Source: Malus domestica (Eukaryota; Streptophyta; Magnoliopsida; Rosales; Rosaceae). Taken from it: a stretch of DNA of 64,000 nt. Under the pieces are notes generated by a model. That model saw only the letters and a list, made by a program, of their open reading frames with translations. It searched no databases and was not told where the DNA came from. The DNA is taken from contig NC_091667.1 in the NCBI RefSeq assembly GCF_042453785.1, forward strand, positions 33,782,001 to 33,846,000. The letters run 5' to 3'. Each line of letters opens with the position of its first letter. Within the stretch, counting starts at the first letter, position 1. Below are positions 1 to 64,000 of this stretch, in pieces. The position numbers and the translations under genes were made by a program.

Positions 1-495
1 TCATCATCCGTTCATCCAAGATCAAGCCCCAACGGCCCCTTTGGATTAACAACGTCGACAAATCCACACATCCAACCGTTCTTCAAGATCAAGCCCAAAA
101 GCCCTTGAAGATCCGTCCATCACTGTTCTTCAAGATCAAGCCCAAACGCCCTTGAAGATCTGCTCATTACCGTTATTCAAGATCAAGCCTCAAACGGCCC
201 TTGAAGAAACATTCATCCTCAAGATCAAGCCCCAACGGCTCCTTGAAGATCCGCTCAAATCCACCTCCAAAGATCAAGCCCACGACCCTTTGAAGAAACT
301 TCCAACAGTTCATCCAAGATCAAGCCTTGACGGCCCTTGGATCAACGAAATATCCACCAATCAACACCTTACGGAGATCGAATCAGAGGATCAAAATAGA
401 GAGAGATTGTAACCCAAAATCATCAAAAATACATAATATTTGTTTGTGCGCGTTTGTTCTTGTCTCTTTCGTTTCAGGAAATTTCCGTGTTCACA
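1..495 (+). repeat. 5' LTR, right part only
   Basis: Aligns base for base with 9655-10149, with one visible mismatch near the end. It ends TTCACA just before the primer-binding-like site. Much of it consists of degenerate repeats around AAGATCAAGCC and GGCCCTTGAAGA. Confidence 0.92.
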
Positions 496-496
496 A

Positions 497-515
497 ATTG
501 GCACGCCCGGTGGGA
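497..515 (+). other. Primer-binding-like site
   Basis: ATTGGCACGCCCGGTGGG lies one or two bases after the LTR end, where a tRNA primer site belongs. It has the TTGGC...CCGGTGGGA form common in plant Gypsy elements of the Tat type. The priming tRNA was not identified. Confidence 0.6.
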
Positions 516-565
516 TTATCTCTACCTCTCATCTCTTTCTCCGTTCCAAGCACACCTCAAAGTCA

Positions 566-2683
566 ATGGCATCAAGCAAGGGACAAGCCGTTCTTGCAAC
601 CACTGAGGGAAGGATCCTAAGCACTTCTGCCGCAAACGGACAATCCATTGGCGCCACGACCGCTCCTCAACATGCCACTTCAAAATTGGTGCCGCTAAAA
701 GAGCAAGGGGAGCATCCAAGGTGTGAGTCTGTCATCAACCTGACCTCGCTGGAGGCACCGAAGCATGATGCTGAGGCACATATGATGACATCCCAAAGCA
801 GCCAACGACATTCTTCATCAGCATCCTGGATGTCTAAAGGAAAGTCACGTCTATTGGTCGCACAAGTCATGACTATCGGCGTTACCTCCGTTGAAGAACA
901 ACTGGCTCAAATGAATGAAGCGATCGCAAGGCTAACCCGAACTGTGGAAGAAAAAGACTTGCAAATTGCAGCACTAGTCAACCGACTGGAGGCGCAGGAC
1001 GGCGATAAACCCGACCCAGAGAATGATCCACTAAAGAGAAAAGATGACGAAGAAGATGAGCCTCAGGTGGAGAAAAACGATGCAAAGCCGAATCCAGAGC
1101 AAGCAGCGGCACTCATGGGATCTCTTTCTATCCAGCAGCTGCAAGAGATGATCACCAACACCATCAAGGCACAGTACGAAGGGAGCTCAAATACCTCCGG
1201 GTTGTACTCAAAGCCGTATTCAAAGAAGATCGACGCCTTAAGGATGCCGAGGGGTTATCAACCACCAAAGTTCATGCAATTTGATGGAAAGGGAAACCCG
1301 AAACAGCACGTTGCCCACTTCGTTGAAACTTGCAACAACGCAGGAACCGAAGGGGATTACCTCGCGAAGCAGTTTGTGCGCTCGCTGAAAGGAAACGCCT
1401 TTGAGTGGTACACAGACCTAGAGCCTGAGTACATCAACAGCTGGGAGCAGTTAGAGCGGGAATTCCTCAACCGCTTCTATAGTACCCGCCGCATTGTGAG
1501 CATGCTAGAACTGACGAGCACGAAGCAATGGAAGGAAGAACCAGTCATGGACTACATCAACCGATGGCGTAATCTAAGCCTCGACTGTAAGGACAGACTC
1601 TCCGAGATTTCTTCAATCGAGATGTGCATCCAAGGCATGCAATGGGGTTTGCAATACATCCTTCAAGGCATTAAACCACGGACCTTCGAGGAATTGGCTA
1701 CTCGCGCCCATGACATGGAGTTGAGCATCGCCCATCATGGGAAGAAAGAACCGATCGCCGACTACAAGAACGACAAAGTTCTTGGGACAAAGGTGGAAAA
1801 GGCCGCATGGAAACCCACCAAGGAAGCGATGACGGTCAACACAGCTCCCGTCAAAATCTCCACACGAGGCAAGGCGATTCAAACCGAAGCTTTTCGTGAT
1901 CAAGAGATGCGTAGACGCACTTTGAAGGAGCTTGAGGAGAAGATTTATCCATTCCCCGACTCTGATGTAGTTGCCATGCTGGATGACCTGTTGGACAAGA
2001 AGGTGATCAGTTTGCCCGAGTGCAGACGGCCGGAAGAGATGAATCGTACCGACAACCCAAGATACTGTAAATTTCACCGCTTCATCAGTCATCAAACGGA
2101 AAAGTGCTTCGTACTGAAAGATCTCATCCTGAAGCTAGCACAGCAAGGGGAAATCGAGCTTGACCTCGAAGACACGGTGGCGGCACACACTACTACTATC
2201 GTGTTTGAATCACTCGATCCTGTGCATCTCCGAAGCATGCATGATCATTCCCGTCAATGTTCAAGTCACATGGCACCTCCTACACAACCATCACCGGGGG
2301 CAAGCAACCAAGATGCATCTACTGGTGATAAGAAAGGGTGGACATCGGTGACCTACAAAAAAACGAGGAAGCCAAGACCACAAGCCATAAGGCCAAAAGA
2401 GGAGCCTAAACCCACCCCTCGAACTTCAGTCTTCGAAAGGCTGAATTATTCAAAACCTAGAATTGCAGCACTTGATCACATCAATGGTCGAGACCAAACT
2501 TCCGTCTTCAAAAGGCTTGAGACACCAACACCGCAAAGATCAGTCTTCGAAAGGTTATCAAAGCCCAAGAAACAAAGCGGCACAGCTCTCCGCAACGGTC
2601 GGCTTTGGACAGACTTGAAGAAACTAAGAAGCCTTCTAGAAACAGGAAGACAACGCCAAAGAGAGAGAAGCTCGACAGTCTAG
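566..2683 (+). CDS. gag of Gypsy-type element
   Basis: A long open frame starts at ATG 566 (MASSKGQAVL...). An acidic coiled-coil-like stretch near residues 115-180 (EEQLAQMNEAIARL) is followed by a Retrotrans_gag core at roughly residues 230-400, with FMQFDGKGNPKQHVAHF, FEWYTDLEP and the conserved W/F pattern. A basic C-terminal part repeats SVFERL/SVFKRL. A second open stretch at 2605-3231 overlaps its end in another frame and carries more of the same gag-side sequence. No zinc knuckle of the CCHC form is obvious; a Cys/His-containing segment (RYCKFHRFISHQTEKC) lies near residue 510. The product would be the particle-forming protein. No pol follows. Confidence 0.85.
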   Translation: MASSKGQAVLATTEGRILSTSAANGQSIGATTAPQHATSKLVPLKEQGEHPRCESVINLTSLEAPKHDAEAHMMTSQSSQRHSSSASWMSKGKSRLLVAQVMTIGVTSVEEQLAQMNEAIARLTRTVEEKDLQIAALVNRLEAQDGDKPDPENDPLKRKDDEEDEPQVEKNDAKPNPEQAAALMGSLSIQQLQEMITNTIKAQYEGSSNTSGLYSKPYSKKIDALRMPRGYQPPKFMQFDGKGNPKQHVAHFVETCNNAGTEGDYLAKQFVRSLKGNAFEWYTDLEPEYINSWEQLEREFLNRFYSTRRIVSMLELTSTKQWKEEPVMDYINRWRNLSLDCKDRLSEISSIEMCIQGMQWGLQYILQGIKPRTFEELATRAHDMELSIAHHGKKEPIADYKNDKVLGTKVEKAAWKPTKEAMTVNTAPVKISTRGKAIQTEAFRDQEMRRRTLKELEEKIYPFPDSDVVAMLDDLLDKKVISLPECRRPEEMNRTDNPRYCKFHRFISHQTEKCFVLKDLILKLAQQGEIELDLEDTVAAHTTTIVFESLDPVHLRSMHDHSRQCSSHMAPPTQPSPGASNQDASTGDKKGWTSVTYKKTRKPRPQAIRPKEEPKPTPRTSVFERLNYSKPRIAALDHINGRDQTSVFKRLETPTPQRSVFERLSKPKKQSGTALRNGRLWTDLKKLRSLLETGRQRQRERSSTV

Positions 2684-3234
2684 CAGGAAAAAACGATGTT
2701 CAAAGCTTGATTCCTTCAAGGATGAAGCGCCAAGCAACTTTGGAAGTCGACACAAAAGGACCACTGAAGGTAAGGAGGTGCACCATCATCTACACCGGCC
2801 AATCTTCACGGCAACAAACCCAAGAGGACCGCACTGAAGAGAAGGCCCGAGAAGACAAAGAAGACGAAATCCTGGAAGAAGACGTCACTTCCGGCTCTGT
2901 CAACTCAAAATCTTCACCTCAATCGCTGGGGGCATGCTCCAAAAACATGCCAGTCAAGCCGAGTGAAGTTGAAGGATGGACTTATGTCACTCCGAAGAAA
3001 TTGCACAAAAAGCATATGTCTTCTCCACAAGCTCACAAATGGGAAAGGGGGCAAAACAGCTCCTGTTCACCTCTAGAACAATGTGAAAGTGTTGGAGATA
3101 ATGAAACTTTAACGCGAAGATCATCCATCCCCATCACGATGTGTGACATCTTCCCAGAATACTTCTTCAACTACTCAGTCAAGGCTCCTTGCTATGAAGA
3201 TTGCGAGGAACGACTCTCTCAGATCGCTTGACGA

Positions 3235-3510
3235 ACCAAAGCTCCTTGTCCACACGAGCCTAAACTGTAGGACACAAAGCTCCTTGTCCGCACGAGCCTA
3301 AACTGTAGGACACAAAGCTCCTTGTCTGTAAGAGCCTAAACTGCAAGACACAAAGCTCCTTGTCTGTAAAAGCCTAAACTGCAAGACACAATGCTCCTTG
3401 TTCGCACGAGCCTAAACTGCACGAACCAAGGCTCCTTGCCTGCACGAGCTGAAACTGCAACACGGCACCAAATGCTCCTTGTCTGCACGAGTTGAAACTG
3501 CAAACGGCAC
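3235..3510 (+). repeat. Tandem repeat of about 38-44 bp inside the Gypsy element
   Basis: About seven copies of a unit like AAAGCTCCTTGTCCGCACGA followed by GCCTAAACTG. The first units are spaced 38 bases apart and later ones diverge. It follows the gag region directly. Role unknown. Confidence 0.85.
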
Positions 3511-4025
3511 CAAAAGAAAATACCAAGAAAAAAAAATTGTATTTGAACTACGTTTCGACTTGATCTCTTTGGAAGGGTACGTAGGCAGCTTGAATATTCA
3601 ATTTCAAGTTCAGTCACAACAAATAAAAAAAAAAAATTAATAATAATGTTTTATTAGAACAAAAATATACATATGTTTTATGTATTTAAAAAAAAAAAAA
3701 AAAAAAAAAAGAAGGAATACATACGTTATTACTTGTTTACCTAAAAAAAAAAAAAATGTATATATGTTAAAGTGGGTCTTTTTACACTTAAGGTCCGTGC
3801 CAAATCAAAGAAACATAAGTTAAAGTACACAGAAATGAGCAGCCAAAAATCCAGGCCCAAGCCATGCCCTCTTGACCTCCATCGGATCCTATGCCTAATG
3901 GGCCCTCTCGCCCTATTTTTTTTTACTGTCTGAAGTCACACATTTACACCAACACAAGCGCAGAAACACCATCCAGAGAGGAGAGAGACCCGAAAACCTG
4001 AATTGCGAACCCGAAAAAAAAAAAA
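3511..4025 (+). other. Non-coding interior of the Gypsy element, A-rich tracts
   Basis: Contains TTGGAAGGGTACGTAGGCAG and poly-A runs at about 3688-3710 and 3742-3755. From about 3780 the sequence changes character and looks like the upstream and 5' leader sequence of the calmodulin-like gene (a purine-rich leader ending in a poly-A run just before ATG 4026). The boundary between element and captured DNA could not be fixed; no target-site duplication or terminal repeat was found around it. Confidence 0.5.
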
Positions 4026-4470
4026 ATGGGCAAAGATCTGAGCGATGACCAAGTATCGTCGATGAAGGAGGCGTGCACGCTCTTTGACACCGACAACGAC
4101 GGCAAGATTGCTCCGTCGGAGCTCGGGATCCTAATGCGATCGCTCGGCGGCAACCCGACCCAGGCCCAACTCAAATCCATAGTCGCCGAGGAGAAGCTCA
4201 CCGCCCCCCTTCGACTTCCCTCACTTCCTCGACCTCATGGCCAAGCACATGAAGCCCGAGCCCTTCGATCGCCAGCTCCGCGACGCCTTCAAGGTCCTCG
4301 ACAAGGACTCAACCGGCTTCGTGTCCGTGTCGGAGCTCCGGCACATCCTCACCAGCATCGGCGAGAAATTGGAGCCGTCCGAGTTCGACGAGTGGATCCG
4401 GGAGGTGGATGTCGGGTCCGATGGCAAGATCAAATACGAGGACTTCATTGCCAGAACGGTGGCCAAGTGA
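4026..4470 (+). pseudogene. Captured calmodulin-like gene copy (CML13/CML14 type)
   Basis: The N-terminal part reads [16 protein letters not shown], an EF-hand loop [12 protein letters not shown], then [17 protein letters not shown]. The C-terminal part, in another frame, reads [35 protein letters not shown] and [14 protein letters not shown] and ends at the normal C-terminus (VAK). This is close to full-length plant CML13/CML14 (about 148 residues), a calmodulin-like light-chain type protein whose genes lack introns. The frame changes once, so no single full protein is encoded. The preceding purine-rich leader suggests genomic sequence, including 5' flank, was taken up. It lies inside the Gypsy element on its sense strand. 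Confidence 0.85.
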
Positions 4471-5327
4471 GGGACGTAACGGTGCGTTTTGCATGGGTGA
4501 AAGTGTTTCGTGGAAGTAATTTGGGGGTAATCGACGATTCGATTAACTCAGGCGACACTCGCATCAGCTCGCCCAGGCGGTCATGGAGCTCAAATTGTAG
4601 AACAAATTCCTCAAATCTCAGTTCGAATGGTTCCAGAATCTTCAACTGCCAAAGCACGGAAACCAATCATGGAGCTCGATCGACTTGAACGAGTGCAAAG
4701 TGTACAAAGCCGAGTCGGTCGGTGAGCCCACTGGTAAAGCTGCCGTCGCTGTGTCAACTCGGACTGATGACGAACGACATCAACAACGCAGAGCACGATG
4801 AGCAAGGTCAAGGTCAAAGTTAAAATCAACAGAAGGAGATTTAGATTCAGGGCTGAGCCGGGACGAGATTTCACCTCCATCGTCGGATTTGAAGCCTCGA
4901 AACTCGCGAATCTCCTCCATCTTCTTCCCGGTCGTCTGCCCGGCCGTGGTGTCGCTCAGCGCAACAACCATCAAGCCCCTATCAACAAATTGAGGACGAC
5001 GACCACGCTTCCTTGATCCACGACTACCGATAACCGGAGGCGGAAAGGGAGAGAAGTCGCCGCCGCCATCTTTGCAGAGACTCAATTTTTCACCCTCTTG
5101 ACCTCCAACTCCACCTCCTCCGGTTGAATTGAGAGCGGAAACGGACCTCAGAGACGAATCCACTATCTGGGGAATTGCAGAAACAGCAGGTCCAGCCCCA
5201 ATTCCATCCAAGTAGAATGCTTTCTTGGGCTTGCTGACCACGAAACTGTCATCTCTGCTGACTCTGGCTGAAGCAGTTTTAGCAACACCTCCCCTGTCAG
5301 TGTTGAACACATACGCAGCAGCAATAG
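4471..5327. other. Unrecognised captured sequence between CML and Dof pieces
   Basis: GC-rich, with gene-like composition and unlike the element's gag or LTR. Short open stretches exist on both strands. The longest, on the minus strand (about 4780-5457), contains FVVSKPKKAFYLDGIGAGPA and Gly/Ser-rich sequence. On the plus strand a stretch near 4600-4760 reads [21 protein letters not shown] recognise neither. It may hold pieces of one or two further host genes. Confidence 0.4.
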
Positions 5328-5890
5328 CAGCAGCAGAACCAGGATCAGCGGTTGAAGGCGGCGGAGCAGCAGAACCAGCAGCCGCACGGGTGCCCGCGGT
5401 GCCAGTCCATGAACACCAAGTTCTGCTACTACAACAACTATAGTCTCTCTCAGCCACGGTACTTTTGCAAGGCGTGTAGGAGGTACTGGACTCAGGGCGG
5501 GACCCTCAGGAACGTCCCCGTCGGCGGCGGATGCCGGAAGATGAAGCGCGCCAAGGGTGGTTCCTCCTCGGCGTCAGCATCTCGGACCGTGCAGCCGCAG
5601 CCATCACAGAAAGAGCAGGACATGCAGAACACTCTGGGAATTGGCGGCGACTCCGTTGGGATGTCCACGGAAAACCCGAGCGGTGGTTTGGCTGTTCACC
5701 ATCAGTACTACCCTGGTGCTTCTCATGGGTACTTGTCATCTCTTGCAGGGCTTCAATCTCTGAATCAATCTCAGCCGTTCAATGTTGGGGGTGGTCATGA
5801 TCCTGCCTCGAACATGAGCCTGCTGCAGGGGTTCAATCTCCCAGCTCCTGCGTGGAATGGTCAGATGGTTCAGTCGCAACCACAGCAGCA
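5328..5890 (+). pseudogene. Captured Dof zinc-finger transcription factor fragment
   Basis: A complete Dof DNA-binding domain is readable: [17 protein letters not shown], then [20 protein letters not shown] and [10 protein letters not shown], with all four zinc-ligand cysteines of the CX2C-X21-CX2C pattern. A Ser/Gln-rich region follows with [18 protein letters not shown] and [12 protein letters not shown], as in real Dof proteins. Dof factors bind AAAG sites. No in-frame ATG precedes the domain; the frame opens at a stop just upstream of a Gln-rich leader. After about 5890 the frame runs into unrelated sequence, so both natural ends are missing. It lies in the Gypsy element on the sense strand. 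Confidence 0.87.
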
Positions 5891-6589
5891 GCGCAGTGAG
5901 CGGCGGTGTGCAGCAATCTCTGGCAGCCTGCTCTTCTTCACCACCGTTAGCTCTCCCCTTCTGCCCATCAGTTCCAAGCAGCAACGGCGACGGCAAAGTC
6001 TCCGACATCAAGGTTGCACCGCTCTTCTCTTGCCTCCTCCTCCGTCTCTTGCCTCGCAACTGCCAGCAATTTCAAAGACCGCTGTCAAACGACTAGCCGG
6101 CCGAGAAGCTCTTCCTCAAGCTCCAGCTCAAGTTCATCCGCTCCGCTGCCTGCAAAATCCCCTACCCATCACCCAAATTTATACAAAAAAAAAAATATGA
6201 AAAAAATGGATGGTGGAGCAAAGTGGTGCTGGCACCACGTGAAAAAAAAAAAAAAAAGAGGATAAATGATGGAAGCTTGCTGGATGCACGACACAGGAGG
6301 ATGGTGGATCAAAAGTTTCTGATGGTGCCCATATAATAAAAAAAAAATGATGATGGTGCATCTGGCACCATGTGACAAAAGAAAAAGAAATGGTGGATTC
6401 ATCCAGCACCGAGAAAAAATAAATAAATAAATAAATAATAATTATATATAAAAAAAAAAAAAGCATAGAGAGAAATAGAAGGTTCATTTTATTTATTTTT
6501 CTGGAAATTTTACATAAATTTGCATTATACATAATTAAAAAAAAAAAAAAAAAAAAATCAAATCAAATCAAATTTACAACAGGAGATAT
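5891..6589. other. Element interior: unrecognised block and A-rich repeats
   Basis: The first part (to about 6180) is GC-rich and gene-like but unrecognised. The second part has imperfect repeats around GGTGGAxxxAAAG and TGGCACCAtGTG, separated by poly-A runs, plus an AAAT microsatellite at about 6418-6440. No gene seen. Confidence 0.5.
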
Positions 6590-7201
6590 TCAAGGACGAT
6601 CAGGTGGCGCCTCACAACTCGGCGGAGCTCCAGGAAGAGTAGGTGCCGGAGGTTGACTGCTTGAAGCCTCAGCAATCGGCAGAGCCTCAGAAGACGAAGG
6701 CAAATGCTGCTGGAACAAACCCACAAACCTCTGATGATCAAGTAAAATCTCACCATCAGATTCCTGCATCTGGTCAATCTTCCTCTTCATGTTTGTCGCA
6801 TAGCTATGTGCGAGCTTATGCAACTGTTTGTTCTCCTGCTTGAGCCCTCTAATCTCCTGTTTGAGACTCATCACTTCAGCCGCCAATGATTCAACTTGAC
6901 GGGTTCGAGCAAATAGGCGTTGGGCCATATTAGACACAGAACCTGCACACTGCACACTGAGAGCCAGAGAATCCTTAACAGCCAACTCATCAGACCGTTT
7001 GGAAAGAAGTCTGTTATCTCTGGGAGTGACAAGGTTCCGGGCCACCACCGCAGCGGTCATATCATTCTTCACCACTGAATCCCCAACGGTAAGAGGACCA
7101 GTGGGGGATATGAAGGATGGGCGCCATATGTTGTCTGGAGAAGAAGGGACTGCCTCTTCACGAAGATTCAAGTCAAAACGACGATCGGAGGGGCCAGACA
7201 T
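6590..7201 (-). CDS. Antisense ORF of Gypsy element (MSGPSDRRFDLNL family)
   Basis: A 203-residue protein on the strand opposite gag, taken to start at ATG 7201 (MSGPSDRRFDLNLREEAVP). It has a conserved-looking middle (NIWRPSFISPTGPLTVGDSV, LALSVQCAGSVSNMAQRLFA), a coiled coil (VESLAAEVMSLKQEIRGLK with further heptads) and a Pro/Ser-rich tail. I remember near-identical proteins annotated as uncharacterized in Rosaceae and other dicots, always repeat-like in number. It is intact here. Antisense extra ORFs near the 3' LTR are known in plant Tat-type elements; the function is unknown. FDLNL resembles an EAR repression motif (LxLxL / DLNxxP), but that reading is speculative. Confidence 0.8.
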   Translation of the reverse strand: MSGPSDRRFDLNLREEAVPSSPDNIWRPSFISPTGPLTVGDSVVKNDMTAAVVARNLVTPRDNRLLSKRSDELAVKDSLALSVQCAGSVSNMAQRLFARTRQVESLAAEVMSLKQEIRGLKQENKQLHKLAHSYATNMKRKIDQMQESDGEILLDHQRFVGLFQQHLPSSSEALPIAEASSSQPPAPTLPGAPPSCEAPPDRP

Positions 7202-9101
7202 TTTCAAAGGTGTTAAAGAAAGAAGAGGTCGGACAAATCGAGATCTTAGAAGTGCAAGAAGGTACAAGCAAAAAATTCAAGTGTGCTTTGAAATGAACTG
7301 CCTGCCTCTATAAAAGATCAACACTCGACGGGATTTCAGAGATCGAAAAGGCGAGCTCAGAATTCGAAGAGGCCATTCAAAAATCGAAGAGGCAAGATCA
7401 GAAATCGGAGAAGCATCTTGCTTTTCCAGACGCGTCGGCACCCGTCACACGCAAACTCAGCTTTACGGAAATCACGGGTAATTTGTCGAAGCGCCGATCC
7501 CAGATATCGAAGAGGCGCCAGTCTTTTTCAGCCGCGTCATCACCTGTCATATGCGCATTCAACTTTGCGTAAATCACGGGCAATTTGTCGAAGATTTTCG
7601 GTGAAGGAGAAAGCACGTAAAAGTTTACTGTTCAATCACGCGTTAGTTGCCGACACAAGTAAAAGAATAGTACCTCTACAGGTATTAAGGGACCTCCTAT
7701 AACTGTCCACCCTCACCTTCCATAGCGAGGCAGACATACAGAACCTTTCTTCATCTTTGAGAATGCCTTCCCAACGAAGCCTCTCGAGTCACTTAGTATT
7801 CCTTATTCCTTGGGGTACCTCTGTAAACCAATAACTTCAAAGCAAAAGTATCGCATATCACCAGGGTAGAAAGCAAGAGTATCTCATATCATGCGTTCTC
7901 CCTGTCGTTTCATTTGTCCTTGCTCCTACCTACAAAGACAAGGATAAAGAAAACAATATGCCGGAACTTCCACTCAAATTCGGGTAAGGAACCGACTGCT
8001 TGGAACCCTTCCCTAATTGCCTGCCTAGCACTGTACTTCCATAGAAGCTGTCACATCTACCTGGAGAACAGATAAGGCAAGTGAAAATGATACCTTGCAG
8101 CATGTGGAGACAACGTGCTGAAGAAACAAGCAGAGAAGAATGCGGCATGCACAATCAACTCAGCAGAATGAGTCTGAACTGAGAAACTCGAGCATATGCC
8201 ACATTCTGCCAGAAGAATAGATAAGGCAAGGGAAATGATACATTGAAGCATATGGAGACAAGCACAAAGCACGTGCCGATTCATCCGCTACTTCTTCAAA
8301 AACAAGAGTATCTCATATCATCAGGGTGCAATCACTCTGGACGATGGACTCGTTTTGACCCTCAAATTCTTGGGCCGACTTATTAGGCGTTGTGGGCTGC
8401 ATATGCCGATTCACCACCCTTGAATCAAATCCTTAAAGATCAAGTCACCAACTGGAAGAAAAAAACCTATCAATCTTGAAGATCATACCGTTGACCAAAC
8501 TGCTCAGGTGTGAATTGGAAAGATTGAGCAAAGCAACAAGTCGTCACCTTCACCTCGTGCCTGCCTGCCATGTGTTCGAGTCAACCTTCAAGAATCAAGC
8601 CTCAACGGCCCTTGAAGAAGCTTCCAACCAAATTCAAGATCAAGCCTCGACGGCCCTTGAAGAAAATCACAAGTCCGATTCAAGATCAAGTGTCTACCAC
8701 CCTCGAATCAAAATCATGTTCAAGATCAAAGCTGTGGAAAATCAACAAATTGGAGGAATCCAGAAAATCCTCCAACCCAGTTCAAGATCAAAGCTGTGGA
8801 AAGTCAACAAGCGCAACAAAATATGTGCCGATTCACCCACTACCAAAGCCAAAAGATCATCTACCACATGAAGCTCCTTGTGGTCCAATTTCAACCTTCA
8901 AGATCAAGCCTCGACGGCCCTTGAAGAAATCTCAAGCCCAATTCAAGATCAAGCCTCAACGGCCCTTGAAGAAATCTCTAGCCCAATTCAAGATCAAGCC
9001 TCAAACGGCCCTTGGATCGACATCTACAATAAGGGACTTCAAAACGCATCTCCTACACGTGACAAGCACATGTATACGACGTGCCTTGAAGTGGGGGCAT
9101 T
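7202..9101 (+). other. Non-coding 3' interior of the Gypsy element with short repeats
   Basis: 7320-7620 has repeated blocks containing TTTACGGAAATCACGGG/TTGCGTAAATCACGGGC followed by AATTTGTCGAAG. 8060-8290 has duplicated blocks around AGATAAGGCAAG and GTGGAGACAA. From about 8580 to 9020 there are units of AAGATCAAGCCTCGACGGCC plus CTTGAAGAA like those in the LTR. The polypurine-like tract GTGGGGGCA lies just before the LTR at 9102. No protein-coding gene is supported. Confidence 0.7.
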
Positions 9102-10149
9102 TGTAGACATCGAAATTTCGGTAAATAAATGTTGACCGATAAATCAAAGTGTCAACGCTCATGTATTACATAAATTTTACACGTAGCGTGTGACTCAACG
9201 AAAATTGAAATGAGTTGGAAAAGTCATCAAATAGGACACGTGTCAACACCTGGCAGAAACGACTTATTTCATCTGGGATATTATATTCAAAATTAGGCTT
9301 TGGAAAATTCTATAAATACAAGCCTATTTCATTCATTTAAGAGGGGAAAATCATTAGGCAAAACTCTTGAAGCTCTGAAGCTCTGAAACTCCGAAGCTCT
9401 CAAGCATCCAGGTTCCCGAAGAATCAAGAAACTGTTCTTCGTTCTTCGTTCATCGTTCTTCCAAGATCAAGCCTCGACGGCCCTTGGATCAACAATCATC
9501 CACCAATTCAAGATCAAGCCCCGACGGCCCTTGAAGAAAGTGTTCTTCGTTCTTCGTTCATCGTTCTTCCAAGATCAAGCCCCGACGGCCCTTGGATCAA
9601 CCATCCACCAATTCAAGATCAAGCCCCGACGGCCCTTGAAGAAAGCCCCATCGTTCATCATCCGTTCATCCAAGATCAAGCCCCAACGGCCCCTTTGGAT
9701 TAACAACGTCGACAAATCCACACATCCAACCGTTCTTCAAGATCAAGCCCAAAAGCCCTTGAAGATCCGTCCATCACTGTTCTTCAAGATCAAGCCCAAA
9801 CGCCCTTGAAGATCTGCTCATTACCGTTATTCAAGATCAAGCCTCAAACGGCCCTTGAAGAAACATTCATCCTCAAGATCAAGCCCCAACGGCTCCTTGA
9901 AGATCCGCTCAAATCCACCTCCAAAGATCAAGCCCACGACCCTTTGAAGAAACTTCCAACAGTTCATCCAAGATCAAGCCTTGACGGCCCTTGGATCAAC
10001 GAAATATCCACCAATCAACACCTTACGGAGATCGAATCAGAGGATCAAAATAGAGAGAGATTGTAACCCAAAATCATCAAAAATACATAATATTTGTTTG
10101 TGCGCGTTTGTTCTTGTCTCTTTCGTTTCAGGAATTTTCCGTGTTCACA
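9102..10149 (+). repeat. 3' LTR (1048 bp)
   Basis: Starts TGTAGACATCGAAATTTCGG and ends GTGTTCACA, in the TG...CA form. TATAAATA at 9311-9318 is the likely promoter TATA box. From about 9460 it is made of degenerate repeats (AAGATCAAGCCCCGACGGCC units). Its last 495 bases match the start of the window. Confidence 0.92.
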
Positions 10150-11149
10150 GTTAAGACCTAATATTATACCATTGGTCTCATGCAATTGAGGCCGTTGAAT
10201 GAACAAAAATTCTAACTGTTGGATGGAAGAACTGTTAAGATTTTTTTTGTGAGTGTGGATATTATTATGATTACTCCGGATGTTATCTTGAGCCAATGTC
10301 AAGACGGTGTTATCAACAAATGGGATGATAGCTTTATTCATGTGTTTATCCATGTGTGGTCTATTATTAGGGATGCAATTCCAACAAATTTCCATGTGGT
10401 CTTGGTAGTCAGAATGCAGTGTCATGGATCGTTAGGCTTCTCAAAGGATAATGATCACCACCAAAGAATGGTCAAGTTATCACCACCAAATCCATATAAT
10501 TATTTGTGAGATAAATTCTTGATCTAAATAATGATTATATAAAGATGGGACGATGACTAGCATGTGTGGCGGTTTGGTAATGATCGAGAAGTGATAATGA
10601 TTTAACACTTTGCACAAGCTTGAGCAGTGAAAGAGTTCTAATAGTATGATGGAATTCGAATTGGTACTGGAACTTATCAAGCAATGCATGTCCCTATAAA
10701 TATAAGTGGTTTTGCAACGTAGGGATGACCTTCAACTCAACGTATAAATAAACGCTTTATAGAAACCTCCTTATGCTCTAGGAAAATACCCCTCTGTTAA
10801 CAAACTCAACACATATGGAATCACTCATCATTGGAGCCATGAAATCACTCGGTCTAGGAGTACCTTTAGTTTGGTTAAACTACACCACTTCTAGTTTGGT
10901 TGGTTATCTATTTCAAGTCTCAGCTAGTGAAGGGTCTTCGATTCTTTTGCCTAAAGAAGACACTTCCCAGCAAAGTGAGGTGTTCTACAACGGGTTACTC
11001 ATAGGTGCCTTTCAGAGTTCGGCATTCAACCAATCAAGCCACTTTCACTATAAGTACACTCATCTCTAGTCTCTTTATCAACAAGCCTGGAGAGTGTTAT
11101 ATACACACATTACTTAAATATTACACGTCTGGCGTTTTTAGATGCAAAT
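10150..11149. other. Intergenic, no established gene
   Basis: AT-rich sequence after the Gypsy element. One small candidate ORF (10815-11069) is listed separately. Otherwise nothing recognised. Confidence 0.5.
10815..11069 (+). CDS. Possible small ORF, 84 residues, unrecognised
   Basis: ATG 10815 opens an 84-residue frame (MESLIIGAMKSLGLGVPLVW...) with a hydrophobic N-terminal half. A plausible TATA box (CTATAAATATAAG) lies about 110 bases upstream at about 10695-10707. I know no family for it. Length and composition would also fit a chance ORF, so this is only a candidate. Confidence 0.2.
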   Translation: MESLIIGAMKSLGLGVPLVWLNYTTSSLVGYLFQVSASEGSSILLPKEDTSQQSEVFYNGLLIGAFQSSAFNQSSHFHYKYTHL

Positions 11150-11430
11150 ATACTTGATTAAGTTTAAATAATCTAATTTATCAACCAATTCCTTTTCAAT
11201 TGATAAAATAGCTAACTCATTCAATCTTTCTTGTGACATACTTGATCAAAGGTAAGATTTGTTCAACTTTAATTTTGAAAAACTTCTTTCTGCATAAGCA
11301 CCTGTAAGTGGTAAGGTTACCAAAAGTCTCTAAGCAACCCATGCATTTGCAAAACAACCATCCATTTGTCTCAAATAATTCAACACTTCCATTGAATGAT
11401 TTATTTGTCTCAGATAGTTCAACACATCCA
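11150..11430 (-). pseudogene. hAT transposase C-terminal remnant (ZMYM1/TTF-type)
   Basis: Read on the minus strand, about 11165-11340 gives RLLVTLPLTGAYAERSFSKL, KLNKSYL, one stop codon, then SSMSQERLNELAILSIEKEL. This is the hAT dimerisation region shared by plant zinc finger MYM-type protein 1-like genes. Upstream of it a short segment is duplicated: VLNYLRQ appears twice (DVLNYLRQ, EVLNYLRQMDGCFANAWVA), with a further stop. Only the C-terminal end survives. No terminal repeats were found. Confidence 0.75.
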
Positions 11431-12210
11431 AATATGAAAGAGTACACAAAAAACTAAACTCAAATAAGCCAACAGTACTTCATTAGCATACCTTTATATA
11501 GAGTTCTCGTTGATATATACATACCCTCAAATTTATAATGTTCCTTACATTAGCAAACAACAAATTGACAAAGAAACAAACTAAAACTCAAATTCCACCC
11601 ATATATAAACAAAGCAGAGGCAAACAATCAAGATAAAGAATCAAACAAACCTATTTTGTTGCAAGGATGGAAATTCTGAAACACTGAATTACCCAAGAAG
11701 AGCCCCAAATTCGGGTTGTCAGGTTTGTGAAGACGAATCGAAGAGTAGTGGTTTGTTTGTTTGTTTTTTTGCGAAAATAAAGAGAGAAAGCGATTGGGCT
11801 TATATCAAGAAACACCTAATTGTTATATGTTAACTCTTTTCAATCTATAACGTAGTTAATCCTTCGGGAAACACATAATTGTTATTGGATGTTGGAAAGA
11901 CCAAAAAAAAAAAAACACGTTTCCTAATGTATTTGGCCTTCCTAATTATATTTGGATATGCTGGTTTTGGGTTCAAGTTGGACCTTTTATTTTGTATGCA
12001 TAAATTTGAAAAAGAAAAATCAAAGTAAAGCAACACCACCTAGTTTCAAACTGCAAACACACTCTATTTCAACCATGCCAACAACTCATTCGCTAAATTT
12101 GGCTTACTTATTAATTTATATTATATCCACAAAATATATAGAAAAACTACCCTCAGGGCCGATCCTGTTTGATGGAGAGCTGGCATAACGTTAACCAATT
12201 AATCTCTTGA
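11431..12210. other. Intergenic, nothing recognised
   Basis: AT-rich. No convincing ORF, splice pattern or terminal-repeat element was seen. Confidence 0.5.
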
Positions 12211-15200
12211 GATGTTGCGTCACGCATAGAGCTTCAAAGGTGGAAGGGTATCGATCTAGAGAAACACGATTGTCAAACTCCAACTATGCATGGATTTTGA
12301 AATGACATCACTTCCTATTATTCATGCATTCTGGCTGCAAATGTTGGGAAATTTATCTAAATCGGGTTGATTTAGGAATAAGGTGGTCTGGCATGGGAAA
12401 TAATTGGTTTATATATTCTCAGGATAAAAATGTATATCTATATCTTTATAAAGTCTGAAGGAAAAAATGATGAATCATTCTCAATTTTAAAAATATCTTT
12501 TTTTTTTAGTTAGGATTTTAAAATAGAACAATATAATTTGAAAAACAATCCAGACCAACAGAAAAAATTACCCACGCAGTGGACAGTTTTTTTCTTTTAG
12601 TTCATTAATTTTTTAAATAAATTATTTTTAAACAAAAATAAAAAGAATAAAAATTACAAGTAAAGAATAACATGTAAAAGAGTAAATTGTCAAACATGTG
12701 TGGCAAGAAGTTAGTAATGTTATAAGCGGGAACAAGATTATTCTGCTCATTTTACTTTCATTTATTATGAATAAAATTGGGGGAGTAGGTACGGACGGAG
12801 GATTTCTGAGTGTAATGGTCTTTACCCATTCAGGGAAAAGTAGACACGCAACTATTACCAAATAGCTAATCTTGTCTAATTTTTATTCATTTGATTAAAA
12901 AGAAAGTTTTTCACTTGACAAAAAATGTTTATTCCACACATATAACACAAGTTAAGATATTATAAATTCATAATTCTACAGCACCATCTTCTTTTTTTTT
13001 CGATAAACAGTTTTCTTAATTTTAAATAACAAATGAAATCATTCAACCAAAAAAGTCTGAATGGAAAGGAACTAGAGAAAAGAGCCTATGAATTGAGAAT
13101 CTCTGGCAACCAACGGTATGGCCTGTATGGAAGGCAGATTGTCTGCCCTCTTGTTTGAGTGTCATTCTTATCCCTTCTTATTTGTGCTGTCACGGTTAAG
13201 CCATGTCAACATTTTATATTCTTATTGTTTTTTATCTTATTATCTTTATAAAAAAAAATTAATATAAAATGTTGATATGACTTAACAATGACTGCACAAA
13301 ATAGAAAGTGATAGAAAGGGCAGCGCAAACAATCTGCCTCCGGCCCGTACGGGGTGTTCAACAATGTAGCTGCTGCACTCTCGTCTCGCGAATGCCTTCA
13401 CTTTCGGTTGTGCATATGTTCACCAGATATGAGGGAACCGGGCCCCTTTCCAAATACTATACCTCTGGCTGCTGCTGTCAGGTCCTCTCACCAATTCAAC
13501 ACGTGTTGATATACTATTCATTGGACATGTTAAGCGTTTATCGGAAGATGACGACTAAAACTTAGTTGCATGTAGTGTTCGGAATTAAGATCTTTTACTT
13601 TCAAGTGAAGATGAATATCACAAAACCGTAGTACTAAATTAATTGTCTAAATCAGTTTTTACTATTCTCTAAAGTTTCGTTTTAAATTTTCAGATTTATC
13701 AATAAATTTACATCGAAAGAAACCGGTATCAACATCGATATTGAGTATCCAAGAATATTTCTACCAAGATATTTTTATCGATGTCGATGTTTTAACTTAT
13801 GCAAGATGTGTCCTCCTTTGAGCACAAATATTTAAATGTGAAAGGTCTCAAAAGACAAAACCAAAGGAATTTGAGAGGATGCAAATTAATCACTTGCCGG
13901 ATGGACAACGAATCATTGAATGAGGAATTAACCACTCCAAACTTGCCACCTCTTTCGATTAGAAACCCTGAAAAGCCTTTTCATTTTATTCCTGTAATTG
14001 ACTGCTGTCTTCCTCACTCAGTCTTCTCCGATCATCACTTTCAATTACGGGCAAATCTGTGAGACTTCTTTTCCTCCACATTCGACACGTTTCTTATCTT
14101 TTTGGGCAGCTTTACTTTTCTAGTCAACTACGTTCACGTGTCTGTTTCTTGGACGTTGAATCAATGTGTGCTTTCTGTAGAACAAACGAAAGAATAGAAT
14201 CCCATTGGCCTTGTTTGAGGGTTTCCGGTTTTTCACCGTTGTTTTTATCTTGAGTTGTGTTTGAGGAATTGAATTCTCTATCCAAATGAAAAACATCAAT
14301 GTCTCAAATACAACGAGATCATCAAAATCAGGATCGTTTTTGAGATTTTGTGGATTTTGTGCTTAAATTAGTAACCGTCCTTTTGTTCTTGTATCTTACT
14401 ATATAATCTTACCAAAATGTAGTAAAACAATAAAAAAAAAATCTTATGTGATCAATAAACAAAATTAATAGTAAACATTTAAAAGAAGCCAAGAAACAAA
14501 ACAAAATGATGAATAATGTAGTCATACACTAAATCCAAAGGCAGATCTTTAGCAATAAATGATATTAAAATTTTGAAATAGAAAATCCACATATTCTTTC
14601 CTTAATCTCTTTATCTCCCACTCCATTCTCTCGGTCCAAACAAGAAACAAAGTAATCAAATCGCAAAGTTAATTAATCTAACCATACATCAGGTAAAAGT
14701 TGGGGGCCTTTTGCAATTGCACAAGTTGCTCTCCCTCAAAGCCGGCACCGATCAAAACACACCGGTATACTCCTCATACATTTTTCCTTATTTCGAACTT
14801 ACCCGACTAAGTAGGTAGGTGGAAAAATACAGCAATTGTTACTTTATGCGACTCGTTGCTACAATATTTTCCGTAGTAAGAAATTGCAACTGGAATTAAA
14901 GATCAAGAGGCAAATTGAATCCCTATAAAGTCCAATTTGAACAAGTTGAGCCGAATTGGTCCATTGACAAAGGATTTCGGCGAGGTTCAATGGTTAGCCA
15001 ACTTGGATGTGCATGACCAATTGAGTGTTCCTAATCTTTGGCCCATGAAAGCAGAGCAAAACCCAAATATAAATAGTGAAATCTTGTCTCATTAATAATA
15101 CGAATTTAAGCATGTACCTACTATCGCTAGTTAGTATTACTTTTGGTAGTATTTCTTTTCACTTGGAAATAAGAGGTCTTAGGTTTGAATCTCTTGGATG

Positions 15201-15433
15201 GTGAATTCGATACTAAATTAGGTTGTCCATTATGTGGCTTAGTAAAACTTCCCCTATTTTTAGTGTAAAAATATTGATGGACTAAAAAAATTAAAAAAAA
15301 AATCATGTACCTACCATCTAATAACATGTCATAAAAAACACACGGTGAGAAATCAAAGCCTACCATCAATCCATCATCCAGAACCACTCGAGGGAATCAA
15401 TAAATCTACGGTTGTCTCACAGTCACAGTCACA
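12211..15433 (+). repeat. Tandem segmental duplication, copy 1 (about 3.2 kb)
   Basis: Begins AGATGTTGCGTCACGCATAG and ends ...CAGTCACAGTCACAG, where copy 2 starts with the same AGATGTTGCGTCAC. Long stretches match copy 2 with a moderate number of differences: 12211-12420 with 15434-15640, 12990-13120 with 15957-16080, 13350-13560 with 16080-16300, and 13790-15430 with 21730-23550. It carries a 213-bp MITE (13129-13341) that copy 2 lacks. No gene was recognised in the unit. A short frame containing FHFRLCICSPDMREPGPFP occurs in both copies but has no known relatives. Confidence 0.88.
13129..13341. mobile_element. MITE family A, copy 1 (Mutator-like)
   Basis: Interrupts duplication copy 1 relative to copy 2. 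The ends are inverted (GGAAGGCAGATTGTCTGCCC and its counterpart ending CAATCTGCCTCC). The flanks GGCCTGTAT and GGCCCGTAC fit a decayed 9-bp target-site duplication. The interior (GGTTAAGCCATGTCAACATT) matches the 212-bp element at 62308. Confidence 0.75.
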
Positions 15434-16342
15434 GATGTTGCGTCACCCATAGAGCTTCAAAGGTGGGAGGATATCGATCTAGAGAAACATGATTGTCAAA
15501 CTCCAACAATGCATGGATTTTGACATGACATTACTTCCCGTTATTCATGCGTTATGGCTGTAAATATTGGGAAATTTATTTTAATCGGGTTGATTTAGGA
15601 ATAAGGTAGACTGGCATGGAAAATAATTGGTTTATATATTCTCAGGTTAAAAATGTATATCTAAAATAAAACAATATAATTTGAAAATAATACAGACTAA
15701 CAGAATAAAATTACCCACGAGTGGACATTTTTTTTTCTTTCTTGTAGTTCATTAATTTTTTAAATAAAAATATTTTAAACAAAAATAAAAAGAATAAAAT
15801 TACAAGTGAAGAATAAAATGTAAAAGAGTAAATAGCCATAAGTGGGAACAAGATTATTCCACACATTTTACTTTCATTTATTATGAATAAAATTGGTGGA
15901 GCCTAATCTTTTCTTCATTTGATAAATTCCACACATATAAGACAAGACCACCTTTTTTTTTCGATATACAGTTTTCTTACTTTTAAATAACAAATGAAAT
16001 CCTTCAACCAAAACAGTCTGAATGGAAAGGAAATAGAAAAAAGAGCCTATGAATTGAGAATCTCTGGCAACCAACGGTATGGGATGTTCAACAATGCAGC
16101 TGCTGCATTCTCATCTCTCGAATACCTTCACTTTCGGTTGTGCATATGCTCACCAGATATGAGGGAACCAGGCCCCTTTCCAAATACTATACCTCTGGCT
16201 GCTGCTGTCAGGTCCTCTCACCACTTCAACACACGTCGATATACTATTCACTGGACATGTTAAGCGTTCGTTGGAAGATGACATCATTGAGACTAAAATT
16301 TAGTTGCATGTAGTGTTTGAAATGTTTATTGGAAGATGACAT

Positions 16343-16664
16343 TGATAAACTTGGTATTCAAAACTGTTTTGTTATTACACTCTTACATACACGCATGCAA
16401 TAAACAAATGCAATACAAGTGGTGTCCTTGCTGCCCACGATGCAGCAACCAGAACACAAATGCAGAAACCATGTGGTAGTCTAGCTGTCAAGGAATGTTG
16501 TATCCATGTGCAACATTCCTTTTGTCCAGGCTGTACAGCTAGTGGAATTCTTTTCTCTTTAACAGTTATGATCCTTTCGGTTGCAGATTGCAGCGGGAAG
16601 GTTTGGTGGTGCTGACGTGGACCGATCATTAGGGTTTGGAGATTTATCCGAACTAGGTTTATCA
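16343..16664 (-). repeat. 3' LTR of Copia element
   Basis: 322 bp, matching 20867-21188 with four differences. On the element's strand it is preceded by a GC/G-rich polypurine-like tract (GCGGGGGCG, minus strand). Confidence 0.93.
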
Positions 16665-17450
16665 CGCCCCCGCAAGCTGACGGGGCGTTGACGAACAGGA
16701 AGCTTGGAGATAAGATAATGGAAGCGGACAGAGGACAAACCCTTGGTTAAAAAATCGGCAATTTGGTCTGTGGTAGCTACATAACCAACTTCTATTTCCT
16801 TGCGAATGACCTTGTCCCGGATGTAGTGATAATCCACTTCAACATGGCGCATGCGAGCTTGATAAACGGGATTGGAAGCAACAGCAATGGCGCTGATATT
16901 GTCACACCAGAGACGAGGTGGCTGTAATGGAAGATATAAATCACGGAATAGATTGCGAAACCATGAGAGATGGGTAGAAGTATAGGCAAGTTGACGATAC
17001 TCCGCCTCTGTGCTAGACCGTGACACTCCACGTTGCTTTTTCGAACTCTAGGAAATTAAATTATTGCCAAGAAATATGCAGTGACCGCCAGTGGAACGAC
17101 GGTTATCAGGGTCGCCAGCGTAGTCAGCGTCAGCGAAGGCAGTTAGAGTGAGGGGACTGGGTTTGTAAAGTAAGCCGTGATCATGTGTGCCTTTCAAATA
17201 CCGTAAGATGCGTTTGACTGCAGCCCAATGCGCAGTAGTTGGAGAGTGCATGAACTGACACACTTGGTTGATAGCGTAAGCAATATCAGGACGTGTAAAT
17301 AGAAGGTATTGAAGGGCGCCCACAATACTGCGAAAAGAAGATCCATCTGAGAGAGGCTCACCATCATATAAACTCAAGCGTTTACCACTGGGAACTGGCG
17401 TTGAGATGGGCTTGGCGTCAGCCATGTCAGTTTTCTGTAGAAGCTCCAAA
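16559..17450 (-). pseudogene. Copia RNase H region and RT end
   Basis: Contains SRSSTEAEYRQLA, LWCDNISAIAVASNPVYQAR and HVEVDYHYIRDKV of Copia RNase H. Ahead of it are AYAINQVCQFMHSPTTAHW and FADADYAGDPDNRRSTGG. Part of a decayed element. Confidence 0.9.
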
Positions 17451-18340
17451 ATATACTTGGATTGAGTGAGATAGAAGCAGAAGGCGTCCGGGAAACCTCC
17501 ATCCCCAAGAAGTAGTGTAAGGGCCCAAGATCTTTCATTGCAAAATGAGTACCAAGCTGCGTGATAAACTGAGACAAGTGATCATTGTTGTTCCTTGTGA
17601 TTAAAATGTCATCCACATAGATGAGAAGATAAATGATTGTTGAGCCATCAAAATAGGTGAAGAGAGAGGAGTCAGCTTGGGAAGCAGTGAAGCCCAAGTC
17701 TTCTAGTTTCTGAGAAAAACATTGAAACCAAGCACGGGGTGCTTGTTTCAAACCGTATAGAGACCGTTGAAGTCGACACATATGAGAGGGAAACTGTGGA
17801 TCAACGAACCCTGCAGGTTGGCGCATATAAATTCCTCATTCAACGTGCCATGAAGGAAGGCATTTTGAACATCAAGCTGGCTGATAGGCCACTGAAAGTG
17901 AAGAGCAATAGAGAGAATGAGCCGAATGGTGGCATGTGTGACCACCGGACTGAAGGTTTCGCATAAATCAATGCCCTCTTGCTGATGAAAGCCATTGGCA
18001 ACTAGGCGAGCTTTAAAACGCTCGATGGAACCATCAGAGTTCGTTTTGATGCGATACACCCATTTATTAGGTAACACGTTCATAGAAGACTTGTAGGGTA
18101 CCAAAGTCCAGGTGCCAGTACGCTGTAAGGCGTTGAATTCATCCGCCATGGCTTGGCGCCATTGGGGAGACTTATTTGCCTGTGAGAAACATGTGGGCTC
18201 AACCAAAGTATTAGTAACGTTAGTGATGCAAACATATCTGGGATTTGGTTTTCGAATTCCTTGTTGACCACACGTGATCATGGGATGAGTGGATGGAACA
18301 GTATGTGAAGTGGTGTTGGCAGGTTCAATATTCACGTGAG
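17374..18340 (-). pseudogene. Copia reverse transcriptase region
   Basis: Shows SPQWRQAMADEFNALQRTGT, WVYRIKTNSDGSIERFKARL, QLDVQNAFLHGTL and the catalytic-type YVDDILIT, as in RVT_2 of Ty1/Copia elements. Confidence 0.92.
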
Positions 18341-18644
18341 TAGTGGGAGTTGATGGGTGAGAATGAGAGTCTGGGGTAGGTAGCGGTAGGGATTGAGGGA
18401 GTGAGGTGGCGACAATCGGTGTTGGAAGGGAATGAGGGGTCGGTTGTGGTTAGGTGTAATGGAAGGTATCAATGTCGAGGACATGGTCCAACTGACGAGG
18501 GTTTGACAAGGTCGGAGGAGCAAGTTCTTTAGATGGAAAACTCTTTTCATTGAAAACGACATGACGAGACAGAAAAGACTTGCCAGTGGTAGGATCATAA
18601 CATTTATAACCTTGATAATTTAATGAGTATCCTAAGAAAATGCA

Positions 18645-19895
18645 TTATTTTGATCGAAACTTAAGTTTAGAATCAGTGTAAGGACGTAAATAGGGAAAAC
18701 AAGCACAACCAAATACTTCGAGAAAATCATACTGGGGTGATTTTGAAAACAGTTTTTGGAAAGGAGAGACGCCATTCAAGATTTTGGTGGGAAGACGATT
18801 AATGAGATAATTTGCAGTTTGAAAAGCGTCATCCCAGAAAGTGTGAGGGAGAGACGCATGAGCAAGTAAAGTTAAGCCAATTTCAACAAGATGACGATGT
18901 TTGCGTTCCGCGAGTCCGTTTTGCTCGGGATGATGAGGACAACTGAGTCTATGATGAATGCCATGTTGAGAGAAAAGGTGTTTAAAAGAGGAATTGACAA
19001 ACTCTCCTCCACCATCAGATTGAAAAAATTTAATTTTGGTGTTGAACATATTTTCTGCAAGCTTTTTAAAATTAACAAAGGTTTGAAAAACATCAGATTT
19101 TAACTTTAAAGGATAGAGCCATGCATAACGAGAAAAGTCATCCACAAAAACAACATAATACTTGTAACCATTAATTGAATAAGAAGGAGAAATCCATACA
19201 TCTGAATGTATTAATTCCAAAGGAAACAATGACTGGGAAGAAGATAAATTAAATGGCAACTTATGACTTTTGCCAAGGGGACATGATGAACAAAAGTCGT
19301 AGGTTGCATTACCAGTTAAAGGTAATTTATTTTGGGAAATTAGACGACGCAAAACAGAAATTGCAGGGTGACCTAACCTAGAATGCCAAATAGCATCCGA
19401 CACTCTAACACCGACAAATGCAGAGACTCCATGGTTGACCACAGAAGAACTGGAAAATGGATAAAAACCATTTTTACTCCGGCCTTGCAAAAACATCTTC
19501 CCCGTTTGAAGGTCCTGAACACGGTAGGAATTGGGATATAAGGTCAGTGAACAATGGTTGTCTTTGGTAAATTGATTGATGGAAATAACATTAGTAGAAG
19601 CATTAGGGCAGTGAAGGGAGTTGGGAAGGGTAAATGAGTGATGGGGTGTGTGAATAAAAGAAGTGCCAACATGAGAAATGTGCAAACCTGATCCATCCAC
19701 CACGCCATTAACATTGTCAGTGCCATTGTAGGGACGAGGATTTGAAACTTGATTCAAATCATTGGTGATATGTGCATTGGCTCCAGAGTCAAAAAGCCAG
19801 TTTTGGATGCCAGAGGGAGAGGCAGATGCCGGAGACGGTGCAGCAGCAGCATAAGCTTGGAGACGTGGAGCAGGAACACGTCTTTCATAGGCCAT
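18645..19895 (-). pseudogene. Copia GAG-pre-integrase and integrase region
   Basis: IWHSRLGHPAISVLRRLIS with a downstream CxxC (CSSCPLGKSHKLPF) is the GAG-pre-integrase/zinc-binding part. ELIHSDVW, YVVFVDDFSRYAWLYPLK, FQSDGGGEF and HHPEQNGLAERKHRHLVE form the integrase core with its D,D,E residues. The protease side (WLFDSGANAHIT) lies at the start. Confidence 0.93.
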
Positions 19896-20039
19896 ATTGA
19901 GGCGATTGAAACAATCGATTGCAGAATGGCCGTGACGACGACATATTTGGCATTGGATACGGCCACCAGATTGGGTTAGAGAAGGAGGAGCACCAAAAAC
20001 GCCATCATGAGGTTGTCGGGATGGAGGAGCATGGTGTTC

Positions 20040-20810
20040 CTAGCTTTGAGGACGAGGAGAAAACTGGCCACGGCCACCATTGAAGTGACCACGGCCTCCG
20101 CGAGGAGCACCGCGACCACGGGAAGGTCCTGAACGACCTCTTCCAGCAGCAAGGGCAGTGAGCCCATTTTCAAACACAGTATGAAGCTTTTGACGTCTCT
20201 CTGCACCAAGAATAAGAGCCTCCAAGGCACTGTAAGTGATGGCCTCATCCCGTGCTTGTGCAGAAGCAACAGTACTCTCATAAGCAGGCCCAACATTATT
20301 TAAAATAATGGCAACAAGATCAGAGTCAGTCACAGGAGAACCAGAGAGGGAGAGAGTGTCAGCAAGACAATTAATGCGATCAAGAAACTCAGCAATAGAG
20401 GAATCACCACGATGGGTATTCATAAGCTCACTACGCAATTGGAGGAGACGGCCAGTAGACTGAGAAGCATACATGTCACGTAAACAAGTCCATGCAGAAA
20501 GAGAACTTGTCTTACCAATAAGAGAGGCAAGAACTGTGGGATGGACCGAACTGTTGATCCAAGATAGAACTATAGCATCTTGCTGAATCCATGCATCAAA
20601 GTCAGGATTGACTTTATCAGTGAGTTGGCCGGCATCATCCTTCAAGAATGCAGGATGAGATGGGTTGGTTCCATCGACAAAGGACACCAGATTCCTGCTA
20701 CGAAGCAAGGGCAACATCTGGGCATGCCATAGGGGATAGTTGGTACGATCCAACTTGATAGTCAGAAAGTTGGAAGCATTTGGAAGAGAGGGAAATGAAC
20801 TGGACGCCAT
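20040..20810 (-). pseudogene. Copia gag region
   Basis: Starts MASSSFPSLPNASNFLTIKL, followed by YPLWHAQMLPLLRSRNLVSF, WTCLRDMYASQSTGRLLQLR and a Gly/Arg-rich tail, as in UBN2/Retrotran_gag_2 proteins of RE1-like Copia elements. Confidence 0.92.
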
Positions 20811-20849
20811 GAGAGAAAAAAAAAATTAAAGCTTTTGGTCGTTAGACTG

Positions 20850-20866
20850 TCAGCTCTTAGATACCA
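20850..20866 (-). other. Copia primer-binding site
   Basis: On the minus strand TGGTATCTAAGAGCTG follows the 5' LTR directly. It resembles the initiator-Met tRNA primer site TGGTATCAGAGC. Confidence 0.8.
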
Positions 20867-21188
20867 TGATAAACTTGGTATTCAAAACTGTTTTGTTATT
20901 ACACTCTTACATACACGCATGCAATAAACAAATGCAATACAAGTGGTGTCCTTGCTGCCCACGATGCAGCAACCAGAACACAAATGCAGAAACCATGTGG
21001 TAGTCTAGCTATCAAGGAATGTTGTATCCATGTGCAACATTCCTTTTGTCCAGGTTGTACAGCTAGTGGAATTCTTTTCTATTTAACAGTTATGATCCTT
21101 TCGGTTGCAGATTACAGCGGGAAGGTTTGGTGGTGCTGACGTGGACCGATCATTAGGGTTTGGAGATTTATCCGAACTAGGTTTATCA
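20867..21188 (-). repeat. 5' LTR of Copia element
   Basis: 322 bp, TG...CA on both strands, followed by GACAT of the target-site duplication at 21189-21193. Confidence 0.93.
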
Positions 21189-21986
21189 GACATCACTGAG
21201 ACTAAAACTTAGTTGCATGTAGTGTCTGAAATTTTTTCGATACAGTCGCTATTTTCATAGAAATATTAAAAAATCAAAAAAGGATATAGAAAGAGGAGGA
21301 TGAAGTCTAAACTTCAATCCATATTGAATAAACTATTAAATTTCGTTTAAAATCAATGGAATTCATCAGTATTTCATACATATTGTTTAAATATCACAAA
21401 AGCTCTTATATTTTGTCTAAATCAGTGTTTTTTTTCTTTTAGTGCATCGATATATTTTACCCTAAGGGAATGAGGGAGTTCAACTAAGCCACACAATGGT
21501 CAACCTAATTTGGTATCGAATTTGTTCTCTACGATATTCGAACCCAAGACATTTCATACCACCAGACCGTAGTACTGAATGACTTATCTAAATCAGTTTT
21601 TGATATTCTAAAAAATTTCGTTTTAAATTTTTATATTTTTTAACAAATTTACATCGAAGAAAACCGATATCAACATCGATATTAAGTATCTAAGAATATT
21701 TCTACCAAGATATTTTTATCGATATCGATGTTTTAACATATGCAAGATGTGTCTTCCTTTGAGCACGCATATTTAAATGCGAAAGGTCTCAAAAACAAAA
21801 ACCAAAGGAATTTGAGAGGATGCAAGCACTTGCCGGATGGACAACGAATCATTGAATGGGGAATTAACCATTCCAAACTTGACAACTCTTTCGATTAGAA
21901 ACCCTGAAAAGCCTTTTCATTTTATTCTTGCAATTGACTGCTGTCTTCCTCACTCACAGTCTTCTCCAATCATCATCTTCAATTAC

Positions 21987-22155
21987 GAGAAATTTTTAGT
22001 TGTGATGGAAACACAAGTGATACACCACGTGTTTTAATAAGAGTGGTGATAAATTTTATTTTTTAGATTATTAACCTTTTAGCATAGATATCCTATCATT
22101 TATATAATGATACGTGTTGTACCATCCGTTTATCTGTTACACTAAAAATTCTCTC
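21987..22155. mobile_element. MITE family B, copy 1 (Mutator-like)
   Basis: Ends are GAGAAATTTTTAGTTGTGA and CACTAAAAATTCTCTC (inverted). Absent from duplication copy 1, which gives the empty site CAATTACGGGCAAATC. The left flank is TTCAATTAC and the right flank TTCAATGGG, consistent with a 9-bp duplication that then lost three bases. Related copies lie at 48802 and 59280. Confidence 0.82.
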
Positions 22156-23555
22156 TTCAATGGGCAAATCTGTGAGACTTCTTTTCCTCCGCATTCGACA
22201 CGTTTCTCATCTTTTTGGGCAGCTTCACTCTTTTGGTCAATTACGTCAACGTGTCTGTTTCTTGGACGTTGAATTGATGTGTGCTTCTGTAGAACAAACG
22301 AAAGAATAGAATCTCTTAGCCTTGTTTGAGGGTATCCAGTTTTTCACTGTTGTTTTTATCTTGAGTTGTGTGTGAGGAATTGAATTATCTGTCCAAATGA
22401 AAAACATCAATGTCCCAAATACAACGAGATCATCAAAATAAGATCATCTCTAAGATTTTGAGGACTCTGTACCTAAATCATGAACGGTCCTGTTGTTCTC
22501 GTATCTTATTACATAATCTCACCAAAATGTACTAAAACAATAAAAAATTATCTTATATGATCAATAGACAAAATTAATAGTAAACATTTAAAAGAAGCCA
22601 TGAAACAAAACAAAACGGTGAATAATGTAGTGATACACTAAATCCAAAGGCAGATCTTTAGCAATAAGTGATATTAAAAATTTGAAACAGAAAATCCACA
22701 TATTCTTTCCTTAATCTCTTTATCTCCCACTCCATTTTCTCAGTCCAAACAAGAAACAAAGTGATCAAATCGCAAAGTTAATTAATCTAACCATACATTA
22801 GGCAAAAGTTGGGGCCCTTTGGAGGTGGGGGGCCTGTGCAATTGCACAAGTTGCTCTCCCTCAAAGCCGACAGTGATCAAAACACACCAGAAATTTACTC
22901 CCATACATTTTTCCTTATTTCGAACTTACCCGACTGAGTAGAGTAGGTAGGTGGAAAATTACAGCAATTGTTACTTTATACGACTCGTTGCTACAATATT
23001 TTCCATAGTAAGAAATTGCAACTCGAATTAAAGTTTAAGAGGCAAATTGAAAAGTTTCCCTGTAAAGTCCAATTTGAACAAGTTGAGCCGAATTGGTCCA
23101 TTGACAAAGGATTTTGGCGAGGTTCAATGGGCAGCCAACTTGGATGTGCATGACCAATTCAGTGTTCCTAATCTTTGGCCCATGAAAGCACAGCAAAACC
23201 CAAATAGAAATAGTGAAATGAATTTAAACATGTATCTACTATCGTTACTCAGTATTACGTTTTGGTATTATTCCTCTTAGTTGGAAATGAAAGGTTTTAG
23301 GTTTGAATATCGTAGATAGCGAATTTGATATTAAATTACGTTGTCTATTGTGTGGCTTAATGAAACTTCACTTACTTTCAGTGTAAAAATATTGATGTAC
23401 TTAAAAAACAAAAAAAAATCATGCACCTACCATCTAATAACATGTCATCGGAAACACACAGTGAGAAATCAAAGCCTACCATCAATCCACCATCAGTCCA
23501 ACATCCAGAACTACTCGAGGGAATCAATAAATATGCGGTTGTTTCACAGTCACAG

Positions 23556-24147
23556 ATACGTAAGGACTCATATCATCAGCTGGGGAAAAAGTAGTTTTTG
23601 GCAGAAGCACTGCTAGTCACTGTACTTTTGCACTTAAAATGATGCCAAATTGCAAAGCCATGCATGTTGATGTTCTCACCTGCTTCTGCTTTTCTCACGC
23701 AAAGTCACTTCAGAAATCTTTCTCAATCTTCCATTTTTGGAATTCCTTCACGCAAACCAAAACAAGCTTTTCTCCTTTTATTTTCCATCAATCCCAACCC
23801 TTAATTTTTCCCAAAATCTAGCAACCAATCCGTCTTCTTGTTCCTTCTTCTAATCTAGATCAGCTCTCTCCAAACGTGCACGCTTCAGCTCTTCCGATTA
23901 CTGTTCTTGTTCAATGGACTAGTGCACTGCAGACTAGACATGTGGTCATCCCCGAAACTTTCCTTCACTTGTTGCTGCCATTAATGGCTTGCTTACTTTC
24001 TTAAGAACCCTAGCTAGGGTTTCAATTTTCATGCAATATATGTGATGTGTTCTTCCTCTCAGCTTCTGCCGCTTCTAATCATTAACTACACTATTTAACA
24101 AGAAGTTTTAAAATTGACAAAAGAATGATAAAACGTTTTAAATAAAA
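23556..24147. other. Intergenic, nothing recognised
   Basis: Unique sequence with pyrimidine-rich stretches. A 60-residue open frame at 23639 (MMPNCKAMHVDVLTCFCF) has no recognised relatives. Confidence 0.45.
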
Positions 24148-25177
24148 TGCTAAATAGTCAAAATGGTCATTGAGATGTGTTTAACTCATCACTTTGGTCC
24201 TTAACATTTCAAATCGATAAAAGTGGTCCTTGAGATTTTCCATCATCCATCATTTTTGTTATTCCGTTAAAAACTCCGTTAAGTGTTTCGGAGCTCTTGG
24301 CCGGAAGTTTGGGCAAATTTCAAAGCTTCGTAACTCAATTGTTTCTTAACCAAATTCGACCCATAATATATCAAAATGAAGATAGGAAAGTGTAGAATAA
24401 GATTATATCTATTTGGAAGCCCAATGGCTGCCGGAGATGGCCAAAAAATAGCTTCAAAGTTGACTGGTCCGAGGGAAAACTGGAAAACTCGCCGGAAACT
24501 GGGTAAATTTTAAATGTTCATAACTTCTTCAATACTCAATGAAATCAATTGATTCAAAAACAAAAATCATACTTCTCGATGAGAGGAAGAGAATGGTACC
24601 TTTGTAGACGGCTAAATCACCGTGGTTTGGCCAGAATATTGCTTGAAAGTGGCTAACTTGAGATCCAGAAAGCCACTTTCGAGCCGTTTTCCGGTCAAAC
24701 CAAGGCGAGTTAGCCGTCGAAAAATGTACCATTCTCTTTATATTGTTGAGAAGTATGATTTTTGTTTTTTAATCACTTGATTTCGTTGAGTATTGAAGAA
24801 GTTATAAACGTTTAAAATTTACCCAGTTTCCGAAGAGTTTTCCAATTTTACTTCGGACCAGTCAACTTTGAGACTATTTTCCGGGTAACTCCGGCAGCCA
24901 TTGGGCTTCCAAATAGATATAATCTTATTCTAGACTTTCCTATCTTCATTTTGATATATTATGGGTTGAATTTGATTAAGAAACAATTGAGTTACGAAAC
25001 TTTGAAAATTGCCCAAACGTTCGCCCAAGAGCTCCGGGACACTTAACGGAGTTTTTAACGGAATGACGAAAATGATGGATGGTGGACAATCTCAGGGACC
25101 ATTTTTATCGATTTGAAATGTTAGGGACCAAAGAGAAAAGTTATGCAAATATCAATGACCATTTTGGCTATTTAGCC
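24148..25177. mobile_element. Foldback Mutator-like element, 1030 bp
   Basis: Nearly the whole element is an inverted repeat with arms of about 480-500 bp. The left arm starts TGCTAAATAGTCAAAATGGT, and the right arm ends in the inverted ACCATTTTGGCTATTTAGCC. TAAATAAAA flanks both ends (24139-24147 and 25178-25186), a perfect 9-bp target-site duplication. It has no coding potential. The hairpin centre is near 24640-24690. A transcript would form long double-stranded RNA. Confidence 0.9.
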
Positions 25178-25405
25178 TAAATAAAATGATTTCGGCAGGC
25201 ATTTTTTTTCTTAGTTACAACTTCGTTTATTTTTGTCTTTTAACTTCACTTTGATTTAATCAATTTGCAAAACATAAATGAGTAACGGTGTATAGCGGAA
25301 ATAAATGAGTTCGAAAGCCACTTACCTAGTCTAAATTGTGGAACACTGCTTGGCTTAAACATGCAACGAGAAATTCCTCATTAACTACTAGTCGCGGTTT
25401 TAAAT

Positions 25406-25513
25406 TGTTGAAATGAATCTCATATTGACAAGAAATCTTGCATAAGCTTATAAGTAAATTAGACTATTCCACATATTGTCAATTATTTTATGATATAACT
25501 TTAGCTTCCTTCA
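25406..25513 (+). repeat. Solo LTR-like TRIM remnant
   Basis: TGTTGAAATGAATCTCATAT ... GCATAAGCTTATAAGTA ... ATTGTCAATTATTTTATGAT ... CTTCA matches the LTR of the TRIM units at 39798-40770 and 44505. Confidence 0.6.
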
Positions 25514-25834
25514 CAACATAAATCAAAATGTCTCATTACAGCTACAAAGTAAAATTTTTTAGCATATATATTAAAATCTAGGGTAAAGTACAAAAAACTA
25601 CCTCAACTATTGGTGTCACGACACTTTCATACCTCATCTTTTAAAATTGACAATGTCATACCTCATCTTATGAATTTGTGCTAATATTATACCTTCCGTT
25701 AACTTGGCTTGAATTTCTCACTTAAATGATGACGTAGCTTGATTCGGGACCCATTTTCTATTAAAAAATTATTAAAAACTACAAAAAATCATTTAATATT
25801 TTTTAAATATTAAAATAATAAAGAAAAGTAAAAA

Positions 25835-26690
25835 AAAAAAACAAACAAACAAACAAAAACCAGTAATCAGTTTGTCCCCTTCCCCCTTCTCTCTCTTCTC
25901 CCCATCTTCTCTTCTTCCCCCTTCCTGCAACTTCAACCCAGAAAAAAGAAGAGAAAAAAAAAAAAAAAAAACCGATTTGTCTTCCCCGCTCCCCACCCCC
26001 TCTTCTCCCCGCACCCGCTCTCCACACCCAACCTCCCCACCTTCCCACCCAACCTCGCACCCACTACCTGCAACCAAAAAAAAAAAACCAGAAAAAAACC
26101 CAAATCTCGTTGAGGTGGAATCGGGAAAATGGGGGGAATGGATGTGGAAGGAAGAGGGTGGGTACGTGCGTGCCGCCGGGGGGGGGGCGGGGGCGGGAAC
26201 TGGGTGTCCTTTTTTTTTTTCCTTCTCTCTTTTCTTCTTCTTCTTCTTCTGCATGTTGGGTGTTGGGGGGGCGGGGGGGACATACCCTTTTTTTTTTCCT
26301 TCTCTCTCTTCTTCTTCTACAGGTTGGGGGGGGGAGGGGGGGGGACGGACGAACTTGGTTTCCATTTTTTTTTCTTTTCTTCTTCTTCTTCCTTCTCATT
26401 CTTCTTTCTGAGTTGCAGGGGATTGGTTTATGGTGGGGGAGGGGGAACGAACTGGGTTTGGTTTAGGTTTTTTTTTTCCTTCTTCTTCTTCTTCTTCTTC
26501 TTTCTGGGTTTGTTGGGGGGGGGGGGACGAACTGGGTTGGGTTTTTTTTTTTTTTTTCCTTCTTCTTCTTCCTCCTCCTTTTTCTTATTTCTGGATTGCA
26601 GGAAGATGGGGAAGAGAGGGAGAGAGAGGGGAATGTACGACTTTCTATTAAAAATGGGAAGAGAGGGGGGGGGAGAGAGTTAAAAAAAAA
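25835..26690 (+). repeat. Low-complexity G-run and pyrimidine-tract block
   Basis: Begins with C/T-rich sequence, then four or five imperfect units of G run, short spacer (ACGAACTGGGTT), T run and CTTCTTCTTC tract. Long open frames in it (Gly/Phe/Ser/Lys/Pro-rich) are composition artefacts. G runs of 7-10 could form quadruplexes. Confidence 0.8.
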
Positions 26691-26756
26691 TATTTTTTAA
26701 TTTTTAATTATTAAAAATATATTTAATTATTAGTGAGTGGATCCTGCATGTAGCCA

Positions 26757-26951
26757 TGACACACCCTGATCATAGAATCAAGGCGTGCTGGCCGTCACGC
26801 CTTGATTCTAGGATCGGGGTGTGTCAGTTTGGTATCAGAGCCTAGGTTGCAGTCCTGTATAATTGTATTTTTAAAGCTTCCGAACTGTGTAAATGGTTAC
26901 GTCACTCTCACGTGACGGCCAGCATGCCCTCCTTCGGGACGGGGTGTGTCA
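26757..26951 (+). mobile_element. Miniature LTR-type element (TRIM-like), 195 bp, nested
   Basis: Flanked on both sides by AGCCA (26752-26756 and 26952-26956), a 5-bp target-site duplication. It starts TGACACACCC and ends GGGTGTGTCA. The first 70 bp are almost a perfect palindrome. TTTGGTATCAGAGCCTAGG right after it fits an initiator-Met tRNA primer site. The right end repeats only part of the left 70 bp, so it is either decayed or an unusual TRIM. Confidence 0.6.
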
Positions 26952-27119
26952 AGCCATGTCAGCACTTAACAGAAAAATTAATAGAAAAACTGACGGATGT
27001 ATGACATTGGCACAAATTCTAAAGATGAGGTATGACATTGTCAATTTTAAAAGATGAGGTATGAAAGTGTCGTGACATCAATAGTTGAGGTAGTTTTTTG
27101 TATTTTACCCTAAAATCTA

Positions 27120-28164
27120 ATTCCGCCTGTATAAGTTTATTTTACGATGCCAGTTTCAAGGCCGGATAAAAGAGAAGAGGGAGAGGTCAGGTAATCAACC
27201 ATCGCCACTCTATTTTTACGTTGAATCCCTAAGCCATGTTAAAAAATCTAATTTATAGGTAATCAAGGATGAGCCGTCTATCCGTTTTCTTATATTATGA
27301 GTGGGAAATTTGGCTTTAAATTTTTAGTCCAGAAGAAAAAGGGGATCAAATGTTTGATACTACTTTTGGTGGCAGAAGATCTTCACAGGTGATATAAGAT
27401 CCCTGAACTAGGCAGATGCCACCGCCACCAACTCATGCCATACAGCTTCAATAGGACAAGGCAGATGCCCCCCTCCTCTGTGTAAAAGCTTTCTGCCCAT
27501 ATCAGCTTTCTTCAGTAGACAAAAATCACAAACTGATACCCTCCCTACCTTCTTTTCTTTTTAATTTAATTTGGTTGCTAGAAGTATTCAAACCTTTATA
27601 CTTTCTCTTCAACATTCCACACCCCTATACTATTGTGTTTTTCTTTTGTTGAAGGTGTGAATAATTTTTTAGTACAATCGTCCCGCCAAGTATCGAAGCA
27701 CAATTGATTGTTGGTTTGATTATCTGATTTAATATTGATGATTAACAACCGTAAAATATGATCTAATTACTTCATAAACGTAAACACTCGGTGTTTGTAT
27801 TTATCAAAGAAATTTTGAGACATGAAGTCGCAAACTAATTAAGATTGAGATTATGGATAAAATGAAATGAAATGTAGCGGGGACAGGGGTCAGAGGCAGG
27901 GTGCGCCTAAATTTCTGTTCATGGTTTGCTTCCTGTGAAGGGACATATCAGCCGCAGGGGCAGTCCCCCCTCTACCTCCCCTCCCCCTGTAAACTCTCAT
28001 GTCTCATCAAATAATCACAGTCTAATGTCAATGTCACGCAGTGCCATACACTGCTATGCCCGAGTCCTCTGGCTCTCCGTCACCATCGACTCGAGGGCTT
28101 TTCGCGTCAGTTCACTCTAGAGGTTGCACACCTATGATTCTAGCGTCGAGGAGAAATTTTTTTG
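27120..28164. other. Intergenic, no gene seen
   Basis: AT-rich, with a GC-richer patch at 27880-28140. No supported ORF or element. Confidence 0.5.
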
Positions 28165-28660
28165 GGGAATACGTTTCAGTTGATAATGAATTTCATATTA
28201 ATAAGACGAGAAATTTTGCATGAGCTTAAAAATAAGTTGAGTTAATACTGATTTGGTACTGAGATATTTTTATAAAAAAATGGGAATAAAAAAAATTTAG
28301 CTCAAAAAGATGTTTGATAAACATTTAAAAACAGTTTATTTTCACAATTTTGGATGAAAAAAAGTTGAAAACGTGAAGCAGCAAAAATGAGCTTATTCTC
28401 ACAGCACAGCAGAAACAATTTTTTTTCAAAGCACATCAATACTAAACCAGCCATAACTTTTGATATTACCAATTGGTTTGTTGTGGAACCTCAAGTTTTT
28501 TCATGTTATCAGAGCAGATGTGTGAAACTCAACGAACACACGTGCTTCACATCACCCACTTGGTGTTGTCCACATGTTATGTTTGAAAATTCTCACGAGT
28601 GAAGGGGCTTGTTGAGAGTATCAATCTACATTGGAGAAAGAAGGGACCGTTCATGCCAAC
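28165..28660 (+). mobile_element. Decayed TRIM element with internal insertion
   Basis: Left LTR pieces (TGATAATGAATTTCATATTA, GCATGAGCTT) are separated by about 200 bp of foreign AT-rich sequence (about 28254-28463, ends resembling TTTGGTACTGA / TCAATACTAAACC). Then come LTR end ATTGGTTTGTTGTGGAACCT, the primer-like TTATCAGAGCAGA, the internal region and the next LTR start TTGTTGAGAGTATCAATC. Same family as 39798-40770. Confidence 0.5.
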
Positions 28661-29350
28661 TATAGTGCACCGCTCACAAAATTACAAACCCTCATGTATT
28701 TTAGCCTTATACAATTCACTCCAGCATCAATTGATGTGAGAATTATCATAATTAAGTAACTGTAATTAAGTTTATATATGAATGATAATCTAACCCAAAG
28801 TATTTGAGGGTCTTTGTAAGACTATTTCTGAATTCTGAAACAACAAAAAGTATTATTGTGTTTATAATTCCGTTTGATAGAAAAACATATGCACAATAGA
28901 AGCATTTATTATTTGTTTCTTTCATATGCATTGCTAAACATTTTCAGAGTCGTACTTAATTTTTTGTAAAAATTCTACATGTTTGCTTATAAAAACTAAA
29001 TGCAGTGAATCTCATCATGGGAAATAATTGTACGTATTTCGTTCTCAAATATCGTACTTTGTTTTAAAAAAGAAAAAAAAAGTGTTGATCCTCACCATTT
29101 TTATAGAAATCTTCAAGAAAAAAATTAGAAACCAAAAAATGGAGAGTGATGATTTTTAGATATAAATGTTCAAGTTGTACCACTTGGTGATTTCAATGCA
29201 ATTTATTTACCGCTGTTTGTCTAATATAGTAAATTTAGCCATTTCTTGGGCTTACAAATATTGGGAATTACAAAAATTCTCTTTTCTGTATTTCCAAAAA
29301 ATTAAATTTATTATCAGTACCAAATTCAATTAATATCGAATAAGACTTAG
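28661..29350. other. Intergenic, nothing recognised
   Basis: AT-rich sequence without supported features. Confidence 0.5.
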
Positions 29351-29359
29351 TTATTATTA

Positions 29360-30297
29360 GGGAAATTTTATTTGGACCCAATAAACCTATTTCTACACCC
29401 ATTAAATTTTTGTTAAATTTTATATTCCAATTATGCCCTAAAGAAAAGATGGGTGTAGAAAGAAAGTATCAACTGGGGAATATGGGTGGGTCGAAATGGC
29501 CCTGAGAGCCACAATTGGTGGCTGGGTGGGTTGCCGGAATTCAGAAAAGGGATTGCCCGAGGGTGGAGAAGAACAACAAAAAGGGATTGCCGAAGGTCTG
29601 CATATATATAAGTCATAACCAAATTGAACTTGAATTATTGCAGTAATCAAGACATCCATGAAATTGTATTCTTGCAGTACTGTAATGCGGTGCTCATTGA
29701 CAGAGAGAGGGAAAGACTTACATATATAGTTAGAGACTCAAAGAACATGAAATTGGTGAGGACTGAACAAATTGCAGTACATAGAGCCTTATATAAGATG
29801 CGAGGTGATGATGAATCGGTGCTGCATATGCTAAGATTAGCAATTGGGTTAACTTTTGTTCTGCAATTGTTGATGCAAATGCTAAGAAGGGTTTGGAGGA
29901 CAAAGTAGTTGGAGTCATACCTTTACAAATCAAGAGAATGCAATAACAAACAACTTTGAATTGGTGATGGTGAATTGTATTATTTGCTGGGTTTTTATAA
30001 TTAGTTCATTAAGGTTTAAGGAGACAATAGTCGGACGAAAATCCAGTCCCATGGAATTGGGCATGAAGAATTGAAAAACGACGAGATAAAGAGCAGATCG
30101 GTGGTGACAGTTTCTGGAATGATGACAAGAATCAAATCTGGTTGTTGCCAGGGTAAGTGGTTGGGTGAGTTTATGTGTTTGTGTAATTTTTTTCAAGTAT
30201 GTAAATTTTGTATTTGAGGATAAAATGGTAAGTTTGTGGGATAAAATTTCTAAATTAGATGTGAAAAAAGGATTAATAAGTTTAAATAAAATTTCCC
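29360..30297. mobile_element. Mutator-like element, 938 bp, non-autonomous
   Basis: TTATTATTA flanks both ends (29351-29359 and 30298-30306), a perfect 9-bp duplication. Ends are GGGAAATTTTATTTGGACCC and, inverted, GGGAAATTTTATTTAAACTT, with weaker inverted similarity further in. The middle is GC-richer and holds a 94-residue open frame (29624-29908) that I do not recognise. It could be a captured gene piece. Confidence 0.85.
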
Positions 30298-30306
30298 TTA
30301 TTATTA

Positions 30307-30890
30307 TTGTAGTCAATTACAAACCGTTTTTATTTTTCTTCAAAATTTCAGTAAGCGTAGGAAAAAGGTAGAAGTTGGGTCACATTTATCCCGTGTAAAC
30401 TTGGAACTTTCATAGAGTTGAGCGGCAAAGAAAGCTTTTCTGCTCTTACTTTATTTTATTTATATATCTCACCCAAATCGCGTGGACCCCATCAATAACA
30501 AATAAGTGGAAAAAATTATCAATTGTCTTCTCAACTTATGATCTTCTTTCAATTTGCTCCCTCAACTATTAACTTGCATATGAGCTCCTTAATCTTACAA
30601 AATGCTAATTTGTCCACAATTGTGAAATTTGAATTTGGCTAAAGTGTTAAAATTTATTTGATACAATCACTATATCTGATCATTGAGATGGTCGTAGTCT
30701 ATGTTATAGCTACGCAAACTTGATTTAATGAGAATAACAGTAATTATGGGACAACAACAAAAGTTACACAAAGTACTTATTTCTAATCAATCATTGCAAA
30801 TACATCCATACATGGTGCTAAGAATAAGGAAAAGAGATGGGGACATGGCATGCAAAAAAACAGAACCCATATTTTCCGAAGCACCTGCAC
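30307..30890. other. Intergenic, nothing recognised
   Basis: AT-rich; no supported feature. Confidence 0.5.
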
Positions 30891-30899
30891 ATTTGAAAA

Positions 30900-31096
30900 C
30901 GTATTTTCCTAGGGATTCCTTGATCTTACCCGTTTATCGTACATCGTGCGGTCATAAATAATTTCAAAATTTAAAATTTAAAATTAAATATGAATTGTAT
31001 CTAACGAAAACTGACCGTACGATGTACGATGATGAGATGAGATTACGAGATCTCTAAGATCCCTAAGAAAATGATCTGGTCGCTGGATCCTTTTCC
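30900..31096. mobile_element. MITE family D, copy 1 (Mutator-like)
   Basis: ATTTGAAAA is repeated exactly at 30891-30899 and 31097-31105 (9 bp). The right end is GGATCCTTTTCC; inside are CGTACATCGTGCGGTCATAA and inverted GACCGTACGATGTACGATGA. Related copies lie at 44051 and 51987. Confidence 0.85.
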
Positions 31097-31520
31097 ATTT
31101 GAAAATACAAAAGAAGCTAAAAAGAGACAAAAGCTGGATTCTATGAAGTAGCACAAAGTAGGACACTGGTGGATCTATATGTTAAATCTAGGAAACATAT
31201 TGCGGTCAGAACATAAATTCAAGAAATATGTGGGTCACAAAAGGGGATCATTTGCAAATTTAACAGAATCGCCGTTACGAGAGTACAAGTCACGTGAGCG
31301 GTGCAAATCTTCTCCTGACCGAATTAATAACACTCCGTCGTCCTCGTCTTCGATCTTTTATGGCCTCCTTGGCAAACACTCAACTCGCAGAGAAAAGCTA
31401 TGGCGTCCAAGCTTCTTCTCAACGCTTGTGAAATGACCCGTTAGCCCCTCTCTCCACCGCCATTTCTCTCTGAAAAACATAGCTTCCGACCCCTCTTTCT
31501 TCTTCTCAAATTGCCCTTTC

Positions 31521-34500
31521 ATGGCGTCGATAAAGCCTCTGTTTTTAGTTATTTTCATAGTTTTTGAGTCCCTCATTCTACTCGCCAATGGCGTTTCCCG
31601 CCAAAACGTCCAAAACCCTGAACGGAAAGCTCTCCTTTCCTTCAAAACCGTCCTCGGAAACCCCGCAGTTCTCTCCTCGTGGCGGCCCTCCGCCTCGCAC
31701 TGCGACTGGGTCGGCGTTTCCTGCCAATTGGGCCGAGTCACCGTGCTCGCCCTCCCGTCTTTCTCCCTCAGAGGCCCGCTCCCTCCCTCCCTCTTCTCCC
31801 TCTCCAACCTCGCCGTGCTGGACCTCTCCTCCAACCTACTTCACGGTAAAATTCCACTTCAAATTCTCAACCTCAAACACCTAAACCACCTCTGCCTCAC
31901 TGGTAACCAGCTCTCCGGCGAAATACCGACCCAAATCGCGGAGTTGACTGAGCTGGAGACCCTGAAGCTCGGAACCAACTTTTTCACCGGGAAAATCCCG
32001 CCGGAGCTGGGATATTTATCTCTACTTCAAACCCTGGAGCTCTCCAGTAATGACTTCTATGGAGAAATTCCGACCCAGATTGGAAATTTGACCCGGCTGA
32101 AGTTCCTGGACCTGGGCAACAACGTCCTCTCAGGTTCTCTTCCCTCTGACCTGTTTCCAAAGCTTCAATCTATAGCTTCCATGGACGTATCACGCAATTC
32201 ACTCTCTGGGGAAATTCCACCGTCAATTGGTAGCCTGAAGAATCTCACGGACCTCTACATTGGCAACAATCATATCTCCGGCCCGTTGCCCCGCGAAATC
32301 GGAGAGCTTTCGCGGCTCGAAATTTTGGACGCTGCTTCCTGTTCCATAACAGGGCCGTTGCCGGAAGAGATTTCTAAGCTGGAATCGTTGACCAAAATTG
32401 ACCTCTCGTACAACCCATTGAGGTGTTCGTTCCCAAAAGGCGTAGGGAAGTTGCAGAACATGAGCATTTTCGCTTTGGTTTTCACAGAGCTTAATGGGTC
32501 TGTTCCTGCTGAGCTAGGGAACTGTAAAAGTTTGACGACTTTGATGCTTTCGTTCAATTCGCTTTCGGGGCCGTTGCCTGAAGAGCTCTCTGAGCTTCCA
32601 CTGATGACTTTTTCCACTGAAAAGAACCAGCTTTCGGGCATCTTGCCTTCCTGGCTCGGAAAATTGAAGCAAGTCGAATCGCTTCTGCTTTCGAGCAATC
32701 TGTTTTCCGGGAAAATTCCACCGGAGATTGGCAACTGCTCTATGCTGAGGTTACTTAGCTTGAGCAATAACTTGTTGACGGGTCCGATTCCGGAAGAGAT
32801 TTGCAATGCGGGTTCGCTTTTGGAGATTGATCTCGATAGCAATTACCTCTCGGGAACAATTGACAGCACGTTTGTCAAGTGCAAGAACTTGTCGCAGCTC
32901 AACTTGGTGAACAATCGGATTGCCGGCGCAATCCCTCATTACCTTTCGGAGCTTCCACTCATGGTGATCGACCTTGATTCGAACAACTTCACGGGCACAA
33001 TACCGAAAAGTCTTTGGAATTCGAAGAATTTGATGGAGTTCACAGCTTCGAACAATCAGCTGAGCGGTTCAATTTCGAATAAGATTCGTCGGGCAGCTGT
33101 CTTGGAAAGGCTCGTCCTCAGTAACAATCGCCTGACAGGAAAACTTCCTAAAGAGATCGGAAATGTCAGCAGCCTTTCTGTTCTAATATTGAATTCGAAT
33201 CTTCTGGAAGGGAACATTCCGGCGGAGCTTAGCAAGTGCACCGGTCTTACTACATTGGATCTGGGAAACAATCAGCTTAGCGGCTCTATCCCAACGGAGC
33301 TGGCAGAGCTAAGCCAATTGCAATGTCTGGTACTTTCTCACAACAATCTATCTGGTTCAATTCCTTTGAAAAAATCGTTGTATTTTCGACAAGCAAATAT
33401 CCCGGTTTTGAGCTTTGTGCAACATGTTGGAGTGTTTGATCTGTCCTACAATAGGTTGTCGGGTGCAATACCTGAAGATTTGGGTCACTGTGTTATTCTG
33501 GTGGATGTTTTGATCAGCAACAACCTGCTCTCTGGTGAAATTCCAAGGTCCCTCGCTCGTTTAACAAACCTTACAACTTTGGATTTGTCTGGGAACATGC
33601 TCAGTGGTTCCATTCCTCCTGAGTTTGGTGATTCGCCGAAGCTTCAAGGCTTGAATCTGGGAAATAACCAGCTTACGAGTACCATCCCTGGAAGCTTTGG
33701 TCGTTTAGGAAGCTTGGTGAAGCTTAATTTGACTGGTAATAAGTTATCTGGTTCTGTACCTGTGAGCTTTGGGGAATTGAAAGAGCTAACTCACTTGGAT
33801 TTAAGCTCAAACAAGCTAGATGGCGAGCTTCCTTCATCGCTGTCAAGCATGCAGAATCTCGTGGGGCTGTATGTTCAGGAGAACCGCCTTAATGGTGGAG
33901 TTGATAAGCTGTTCTCGAATACCATAGCTTGGAGGATCGAAAAGATGAACTTGAGCAATAATTTCTTTGATGGGGTGCTGCCCCATTCTCTTGGTAATCT
34001 GTCATACTTGACGGATTTGGATCTTCATTCAAATTCGTTCCAAGGAGAGATTCCTCCAGACCTTGGGAATTTGGTGCAACTTGAGTATTTTGATGTTTCA
34101 AGTAACAAGCTCTCTGGACAGATTCCAGAGAAAATTTGCAGCCTCATCAATCTGTTTTACATGAACTTGGCGGAAAATAGGTTGGAAGGGCCCCTTCCTA
34201 ATAGTGGTATTTGCCGGAACCTGTCAGAAAAATCGCTTGCCGGTAACAAGAAACTGTGTGGGAGAAGTAAAGATTTGGATTGCCATGCCAAGAGTTTTGA
34301 TGAATTAGCATTGTTTAATGCCCAGGGAGTCGCTGCTATTGTAGTTGGAAGTGCTCTAATCTTTATTGTTGCAGCTTATGCTGTAGTAAGATGGATCACC
34401 CGAAGCAGCCGGCATGATCCTGAAGAAGATGAAGAAACCAGGTTGACTAGTTTCATGGAACATTATTTTCTCAGTAGCAGCAGATCAAAGGAGCTTCTGA

Positions 34501-35414
34501 GCATCAACGTTGCCATGTCTCAGCAGCCGCTTCTCAAGCTAACTTTAGTTGACATTCTTGAAGCCACCAACAACTTCTGCAAGACAAACATAATAGGAGA
34601 TGGAGGCTTTGGAACCGTGTACAAGGCCACGTTGTCAGATGGGAAAGCCGTTGCGGTTAAGAAGCTAAATGAGTATAAAACTCAGGGACATCGAGAATTC
34701 ATGGCTGAAATGGAAACCCTGGGGAAGGTAAACCACCAAAATCTCGTTCCATTACTCGGGTACTGTTCTCTTGGCGAGGAGAAGCTCCTTGTTTATGAGT
34801 ATATGGTAAATGGGAGCCTCGACATTTGGCTGAGAAATCGGAGTGGAGATCCTGAAGGCCTAGACTGGGACAGACGTTTCAAAATTGCAACGGGTGCAGC
34901 CCGCGGCCTGGCTTTTCTTCACCATGGATTCGGCCCCCATATCATCCACAGGGATATCAAAGCCAGCAACATCTTGCTCAACGAAGACTTTGAACCCAAA
35001 GTTGCAGACTTTGGACTTGCAAGATTGATCAATGCCTGTGAGACTCACATTAGCACCGATATAGCCGGAACATTTGGCTACATTCCACCTGAGTATGGAC
35101 AGAGCGGGCGGTCTACCACAAAGGGAGATGTCTATAGCTTTGGTGTGATACTGCTCGAGTTGGTGACAGGGAAAGAGCCAACCGGACCCGATTTCAAAGA
35201 TTTGGAAGGCGGGAATTTAGTGGGGTGGGTTTTTCAGATGCTGAAGAAGGGGAAGGCTGCTGATGTTCTTGATCCGATGGTGCTTGACGCGGATTCGAAG
35301 CGCACGATGGTTCAAGTGTTGAAGATTGCCTGTGTGTGCGTCTCTGATAACCCAGCTCAGAGGCCTACAATGCTTCAAGTGCTCAAGTTTCTCAAAGGGA
35401 TTAATGACGAGTAA
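31521..35414 (+). CDS. EMS1: LRR receptor-like kinase, EMS1/EXS-like
   Basis: A single 1297-codon exon encodes a signal peptide (about residues 1-24), an N-terminal LRR cap (ALLSFKTVLGNPAVLSSW...CDWVGVSC), about 30 plant-type LRRs, a Cys pair (LCGRSKDLDC), one membrane helix (about 937-959) and a cytoplasmic kinase. The kinase has the Gly loop GDGGFGTVYKA (1026-), Lys 1047, HRD 1143-1145 and DFG 1163-1165, so it is an RD kinase that looks active. In my memory the sequence tracks Arabidopsis EMS1 closely (FLQH, HHGFGPHIIHRDIKASNILL, GTFGYIPPEYGQS). EMS1 perceives TPD1 and fixes tapetum fate in anthers. It is somewhat longer than Arabidopsis EMS1 (1192). Intronless as in EMS1. A paralogue with another role is possible. 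Confidence 0.9.
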   Translation: MASIKPLFLVIFIVFESLILLANGVSRQNVQNPERKALLSFKTVLGNPAVLSSWRPSASHCDWVGVSCQLGRVTVLALPSFSLRGPLPPSLFSLSNLAVLDLSSNLLHGKIPLQILNLKHLNHLCLTGNQLSGEIPTQIAELTELETLKLGTNFFTGKIPPELGYLSLLQTLELSSNDFYGEIPTQIGNLTRLKFLDLGNNVLSGSLPSDLFPKLQSIASMDVSRNSLSGEIPPSIGSLKNLTDLYIGNNHISGPLPREIGELSRLEILDAASCSITGPLPEEISKLESLTKIDLSYNPLRCSFPKGVGKLQNMSIFALVFTELNGSVPAELGNCKSLTTLMLSFNSLSGPLPEELSELPLMTFSTEKNQLSGILPSWLGKLKQVESLLLSSNLFSGKIPPEIGNCSMLRLLSLSNNLLTGPIPEEICNAGSLLEIDLDSNYLSGTIDSTFVKCKNLSQLNLVNNRIAGAIPHYLSELPLMVIDLDSNNFTGTIPKSLWNSKNLMEFTASNNQLSGSISNKIRRAAVLERLVLSNNRLTGKLPKEIGNVSSLSVLILNSNLLEGNIPAELSKCTGLTTLDLGNNQLSGSIPTELAELSQLQCLVLSHNNLSGSIPLKKSLYFRQANIPVLSFVQHVGVFDLSYNRLSGAIPEDLGHCVILVDVLISNNLLSGEIPRSLARLTNLTTLDLSGNMLSGSIPPEFGDSPKLQGLNLGNNQLTSTIPGSFGRLGSLVKLNLTGNKLSGSVPVSFGELKELTHLDLSSNKLDGELPSSLSSMQNLVGLYVQENRLNGGVDKLFSNTIAWRIEKMNLSNNFFDGVLPHSLGNLSYLTDLDLHSNSFQGEIPPDLGNLVQLEYFDVSSNKLSGQIPEKICSLINLFYMNLAENRLEGPLPNSGICRNLSEKSLAGNKKLCGRSKDLDCHAKSFDELALFNAQGVAAIVVGSALIFIVAAYAVVRWITRSSRHDPEEDEETRLTSFMEHYFLSSSRSKELLSINVAMSQQPLLKLTLVDILEATNNFCKTNIIGDGGFGTVYKATLSDGKAVAVKKLNEYKTQGHREFMAEMETLGKVNHQNLVPLLGYCSLGEEKLLVYEYMVNGSLDIWLRNRSGDPEGLDWDRRFKIATGAARGLAFLHHGFGPHIIHRDIKASNILLNEDFEPKVADFGLARLINACETHISTDIAGTFGYIPPEYGQSGRSTTKGDVYSFGVILLELVTGKEPTGPDFKDLEGGNLVGWVFQMLKKGKAADVLDPMVLDADSKRTMVQVLKIACVCVSDNPAQRPTMLQVLKFLKGINDE

Positions 35415-36489
35415 AATGTAGAGTTTTATGGCAAAGAATTTGATAACAATGATGATGTAAACTAATTAGGAAGGGACGTAGGGCTTATAAACTAATGGTA
35501 TAATTAGTCTGCTAATCTCATATCAAAAGCTGGAGTTGTTTAATTAAGCACCATTTAGTTTTCATGTGTTCTGTACATTGATTTTTTCGTAGCAATATCG
35601 GAGAATTTGGAGAAAGATAAGAAACTCTTAAATTTCGCCCAAAAACGATAAATTTCTTCAATATTTCCAACATAATGGTTAAATATTGACAAACCGCTAT
35701 ATTAACATAACGATAAATTCCTTAAAGTTTCATTTTAAATTTTCACGTTTTTGAGCCAATTTTCATCATTTCATCAAATACAACTCAATTTGAATATCAA
35801 TAATTCCATCGACACAAATATTTTAATCACTAGACCGAAAATATGTTATAGTCCATCTTCAATTACGATGAACTACTCAAATATGAGTTTCATCGTTTTT
35901 TGTTGAATTTGCCCAAACTCAATTTTGTAGGCTTCAATCAACACACACCACGATTTAGTCTTTACTTGTAAGTTTCGATATCCAGTTACATTAAATTACG
36001 ATGTTACACCAAAATTGACATAAATTCAACGATGTTTAGTCAGCTAGATATTTAAACACGAAACTCAATGAAAATTTGAAAAATAAGGTGCCGCAAAAAT
36101 AAAATAATTTTATATTACCGATGAACACAAGAATTTTGATCAGATTTTTCATATTGATTGGTTGCTTTGGGTATGGTCTTTCCCAACTTAATTTCTAGTA
36201 GACTTATTATTTCAGCTTTTTCTTTGTCTCTGTGGGAAGTGGGGAACATTTGATCAGATTCCATGTGGAATATCATGCAAAATCAAAAGGCGGAGGACAA
36301 AACAAAAGTGTTATTTCCAAAATTCATAAAGCTAAAAGAGTAGAAAGTCTAAGAAACTTCTTGAAGGGAATGGGCCCCTGGAGGTTGACTACGCACGTGA
36401 ACCCATTTTTAACACGTGCCTCAATCCTGGTTCTTCTATTACAACTCCATATAATATATATAATATCTACCGTTGCTTCTAACTTATGA
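35415..36489. other. Intergenic between convergent EMS1-like and HSFB2 genes
   Basis: The first 150 bases are probably the receptor kinase 3' UTR. The rest is AT-rich, with no gene recognised. Confidence 0.5.
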
Positions 36490-37471
36490 TCAATTGCACA
36501 CCCTCTGATTAGCCATGTGGCACTGCTTCAGCCACGGCGTTTCCTTATGACCAATATCCGACGGCTCTGATTTAACCTCGCTAGCGCTCGGTTGCTGAAG
36601 CCGCAAGTTGGTCTCATCGTTCTCTACGCCATCGCCGCGGGCCTCTCGCGCGCGCTTGGCCCCAATCGCCACCCCGAAAAGTTTCGGACTCGCCTCTTCT
36701 TCCTCTTCGTGCTCCCTCTTTCCGGGGAAACGCTTCCCGGGCATCAAATCGAGCGGTTTTAGCTCCGGGAAACCGCTCTCCGATTGGGCGCAAGCGTAAT
36801 TCGATACCATGGTGAAGATGTTGTTGCAGAGGGACTTCAGCTCCACCAGCTCCTTGGTGAGCTGCATGTTCTCTTTCCTCAGCCTCTCGTTCTCGTCCAT
36901 AATCTCCGACGATGCTCTGATCGGCGACGAACTCGAAGATATCACCTGCTCGTCGCCCGAGTTCGCCGGGGAAATAATCGGTTTTGCCGTCGGAACCGCC
37001 CAAACCGACGCCACCGGCGGCGCCGGAGGGTTGATTTTCCGGCGTTGTATTTCGCAGAGAAGCCGCTTCTCGCCTCTCCGAAAGCTATCGTTCAAGAATT
37101 CCCATCGGTCCGGCACAACCTTCCGAAATCCCTGAAATTCGAACACAAAACATTCAGAAATTAATAAATTCCAACCGGAAAATAGCCGGAAATTGAAGAA
37201 ACAAAATCAAGATGCTTACGTAGGTGTTGAGCTGCCGTACGAAGCTGGAGAAGTTGTTGTGCTTGAAGTACTTGGGGAGCAAATCTCTGGCGAAGACGGT
37301 GGGGTTCCAGACGACGAAGCTGGATCCGTCGTCGCTCCATGAGATGACGTCGTCGATTGAGGGATCGTCGACGAGCTGATACGTCTTGGTCAAAAACGGA
37401 GTCGGAAGAGCTCGCTGCGACGACTCGCTGGACGTGGACTCGCCGGTCGGCTCCACCGGCGTCGGAGCCAT
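36490..37471 (-). CDS. HSFB2A: Class B heat shock transcription factor (HSFB2a-like)
   Basis: Two exons on the minus strand: 37220-37471 and 36490-37131, with an 88-base intron (GTAAGC...TTTCAG) giving 297 residues. The start is ATG 37471 ([10 protein letters not shown]). The DNA-binding domain ([58 protein letters not shown]) is split by the intron at Tyr84, the conserved HSF site. A leucine-zipper-like oligomerisation region follows (about 161-196), without the insert of class A. The tail has the class B repressor tetrapeptide LFGV (235-238, [11 protein letters not shown]). Class B factors bind heat shock elements and mostly repress. Length fits HSFB2a (about 299). Confidence 0.93.
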
Positions 37472-37617
37472 ATCGAAAGCCGCACCTCTAACGTTAGAGG
37501 AAAATTGACATGGAAATTTGGAAGACGATGAGAGAGAGATAGAGAGAGAGCGAGAGAGAGGAAAGTAGAGGGAGAGAGTTGGGTTGGAGCAATGAAGGGG
37601 GGAATCGTTTATGGTGG

Positions 37618-37630
37618 TTCTAGAAGGTTC
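37618..37630. promoter_or_regulatory. Heat shock element 1 upstream of HSFB2
   Basis: TTCTAGAAGGTTC is a perfect three-unit nTTCnnGAAnnTTC site, 147-159 bases upstream of the HSFB2 ATG and just gene-side of a TATA box. Confidence 0.75.
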
Positions 37631-37640
37631 CTTGGGGGAA

Positions 37641-37646
37641 TTTATA
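37641..37646 (-). promoter_or_regulatory. TATA box of HSFB2
   Basis: TATAAA on the minus strand (CCTATAAATT), about 170 bases upstream of the ATG, between two heat shock elements. Confidence 0.6.
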
Positions 37647-37712
37647 GGGTGGGGAGGTTGGGAAGATGAGGAGAGGGAGTGGGAGAGGGAACCCACACGA
37701 AACTCTTACCAT

Positions 37713-37725
37713 TTCGAGAAACTTC
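37713..37725. promoter_or_regulatory. Heat shock element 2 upstream of HSFB2
   Basis: TTCGAGAAACTTC is a second perfect three-unit heat shock element, about 67 bases upstream of the TATA box, a normal place for an HSF-bound activator site. Confidence 0.8.
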
Positions 37726-37729
37726 CGGG

Positions 37730-38055
37730 TCAGATTTTCTTCGGTTCCGTGGACGTGGCGGCTTATGAGCGGTTGGTAGGGATGGAATAAGTTTGTGTGA
37801 GAATTGTCTTTTGGCAGTCCATTTCGAAATTAATGGCATGTTTATATGGTTTCGAAATTATTGCATTTTTTGACATTCTAAATTATGTTTGATTTTCAAT
37901 AAACAACCATACTTGATTATTCAAAGAAAAACTGTTTGTTGTTGATTTAAACCGTTTTTAAAGGAAATGTCAAAAATACTACATAAGCATATAACGGTAA
38001 CAAATGACGGATCATTTACCCCAATCGAGATGACAAAGTTGACATGAGAAAGAAG
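37730..38055. other. Distal upstream region of HSFB2
   Basis: AT-rich, no gene. Nothing beyond the promoter motifs already listed. Confidence 0.5.
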
Positions 38056-38778
38056 GTTAAGAGCATCTCCAATAGAGATGTCAAAAGAAAAATATCAAAT
38101 GTAAATTTGATGGCTAAGGTGGTAATGTCAGAATTTCTTTTTTTTTTTTCATCCGATATGTTTTTTTTTGTTATAAATAATATTTGTAGGATCTATTTTA
38201 AAAAGAAATCATTTAAAATAAATTTTCAAGATCTATAATTGGTGCATTAATAAGACTCACACAAAAAAATAATTAAAAATGATTTAACATCACATTTTCT
38301 CATGTCAAATTTGACATATGAAAACTCATATGTCAATCCACATAAGATTGACATATCGGTTGGAGTTTGCTCATACCTTCAAATTTGATTACATTGCATT
38401 TCACTTAGGATTTAAGATTTCCTTTGGAGATGGTCTAAGTTAACATGGAAAATGAGATGCCAAAATTGACACCATTGCTTCAAGGCGTCAGAGATTAAAT
38501 GCTAGCATATTTAGGTATCTTTTATGTCAGTTTTGCTATTTTCAAAGGCACTTCACTTGTCTTATCTTAAATGCTAGCAAATTTAACTATTTTTTATTAT
38601 TTTTAAACCATCAATATCCCAACTTTTTGTTATTTTTTTTTAAAAGAAAACATAAATGAAACAATATATTTTGGCATGTTGGGTGGAAGAAAAATACTGA
38701 CAATATGTCAAATTGTTAAGGCTGCCATCAAATTGAAATTTGATGTTTTGAATTTGAAGTCTTCTTTGCAGATGCTCT
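38056..38778. mobile_element. PIF/Harbinger-like non-autonomous element (tentative)
   Basis: The left end TTAAGAGCATCTCCAATAGA and right end TTTGCAGATGCTCTTA are inverted (AGAGCATCT). TTA at both ends fits a 3-bp duplication. The inside is AT-rich with repeated TTTGACAT-type words and no ORF. Confidence 0.45.
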
Positions 38779-39797
38779 TATAGAACTGTATTTATGATCA
38801 GAACTGTTCATATTTGTAAAAAAAAAATATTAAAATTAAGATCGTTTCGTCATTGAATTGTATAAAAACAGACAAATAGGATTAATAAAAGTAAAACCGT
38901 CTAATAATTGCAATAATAGATTGACTAAATAACCTTATGTTTAATTTATTTTTTGTCCATATGATATTTACAAAGTGGTTCATAAAATGAACAATTCTGA
39001 TCATAAACACAAAGCTCTGTAATTTGAACATGAAGAAGTTTGAGTAGGAGTTTCTACTTATCCTTAAGTAGTCAAGCATTGTTCATATCTCTTAGTAAGC
39101 TATACGTAAAAATCGAAAAAACGGGCTAAAACTCTTTTTGTAAATCTTCAAAGAAGCTTTCGGTATGCCATATTTTAAGACGGGATAACCTCCCTTCGTT
39201 AAACTTTTCAAAACCAAACGAAATCAGAAGTACTATAAAATGTTAACCACAATCTGTACTTAAAAATTCAGGTTTTAGATCCATTTGAATAAATAATATA
39301 AATAGACATATTGTCACGTACTATTATAAATTTATGTCTCCAAAATTTAAAATAATAACATTGATAACTTCAGGTAATGGTTTAAATGTCTAACACAAAA
39401 AACATCTCTCAATCATATCTTTTCAACTTTCTCAATTATATTTAGGTGATGTGCATTTGTCACCATTGGATTGGAAATGATCTTTAATCTTAACAAAGGT
39501 AAAGAGAGAGAGAGAGAGAGTGTGCGGTCACATGGTCTGGTCGAATATGTCACGCGTGGGGCAAAAAAGCGAGGAAAAAGAAGATAAAAGTGGAGTAAAG
39601 AAGCAAAGCAACCAAACTGCAATCTTCTTCCTCTTATGGCTGCCGCTCCACTTTTTAATTTAATTAATTTATGTAAATGCTTTTTCCTTGGTAATTGGTG
39701 CGGTCAATGTTTCTTTCTTTAGTCCAATCTTGTTACGATAATGATGTTGAAAATAAGTTGTTGAGGGAAGGGGAGATTTTATATGAATTTATAAATA
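38779..39797. other. Intergenic, nothing recognised
   Basis: AT-rich. A short GA microsatellite lies at about 39503-39520. Confidence 0.5.
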
Positions 39798-40770
39798 GTT
39801 GGATTACTTCTTACATTGCTAATTAGTTTTATGATGAAATTTCAATATTTTTTTTAGTATTAGAGTAGGTTGACCAATGTGCGAAGCTAAATGATCACAT
39901 ATGTTGTACGTCAACTCGTTATGTTGCCCACTTGTTAAGCTTGAAAATTCGTCACACATGAGAAGACGTGTTGGATTACTTCTTACATTGCTAATTAGTT
40001 TTATGATGAAATTTCAATATTTTTTTTAGTATTAGAGTAGGTTGACCAATGTGCGAAGCTAAATGATCACATATGTTGTACGTCACCTCGTTGTGTTGCC
40101 CAGTTGTTAAGCTTGAAAATTCGTCACACATGAGATAAGCTTGAAAATTCGTCACACATGAGAAGACGTGTTGGATTACTTCTTACATTGCTAATTAGTT
40201 TTATGATGAAATTTCAATATTTTTTTTAGTATTAGAGTAGGTTGACCAATGTGCGAAGCTAAATGATCACATATGTTGTACGTCACCTCGTTGTGTTGCC
40301 CACTTGTTAAGCTTGAAAATTCGTCACACATGAGAAGACGTGTTGGATTACTTCTTACATTGCTAATTAGTTTTATGATGAAATTTCAATATTTTTTTTA
40401 GTATTAGAGTAGGTTGACCAATGTGCGAAGCTAAATGATCACATATGTTGTACGTCACCTCGTTGTGTTGCCCACTTGTTAAGCTTGAAAATTCGTCACA
40501 CATGAGAAGACGTGTTGAGAATGAATCTCACATTGATGGGAGAAGAGACATTGCATAAGCTTATAAATAAGGGAGTTTTAAGTACTATTCACTTTTAACG
40601 AAAAACCACATTTTTACCTTTAACTGTCACTATTCACTATACCTTTAAAAATGGGTTTTCGTTAATAGGGAAGTTTTTTTAGACTTTTTGTTAGTTTTCC
40701 TTATAAATAATTACGCTAGTCCATATATTGTCAATTAGTTTTATAATAGAACCCCAACTTCTTCAAATGA
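39798..40770 (+). repeat. Tandem array of four TRIM-derived 171-bp units ending in a fuller LTR
   Basis: GTTGGATTACTTCTTACATT starts at 39798, 39969, 40171 and 40342, a period of 171 bases. The second unit has about 31 extra bases from a local duplication of AAGCTTGAAAATTCGTCACA. Each unit reads as a shortened LTR end (GCTAATTAGTTTTATGATGA), a decayed primer-like site (AGTATTAGAGTAGG), and an internal part ending GAGAAGACG before the next TGTTG. After the last unit comes a fuller LTR (from about 40513, TGTTGAGAATGAATCTCACA to CAACTTCTTCA) with a MITE inside it. Copies are almost identical, so the array spread recently. Confidence 0.8.
40571..40701. mobile_element. MITE family C, copy 1 (131 bp)
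   Basis: TATAAATAA is duplicated exactly on both sides (40562-40570 and 40702-40710). Ends are GGGAGTTTTAAG and TTAGTTTTCCT. It sits in the TRIM LTR. Confidence 0.87.
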
Positions 40771-42507
40771 TAAATAAATATTGTGGAGCAACCTACTAAT
40801 GAAAATGCATTACGCATTTGTCACATTACGTATTAAGAAAGGGTAGTGTTATCCACACTCATTTTGCTTTCTCATACACACACACACAATATTAAAGGGG
40901 TTGTAGAAAGGGAACCCGTCCACTTATTTCATTCGATGTTATGGGGCAGGGGCCCACCAGATTCAACCGACTTTTGGATAACAAGAAGGCGAGCTGATAT
41001 GCTTTGATTAAGGAAAAAGCCATTTTGAATCTACTGAATTGCAGAATATCAATAGCCAACAAGAGTGTGTGAGATGTAAGAATGAGTGTGTGAATAACAT
41101 TATTCTTTAAAAAAAAATGGTTTTTACATCTCCTTTCTCTTCCTCCACATGCATTTTTGCTTTTAAACTACCTTTAAATTGAACAGAGCAAAGAAAAATC
41201 AAATGTCGGCTTTGAACAAGATGGGGAAATTTACCAAAAAAATGTGCAAAAATCATTTTTCAAGCTGTGTAAGTTATTATTTTTCAATAAATGTATGTGA
41301 TTCAAATTGTGGTTTTCATACAATACTCATCATCATATTTCAACATTTGCGGCAATCAATCTATTTTGCATCCCCAGTTCACAGCATGAAATCATGTCTT
41401 CGACTCATATCATAACACACGAGGACTAGAAACATCAAGAAAACAACTCTAGAATAGTTTTGATCAGCAAGATAAACAAAATCTAGTCATTTGGGACAGC
41501 AGAAACAGTGTAAAGCATTTAATTTTGACTGCAAATGACAAAAATGGAGTGCAAAAATCGTGAATCTTACACAAATATTTACCGTCTACGGGATATATGA
41601 TTGGTGGATTTAGTATTAGCACGTGGTATAATTATGTGGTCTCCCTAACATTACTGCAACGAACGTGATGGATCTTTCACATCCAAACATTCCATCTTGG
41701 CCACCATATTGGATCCATGCTTATGAAACTTATCACAATGCAAGATGAGGGTTAGGCTAGTTGATCATGACAGAATTTCCGTCACGATATAGAATGTTCC
41801 GGGAGGAAATCTACCCTACGTGAGTGCAGGTTTTAGTTTTTAATATGGTTTTCCATAACATCACATTCCTGCAAACTTTCAAAAGATACATAGAATCTTA
41901 ATGCATTTACAGCTACAACATACTTCCAAGATAATAACAACCATACTTGCTCAACAAGGCTATGAAACATGGTTCTCTAATAAGCACAAGCCGGACATGT
42001 TTCATAGGATTCGTCGCAAACATTGCATCAAGAGACCAACTCATCAAACACATATAACTTCCCTAGCATTCGCTTCGATTTTACCTAGTTTTGTTCAAAT
42101 TGCAGTTGATCATTTGATGGACAAAACGTGTATAAGTAAACATATTCACAAACAATTTCTGGGGACATGCTCAGCCAGTTAATCAAAATTGTACGGGACT
42201 CAGTTATACGCACAAAACTGAATCTAATTTGCCACGAGTTATGACGTTTACAAAATAAAATACAATAGCAGAACCCTAACATGTAGTAAATGAGTGTCAA
42301 TCAATGTAACAACAAAATAAACAGAGGAGGCCAAAGTATATACCAGATAATGCGTTCGATCCTCCCTTCCCCCTTCCCTCCAGGAGGCAGAATTGCACAG
42401 GTTAAGTAAATCAAAATTCTGTTACAAAGCACAACACTCTCACTCAAAATTCGTGAAAAGTCCAACTCAAGGATTAATTTGAAGGTTGAATCAGCAGATC
42501 CAAGTCG
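40771..42507. other. Intergenic plus probable 3' UTR of the TMEM161-like gene
   Basis: AT-rich. Several open frames of 70-90 codons have no recognised relatives. The last 150-300 bases before 42508 are the likely 3' UTR of the next gene (minus strand). Confidence 0.45.
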
Positions 42508-43878
42508 TCAAGACATGTACAAAATGCAGCGCCGATATAGAAAAATGGTCGCTGAACTGTAAATCGTCCAAACAAAGAGGATCCACCAAGCCATAAAGAG
42601 AGCCACTTCTTTCACAAACGCAGAGCAAGGAGCTAGACTACAAATGTATTGGTAATTTTCCGGAGAGATACCATCGATCTGAGACAATCCAAGAAAGAGG
42701 AGCAACAAAACTGGCGGTCCAAGGAACTGTAGAACTACAAGGCATAAGTAGTGATTGTGCAAAAACACCTTAGCCCTACTGAAATCCAAGTCAGGAACCC
42801 TGCTAGCATGCAACCGTTGATACCAAGACAGCAATGCCTCGTTCAAATACATTTGTATGTTCGGGCGTAAAGCAACAATCTGTACTATACTCGTAGCCAG
42901 CAAGCACCAAACCCTAAATTTAGCAAAATCCGAAGGTGAAAATCCGATATTTCCAAACAACATATCTGCACTTCCACTCTTGCGATTGATGTTCTTGTTC
43001 ACGAACATTCCAGCCAAGGGATTAATCCACAACAAAACTGTCAACACAATCATCATATGATTCACATACAGAACAGCTCTGCCAAACCAATCACATGACA
43101 GCATTACCAAATCAGACCTAATCTGATCAGTTCCAAGCCAAAAACACCTCGCACTCTTCACTGCCGGAATAAATAGAAAACCCGAAAAGCATCCCATCAA
43201 AACAGCAACAAACATCTTCCCAAACCCATCAATGGACTCGAAATTGAAATCGAAAAACTTAGGACTAAACGTGAAGCAAATCACATTGCCTAAAACCAAC
43301 CCCACAGCCCCCAAAATCACACTCAATTGCTTCTCGGACCGCCTCGAAGCGGATTTCTCATACGCAATTTTACCAAGCAAAACCAACAACTTAGAAACAC
43401 CGGCAAATCCCAACAAAACCGGAACAAAAACCCCATTAACTAAAAACCCAGAATTTTTATCGTCCGATTCGTTATTCAAGTACAACAACTGAAGCAAAAG
43501 ACATGAAATTGCAACGAAAGAGAAAGTGAAGGCATTGGAATACTCATTGAAATATAGGCGGGTTTGGAGGTGGGCCTCGTCGAGCTTGAGGCGGAAGATC
43601 TGAGCATTGTTTTCATCGAACTCGGGGTTGGATTTTGACTTTGACCGCTTCCTGAGCTCGGGGTTGGATTTGGAGGGCTGCCCAGGAGCGGAATCGGGGC
43701 CATCGGGGCGGCGGATGGCGGCGCGGACACCGCTTTGGACGTTGTCGGGGTGGATGTAGGTGTGGAGGCCGCGGAGAAAGAAGACGGGGATTTTGAGAAA
43801 GGTGAGGAGGAGGGTGAGAGTGAGGGAGAGTAAGATTTGGAGTATCAGATTCTTGTAGGTGATCAAGAATTGGACCAT
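42508..43878 (-). CDS. TMEM161 family multi-pass membrane protein
   Basis: One uninterrupted frame of 456 codons from ATG 43878. It has an N-terminal hydrophobic helix (LILQILLSLTLTLLLTFLKI), then a soluble basic stretch (SKSNPELRKRSKSKSNPEF), then about seven further hydrophobic segments such as FTFSFVAISCLLLQLLYL, LSVILGAVGLVLGNVICF and MIVLTVLLWINPLAGMF. It matches my memory of plant proteins annotated as transmembrane protein 161A/B: one leader helix, an acidic linker (KLDEAHLQTRLYFNEYSNAF) and a C-terminal cluster. The molecular function in plants is unknown to me. Family assignment is from memory of the pattern, not from a search. Confidence 0.72.
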   Translation of the reverse strand: MVQFLITYKNLILQILLSLTLTLLLTFLKIPVFFLRGLHTYIHPDNVQSGVRAAIRRPDGPDSAPGQPSKSNPELRKRSKSKSNPEFDENNAQIFRLKLDEAHLQTRLYFNEYSNAFTFSFVAISCLLLQLLYLNNESDDKNSGFLVNGVFVPVLLGFAGVSKLLVLLGKIAYEKSASRRSEKQLSVILGAVGLVLGNVICFTFSPKFFDFNFESIDGFGKMFVAVLMGCFSGFLFIPAVKSARCFWLGTDQIRSDLVMLSCDWFGRAVLYVNHMMIVLTVLLWINPLAGMFVNKNINRKSGSADMLFGNIGFSPSDFAKFRVWCLLATSIVQIVALRPNIQMYLNEALLSWYQRLHASRVPDLDFSRAKVFLHNHYLCLVVLQFLGPPVLLLLFLGLSQIDGISPENYQYICSLAPCSAFVKEVALFMAWWILFVWTIYSSATIFLYRRCILYMS

Positions 43879-43962
43879 TGTTTACGTGTTGGTTTGGGTT
43901 TTGAAAGACCAGAGAGTGCTGTGGAGTTGGGACAAATGCTTGGGCGTTAGAGAGAGAAAGAC

Positions 43963-43964
<2 letters not shown>

Positions 43965-44000
<36 letters not shown>
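43965..44000 (+). repeat. GA microsatellite in the TMEM161-like 5' region
   Basis: About 17 GA units, roughly 90-120 bases upstream of the ATG (minus-strand CT tract), probably in the 5' UTR or core promoter. Confidence 0.9.
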
Positions 44001-44002
<2 letters not shown>

Positions 44003-44050
44003 TAAGATTGATTGGCTTCTAAACTTCTTCTGAGGTTGTTGAAGTGAACT

Positions 44051-44290
44051 GGGATCCTCTACATGCTTGTTCTTGTTGGAATTGGATCCCATCCGGATCC
44101 ACTTTAGGATCTTCACATTTTATTCATTTATCGTGTATTGTACAGTCATAAATTATTTGATTTTTTTTATTTAAAATTAAACACAAATAGTATCTGATGA
44201 AAACTGATCGCATAATATTGAATAAATGACTAGAATGTGAAAATCTTTAAGATCCTTACAAAATAGATCTGAAGAGGATCTCTTCCCGTT
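44051..44290. mobile_element. MITE family D, copy 2
   Basis: Has CGTGTATTGTACAGTCATAA and the inverted GATCGCATAATATTGAATAA typical of the family, with GGATCC-like ends. Boundaries are less certain than in the copies at 30900 and 51987. Confidence 0.6.
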
Positions 44291-44504
44291 GTTGCTCCTT
44301 GTGTACTCTATGTTGTTGTCAAGGTCATACTTTGGTTTTGTGGTAATTGGGCTCCTTACCTTTGGGCTTGTAGAAGGGGGATAGCATTCTTTTCAATGAC
44401 AATCCAATTATAATAGCCCACAAGGTTAGCCTAGAGGTGGTAAGTGGGTGGACCAAGTCACTTATTCGACCACAGTCACAAATATATTCTCCAGTATTCG
44501 AGTC

Positions 44505-44617
44505 ATGTTTAGAATGATTCTTATATTAATGAGAGGAGAAACTTTGTATGTGCTTATAAGCAAGTCTCATTTTGCCAATTGGTCTTATTGTAGAACCTCA
44601 TCTTTCTTAAGGTCGAA
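44505..44617 (+). repeat. Solo LTR-like TRIM remnant
   Basis: TAGAATGATTCTTATATTAA ... GTGCTTATAAGCAAG ... CCAATTGGTCTTATTGTAGA ... TTTCTTA follows the TRIM LTR pattern seen at 25406 and 40513. It lacks a primer site or second LTR. Confidence 0.5.
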
Positions 44618-45140
44618 CCAGCCTAGGGTGGGTCGTTCGATTCCTGACCCTGGTGAATCACACGATGGTGGATAGGGAATGTTGAAATGCCTTTGTGAGT
44701 TTTCTCCAACTTCAAAAGAGTGAATTTCCGTGACAAAACTACCAGCTGATCCTTTTTTTTAAGAAAAAAATAATTAATATTCATGATTCATGAAACATCT
44801 GGATTGTAACTACACAAAAAGGGATATGAATTATGTAATGTCCCTTCAATAATTTTGTGATCAATCCACACAATCACATCCATTGATAAAAATATCTGTC
44901 CAAGTCAAATTCATCAAGCTCTATCCCAAAAGATAAGATTTTTCCCGGAATTAAAGATCAAGATTTGGTACTATTTCTTCATCCGTTTCTTATTGTCCTT
45001 TTTCTCTTCTTCCGTTGAAAAATCAATTAAAACATCGCTATCATTTACCCGCCAAATAAAAGAAAACCCTAGAAATAGTTATTAATGCTAAGTAACGTTA
45101 GCAAGATCTAATCATAGCCATGGATGGACGGTTGATCTGA
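44618..45140. other. Intergenic / 3' flank of COR27-like gene
   Basis: AT-rich, nothing recognised. The part next to 45141 is the likely 3' UTR. Confidence 0.5.
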
Positions 45141-47415
45141 TCAGTTGGTTGGTGCAGCCAGTGCCAGCTGATCTGGTACATTAACATTTTGTTGCTCCAT
45201 CTCATCTTTATCACCAGCCGTTCTGATTTCAATCTGTGGGACCACCTGCGGTGGGGACACGCAATTAATTAAGAAAATATTAAGCAAATGGTATTTATCA
45301 GTTAAACTTTTGTGTTATAGGGTTAATTGCCAACCTGATCTTGTGATGCATTGGAAGGCTGAGATGATACCGTCCTCGATCTTTTTTCACATCTACCGCC
45401 CATTCTGCCACCTAGACCAAATATCAATAACACAGTAAGTACATTTTATTACCACTAGGAAAAAGGTACTAAATGAAAATTAATACAATAAAATAAGGCG
45501 AGTTTTAACAAAAACACTTTCGGTACTGTTCACTTTTAATGAAAAATCATATTTTTACCTTTAACTGACACTATCTATTATACATTTAAAAAAAGTTTTT
45601 AGTTAAAAGAGAAGTTTTTTTGGACTTTTTATTAGTTTTCCTTAAAATAAATCACATAACTACTAAATAGTACTCAATGTTTAAAATATCTATGAAATTG
45701 TAGATATTTTCATTAAAATATTCAAAAAATCAATCATCAATACGAAAATATGAAAATGGGGTGAAATGCAAACTTCACCCTGTATCGGCAAGATATGGAA
45801 AATCAATAATATCAACTATATTTACCTATTTACTGAAAAAAAAATCCTGGGATCCATGGCAGATTTCGAACTTTTATTTTTTTAATTTTTTTGAGAAAAT
45901 TTTCTCTAATTTTTTCTTAATCTGAATGAGTTGATATACCCACTCATTGTCTGTTTTCATAATTTCCTTTAAAGGAAACCGATATTGATATTTTTTATTA
46001 AATTTTCATGTCGATATTCTACCTATATCGATATTTAAACATTGCTAACAACCTAACACCACACCTCAAAATATCTCAGGGTATATTGATCAGTACTTAT
46101 GTATACTAGGTTTTCTAGGAGCTGTTTAGACGCAATTTTTTCTAACAAACGATATTATTTATAATTTTTGTTAACGAATCTCTGGCAAGAATTGAATCTA
46201 ATATCTCTCACTTATAAATAAAAAGGAATATCATTAAATTGTAGTACTAAGTGACATATTAACACATTTTAGACGTTAAGCACAAGGCATAGAAAAATTT
46301 GAATAATTCATACTAAAGACAGTGTATTCAAACTCAGATTTGAGGGGATTTTAAAAGATTTTAAAATTCTAGTGTAGTCAATTAAAAGATTTTAAAGGAT
46401 TATAATCCATTCAAATCTAGGTGTAGTCAATTAAAAGATTTTAAAGGATTTTAAAATTCATCCAAATCTAAGTGTATTAAAAAAATTAAGATTTTGAAAG
46501 ATTTCAATAAGTTGTGGATTTTGTGGAATTTGAGAGTAAGAAATATATATAATCAAGACTAAAAAGAATCCAACCTCACCCCCTAGGATTTCAAATCATT
46601 TTCTATCTGGGCAACCTTCAAATGTCTACCAACCCCAGCCATATATAGGTAACCACCATATACTTTGGTAGAATCTCTTTTTGTAAGCATTTCATAGTAT
46701 TGAACACAATTTGAGCTAGGTTTTTTGATGGTGGTGATGGTTGTTGGTGGTGTAGTGTTCAAAAGCTCACCAAAGTTATGTTAATTTATCAATTGAGAAA
46801 GAGATAAATTTGTAGTTGTGTGAAAGGGAACCTGAAAAGAGAGGGGATAAAGTGGCTATTGGGTACAATAGGACAAGGGGAAATATTTTTCTTTTATTTT
46901 TTTTTGAAATAAAAAAATTATATGAAAATCCACTCCAATCCATCAAAATCTATAAACTAAATCTATTCAAATTCTTTAAAATCCATGTAAATTTTGCAAG
47001 AGTCTTAAATCCTCCTAAATCGTATCAAATCTATCACTTTTTAAATCTTTTTAAATCTTTTAAAATCTTAGTTTGACTACACCCTAAATTAATCGTGCTG
47101 TTCTTCTTCAAATACACCCACGAGGAAAATGCGTACAATAAAAACGGATCAGACCTAACTAATTAATAATATAACAACATTTAATTAATTACCTTGTAAG
47201 GAGTTACGGTTTTTGGTGATTCTGCTGCTGGTTTTGAGATCCAGGGTTGAGTCGGAGGTGTCCGGCAAGTAGCGGTCGAGACGAGGAGGATGACGGTGAT
47301 CCTTGTTATTCTTCTTCTTCTCAAGCATGGCACGCACGAAGGATTCCTCCATGCTGTTCAAAAACTTGACGTGCTTCTCGTTCGTCCACGACATGTTAAC
47401 CGGGGACAACTCCAT
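45141..47415 (-). CDS. Small COR27/COR28-like protein
   Basis: Three minus-strand exons with consensus splice sites: 47193-47415, 45335-45411 and 45141-45245, giving 134 residues from ATG 47415 (MELSPVNMSWTNEKHVKFL). The segment WTNEKHVKFLNSMEESFV resembles the W-T-[DN]-E-K-H...L.SME.SFV motif I remember from Arabidopsis COR27/COR28, cold- and clock-regulated nuclear proteins that tie freezing tolerance to the circadian clock. Exon 1 continues LDRYLPDTSDSTLDLK; exon 2 gives GRMGGRCEKRSRTV; exon 3 ends LALAAPTN. The first intron (about 1.8 kb) contains a family C MITE and another repeat. Upstream evening-element and DRE motifs support the cold/clock reading. The protein is shorter than COR27/28, so it could be a sister family. 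Confidence 0.7.
45497..45641. mobile_element. MITE family C, copy 2 (in intron 1 of COR27-like gene)
   Basis: Ends GGCGAGTTTTAACAAAA and TTAGTTTTCC. Flanks ATAAAATAA and TTAAAATAA agree at 8 of 9 bases. Confidence 0.75.
46315..47090. mobile_element. Terminal-inverted-repeat element in intron 1 of COR27-like gene (tentative)
   Basis: The left end AGTGTATTCAAACTCAGATT is inverted against the right end AATCTTAGTTTGACTACACC. The interior is full of AAAAGATTTTAAA words. No ORF; the target-site duplication is not clear. Confidence 0.45.
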
Positions 47416-47622
47416 TCTCACTAGTTCCGATCTTAATTCCGCCGGCACCTACGGTGGTTTGGAGAGGAAGTAGCTAGGTTATAGCCCCCGGCTAATGGAT
47501 GGTTGAAAATTATGAAGGGGTTGCTTGGTATGATACAGGTTGGCTATATATATTTTTTCAAATTGGAGGTTTTGGAAGGGAGTTTGGAAGAGTTTGTGGG
47601 AGGATGGCACTAGCTGTCGTCG

Positions 47623-47628
47623 ACCGAC
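47623..47628. promoter_or_regulatory. DRE/CRT core
   Basis: ACCGAC, the CBF/DREB core (RCCGAC), about 210 bases upstream of the COR27-like ATG. Confidence 0.45.
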
Positions 47629-47754
47629 ATGTGTTTGGCTCACCAGAATTTATCACTTTGCAAATATCCCAACTCATTGGACCTCCCCAAGATATTAATC
47701 GTAGCAAATTTTAGATTTTTTGTGTGGAGATCCGAAGGATATATTTCTTTGCTA

Positions 47755-47763
47755 AGATATTTT
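47755..47763. promoter_or_regulatory. Evening element
   Basis: AGATATTTT, the reverse complement of AAAATATCT, 340 bases upstream of the COR27-like ATG. A near match (AGATATTTA) lies at about 47878-47886. Evening elements drive clock- and cold-responsive transcription. Confidence 0.5.
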
Positions 47764-47917
47764 ATATATATTTAAAAAAGAAAAGAAATAGCTAGTGGGT
47801 TTGTAACGACAATCTACTCTTTCAAAACCGAAAAGACACACAAATACATTTCATTCTCTCTCAATCAATCTTTAGCAAGATATTTAGTATATTAATCAGT
47901 CGACTGCCATTCCATTA

Positions 47918-48061
47918 AAGGAAAACTAACGAAAAATTCAAAAAAACTTTAGTTTTGATGAAAAATGACAAGTAAAGGTGTACTGAATAGTACTAGAAAA
48001 AGATAAAACTATGATTTTTCGTTAAAAATGAACAATATTGAAGATGTTTCGTTAAAACTCC
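47918..48061. mobile_element. MITE family C, copy 3
   Basis: Ends AAGGAAAACTAACGAAAA and TTTCGTTAAAACTCC. Flanks ATTCCATTA and ATTCAATTA agree at 8 of 9 bases. It lies about 500 bases upstream of the COR27-like ATG. Confidence 0.82.
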
Positions 48062-48070
48062 ATTCAATTA

Positions 48071-48801
48071 ATGCATGGAAAGAATAATCGTCTAAAAGAT
48101 AATTTTATGGAATACTCGAAAGATGAATGAATGAAGGTAATATTTGTGCGTAAGTTTTGGAATAAAAATGTCTAGTTTTTGTGGGTGTTTATCATCAATG
48201 GTCTATGAGGTTGATCAAACTTATCATTTTAATCTCTCATTTTCAAATTCAATCAATGTTGTCATTTACATTTTACTATTGCAAATCAATTTCACCTTTC
48301 CATTTAGATTTGGCACACATGTCAGACCCACAAATCCAATCAAATGGTAACATGTGGATTACACAAAATAATTAATTCTTTAAATGATTTAAAATTCTAA
48401 AAACCAAAATAAAAAATGGACAGTATAGGCTAGGGAAGACACTTCAATTTTATATAAAAGTTTATCGAACATTCAAACATTGTTTTTTTATTTATATTTT
48501 GTTAAAAGCTCTTTTACAATAAAAAAATGTTTACGAAACACACAGCTGCTTTATTTTACAACTATTTCTTCTCGCAACATGATACAAATTATTTTTTTTC
48601 TAAAACCACAACAATACCAATCTAACCCTACCGCAAGTGCACAACAACATCTAGATTTTCAAAAACAAAAGTGCCTAAATAACTATCCAACAAATATCCA
48701 ACACGGAAAACAAAGGGTCGACCGGGCGGGTAACGCGAGTACGAAAGCTTTTGCGCAGTCGAGGAGGCATAGAAAGTGGAGCACGTGACTAACAATCTCA
48801 A
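48071..48801. other. Intergenic, nothing recognised
   Basis: AT-rich; small open frames without recognised relatives. Confidence 0.5.
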
Positions 48802-48971
48802 GAGAAATTTTTAATTGTGACAGAAATACGAGTGATACATCACGTGTTTTTATGTAAGTGATGAGAAATTTTATTTCTTAAGTTATTAACTTTTTAACAC
48901 ACATATCCCATAATTTATATATTAACACGTGATGTATTATCCCATATGTCGGTCACAATAAAAAATCTCTC
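48802..48971. mobile_element. MITE family B, copy 2
   Basis: Ends GAGAAATTTTTAATTGTGAC and GTCACAATAAAAAATCTCTC (inverted). Flanks CAATCTCAA and CAATCTCAC agree at 8 of 9 bases. It ends 47 bases beyond the stop of the SIS gene. Confidence 0.87.
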
Positions 48972-49017
48972 CAATCTCACGATCTATGGTGGGCCCACAT
49001 TCAACAGGTAATCGCGG

Positions 49018-49608
49018 TCATTCTAGATTGGCGTGGCGGGCTCGTATGGCATCCTCAGGGCTCTGACCCAAAACCTCACTCAACTTATACACCACCATCT
49101 CAAACAACACAAACAAAGCCCCCTCGTACACGCTCCCCATTGGAAGCAACGGCCGAGATTTCATCACATCCCCACCATCATCCGCCATGGTCTGCGCTGG
49201 CACATAACCAACCACGCTAGCGTGCCTCGCACACGATCCAGTCTCCGGCTGCGCCGTCAGCAGCAGGACTCGACCGCCGTTCGATCGGGCGACGGAGCAA
49301 ATTGCATCCACAGTAGAAAATCCACCTGGGCCGGCTGAGGCTATGAGTAGATCCGCAGCTGCGATCGGGGGAGTGTTCATGTCGAATACCATGTGGGCCG
49401 AGAGGCCTAAGTGGGCAAGGCGCATACATAGCGCCTTCAACATTAGGCCCTCTCGGCCCACCCCATAAAGAAAGACGCGGCCTTTTCGTGCCGCTGTGGA
49501 AGAGAGCTCGGTGACCAATAGGTCGAGGACCGGTGGGTGGGGGTGGGTTGGTTTGGTGAAGATGGAGGCTAAGTGGCTGCATATTTGTGAAGCAAGCTCT
49601 GAAGCCAT
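49018..49608 (-). CDS. SIS-domain sugar isomerase family protein (6-phospho-3-hexuloisomerase-like)
   Basis: An intronless 196-codon frame from ATG 49608 (MASELASQICSHLASIF). The SIS fold is readable: GRVFLYGVGREGLMLKALCM, RLAHLGLSAHMVFDMNTPPI, ADLLIASAGPGGFSTVDAIC and GGRVLLLTAQPETGSCARHA, then the C-terminal SVYEGALFVLFEMVVYKLSE and DAIRARHANLE ends shared with archaeal/bacterial HxlB-type isomerases. That family interconverts hexulose-6-phosphate and fructose-6-phosphate in the ribulose monophosphate route. The plant substrate is not established. Length is normal. A TATA-like CATATATAG lies about 50 bases upstream (49654-49662). I recall Arabidopsis At5g52190 as the counterpart. Confidence 0.87.
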   Translation of the reverse strand: MASELASQICSHLASIFTKPTHPHPPVLDLLVTELSSTAARKGRVFLYGVGREGLMLKALCMRLAHLGLSAHMVFDMNTPPIAAADLLIASAGPGGFSTVDAICSVARSNGGRVLLLTAQPETGSCARHASVVGYVPAQTMADDGGDVMKSRPLLPMGSVYEGALFVLFEMVVYKLSEVLGQSPEDAIRARHANLE

Positions 49609-49882
49609 TGCTCAGAGTCTCAATGAATCATAAGAGAGCAGCGATGAGTGTGAGCTATATATGTGAGTGAGATGTTGCCAATCAGTGACACGTCAGCATT
49701 AAACAAAAATATCTCTCGTTCTCAGACATTGTTTTGATAAGGAAATAAAGTTGAACTATTTACATACCAAAAACACAATAGAAAGATACAAATTGCAATC
49801 AGATGAGCATACAAGGAACCAAAAACTGTAATCCAAATGTCAGTGAAATGATCAAAGGAAGTCTTAGCTTTGGCTTGATCTT

Positions 49883-51319
49883 CTAAGCTCCGGTCGCCGG
49901 AGGTCCGGAAAAGGTTTTGGTTGATGCGGTACCATCTTCATCGATATCTATTTCTTTGACACCGGCAGTTAACGAAGAGGAGCCAGATTTCTTCTCCTTA
50001 TCCATGTTAACGACCTCGTCCTCTTCTTCATCGTCGAGCAAAGAACCTTTCCGCCTGAGTTCTTTTACTTTCTGGAATTCATCATAATGGGCTCTTCTGA
50101 GCTCCCTAAAACTCTTGCTTTTCTCAGAATCTGGCAAAGTCCGACAGCAAAAACGCAGAACAGACAACCACATGTCAGTAAAGAAATTGTTGATGAATTG
50201 TATAAATGTAACTGAGGGGTAGAAGAATTTGAAAATATGCCGGACTTTTTGAACTGGGCATGGGGAAAATGAGAACTAGATGAGGATTAAGCAATATCGG
50301 AAACAAAAGTTCCGACCATTAACAGAATATAATGACGGCAAGTTTAGAGGCAATAATAACCTCTAAATATGTTCATTGAGATCTAATCTCATGTGTCTTA
50401 CATGAAGTAATGTCATCTGATGCAACTTCAATCATATCCATGTATCAATCCAGTTGTATAAATATTCTAATCAACAAGCAGTGGATGACTAAAATATAAA
50501 ACTAACTCAGCCGACTGGAATGAAATATAGTGAGAAGTGTAACGAATGGCGATTGAAAGGGTTAACTTAAGGAGAAAAGGTAAAAGGAGATGAATGAAGA
50601 CCTTCATCATCTTGTTCCATAGCTTCTGCCTCATCTTCAGATGATGTCCAGCCAGTAGATTGTAGCGCGTTCTTTCTACTTGATGATGCCACATCACACA
50701 AAGCAGTTCGTATTGCTTCTGCATGATCTGCATCACCAACACAATCGTCGAAGGTACCACCCCCTCGTATAGGAGACAGAGATCCTGGAAAGATTATAAA
50801 GTCATAAAAAATGATAAGTTTCCACATGTAAGATAAACACATTTTTTTTTCTTTCAGGAAACAAGCGTTGAAAACCTACAACCAAAGATTACCACATGAA
50901 GTTTATAAGAAAAATACGATAAAGATAAACACTTCGGTGTTCATGCATATCCAGTTGACATGCCTGCACAAAAAGAAAAGTAAGATAGAAACCAACATAC
51001 CATCCTCATCATCCGTCATCATGGGGTGGTATGGTGTCTTCGGCTCAGTAATTTTCTGTCTCACAGGTTTATTTGCTTCAATTTCTCCTATATTATCCTC
51101 GTCCCATCTAACTCGGCCTCTGCCACTCAATAAGCAAAATCTAAAATCAGTATACCTATAAACTTCAAGCATCTGATAACAAACAGAAAGTATGCACCTT
51201 TCTACAAAACCGAAACCATCTTCTAAAGCATGACTTAATGCAACATTTCTAAGCGTTTAACACAAACCAAACCCGAAAAGTATAAAAAATTCAACAGGAG
51301 ACAGATTGAATTACTTCAT
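49883..51319 (-). CDS. I-2: Protein phosphatase 1 inhibitor 2
   Basis: Four coding exons on the minus strand: 51315-51319 (ATGAA only), 51001-51119, 50602-50784 and 49883-50130, giving 184 residues. The product starts [20 protein letters not shown], close to remembered Arabidopsis AtI-2. PP1-binding features are visible: RVRWDE (counterpart of the animal KSQKWDE site), EPKTPYHPM (the TP site phosphorylated by GSK3-type kinases in animals) and [16 protein letters not shown] (the HYNE-type helix that covers the PP1 active site). The middle is Ser/acidic-rich and probably disordered. It controls type 1 phosphatase. The acceptor chosen for exon 2 (TGGCAG) gives the expected N-terminus; an alternative 6 bases upstream (TTGAG) would add two residues. 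Confidence 0.9.
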
Positions 51320-51986
51320 TTTGCTAAGCAGCTGATCTCCGCACAAGCACCACAACAACCAGCAACTCCTCAATTGAATCAAATTCTCTGAAACAAAATT
51401 CGAAATCGTCGTTAATTTCTCAACATTAAGCAAAACAAACCCAAAACAATCAGATTCTAGGCCATCAAACCTGCATTAACGATAACGAAATATACATATA
51501 CAATAACCTAAAAACCTAAAAATGAAAAAAAAGGGGAAAAAATTCATTTCAATTTCTCAGAAATTAATCCACTGCTAATTAAAAACGCACAATAAGCACA
51601 ATTATCCAGTACAGCCATGGATCAATAGCGCATTAAAACCCTAACCAACCTGAAACGGTCAATTAAACAGTAAGTAGGTTAAAGGATCGGAAAATTTCCT
51701 TTTCCTTCATTTTCCTGCGTTTTCTGGGAAAATTTGAGCGAAAAAATCAAATTAAAAGTAAGAAATACGAAAAGGAGCAGGAAATATAAATAAATTCTGG
51801 TACCTTCTTACTTCCTCGGGAGAAAAATGAACGTTCGTTCGAAGAGCTGAATCGAATTTTTGGTTCCTGGTTTTATGATTTTCCAGGTTTACTAAACTGC
51901 CCTGACGAATAACATTTAATATCGGTTGAAGCCATCAAGGGGCTTTCTAGAGTGTGCAGATCTCGGACCGTATGTACAAATTACAA
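51320..51986 (-). other. 5' leader and promoter of inhibitor 2
   Basis: Probable 5' UTR exon just upstream of ATG 51319 (to about 51390, preceded by TTTCAG on the minus strand) and a further leader near 51800-51860 (CTCGGGAGAAAAATGAACGT region). Exact ends not determined. Confidence 0.4.
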
Positions 51987-52194
51987 GGAAAAGGATCCTC
52001 GCCGAATCATTTTCATGTGAACCCTAGAATCCCGCGATCGTGATCGTTTATCATACATTATGTGGTTAAAAATTATTTTAAAATTTAAAATTAAATATAA
52101 ATAATACATAACGAAAACTGATCACACGATGTACGGTCATGATCAGAAAATCCCTAGAATCCCCAACAAAAGGATCCGGCGAGGATCCTTTTCC
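51987..52194. mobile_element. MITE family D, copy 3
   Basis: AAATTACAA is duplicated exactly at 51978-51986 and 52195-52203. Ends GGAAAAGGATCCTCGCCG and CGGCGAGGATCCTTTTCC are perfect inverted repeats of 18 bases. Confidence 0.93.
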
Positions 52195-52203
52195 AAATTA
52201 CAA

Positions 52204-53220
52204 CACTATGATCCAACCACGTCAGCCAAGGATTTCAGGAAGAAATTTGATTAAATTATGTCTTGAATTTATGAGTGAGATAATTTTTACAAGGAGTTAA
52301 ACTAAACCATGAACAATTACGACTAACTACTTTAAGTATTAATTTTGTTATTCGTAAAAGTTGATTCGAGACAGCGCACTTATAAGTAAAGAAAATACAA
52401 CTAACTTAGTGGAGGGCACCACATCTACTGAGCAAGAGCACATGAACCAAATTTATTTATTAATTGACGCGGACACAAATTATGAATGAAAAAAAGGCAT
52501 CACACTTAATTTAATTAAATAAGATTATTGACTTAGTTTCTCAATTTTTTTTTTGAATAAACGATATTATCTATTCGAAAAGGAAAATGAGTGAGATTAA
52601 CCTCACAATAGATTAATAATAACGTGGTTCAAATTCATTTTAAATCAAATTGAATCACAGTGCATTCTTTAACTGTTGTGGGCAAGGATGAAAAGTAACA
52701 ATAAAATTAAGTTAGACACAACTCTACACTAACACTATTGAACTTTTTATGAATTTCTTTTTTACAAGAGTTAGATTAAAAAAACTATTTTTATGACACA
52801 ATAAAAACAACAATAATAGTTTTTTTTTATATAAAAAAATTAAGGAAACAACAACAATAGTTTTTTCTTAAAAAAAGAGACCAGCTAGTGATTTCGTCAC
52901 GAATTTTTTTTATTTTGAGATCGAAAACAATCACAGAAACAATTCAGCTTTTCATGAACACCATCGTGTAATTTACACGTATTATAAATCAAACTCAAAA
53001 CGTGATTTGTGAAATACGTTCTTGAAATTTGTGTCCAAACACATGGAGTATGGACCGGCAGGATGGACCCGAAAACTTGACCAAGGGCAAAATGGGAGAG
53101 GCGAGAGAGGGAATGAAGTCGCGGATGGCAAAAGGACAAATGAACATTTTTGTATGGAAAAAAAAATCACAAATCTGGGAAGTAAAAATATAAAAGAGAA
53201 AGAGGGAGGGAGAGTTTTGC
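52204..53220. other. Intergenic between divergent inhibitor 2 and ARFRP1 genes
   Basis: AT-rich; no gene recognised. The last part is the ARFRP1 promoter. Confidence 0.5.
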
Positions 53221-54110
53221 AGCTTGAGAAGAAGAAGCTGTTGATTGGGGGCCCGATTGCTACATAGAAGAGCAGCAGCAGCTCTTCATCGAGAGTGACG
53301 ACATCATTCAGCAGCAGCCCTCCAACTGTAAGAATTCGAGACTTTGCTTTCTCCGTGAATATCTGTTTATTATCATAGCATGGTGAAGTTTGTTGGTTGA
53401 TCTGGATTGTATGAACCCGGTTCTGTCTGTGAATTTTAGTACTGAACGGAAATTGGGTCGTGTTAATTTTCATTTTTTCTTAATTTTTGGGTCAAATTGC
53501 TTTCTGGGCTTGCTTGTTTCGCGAGGTTAATTGGAGATCCCATTCTGTTTCAATGTGTTCTTGGTGTAATGAGATGTCGATGCTTCGTGATTTGGATTTG
53601 TTGGTGTGCTGCAACTAAAAAAGTTTTTATTTCTGTGACTTGTGCTGAATCCAGCGGTGTGAGAAGTGGAATTAGAATATCTGTTAGTGTGATTGTTAGC
53701 ATTTCATGACTGAGTTGAGATGCTTAAGAATGATTGCTGTAGATTGTGACGATGCATTGTGAGGAAAAGGGTGGTTTTATGTGCATTTTGACGATTACTA
53801 CTTACGAGAGTTGGGATTTTGCAATTGACAAATAGTTGAAATCGTAGAACCTCAATTGATGAGGACAATGAGAAAGTTAAGCTGCAAAATGTATTGAGGC
53901 AGTGCATGCAAATTCTGTTCAGATTTCAAAATGTATATTTGTAACAAATTGGCCATTTTTATGCTGTTTCAGGCGGTAAATTTGTAGGTGAGGAAGATCA
54001 AGTTTTTATTGGTTCCAGAGGGCGGTCAAGTTTGATATAATGAAGTGATTTTCTTTTTGAACTTGAAGATCGGTAGGGACAGAATAGTAAAGAGATTACA
54101 CTAGGCAGAG

Positions 54111-55881
54111 ATGTTTTCATTGTTTTATGGATTCTGGAAATATATGTTCAGTAAGACGGAGTTTCATGTACTCATTCTTGGAATCGACAAGGCTGGGAAG
54201 ACGGTAATACGCATTCCTGTAATCTTTTAGTTATTGTGCTTTTCGTTGCCATTTTGAGATGCTTTTATCTTTGGCCTCATTAGTGGATTTTATCCTTTTA
54301 GGTTTTTAATCTGGTATTACTTTGTAGACTTTACTCGAGAAGTTGAAGTCAATTTACTCAAACTTAGAAGGTCTCCCTCCTGATCGGATTGTTCCAACCG
54401 TGGGACTTAATATTGGTCGTATTGAAGCATCAAATACCAAACTTGTGTTCTGGGACCTAGGCGGTCAGGTATGTGGAATTCATCATTACTGTTCATCTTT
54501 CTTATTCTTTCTTTCAACATAGATTTTCTCTCCTTTATTCTAAACCATAAGCTGATAGCGTCAAAATTCAGATTTACTTTTCCTTAGAAGACAATACTAG
54601 TTTAGCAAGTAGTATTATTACTATCAGTAGTTTGTTATCACATACCAACATCGATGTAATGTCCATGCGTTGCGAATCAATCGCTTTCTCTAGCATCAAT
54701 GTTCATTTTTGAGATGGCCAGTCACAAATATTGAAGCAAAGGGTTGTTTGTTTGTTGTCAGCCTGGTCTTCGCTCAATCTGGGAGAAATATTATGAAGAA
54801 GCACATGCTGTGGTCTATGTAATTGATGCCACTTGTCCATCACGTTTTGAAGATTCAAAATCTGCATTGGGTAGGTGGTGTTCAATTGCTGAATCTTGTG
54901 AACAAATTCTGCTGCAGTTGTAATTATCGAATCATATGATAGTATAGCTATTAAAGTTGAGGAATAACAAAATTACATGATGCACTACCCTGATTTTACT
55001 ACTTTTGAAAACCAGAAAAAGTTCTTCGGCATGAGGATTTGCAAGGAGCTCCTCTATTGATTTTGGCCAACAAGCAGGTGAGAGGCTACATTGTTGATCG
55101 CACAAAATCACAAGCAACCTAGTGATAAATCTATCGGAAATTTTTGGCTTGCATGTCTCACTAAACCAGAAGTTTAACAAATTTTGACATTTTATTCAGA
55201 ATGTACACACATAGAAATCTATGTGCATAAGTTCTTATTGGGTGACATCTCTATAGACGGGTTGTAATTTGTTGTGCATCCTCGTTTCTAACATATGGAA
55301 CTATTTCCTTCTATGTGTTGATATAACAATGTGTTACTCCTCCGACATCTATCTTTTAATATCGTATCTGTTTTTTTATCTTAAATCTTGTAATGTGTAA
55401 TTTAGTTATGGCATCCATTATGTTGATTTAAGCTGGTTTTAAATTGAAATGTCTTTGCAATTGCAGGATGTTGCTGATTCTGTATCAGCCGAGGAACTTG
55501 CTCGATATCTGGATCTTAAAAAGTTGGATGAAAGGGTTTATATGTTTGAAGCCGTTTCAGCATACGATGGGTAAGTGGATCTTTTCTAGACTCCATTGCT
55601 TCACGACATAGGCAGATAGTTAATTATTTATTTGCTCCAAATGTGGAAAAGGGAGCTTTTGAAAGGGTAATTTGGCACCCGATGAACCAGATTTCACATT
55701 GGAAAAATCTCAGCACTGAGATAATGAGATGCTGTAAAACTACAAAGCACAATAGCTAAGCGCTTCGACATTTGATTGCAGGATGGGGATTAAAGAAAGC
55801 GTGGAGTGGTTGGTGGCGGTAATGGAGAGAAGCAAGAGAACTGAAACGTTGAGAGCCCGTGCAGGCCCGGCATCTGCCTAG
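54111..55881 (+). CDS. ARFRP1: ARF-related small GTPase (ARFRP1 type)
   Basis: Six coding exons with GT-AG introns: 54111-54203, 54328-54468, 54762-54870, 55016-55077, 55467-55570 and 55782-55881, giving 202 residues. It starts MFSLFYGFWKYMFSKTEFHV, matching animal ARFRP1 (MYTLLSGLYKYMFQKDEY). GTPase motifs: G1 GIDKAGKT, G2 PTVGLNIG, G3 WDLGGQ, G4 NKQD, G5 SA. Gly2 is absent, so it is not N-myristoylated; the Arl3p/ARFRP1 branch is instead N-acetylated and acts at the trans-Golgi. A 5' UTR intron is likely (donor GTAAGA near 53329, acceptor TTTCAG near 53972). I recall Arabidopsis At5g52210 (GB1) as the counterpart. Confidence 0.93.
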
Positions 55882-56250
55882 ACCGGCATGTATCAACCGA
55901 TATGCAGTTTTCTTGCCTTGCTCTGCTTCTGTAACAATTGTGTAAAGAAATCGGGCTTTTTGAATTCGATGTTGAATTATTGTTTCCTGCTCTATGTATC
56001 ATAGATCGTATCAGGCTGTCACGAATCAAGTTGCAGAATATGAATTTTATGTGTCGATATGACCGTTACAACTTTCTTTCGAACTCAAATAAGAAACAGA
56101 ACTAGTACACACAAAGCACGGCAAAATCTAGCGATGCATCATGAGAAAGCTTTTGTCTGCAATGAGTCACATACATAAACACATTCGATTCTTCGAAATT
56201 CGACTACATTTGTTTCGATTCCTTTACTTTCTGTAAGAGTTGTAACTGCT

Positions 56251-56918
56251 TCAGTTTTCCAGGGCAGGTGCTGCAAAAGGAGCTTGCTCGCTTTTCTTCA
56301 CTGCTGGTTGGGGTTCTTTGCAAAACAAAAGAAAAAAAAGGGGCCAATGTGAGAATTCCATTAAATTTAAGGAAAACTAATGAAAATGACTCGAAAACTT
56401 TGAGTTTTAACGATAAAGACAAAATAAAATGTAAAGTGAATAGAATAATTTTGTAAAAATGTAGTTTTTGGTTAAATTGCAGGATTTTTGTTAAAACTCC
56501 CTTAAATTTACCCCCCAAAGTCCAAAATTCCAAAAGTAAGAGGGTAGAAAAAATAAAAGAGCGTACTGGAAATGAGGGCCATAGGCCTGGCCTTGAACAG
56601 AATCCGGTGGCGGATGATTCCGATGACTTCCAATTCTACCCCCGCGGCACGAGCATCGTTATCAGAACCATCTTCGGAGTGCTTCGTTTTCTTCAAGACC
56701 AAGAGCGGCTTCTTTAAGGGCAGTTTCGTCCCCGTCAGTTCGTGATAGCCGATAGTAAACGTGTAGGTTTCCGGCGAGGAAGGGCGGCAGAGGAGACCAA
56801 TGTGGAGGTTGTGGAGGCGGTCTTGAAATTGCGGCTGAACTTCCACCACCCCTTGCAATTCCACCACCGCCCATTCCCGGCAGTCCTCTCCGCAGCTGCA
56901 CCTCACCCGGATCTGCAT
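56251..56918 (-). CDS. CTF8: CTF8, subunit of the CTF18-RFC clamp loader
   Basis: Two minus-strand exons: 56567-56918 and 56251-56315, giving 138 residues from ATG 56918 (MQIRVRCSCGEDCREWAVVE). Matching family features are WAVVELQGVVE, HIGLLCRPSSPETYTFTIGY, HELTGTKLPLKKPLLVLKKT, the hydrophobic VELEVIGIIRHRILFKARP near the end, and a basic tail (KPQPAVKKSEQ). CTF8 with CTF18 and DCC1 loads PCNA and aids sister-chromatid cohesion. The 251-base intron contains a family C MITE. It is tail to tail with ARFRP1 (370 bases between stops). I recall At5g52220 as the counterpart. Confidence 0.85.
56370..56501. mobile_element. MITE family C, copy 4 (in CTF8 intron)
   Basis: TTAAATTTA is duplicated exactly at 56361-56369 and 56502-56510. 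Ends AGGAAAACTAATGAAAA and TTGTTAAAACTCCC. It makes up about half of the intron. Confidence 0.9.
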
Positions 56919-57128
56919 TCCTCTCTTCCCTTCAACTCTGCCCTCTCAGATTTCTTTAATACGACGGCCCTATTCAGTATTTGTTATTTGTTGATAAATA
57001 ATGTGGAGATTTGGCGCCAACGGACTCCCGCCAAAAGATGATCAATGTGCAACAAATCTGTTTTGGGCCCGATTCTTAGAGCCCATTAAAACTCAACCGA
57101 TCAAAGTTTCCAAACTTCTCACACTTTT

Positions 57129-57130
<2 letters not shown>

Positions 57131-57168
<38 letters not shown>
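57131..57168 (+). repeat. GA microsatellite
   Basis: About 19 GA units. Confidence 0.95.
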
Positions 57169-57169
<1 letters not shown>

Positions 57170-57432
57170 TTTTCTGTGTGATCGCCACACCACTCAGGTA
57201 GTAGCATGCATAGAGGTGTTAAACAGGTCGGTTGGCAGAGACACGGCCCGCTTAAATAAGGTAAGGCACGGCCGGGCCCAATTCATAAGAAATGGGCCGG
57301 GTGGGCCTAAAAGATAGGCCAGATGAGCGTAAAGGCTCACAACCTATTGTGCCGGTCATGGGCTGAGCATGACTTGCAGTCTTGGCCTATTATGAATAAT
57401 CTCTTCTTTTTTTTCTTTCATTTTTTGTAATA
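57169..57432. other. Intergenic, GC-richer patch
   Basis: 57230-57380 has repeated GGGCC words (GGCCGGGCCC, GGGCCGGGTGGGCC). Possibly a decayed repeat. No gene. Confidence 0.4.
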
Positions 57433-57603
57433 AAAAAACTATCCCAAGTCAACAAGGCTATTCGCTTTGTGAGAGTCATGAGGAATGTCTATCGTACGCA
57501 GCTTCACCTTTGCTTTGTAAAAAGACTGTTTTCATGATTCGAACCACTTGTGACCATTCGGTCACAAATGAATAGCCTTTCTTGCGTCAAGGCTCCCCTC
57601 TCA
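57433..57603 (-). mobile_element. tRNA-derived SINE (Au-like)
   Basis: On the minus strand it starts GGGGAGCCTTGACGCAAGAA (A box region), has TGGTCACAAGTGGTTCGAAT (B box GGTTCGAAT), then GAAGCTGCGTACGATAGACA and ends ...TTGACTTGGGATAG plus a T run. The order and words fit the widespread plant Au SINE family, with many changes, so it is an old copy. Target-site duplication not found. Confidence 0.78.
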
Positions 57604-58142
57604 AAGCATGAATTTAGTTTTAGAAGCTTAAACCGTGTGAAGTGTGAACCTAGGAGCATCAAACACTTTTCAAGGTCTACAAGGGAAAAATAATAAAGCG
57701 TTTAATTTAAGCACAAGAAACGAAACAAAGAAAACAAATCCTAAATCTTGTAGAAGACCAGTTGGCAATTAGTTTCATAATTCATATAGAACACCTTTTT
57801 GTTTGTAATCCTTAAATCCTCGAAGTTATACTACTCCTTTAGTTTATGGATTACACGCAGCGATATATAAATAAGGACTATTTAGTCTATTAAAAAGGAC
57901 TTTTAGTCTATTATTTTATATATTTTCAATTCATCTTCTGTGCAAGGAAAACTTGTTCACGGACAGTTTCGAAATCATGGCATCAGGTGTGTTTTTTCTT
58001 CGTATTTCCCTTTACTTTATACATTTATTTACGTTGTTATATATCATGATAACGAGCAGACTGGGATATCCCACTTAATGAAATATGGCTTTGTTGGGCT
58101 TTGTTGTTTGCTGTTGTTATATATTATATTATAATATCCTTC

Positions 58143-58175
<33 letters not shown>

Positions 58176-58429
58176 GAAAAGGATAATATCCTTCTATATT
58201 TATGTCTGCAATTCTATGAGTTTAACATGTATAATTTTTCTTCCTGTCAGATTGGACAAATCTTCCTACGCATCTTTTGGGTTCAGTTTTAGAGAATTTA
58301 GTATCACGGTTAGAGTATATTTGGTTTAGTGTTGTTTGTATTTGTTAACTCTAAAAACTATCAAGTCTACGTGGAGTGCAGGCCGATTAATGAATAAGCT
58401 AACTACGTCATTCGGTTATGTGCGGGGCG
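57604..58429. other. Intergenic, nothing recognised
   Basis: AT-rich, with a short TA/T tract near 58145-58175. Confidence 0.5.
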
Positions 58430-59200
58430 TGTCAACTCGACGGCCGAGCTCGGCCAGGGAGTAAAATTTGTTGATGTTGCGTTGAGCGCGCTGCTGACTT
58501 CTTGATCTTACGACTGCGGGCGAGGAATGAACTCGCCTCGGCCTTCGGGTTCTAGAGCTTGAAGACAAGGCTGCTAGTCTGGTGAAGTTCACAGATCTTT
58601 AGCACCGGGTTCAGTCACGGTGATTATATTCGTAAGAGTATAAACACGCCGAATTGATTCCAAACTATACAGACACAAGTACTCAAAAGAGATATATGTC
58701 TTGATGGTGAATGTGGTTTGGCCGTCATAATGCCGAATTCTAAAACTTACTTGTGAATATCCAATCATAAAAACAACTCGGCGTTCAATGCGCCGAGCCC
58801 AGTAATCTGTAACACCTCACTTTGCCGAGAAGGCTAATAAGATGACCTCTACTAATAAGGATTCGAAAATTCTTCTCTACCAAGACTTGGATAGATAATC
58901 AGTCGGCATTGACGCAGTGCTGTTTATCCAAACTGAATGTTCTCTACTGTCGACTGATTTTATGGCAACGATGCTGTTTATCCAAACTGAAGATGTGTTG
59001 GCGAAAAAGAAAATAAAAATCTTAAGGTTGTTGAGAGGTTTCGCATAGAGCGAGAGTTTGCGCATGGTAGTTTGTGTGTTGAGTTGGAGGGGGTCCCAAT
59101 GATATTCGTGGCTCTGTATTTATAGAAGCAAATGTTGTGTGGCGCGGCCAGATAATTTTGTAGAGTCTAATTGCAACTCTAATTTGCGGAACTGAACTTG
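58430..59200 (-). mobile_element. Gypsy-type LTR remnant (solo or truncated)
   Basis: GC-rich island unlike its flanks. On the minus strand it has a TATA box (CTATAAATACAGAGCC, near 59118), a leader with GACCCCCTCCAACTCAACAC, repeats such as CAGTTTGGATAAACAGCA (twice) and GGCCGAGCTCGG, and ends near GTTGACACGCCCCGCA, which resembles the TTGGCACGCCC primer-site form of the element at 1-10149. No coding part remains. Confidence 0.5.
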
Positions 59201-59279
59201 ATCCGCATCAGAAGCCAAGACATATCCTTCAAATTGATATGTGGGATTTGTTCATTGTCTTTTCAAACTCGATAGCTAG

Positions 59280-59449
59280 GAGAGATTTTTCAGTGTGACT
59301 GTCACACAGGATGGTATACCACGTGTCATTACATAAATAGTGGAATATGTGTGCTAAAAGGTTAATAACTTAAAAAATATAATTTTCCACTACTTACATA
59401 AAACACATGATGTACTATCTGTATTCTCGTCACAATTAAAAATTTCTTG
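59280..59449. mobile_element. MITE family B, copy 3
   Basis: Ends GAGAGATTTTTCAGTGTGAC and GTCACAATTAAAAATTTCTT are inverted, and the interior (TACCACGTGTCATTACATAA) matches copies at 21987 and 48802. No clear target-site duplication. Confidence 0.75.
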
Positions 59450-60169
59450 TTAGGTAAATAAGCAACAGCCTATCTTTTAGATGTCATCATTACTCCTCAT
59501 TTTATTCAAATAATTAGCATGCAACATCCCATCTGATGACCTCCATGATGCTGGAATCAAGGCATGCAAGTTTATACCCTAGCCATGTATTTCAACTGGA
59601 CTCAGCAATAAAAGGGGCATTGCCTCAGTGCCTCTAGTAATTTAAATGCAAGATTAACTCTAGATCTTTCCACAAAATCTGTCCAGGTGCAATCATGCAT
59701 TATCAAAAAATATCAACTTAATCCAATCTCCCAGCCCTCCACGTGTATGCATGTTGACTCACCAACTTAATATAATAAGAAAAATCATGCGCACCAACCT
59801 CATCCATGAATTCTAAGTTTGACTTGTACATCACACTTTTGGATCAGAAATAGGACACGTAAGAGATTACATGCATCTGGGGATTGATATGATGAGTCCA
59901 TTCGGATCAACTTTTCCAAAACAACCATATGAATATATCAAATATTAGGTTTAAATATCCCAATTAATATTAAGATATAATATCATGATTAAAATCACAA
60001 TATTATTTCTCAATAATAACTAAAATTCATTTCAACCATTTTATCATCCAACGGTCTAATATCTGCTTATTCAACGAGCTTGATTGCTTGAACCAATAGT
60101 GTAATTTTGGGTTCAAATTGTATGCCATGACATTGTGTAGCAAAAGATAATAAAAGAAAATTTGACGAG
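59450..60169. other. Upstream region of DUF295 gene, nothing else recognised
   Basis: AT-rich. No F-box-encoding exon was found here. Confidence 0.5.
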
Positions 60170-62090
60170 ATGTCAAGTTGTCATAATCCTCCACTACTCT
60201 TGATCCAAACTCCTAAAAAACCCGAGTGGAATTTATACAACCCCATTGAAGACAAGGTCCTTGGTTTGCAACTGAAATTTCCGAACAAGCGACTGCGTGG
60301 TTCTTCAAAAGGATGGTTAATAGCTGTCAATCTGGATTTCGTAGTAACTCTTATAAATCCGTTTTTAAGGGTGAAGGGGAGACAAAAGAGAGCAGATTCC
60401 GTCATCGATCTTCCTCCTCTAGCTTGTCCAGATAATATGTCTTCCCGGAGAAAGACTACTTTTGTAAACAAGGCGACATTGTCAGCAGATCCAATCTTAG
60501 AGGCCGATAAATGTATTGTCATGGTCATACATGAACGTGAGCGAACTGGTAATAATCTGGCTTTCTTTAGACTCACCAAAGATACGTCGTGGACTTACGT
60601 TGTTGATGAAACACTTCGCTCTCTCCAAGATGTTCACGTCGGAAGCAAGTCTTATGTTGTCAAAGAAATGGGAACACTTTTTTCTTTTGATATTACTTCT
60701 GATCAATCCATCTCTGATAAACAATTGGTTGCTGCCGATACCTTGGAATGTTTCCAGAAGTACGTAAAGACATACATTGTGGTTTTAGATGATAATGAAT
60801 TGTTGATGGTTCAAAGGGTTGTTGAATTTGATGATGGTGGTCGTTGGACAAAGGAAGTTAGGATATTTAAATTGAATTTTGATATGTACAAGTGGATTGA
60901 GACAGAAACCTTAGGTGATGTTGCTCTATTTTTGGGTGATAACTTTTCGACATCTGTCAAGGCTTCGAATTTCTCAGGATGTCTGCCAAATTGCATATAC
61001 TTCAACTATGATTTTGATTGTGTGAACAGTTATCCAAAACACCGCTTAGATGATGATTATGGCGTGTACGACATTGAAAGTCGAAGCTATTCGCAGACTT
61101 ATACCCCAGAGGCTAAGAAACTTAGGGGGTGTTTGTTTTCCCTCACTAAAGTTCACTGGACTGGACTGGACTAAGGGTTAGTCCAGTCCCGTGTTTGTTT
61201 CCCATAGGGCTTAGAGTTAATGAGACTAGCTCTCACTCGTCCCGACTAAAACAGGGCCTAGCCGGTCTTTGCTAAGCCCCCCAAAAACCATGGGATTGCT
61301 AATCCCGTCTCCAGAACTTGCATAGGACGATCGCATGCAGCAAGTCTTGTGAACTACAAATCTGCAAGAATGCTTCTGGGCGACTCCGTTTGCCAACCCA
61401 TGTCTAGATCTAAAACACAGCCCTACCCACTGCCTAAATCTCAACACCAAAATTCAAAAACATATATGCAAAACGATAACAACAACAATCCCAATAGCAA
61501 AATTCTTCCTTATTCCCGAATATTCCCAGAAAATTTCCAAATTTTTTTCCTTTGCCCCAGAAAATTTCGGAAAGAATGGATAGAGAAGGGGAGAGAGTAG
61601 CTTTGGGACAAAGAGAAATGGAGAGACAGAGAGGGAGGGGAGAGTAGCACGGGGGACGATTTGCAAGAAAAATGATTTGAAGGATGTTGTCTTGCAGGAA
61701 AGAAGAAGGAGAAAAGAAGTGATGGGGAACGAAACTAAAGAGGAAGAAAAGGGAAGAACTCTCCAGAGAGAGCAGTGGAGTGTCTGGCTGTGTACTTTGG
61801 AACTCAAAATGAAAAAGCTTGATTTAGTAATAAAATATTATTGAATTAATAATAAAATATTATTAGATGTGTATTATATAATATAATATTATAGTTATTA
61901 ATTATCCTGTTTTTTAGTCTGACGCTGCACCAAACGCTTCACTAAGCTAGTCTAGCTTAGTCTAGTCTAAGTCAGTCCAGCTTAGTCCCTGAAGCTAGTC
62001 CAGTCCGAGACAGTCCGGTGCAACAAACGCACCCTTATAGACAAGACCATGCAACCTCCACATTGGGTCGTGCCTACTTTGCAATTGTAA
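60170..62090 (+). pseudogene. DUF295 (SKIP23/KIB-like) gene split by a transposon
   Basis: ATG 60170 opens a frame with DUF295 beta-propeller features: LRGSSKGWLIAVNLDFVVTL, INPFLR, a Trp-containing blade (TSWTYVVDETLRSLQDV), FKLNFDMYKWIETETLGDVA, LFLGDNFSTSVKASNFSGCL, PNCIYFNYD and YGVYDIESRSYSQ. At 61124 it runs into a 910-bp transposon. After the element, 62038-62090 continues in frame with LIDKTMQPPHWVVPTLQL and a stop, the usual DUF295 tail. Without the insert, the CDS would be 335 codons. As it stands the last 18 residues are replaced by 16 element-encoded ones (RGCLFSLTKVHWTGLD). It has no N-terminal F-box, so it is either an F-box-less member or truncated at the 5' side too. Its role is unknown; relatives act as F-box substrate receptors. 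Confidence 0.85.
61125..62034. mobile_element. PIF/Harbinger-like non-autonomous element, 910 bp, inside DUF295 gene
   Basis: TTA is duplicated at 61122-61124 and 62035-62037. Left end GGGGGTGTTTGTTTTCCCTC, right end inverted (GGGTGCGTTTGTTGCACC). Both sub-ends are rich in CTGGACTGGACTA / TAGTCCAGTCC words. No transposase frame. The middle (61310-61790) has gene-like composition (a purine-rich leader on one strand) that I do not recognise. Confidence 0.87.
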
Positions 62091-62307
62091 ACAAGTTGTT
62101 ACGTTTCTTGTGTAAATATCTACTTCTGTCACTTTTATGCGTTGTGTCCCTTTTTTGTTTATAATGGAAGCTCAAGGGAGCATTTAGTGTATGCAACAAA
62201 TTTTAACGGGTGTTATATAGCACGATCCGTTAAAATATCGAGTATGTCATGAAAACGACACAATACGGAAAACATGACACGAATGTTAGATAAGAGAAAT
62301 AATTTAT

Positions 62308-62519
62308 GGACAAGGATTGTCTACCCTCCTTGTCTCCGTGCCCTCCTGTTTTGTGTGGTCACAATTAAACCATGTCAACATTTTATATTGGTTTTTTTTA
62401 TAGAGATAATAAGACAAAAATGAATAGTAATATAAAATGTTGACGTGGCTTAACCGTGACCACACAAACAGGAGGGTATGGGAGGGCACGTGAACAAGGA
62501 GGGCAGACAATCCTTGTCC
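62308..62519. mobile_element. MITE family A, copy 2 (212 bp)
   Basis: ATAATTTAT is duplicated exactly at 62299-62307 and 62520-62528. Long inverted repeats of about 80 bases run from GGACAAGGATTGTCTACCCT and, inverted, GGACAAGGATTGTCTGCCCT, with interior AACCATGTCAACATTTTATA. Confidence 0.95.
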
Positions 62520-62610
62520 ATAATTTATAGCTAATTTTTTTCATCTCTAGCTATATATGGATAAATCTTTCCATCTTTGCTTGAGAGGTGCGGAAAGAGA
62601 TTCTCACCGG

Positions 62611-62771
62611 ATCTCTTCCACTAAGGCCACCGGATTAAGTGATCCGAACCTTTGAAATTTCATCCAACGGTCCACCTGTTTTGATCCCTTAAAAACTATA
62701 ATAATTTTTGACCGTTTGATAAAATTTCAAATACCTGAATCACTTAATCTGGTGATCTTGATGGAAGAGAT
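62611..62771. mobile_element. Short inverted-repeat MITE
   Basis: ATCTCTTCCACTAAGGCCAC at the left is inverted against GTGATCTTGATGGAAGAGAT at the right, and GGATTAAGTGAT against ATCACTTAATC. The true ends may lie a few bases outside. Target-site duplication not seen. Confidence 0.55.
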
Positions 62772-63116
62772 AGCACGCAGAAGAGTTGAAAGCTTGCTGC
62801 TCTTCACTAACATGTGTCATTATTCTACTTGGTCCCACTTCAAAGTCTTCAATCGCCTGCAACCGCCCTTAGAGCATTCCATTGGAACACCATTAGGCCG
62901 GCACCCAGTAAAAAAAAGGGGCCGGGACTCAGTCAATCCACTCCAGCCCGTTCAATTGCCTGGCACCCAGCCTAAGCTGGTCTGAAGACCAGCCTAGAAT
63001 TGACAGAGCTAAGGACCAGGCTATTAGCGTGCATTTTTTGGGAATGGCACCGAGAAAACACAAGATGACTGAGCAAGAAGAAAAGCAGTTGGTGGCGCTG
63101 GCGAAATCAAGCTGGT

Positions 63117-63342
63117 GACCCGTTGCCTGACGCCCTCATCTTCGCCTTCCTCCTCCTCCTCACCTACTCAATCTTCATCGGCACCATCGACATCCGATCT
63201 TACTTCCTCCCGCTCCTCCCCTTATCGCCGCCTCCGGTTGTCCGGTCCCTCTGCGCCACCACCTCCCCGCCTCTCAAGGTCTACATGTACGATCTTCCAC
63301 GCCGTTTCAACGTCGGAATTATGAACCGCCGGAGTGAGTTGG

Positions 63343-63345
<3 letters not shown>
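63117..63345 (+). pseudogene. GT47/exostosin-family glycosyltransferase fragment
   Basis: An open stretch reads DALIFAFLLLLTYSIFIGTI (a type II membrane anchor), a Pro-rich stem, then PPLKVYMYDLPRRFNVGIMN, the start of the exostosin/GT47 domain as in plant arabinosyltransferase-like proteins. It then ends in the GA microsatellite. There is no in-frame ATG at the anchor start and the rest of the domain (about 300 residues) is missing, so this is a broken piece of a host gene. Confidence 0.75.

Positions 63346-63408
<63 letters not shown>
63346..63408 (+). repeat. GA microsatellite
   Basis: About 31 GA units, directly joined to the GT47 fragment. Confidence 0.95.
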
Positions 63409-63410
<2 letters not shown>

Positions 63411-63810
63411 CGATTGGGGATGTAGAGGGGATAGTATAGAGGGTAGTGGAACTTGAAAGCCACCTACCTTTCGAAGGAAAGAGAGCGCAGATTCGAGTCC
63501 ATGAGGAGTGAAGGACGACAGAGCGATAGAGACGAGGCGGCGATAGGGATGTGAGAAACCAGAGAGAGAGAAGCGTGATAGATTGAGAGAGAAGAGGTTC
63601 CTGACTTCTTTATTTTTTTCTATAAAATTATTATTTTTATTATTTTATAATAAAAAATAATAATATTTTAATAAAATTGATTAGGCTATTTTTTGTTAGG
63701 GATGGAGATGCTTTGACCTATTACTATTCATTGAAGTCTATTACGGTTCATTTAAGTGTATAAATGTGCTAAATGTTAGTGCAAAGTCTTTAGGAGTGGA
63801 CTTGTTCTTA

Positions 63811-64000
63811 GGCACTCTTTTAAAACTTTGCTTCATATTATGGTACTTCGCGTCAAATGTGTCTTTTACTGATAAAAAACGAGGGGTATTATCGTCTAAC
63901 AATTATAACTCGCAGCCCTAGCAATACAGTATCGGAAACACGTGGGTCCGAAGACCTTCGAAGCTTTTTAGTTTTCAACATTTTACTGAGAGAGAGAGAG
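63811..64000. other. Window end, nothing recognised
   Basis: AT-rich; ends in a GA run. Confidence 0.5.

Follow-up and report, generated by a model that had tools for sequence, protein, structure and literature searches.

Pieces of host genes, probably copied from mRNA, in an internal bay of a young Ty3/gypsy-type LTR retrotransposon of Malus domestica

Fragments of several unrelated plant genes lie side by side in a 64,000-nucleotide stretch of the Malus domestica genome (C7:33782001-33846000, hereafter the window), which raises the question of whether they belong to a single retrotransposon and by which route they entered it. The element that contains them starts upstream of the window and extends from window position -552 to 10149 (10,702 bp). 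With the upstream DNA included, both LTRs were 1,048 bp long, had TG...CA ends and showed 2 differences, in agreement with the likeness of about 99.8% given by the first-pass annotation; the part lying within the window alone contained 1 mismatch over 495 bp. A 5-bp target site duplication (TSD), GTTAA, was found on both sides of the element. These data demonstrate that the window element is a complete LTR retrotransposon insertion and that the block of gene fragments lies inside one integrated element.

The coding content of the element was examined with Pfam (Table 1). The first ORF matched Retrotrans_gag with an E value of 7e-13, while Ty3_capsid matched only below its cut-off, and the overlapping second frame may continue gag in a shifted frame. 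No pol was detected in 20 scanned stretches of the window copy (79 ORFs were listed for positions 1-12000), and none of the remaining frames in that list looked pol-like by eye. For the stretches scanned, the copy has the composition of a TR-GAG non-autonomous element, namely LTRs and gag without pol. In a related locus, L016, the order is reverse transcriptase, RNase H, a further RNase H and integrase, distributed over three frames that are interrupted by stops; this second RNase H is presumably a mark of Tat. We take the family to be of the gag-bearing Ty3/gypsy type, with gag read in the window copy and the pol order in L016 only. The antisense ORF gave only weak coiled-coil matches in Pfam, every one under the curated cut-offs.

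Table 1. Features of the element in window coordinates.
Feature	Position	Strand	Remarks
5' LTR	starts -552 (C7:33781448); 3' part 1..495 in window	+	TG...CA; LTR pair comparison
Putative primer binding site	496..515	+	by position beside 5' LTR alone; no tRNA assigned
gag ORF	566..2683	+	705 aa from ATG at 566, stop present; PF03732
Second open frame	2521..3231	+	overlaps gag end; no Pfam domain
38-bp tandem repeats	3199..3514	+	
Left anchor	3540..3640	+	element sequence bordering bay
Cargo bay, window copy	3641..6608		2,968 bp
CML13/14-like fragment	3981-4531	+	host match C4:10743358-10743901
Nameless segment	4659-5002		common to L021; parts in L022, L023, L014
L009-like/L012-like joint	5022..5031		10-nt microhomology GACTACCGAT
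LRR-gene (PIRL-like) fragment	~5078-5342	-	host match C15:18522370-18522611 and next exon
Dof fragment	5329-5849	+	C2C2 finger sequence intact; host match C5:43023038-43023567
LRR-gene/Dof joint	5329..5342		14-nt microhomology AGCAGCAGAACCAG, CAG-rich stretch
Start of Dof match in four other copies (L013-L016)	5600		
Switch from L012-like to L026/L027-like	~6036		
Antisense ORF of element	6590..7201	-	ATG at 7201-7199
Right anchor	6609-6766		within antisense-ORF region
3' LTR	9102..10149	+	preceded by purine-rich stretch

Three named pieces of the block match host loci elsewhere, as expected of the young Gypsy-type element with several captured host genes that had been proposed. EF-hands were detected by Pfam in the first piece, which we take to be of the CML13/14 type. 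It is 97% alike to the C4 locus (9 substitutions in 544) and consists of 45 bp before the ATG (3981-4025), a coding sequence with a 1-bp frameshift, and 61 bp past the stop. A near-complete gene with its leader had been described; the gene match stands, but the leader is just about 45 bp, and a 1-bp insertion relative to the C4 locus breaks the frame. A leader reaching back to 3780 was rejected, as 3780-3980 is missing in both CML loci compared. The insertion is common to L009 and L011 and absent from L010, in which an open CML frame of 147 aa is kept. The Dof piece (PF02701, E 9.8e-34) differs from the C5 locus at 22 of 521 bases, and the match continues weakly as far as 5942. Its zinc finger is intact in sequence, as first reported, but the frame begins directly behind a TAG and the first ATG (5409) falls within the finger. 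The CML frameshift and the lack of an upstream ATG for Dof make protein expression from the window copy doubtful, and judging from these frames a full CML or Dof protein is probably not translated from its cargo. The two halves of the Dof piece differ from the C5 locus at 6/271 and 16/250 positions (Fisher p 0.027), and the same halves of the C5 and C10 Dof paralogs differ from each other at 20/271 and 15/250; this is suggestive only of a capture of Dof in two steps.

The third piece, from an LRR gene, bears on the route of capture. It showed 5 substitutions in 242 against the C15 locus, and a 160-bp GT...AG intron was exactly missing at the splice joint 5102/5103, beyond which 25 nt of the next exon are joined; the exon-2 part consists of those 25 nt alone. 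The intron is present in the C15 locus (160 bp) and, as 162 bp, in a C2 paralog. The exact loss of the intron shows a spliced-mRNA origin of this piece and argues against capture by a Pack-MULE or Helitron. Likewise, the histidine-kinase-like cargo of the related copy L014 aligns with a C11 locus in three blocks, which in that locus are set apart by 98 and 120 bp, and also with the corresponding three blocks of a C3 locus; by gap pattern only, this cargo appears to lack two stretches of host sequence that resemble introns. The matched parts of the C4 CML locus and the C5 Dof locus are intron-free, so that these two pieces cannot separate RNA from DNA capture. The LRR-gene fragment also gives a name to one of two gene-like blocks that the first-pass annotation could not name; 4532-5002 remains nameless. 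The same annotation had placed the cargo on the sense strand, which holds for CML and Dof but not for the LRR-gene piece.

Pack-MULEs and Helitrons capture genomic DNA with its introns and are bounded by terminal inverted repeats (TIRs) or Helitron ends, and multi-gene GC-rich mosaics are typical of them. One of these could have collected the fragments, inserted into the retrotransposon and then been carried along. The block resembles them in being a mosaic of several host gene fragments, with 44-69% GC in 100-bp steps from 3801 to 6200 and A-rich flanks, and differs from them in that no TIRs were found and one intron is missing. In addition to the missing intron and the two gaps of L014, no 10-nt TIR seeds were found between 3551-4100 and 5801-6640, and the block was spanned by short inverted repeats with 72-88% matching, of which the ones closest to its ends (e.g., 3905-3924/6451-6470) were A/T runs. 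Neither scan yielded TIRs at the block ends and no convincing target duplication was seen around the block, in keeping with what had been noted at first. Further, a bay with different contents occupies the same place in other copies. This origin is, in our estimation, very improbable; for a Helitron, whose ends are 5' TC and 3' CTRR with a hairpin, it is the intron loss that speaks against it.

The two anchors bordering the bay occurred together at 11 of 13 related loci, with bays of 2.4-3.4 kb; these loci were chosen for their resemblance to the block and give a biased picture of the family, and for the L026 bay the left end was guessed. The sister bays hold other host-like fragments, with differing Pfam domains (EF-1 GNE, histidine-kinase ATPase, Arm repeat, and flavodoxin). 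Of the prediction that the whole block would recur between LTRs at several loci, with donors elsewhere, what was borne out is that other loci contain parts of it between LTRs and that matching host loci exist elsewhere. A TSD was found in 7 of the 9 other copies tested. The copy C2b (L015) had none although its LTRs show 1 difference in 1,075, which argues against a simple insertion at that locus; C3b (L013) also had none, but its 3' end was guessed and this copy is uninformative. Taken together, the family seems to gather and reshuffle host gene fragments.

As for the rest of the block, L021, L022, and L023 were rejected as donors of the nameless segment, all being element copies or fragments. 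From about 5931 onward the sequence is repeated at numerous sites (72-98%); it has the look of element body or old cargo and not of another host piece of recent date. The longest open frames in 4550-5330 and 4550-6170 were equalled or exceeded by 62 of 1,000 and 17 of 500 Markov-shuffled sequences, respectively. Coding statistics were of little use here, and gene identity was decided by the matches to host loci.

Comparison with the sister copies revealed a mosaic structure of the window copy, with likeness to three or more cargo-bearing copies, any of which, or the window copy itself, could be the recombinant. It is 99.5-100% alike to L009 at ~1200-2450 and 98-100% at ~3750-5031, differs from L012 over 5022-6036 by five substitutions and 12 gap columns, and is mostly 96-100% alike to L026/L027 over 6000-7650. 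Microhomology of 10, 14, and 10 nt was present at the three checkable joints, one of which connects two host pieces. The L009/L012 joint and the switch near 6036 were seen in the window copy only, among the loci compared, and might be assembly errors between sister copies, which over kilobases share ~96-98% of their sequence, with some stretches nearly identical. We regard such errors as quite improbable, because the LTRs and TSD on the two sides of the joints are in agreement and L011 shows a similar jump when compared with L009.

The joints bear also on another origin, in which processed retrocopies, or cDNA pieces patching double-strand breaks, landed in chromosomal element DNA and were amplified later by transposition. 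This would account for the intron loss and the antisense piece without a switch during plus-strand synthesis; a non-A-rich 9-mer, TCAAGTTCA, is present at 3604 and 6128, a length that we estimate to be expected by chance in that scan. The sharing of one family's bay by several different pieces, the absence of a convincing target duplication around the block, and the short microhomology at the checked joints make this origin unlikely.

We consider it highly likely that the block consists of host mRNA pieces carried as cargo by this gag-bearing Ty3/gypsy-type family. Host mRNAs would be packaged into the element's particles, and reverse transcriptase may switch template at short matches of 10-14 nt, copying pieces of mRNA into the element. 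Sense pieces could arise from switches in minus-strand synthesis. Captured pieces are usually sense, according to a review (PMC7264820), so that the antisense LRR-gene piece requires an extra step, which might be a switch onto mRNA in plus-strand synthesis. Switching could take place between elements as well, such that co-packaging of differing copies would later reassort the cargo, and copies lacking pol would rely on the enzymes of related elements. Beyond this, we tentatively propose, with somewhat less than even confidence, that the family is a standing collector of gene fragments. Pieces of spliced mRNA would be taken up, sense or antisense, by a fixed bay that lies between gag/pol and the antisense ORF. 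Cargo already in place would offer homology at which a longer part of the same gene could be captured again, as in the two steps suggested for Dof, and co-packaging would reshuffle cargo among copies, a pol-bearing one included. New fusion frames made of several genes might result, one example being the 490-aa frame of L014, with some captured genes kept open, as the CML of L010.

Capture of host genes by LTR elements is known; the present bay, in which cargo is partly antisense and is reassorted, appears to be a new form of it. Maize Bs1, an LTR element carrying pieces of three host genes (PMC13317346), is similar in that the pieces lie between LTRs and match loci elsewhere. Intron-less copies of the Bs1 kind are represented here by the LRR-gene piece and, by gap pattern, by L014, CML and Dof being uninformative. 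As described in that report, Bs1 is a single element in which three transductions formed a chimeric gene, whereas here varied sets in one bay, antisense pieces, and inter-copy mosaics were found. For rice, 672 captured genes are quoted in PMC7264820, and for sorghum 1,343. Pepper NLRs have been described as spliced-mRNA copies in LTR elements, about 72% of them in elements that have no potential to code for gag or pol (PMC5664825). The rice, sorghum, maize, and pepper captures are alike in placing host genes in LTR elements; a fixed bay with inter-copy exchange of cargo is not described in the portions compared. Retand (Ty3/gypsy) resembles the present family in its long region between pol and the 3' LTR, which holds antisense ORFs and tandem repeats, and in having non-autonomous members (PMC11963269). 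In 97% of Retand clusters the antisense ORFs carry a TRP28 domain; in Pfam, no match named TRP28 was obtained for the present antisense ORF. The portion of that paper compared describes no host gene cargo. We recognized no description of a comparable family in the literature, where subscription journals were thinly covered, so that the evidence for novelty is weak.

In the portions of the literature compared, known host-gene captures by LTR elements are mostly single frozen cases, and a young family with a bay that is filled and reassorted in the copies compared would allow direct study of the capture of host mRNA by reverse transcriptase. It would open the questions of which mRNAs are packaged, how short the joint matches are, how often antisense entry occurs, and what effects chimeric frames or sense/antisense pairs have on donor genes. 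Genome annotation, too, calls for caution, since the cargo mimics CML, Dof, LRR or histidine-kinase genes.

A search of the same apple genome (651 Mb, 19 contigs; window at C7:33782001-33846000, plus strand) with block 3780-6589, for which multi-gene capture by a young gypsy-type element had been proposed in the first-pass annotation, returned host matches elsewhere, on C4 (calmodulin-like gene, CML), C5 (Dof), and C15 (a leucine-rich repeat, LRR, gene). The best 40 of 758 candidates were scored and gave at least 75 matches, so that match counts are lower bounds. The LRR-gene piece provided an intron test. The 160-bp GT...AG intron of the C15 gene (gene strand; exon 1 end at 4110 and exon 2 start at 4271 of L024) was precisely missing from the window copy of the element at joint 5102/5103, past which 25 nt of exon 2 followed with zero mismatches, and the C2 paralog (L025) had a 162-bp intron at the corresponding site. 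The next frame of the C15 gene, presumably a PIRL, encoded LRRs (PF13855, E 6.8e-38); this gene is read in the opposite direction to its match, and the piece is therefore antisense to the element. The matched part of the C4 CML locus was intronless, and homology extended from 45 bp 5′ of the ATG to 61 bp 3′ of the stop codon. A frame-shifting 1-bp insertion in the CML of the window copy, L009, and L011 was absent from L010 (L010:5402-5986), in which a 147-aa frame, with a few substitutions, was open from the CML ATG to the last codon. The C5 Dof locus had an open frame without an intron, and no ATG was found 5′ of the finger in the Dof of the window copy. The Dof match of four copies (L013-L016) began at one identical base, 5600, and the half 5′ of this base differed less from the C5 locus than did the 3′ half (p = 0.027); this unequal divergence suggests two separate Dof captures, among other possible causes. 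Paralogs of the host loci lay on pairs such as C5/C10, C3/C11, and C2/C15, which we take to be apple homeologs, and the CML pair lay on C4/C6, which is not known to us as such a pair.

A second intron test was carried out with the cargo of another copy (L014:3580-4480; 30 matches after scoring of the full set of 26 candidates). The C11 blocks lay 98 and 120 bp apart, and these gaps, intron-like in their pattern, were missing from this cargo; three like blocks on C3 (87, 92, and 98%) were separated by gaps of 106 and 123 bp. Query 792-901 matched a separate locus, C6:4826198-4826307, at 98%, so an additional host source is likely. Query 1-355 had five more matches of 96-97% (C6:28183163, C13:40842492, C10:31777140, C6:33954565, and C8:14851035), which may be extra copies of this cargo or another repeat.

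Features of the window copy, host matches, Pfam matches in cargo frames, and LTR pairs
Feature	Coordinates	Counterpart	Result
Window copy, 3′ LTR	9102-10149
CML piece	3981-4531	C4 (L017)	9 substitutions/544 aligned bases, 7 gap columns
CML piece		C6 locus	38/542 differences
LRR-gene piece	5101-5342	C15 (L024)	5/242 differences
Dof piece	5329-5849	C5 (L019)	22/521 bases differ
L014 cargo	query 350-622	C11:40234564-40234827	94%
L014 cargo	query 607-742	C11:40234926-40235061	96%
L014 cargo	query 737-797	C11:40235182-40235242	100%
L012 cargo frame		EF1_GNE
L013, L014, L015 cargo frames		HATPase_c
L021 cargo frame		Arm
L027 cargo frame		Flavodoxin	antisense
LTR pair, copy C17			0/997 substitutions
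LTR pair, copy C4			1/989 substitutions
LTR pair, copy C2b			1/1,075 substitutions; no target-site duplication
LTR pair, copy C2c			3/980 substitutions
LTR pair, copy C13			4/1,087 substitutions
LTR pair, copy C2a			5/896 substitutions
LTR pair, copy C3a			7/989 substitutions
LTR pair, copy C3b			element end guessed; comparison unusable
LTR pair, copy C3c			18/939 substitutions, 51 gap columns

The window copy was compared with 13 other related loci, a non-random sample because they were chosen by match to the window block. Anchors 3540-3640 and 6609-6766, which bound the host-cargo region (the bay), were both present in 11 of the 13 (weakly in L023); L022 and L026 had the right anchor only within the stretch compared. 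Bays measured 2,362-3,439 bp in these 11 loci, the one at the window being 2,968 bp long, and their contents varied: the CML part recurred in three of the 13 loci (L009, L010, and L011), the LRR-gene part in one (L012), and Dof from 5600 onward in five (L012-L016). Ten cargo frames were scanned with Pfam, counting matches above the curated cut-offs; one L009 frame gave sub-cut-off matches only (GOST_TM, EF-hand, kinase), and second frames of L009, L021, and L015 gave none. We take the matched frames to include an ethylene receptor and TYW1. A single 490-aa open frame (L014:3586-5055) joined an unnamed N-terminal part to the histidine-kinase ATPase (HATPase) part and, beyond it, to Dof. Tandem repeats of 38 bp at 3199-3514, directly 5′ of the bay, were matched in other copies too.

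In 200-bp pieces (step 150 bp), the window copy showed a mosaic resemblance to the other copies, and either it or one of those may be the recombinant. It was 99.5-100% identical to L009 at ~1200-2450 and 98-100% at ~3750-5031, 94-100% identical to L012 over positions 5100-6050 (with five substitutions in 5022-6036, besides 12 gap columns; L014 and L015 were slightly nearer for the piece at 5851), and mostly 96-100% identical to L026/L027 at 6000-7650. Among the remaining pieces, the best-matching copy kept changing, at top values of 84-99%, and a few pieces had none. Three joints with both parents known were examined. The LRR-gene/Dof joint lay in a CAG-rich stretch with 14 nt common to both (AGCAGCAGAACCAG), where L012 was 12 bp shorter; the L009-like/L012-like joint at 5022-5031 had 10 nt in common (GACTACCGAT) between otherwise unlike sequences; and an internal jump of L011 versus L009 also had 10 nt in common (TCCATCTTCT).

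We propose that the particle would take in host mRNAs and that reverse transcriptase would quit its template and carry on along an mRNA at short matches. Sense pieces would stem from switches during minus-strand synthesis, and the antisense LRR-gene and flavodoxin pieces from the enzyme moving to mRNA while it makes the plus strand; a review (PMC7264820) notes that sense orientation is the usual one for transduced pieces. Exchange between co-packaged copies would yield mosaics. The filled bay in the copies seen may reflect spacer tolerance, a preferred size, or selection of the copies compared. Capture by LTR elements is itself known, from Bs1 with three genes (PMC13317346), surveys in rice and sorghum (PMC3726574), and pepper NLRs (PMC5664825). 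For a reassorting bay, no earlier report was found in the literature searched, whose coverage of subscription journals was thin.

The 5′ LTR of the window copy, completed by the upstream locus L028, starts at window −552, and the target-site duplication is GTTAA. The full-length LTRs (1,048 bp each) had 2 differences, confirming the ~99.8% likeness claimed earlier; at 1.3e-8 substitutions per site per year, this would place insertion roughly 70,000 years ago, with a wide error. Target-site duplications were found in seven of nine other copies checked for LTR pairs. The flanks of C2b (L015, L035, and L036; C2:14494089-14504275) had none despite its LTR difference of 1/1,075, perhaps owing to inter-element recombination or deletion.

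A Pfam scan identified gag in the window copy and no match to protease, RT, or integrase in 20 partly overlapping element stretches chosen from 79 ORFs (1-12000). The relative L016 (C16:20669500-20679400) encoded RVT_1 plus RNase H, a further RNase H (RVT_3), and integrase at L016:7101-9857, split by stops over three frames. Its bay was 96.5% identical to that of L013 over 2.1 kb; cargo is therefore not confined to copies without pol. At nine other loci, no frame of at least 190 aa outside the bay was pol-like, as judged on the first 25 residues; scanned frames of L009 and L012 gave gag. An antisense ORF at 6590-7201 (minus strand) had weak coiled-coil matches only, and open frames of similar length occurred in several other copies; Retand elements likewise are known to have antisense ORFs, and a long stretch between pol and the LTR (PMC11963269). 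Elsewhere in the window, ORFs at 16559-20825 (minus strand) resembled a Ty1/copia element, with gag, integrase, RT, and RNase H judged by eye.
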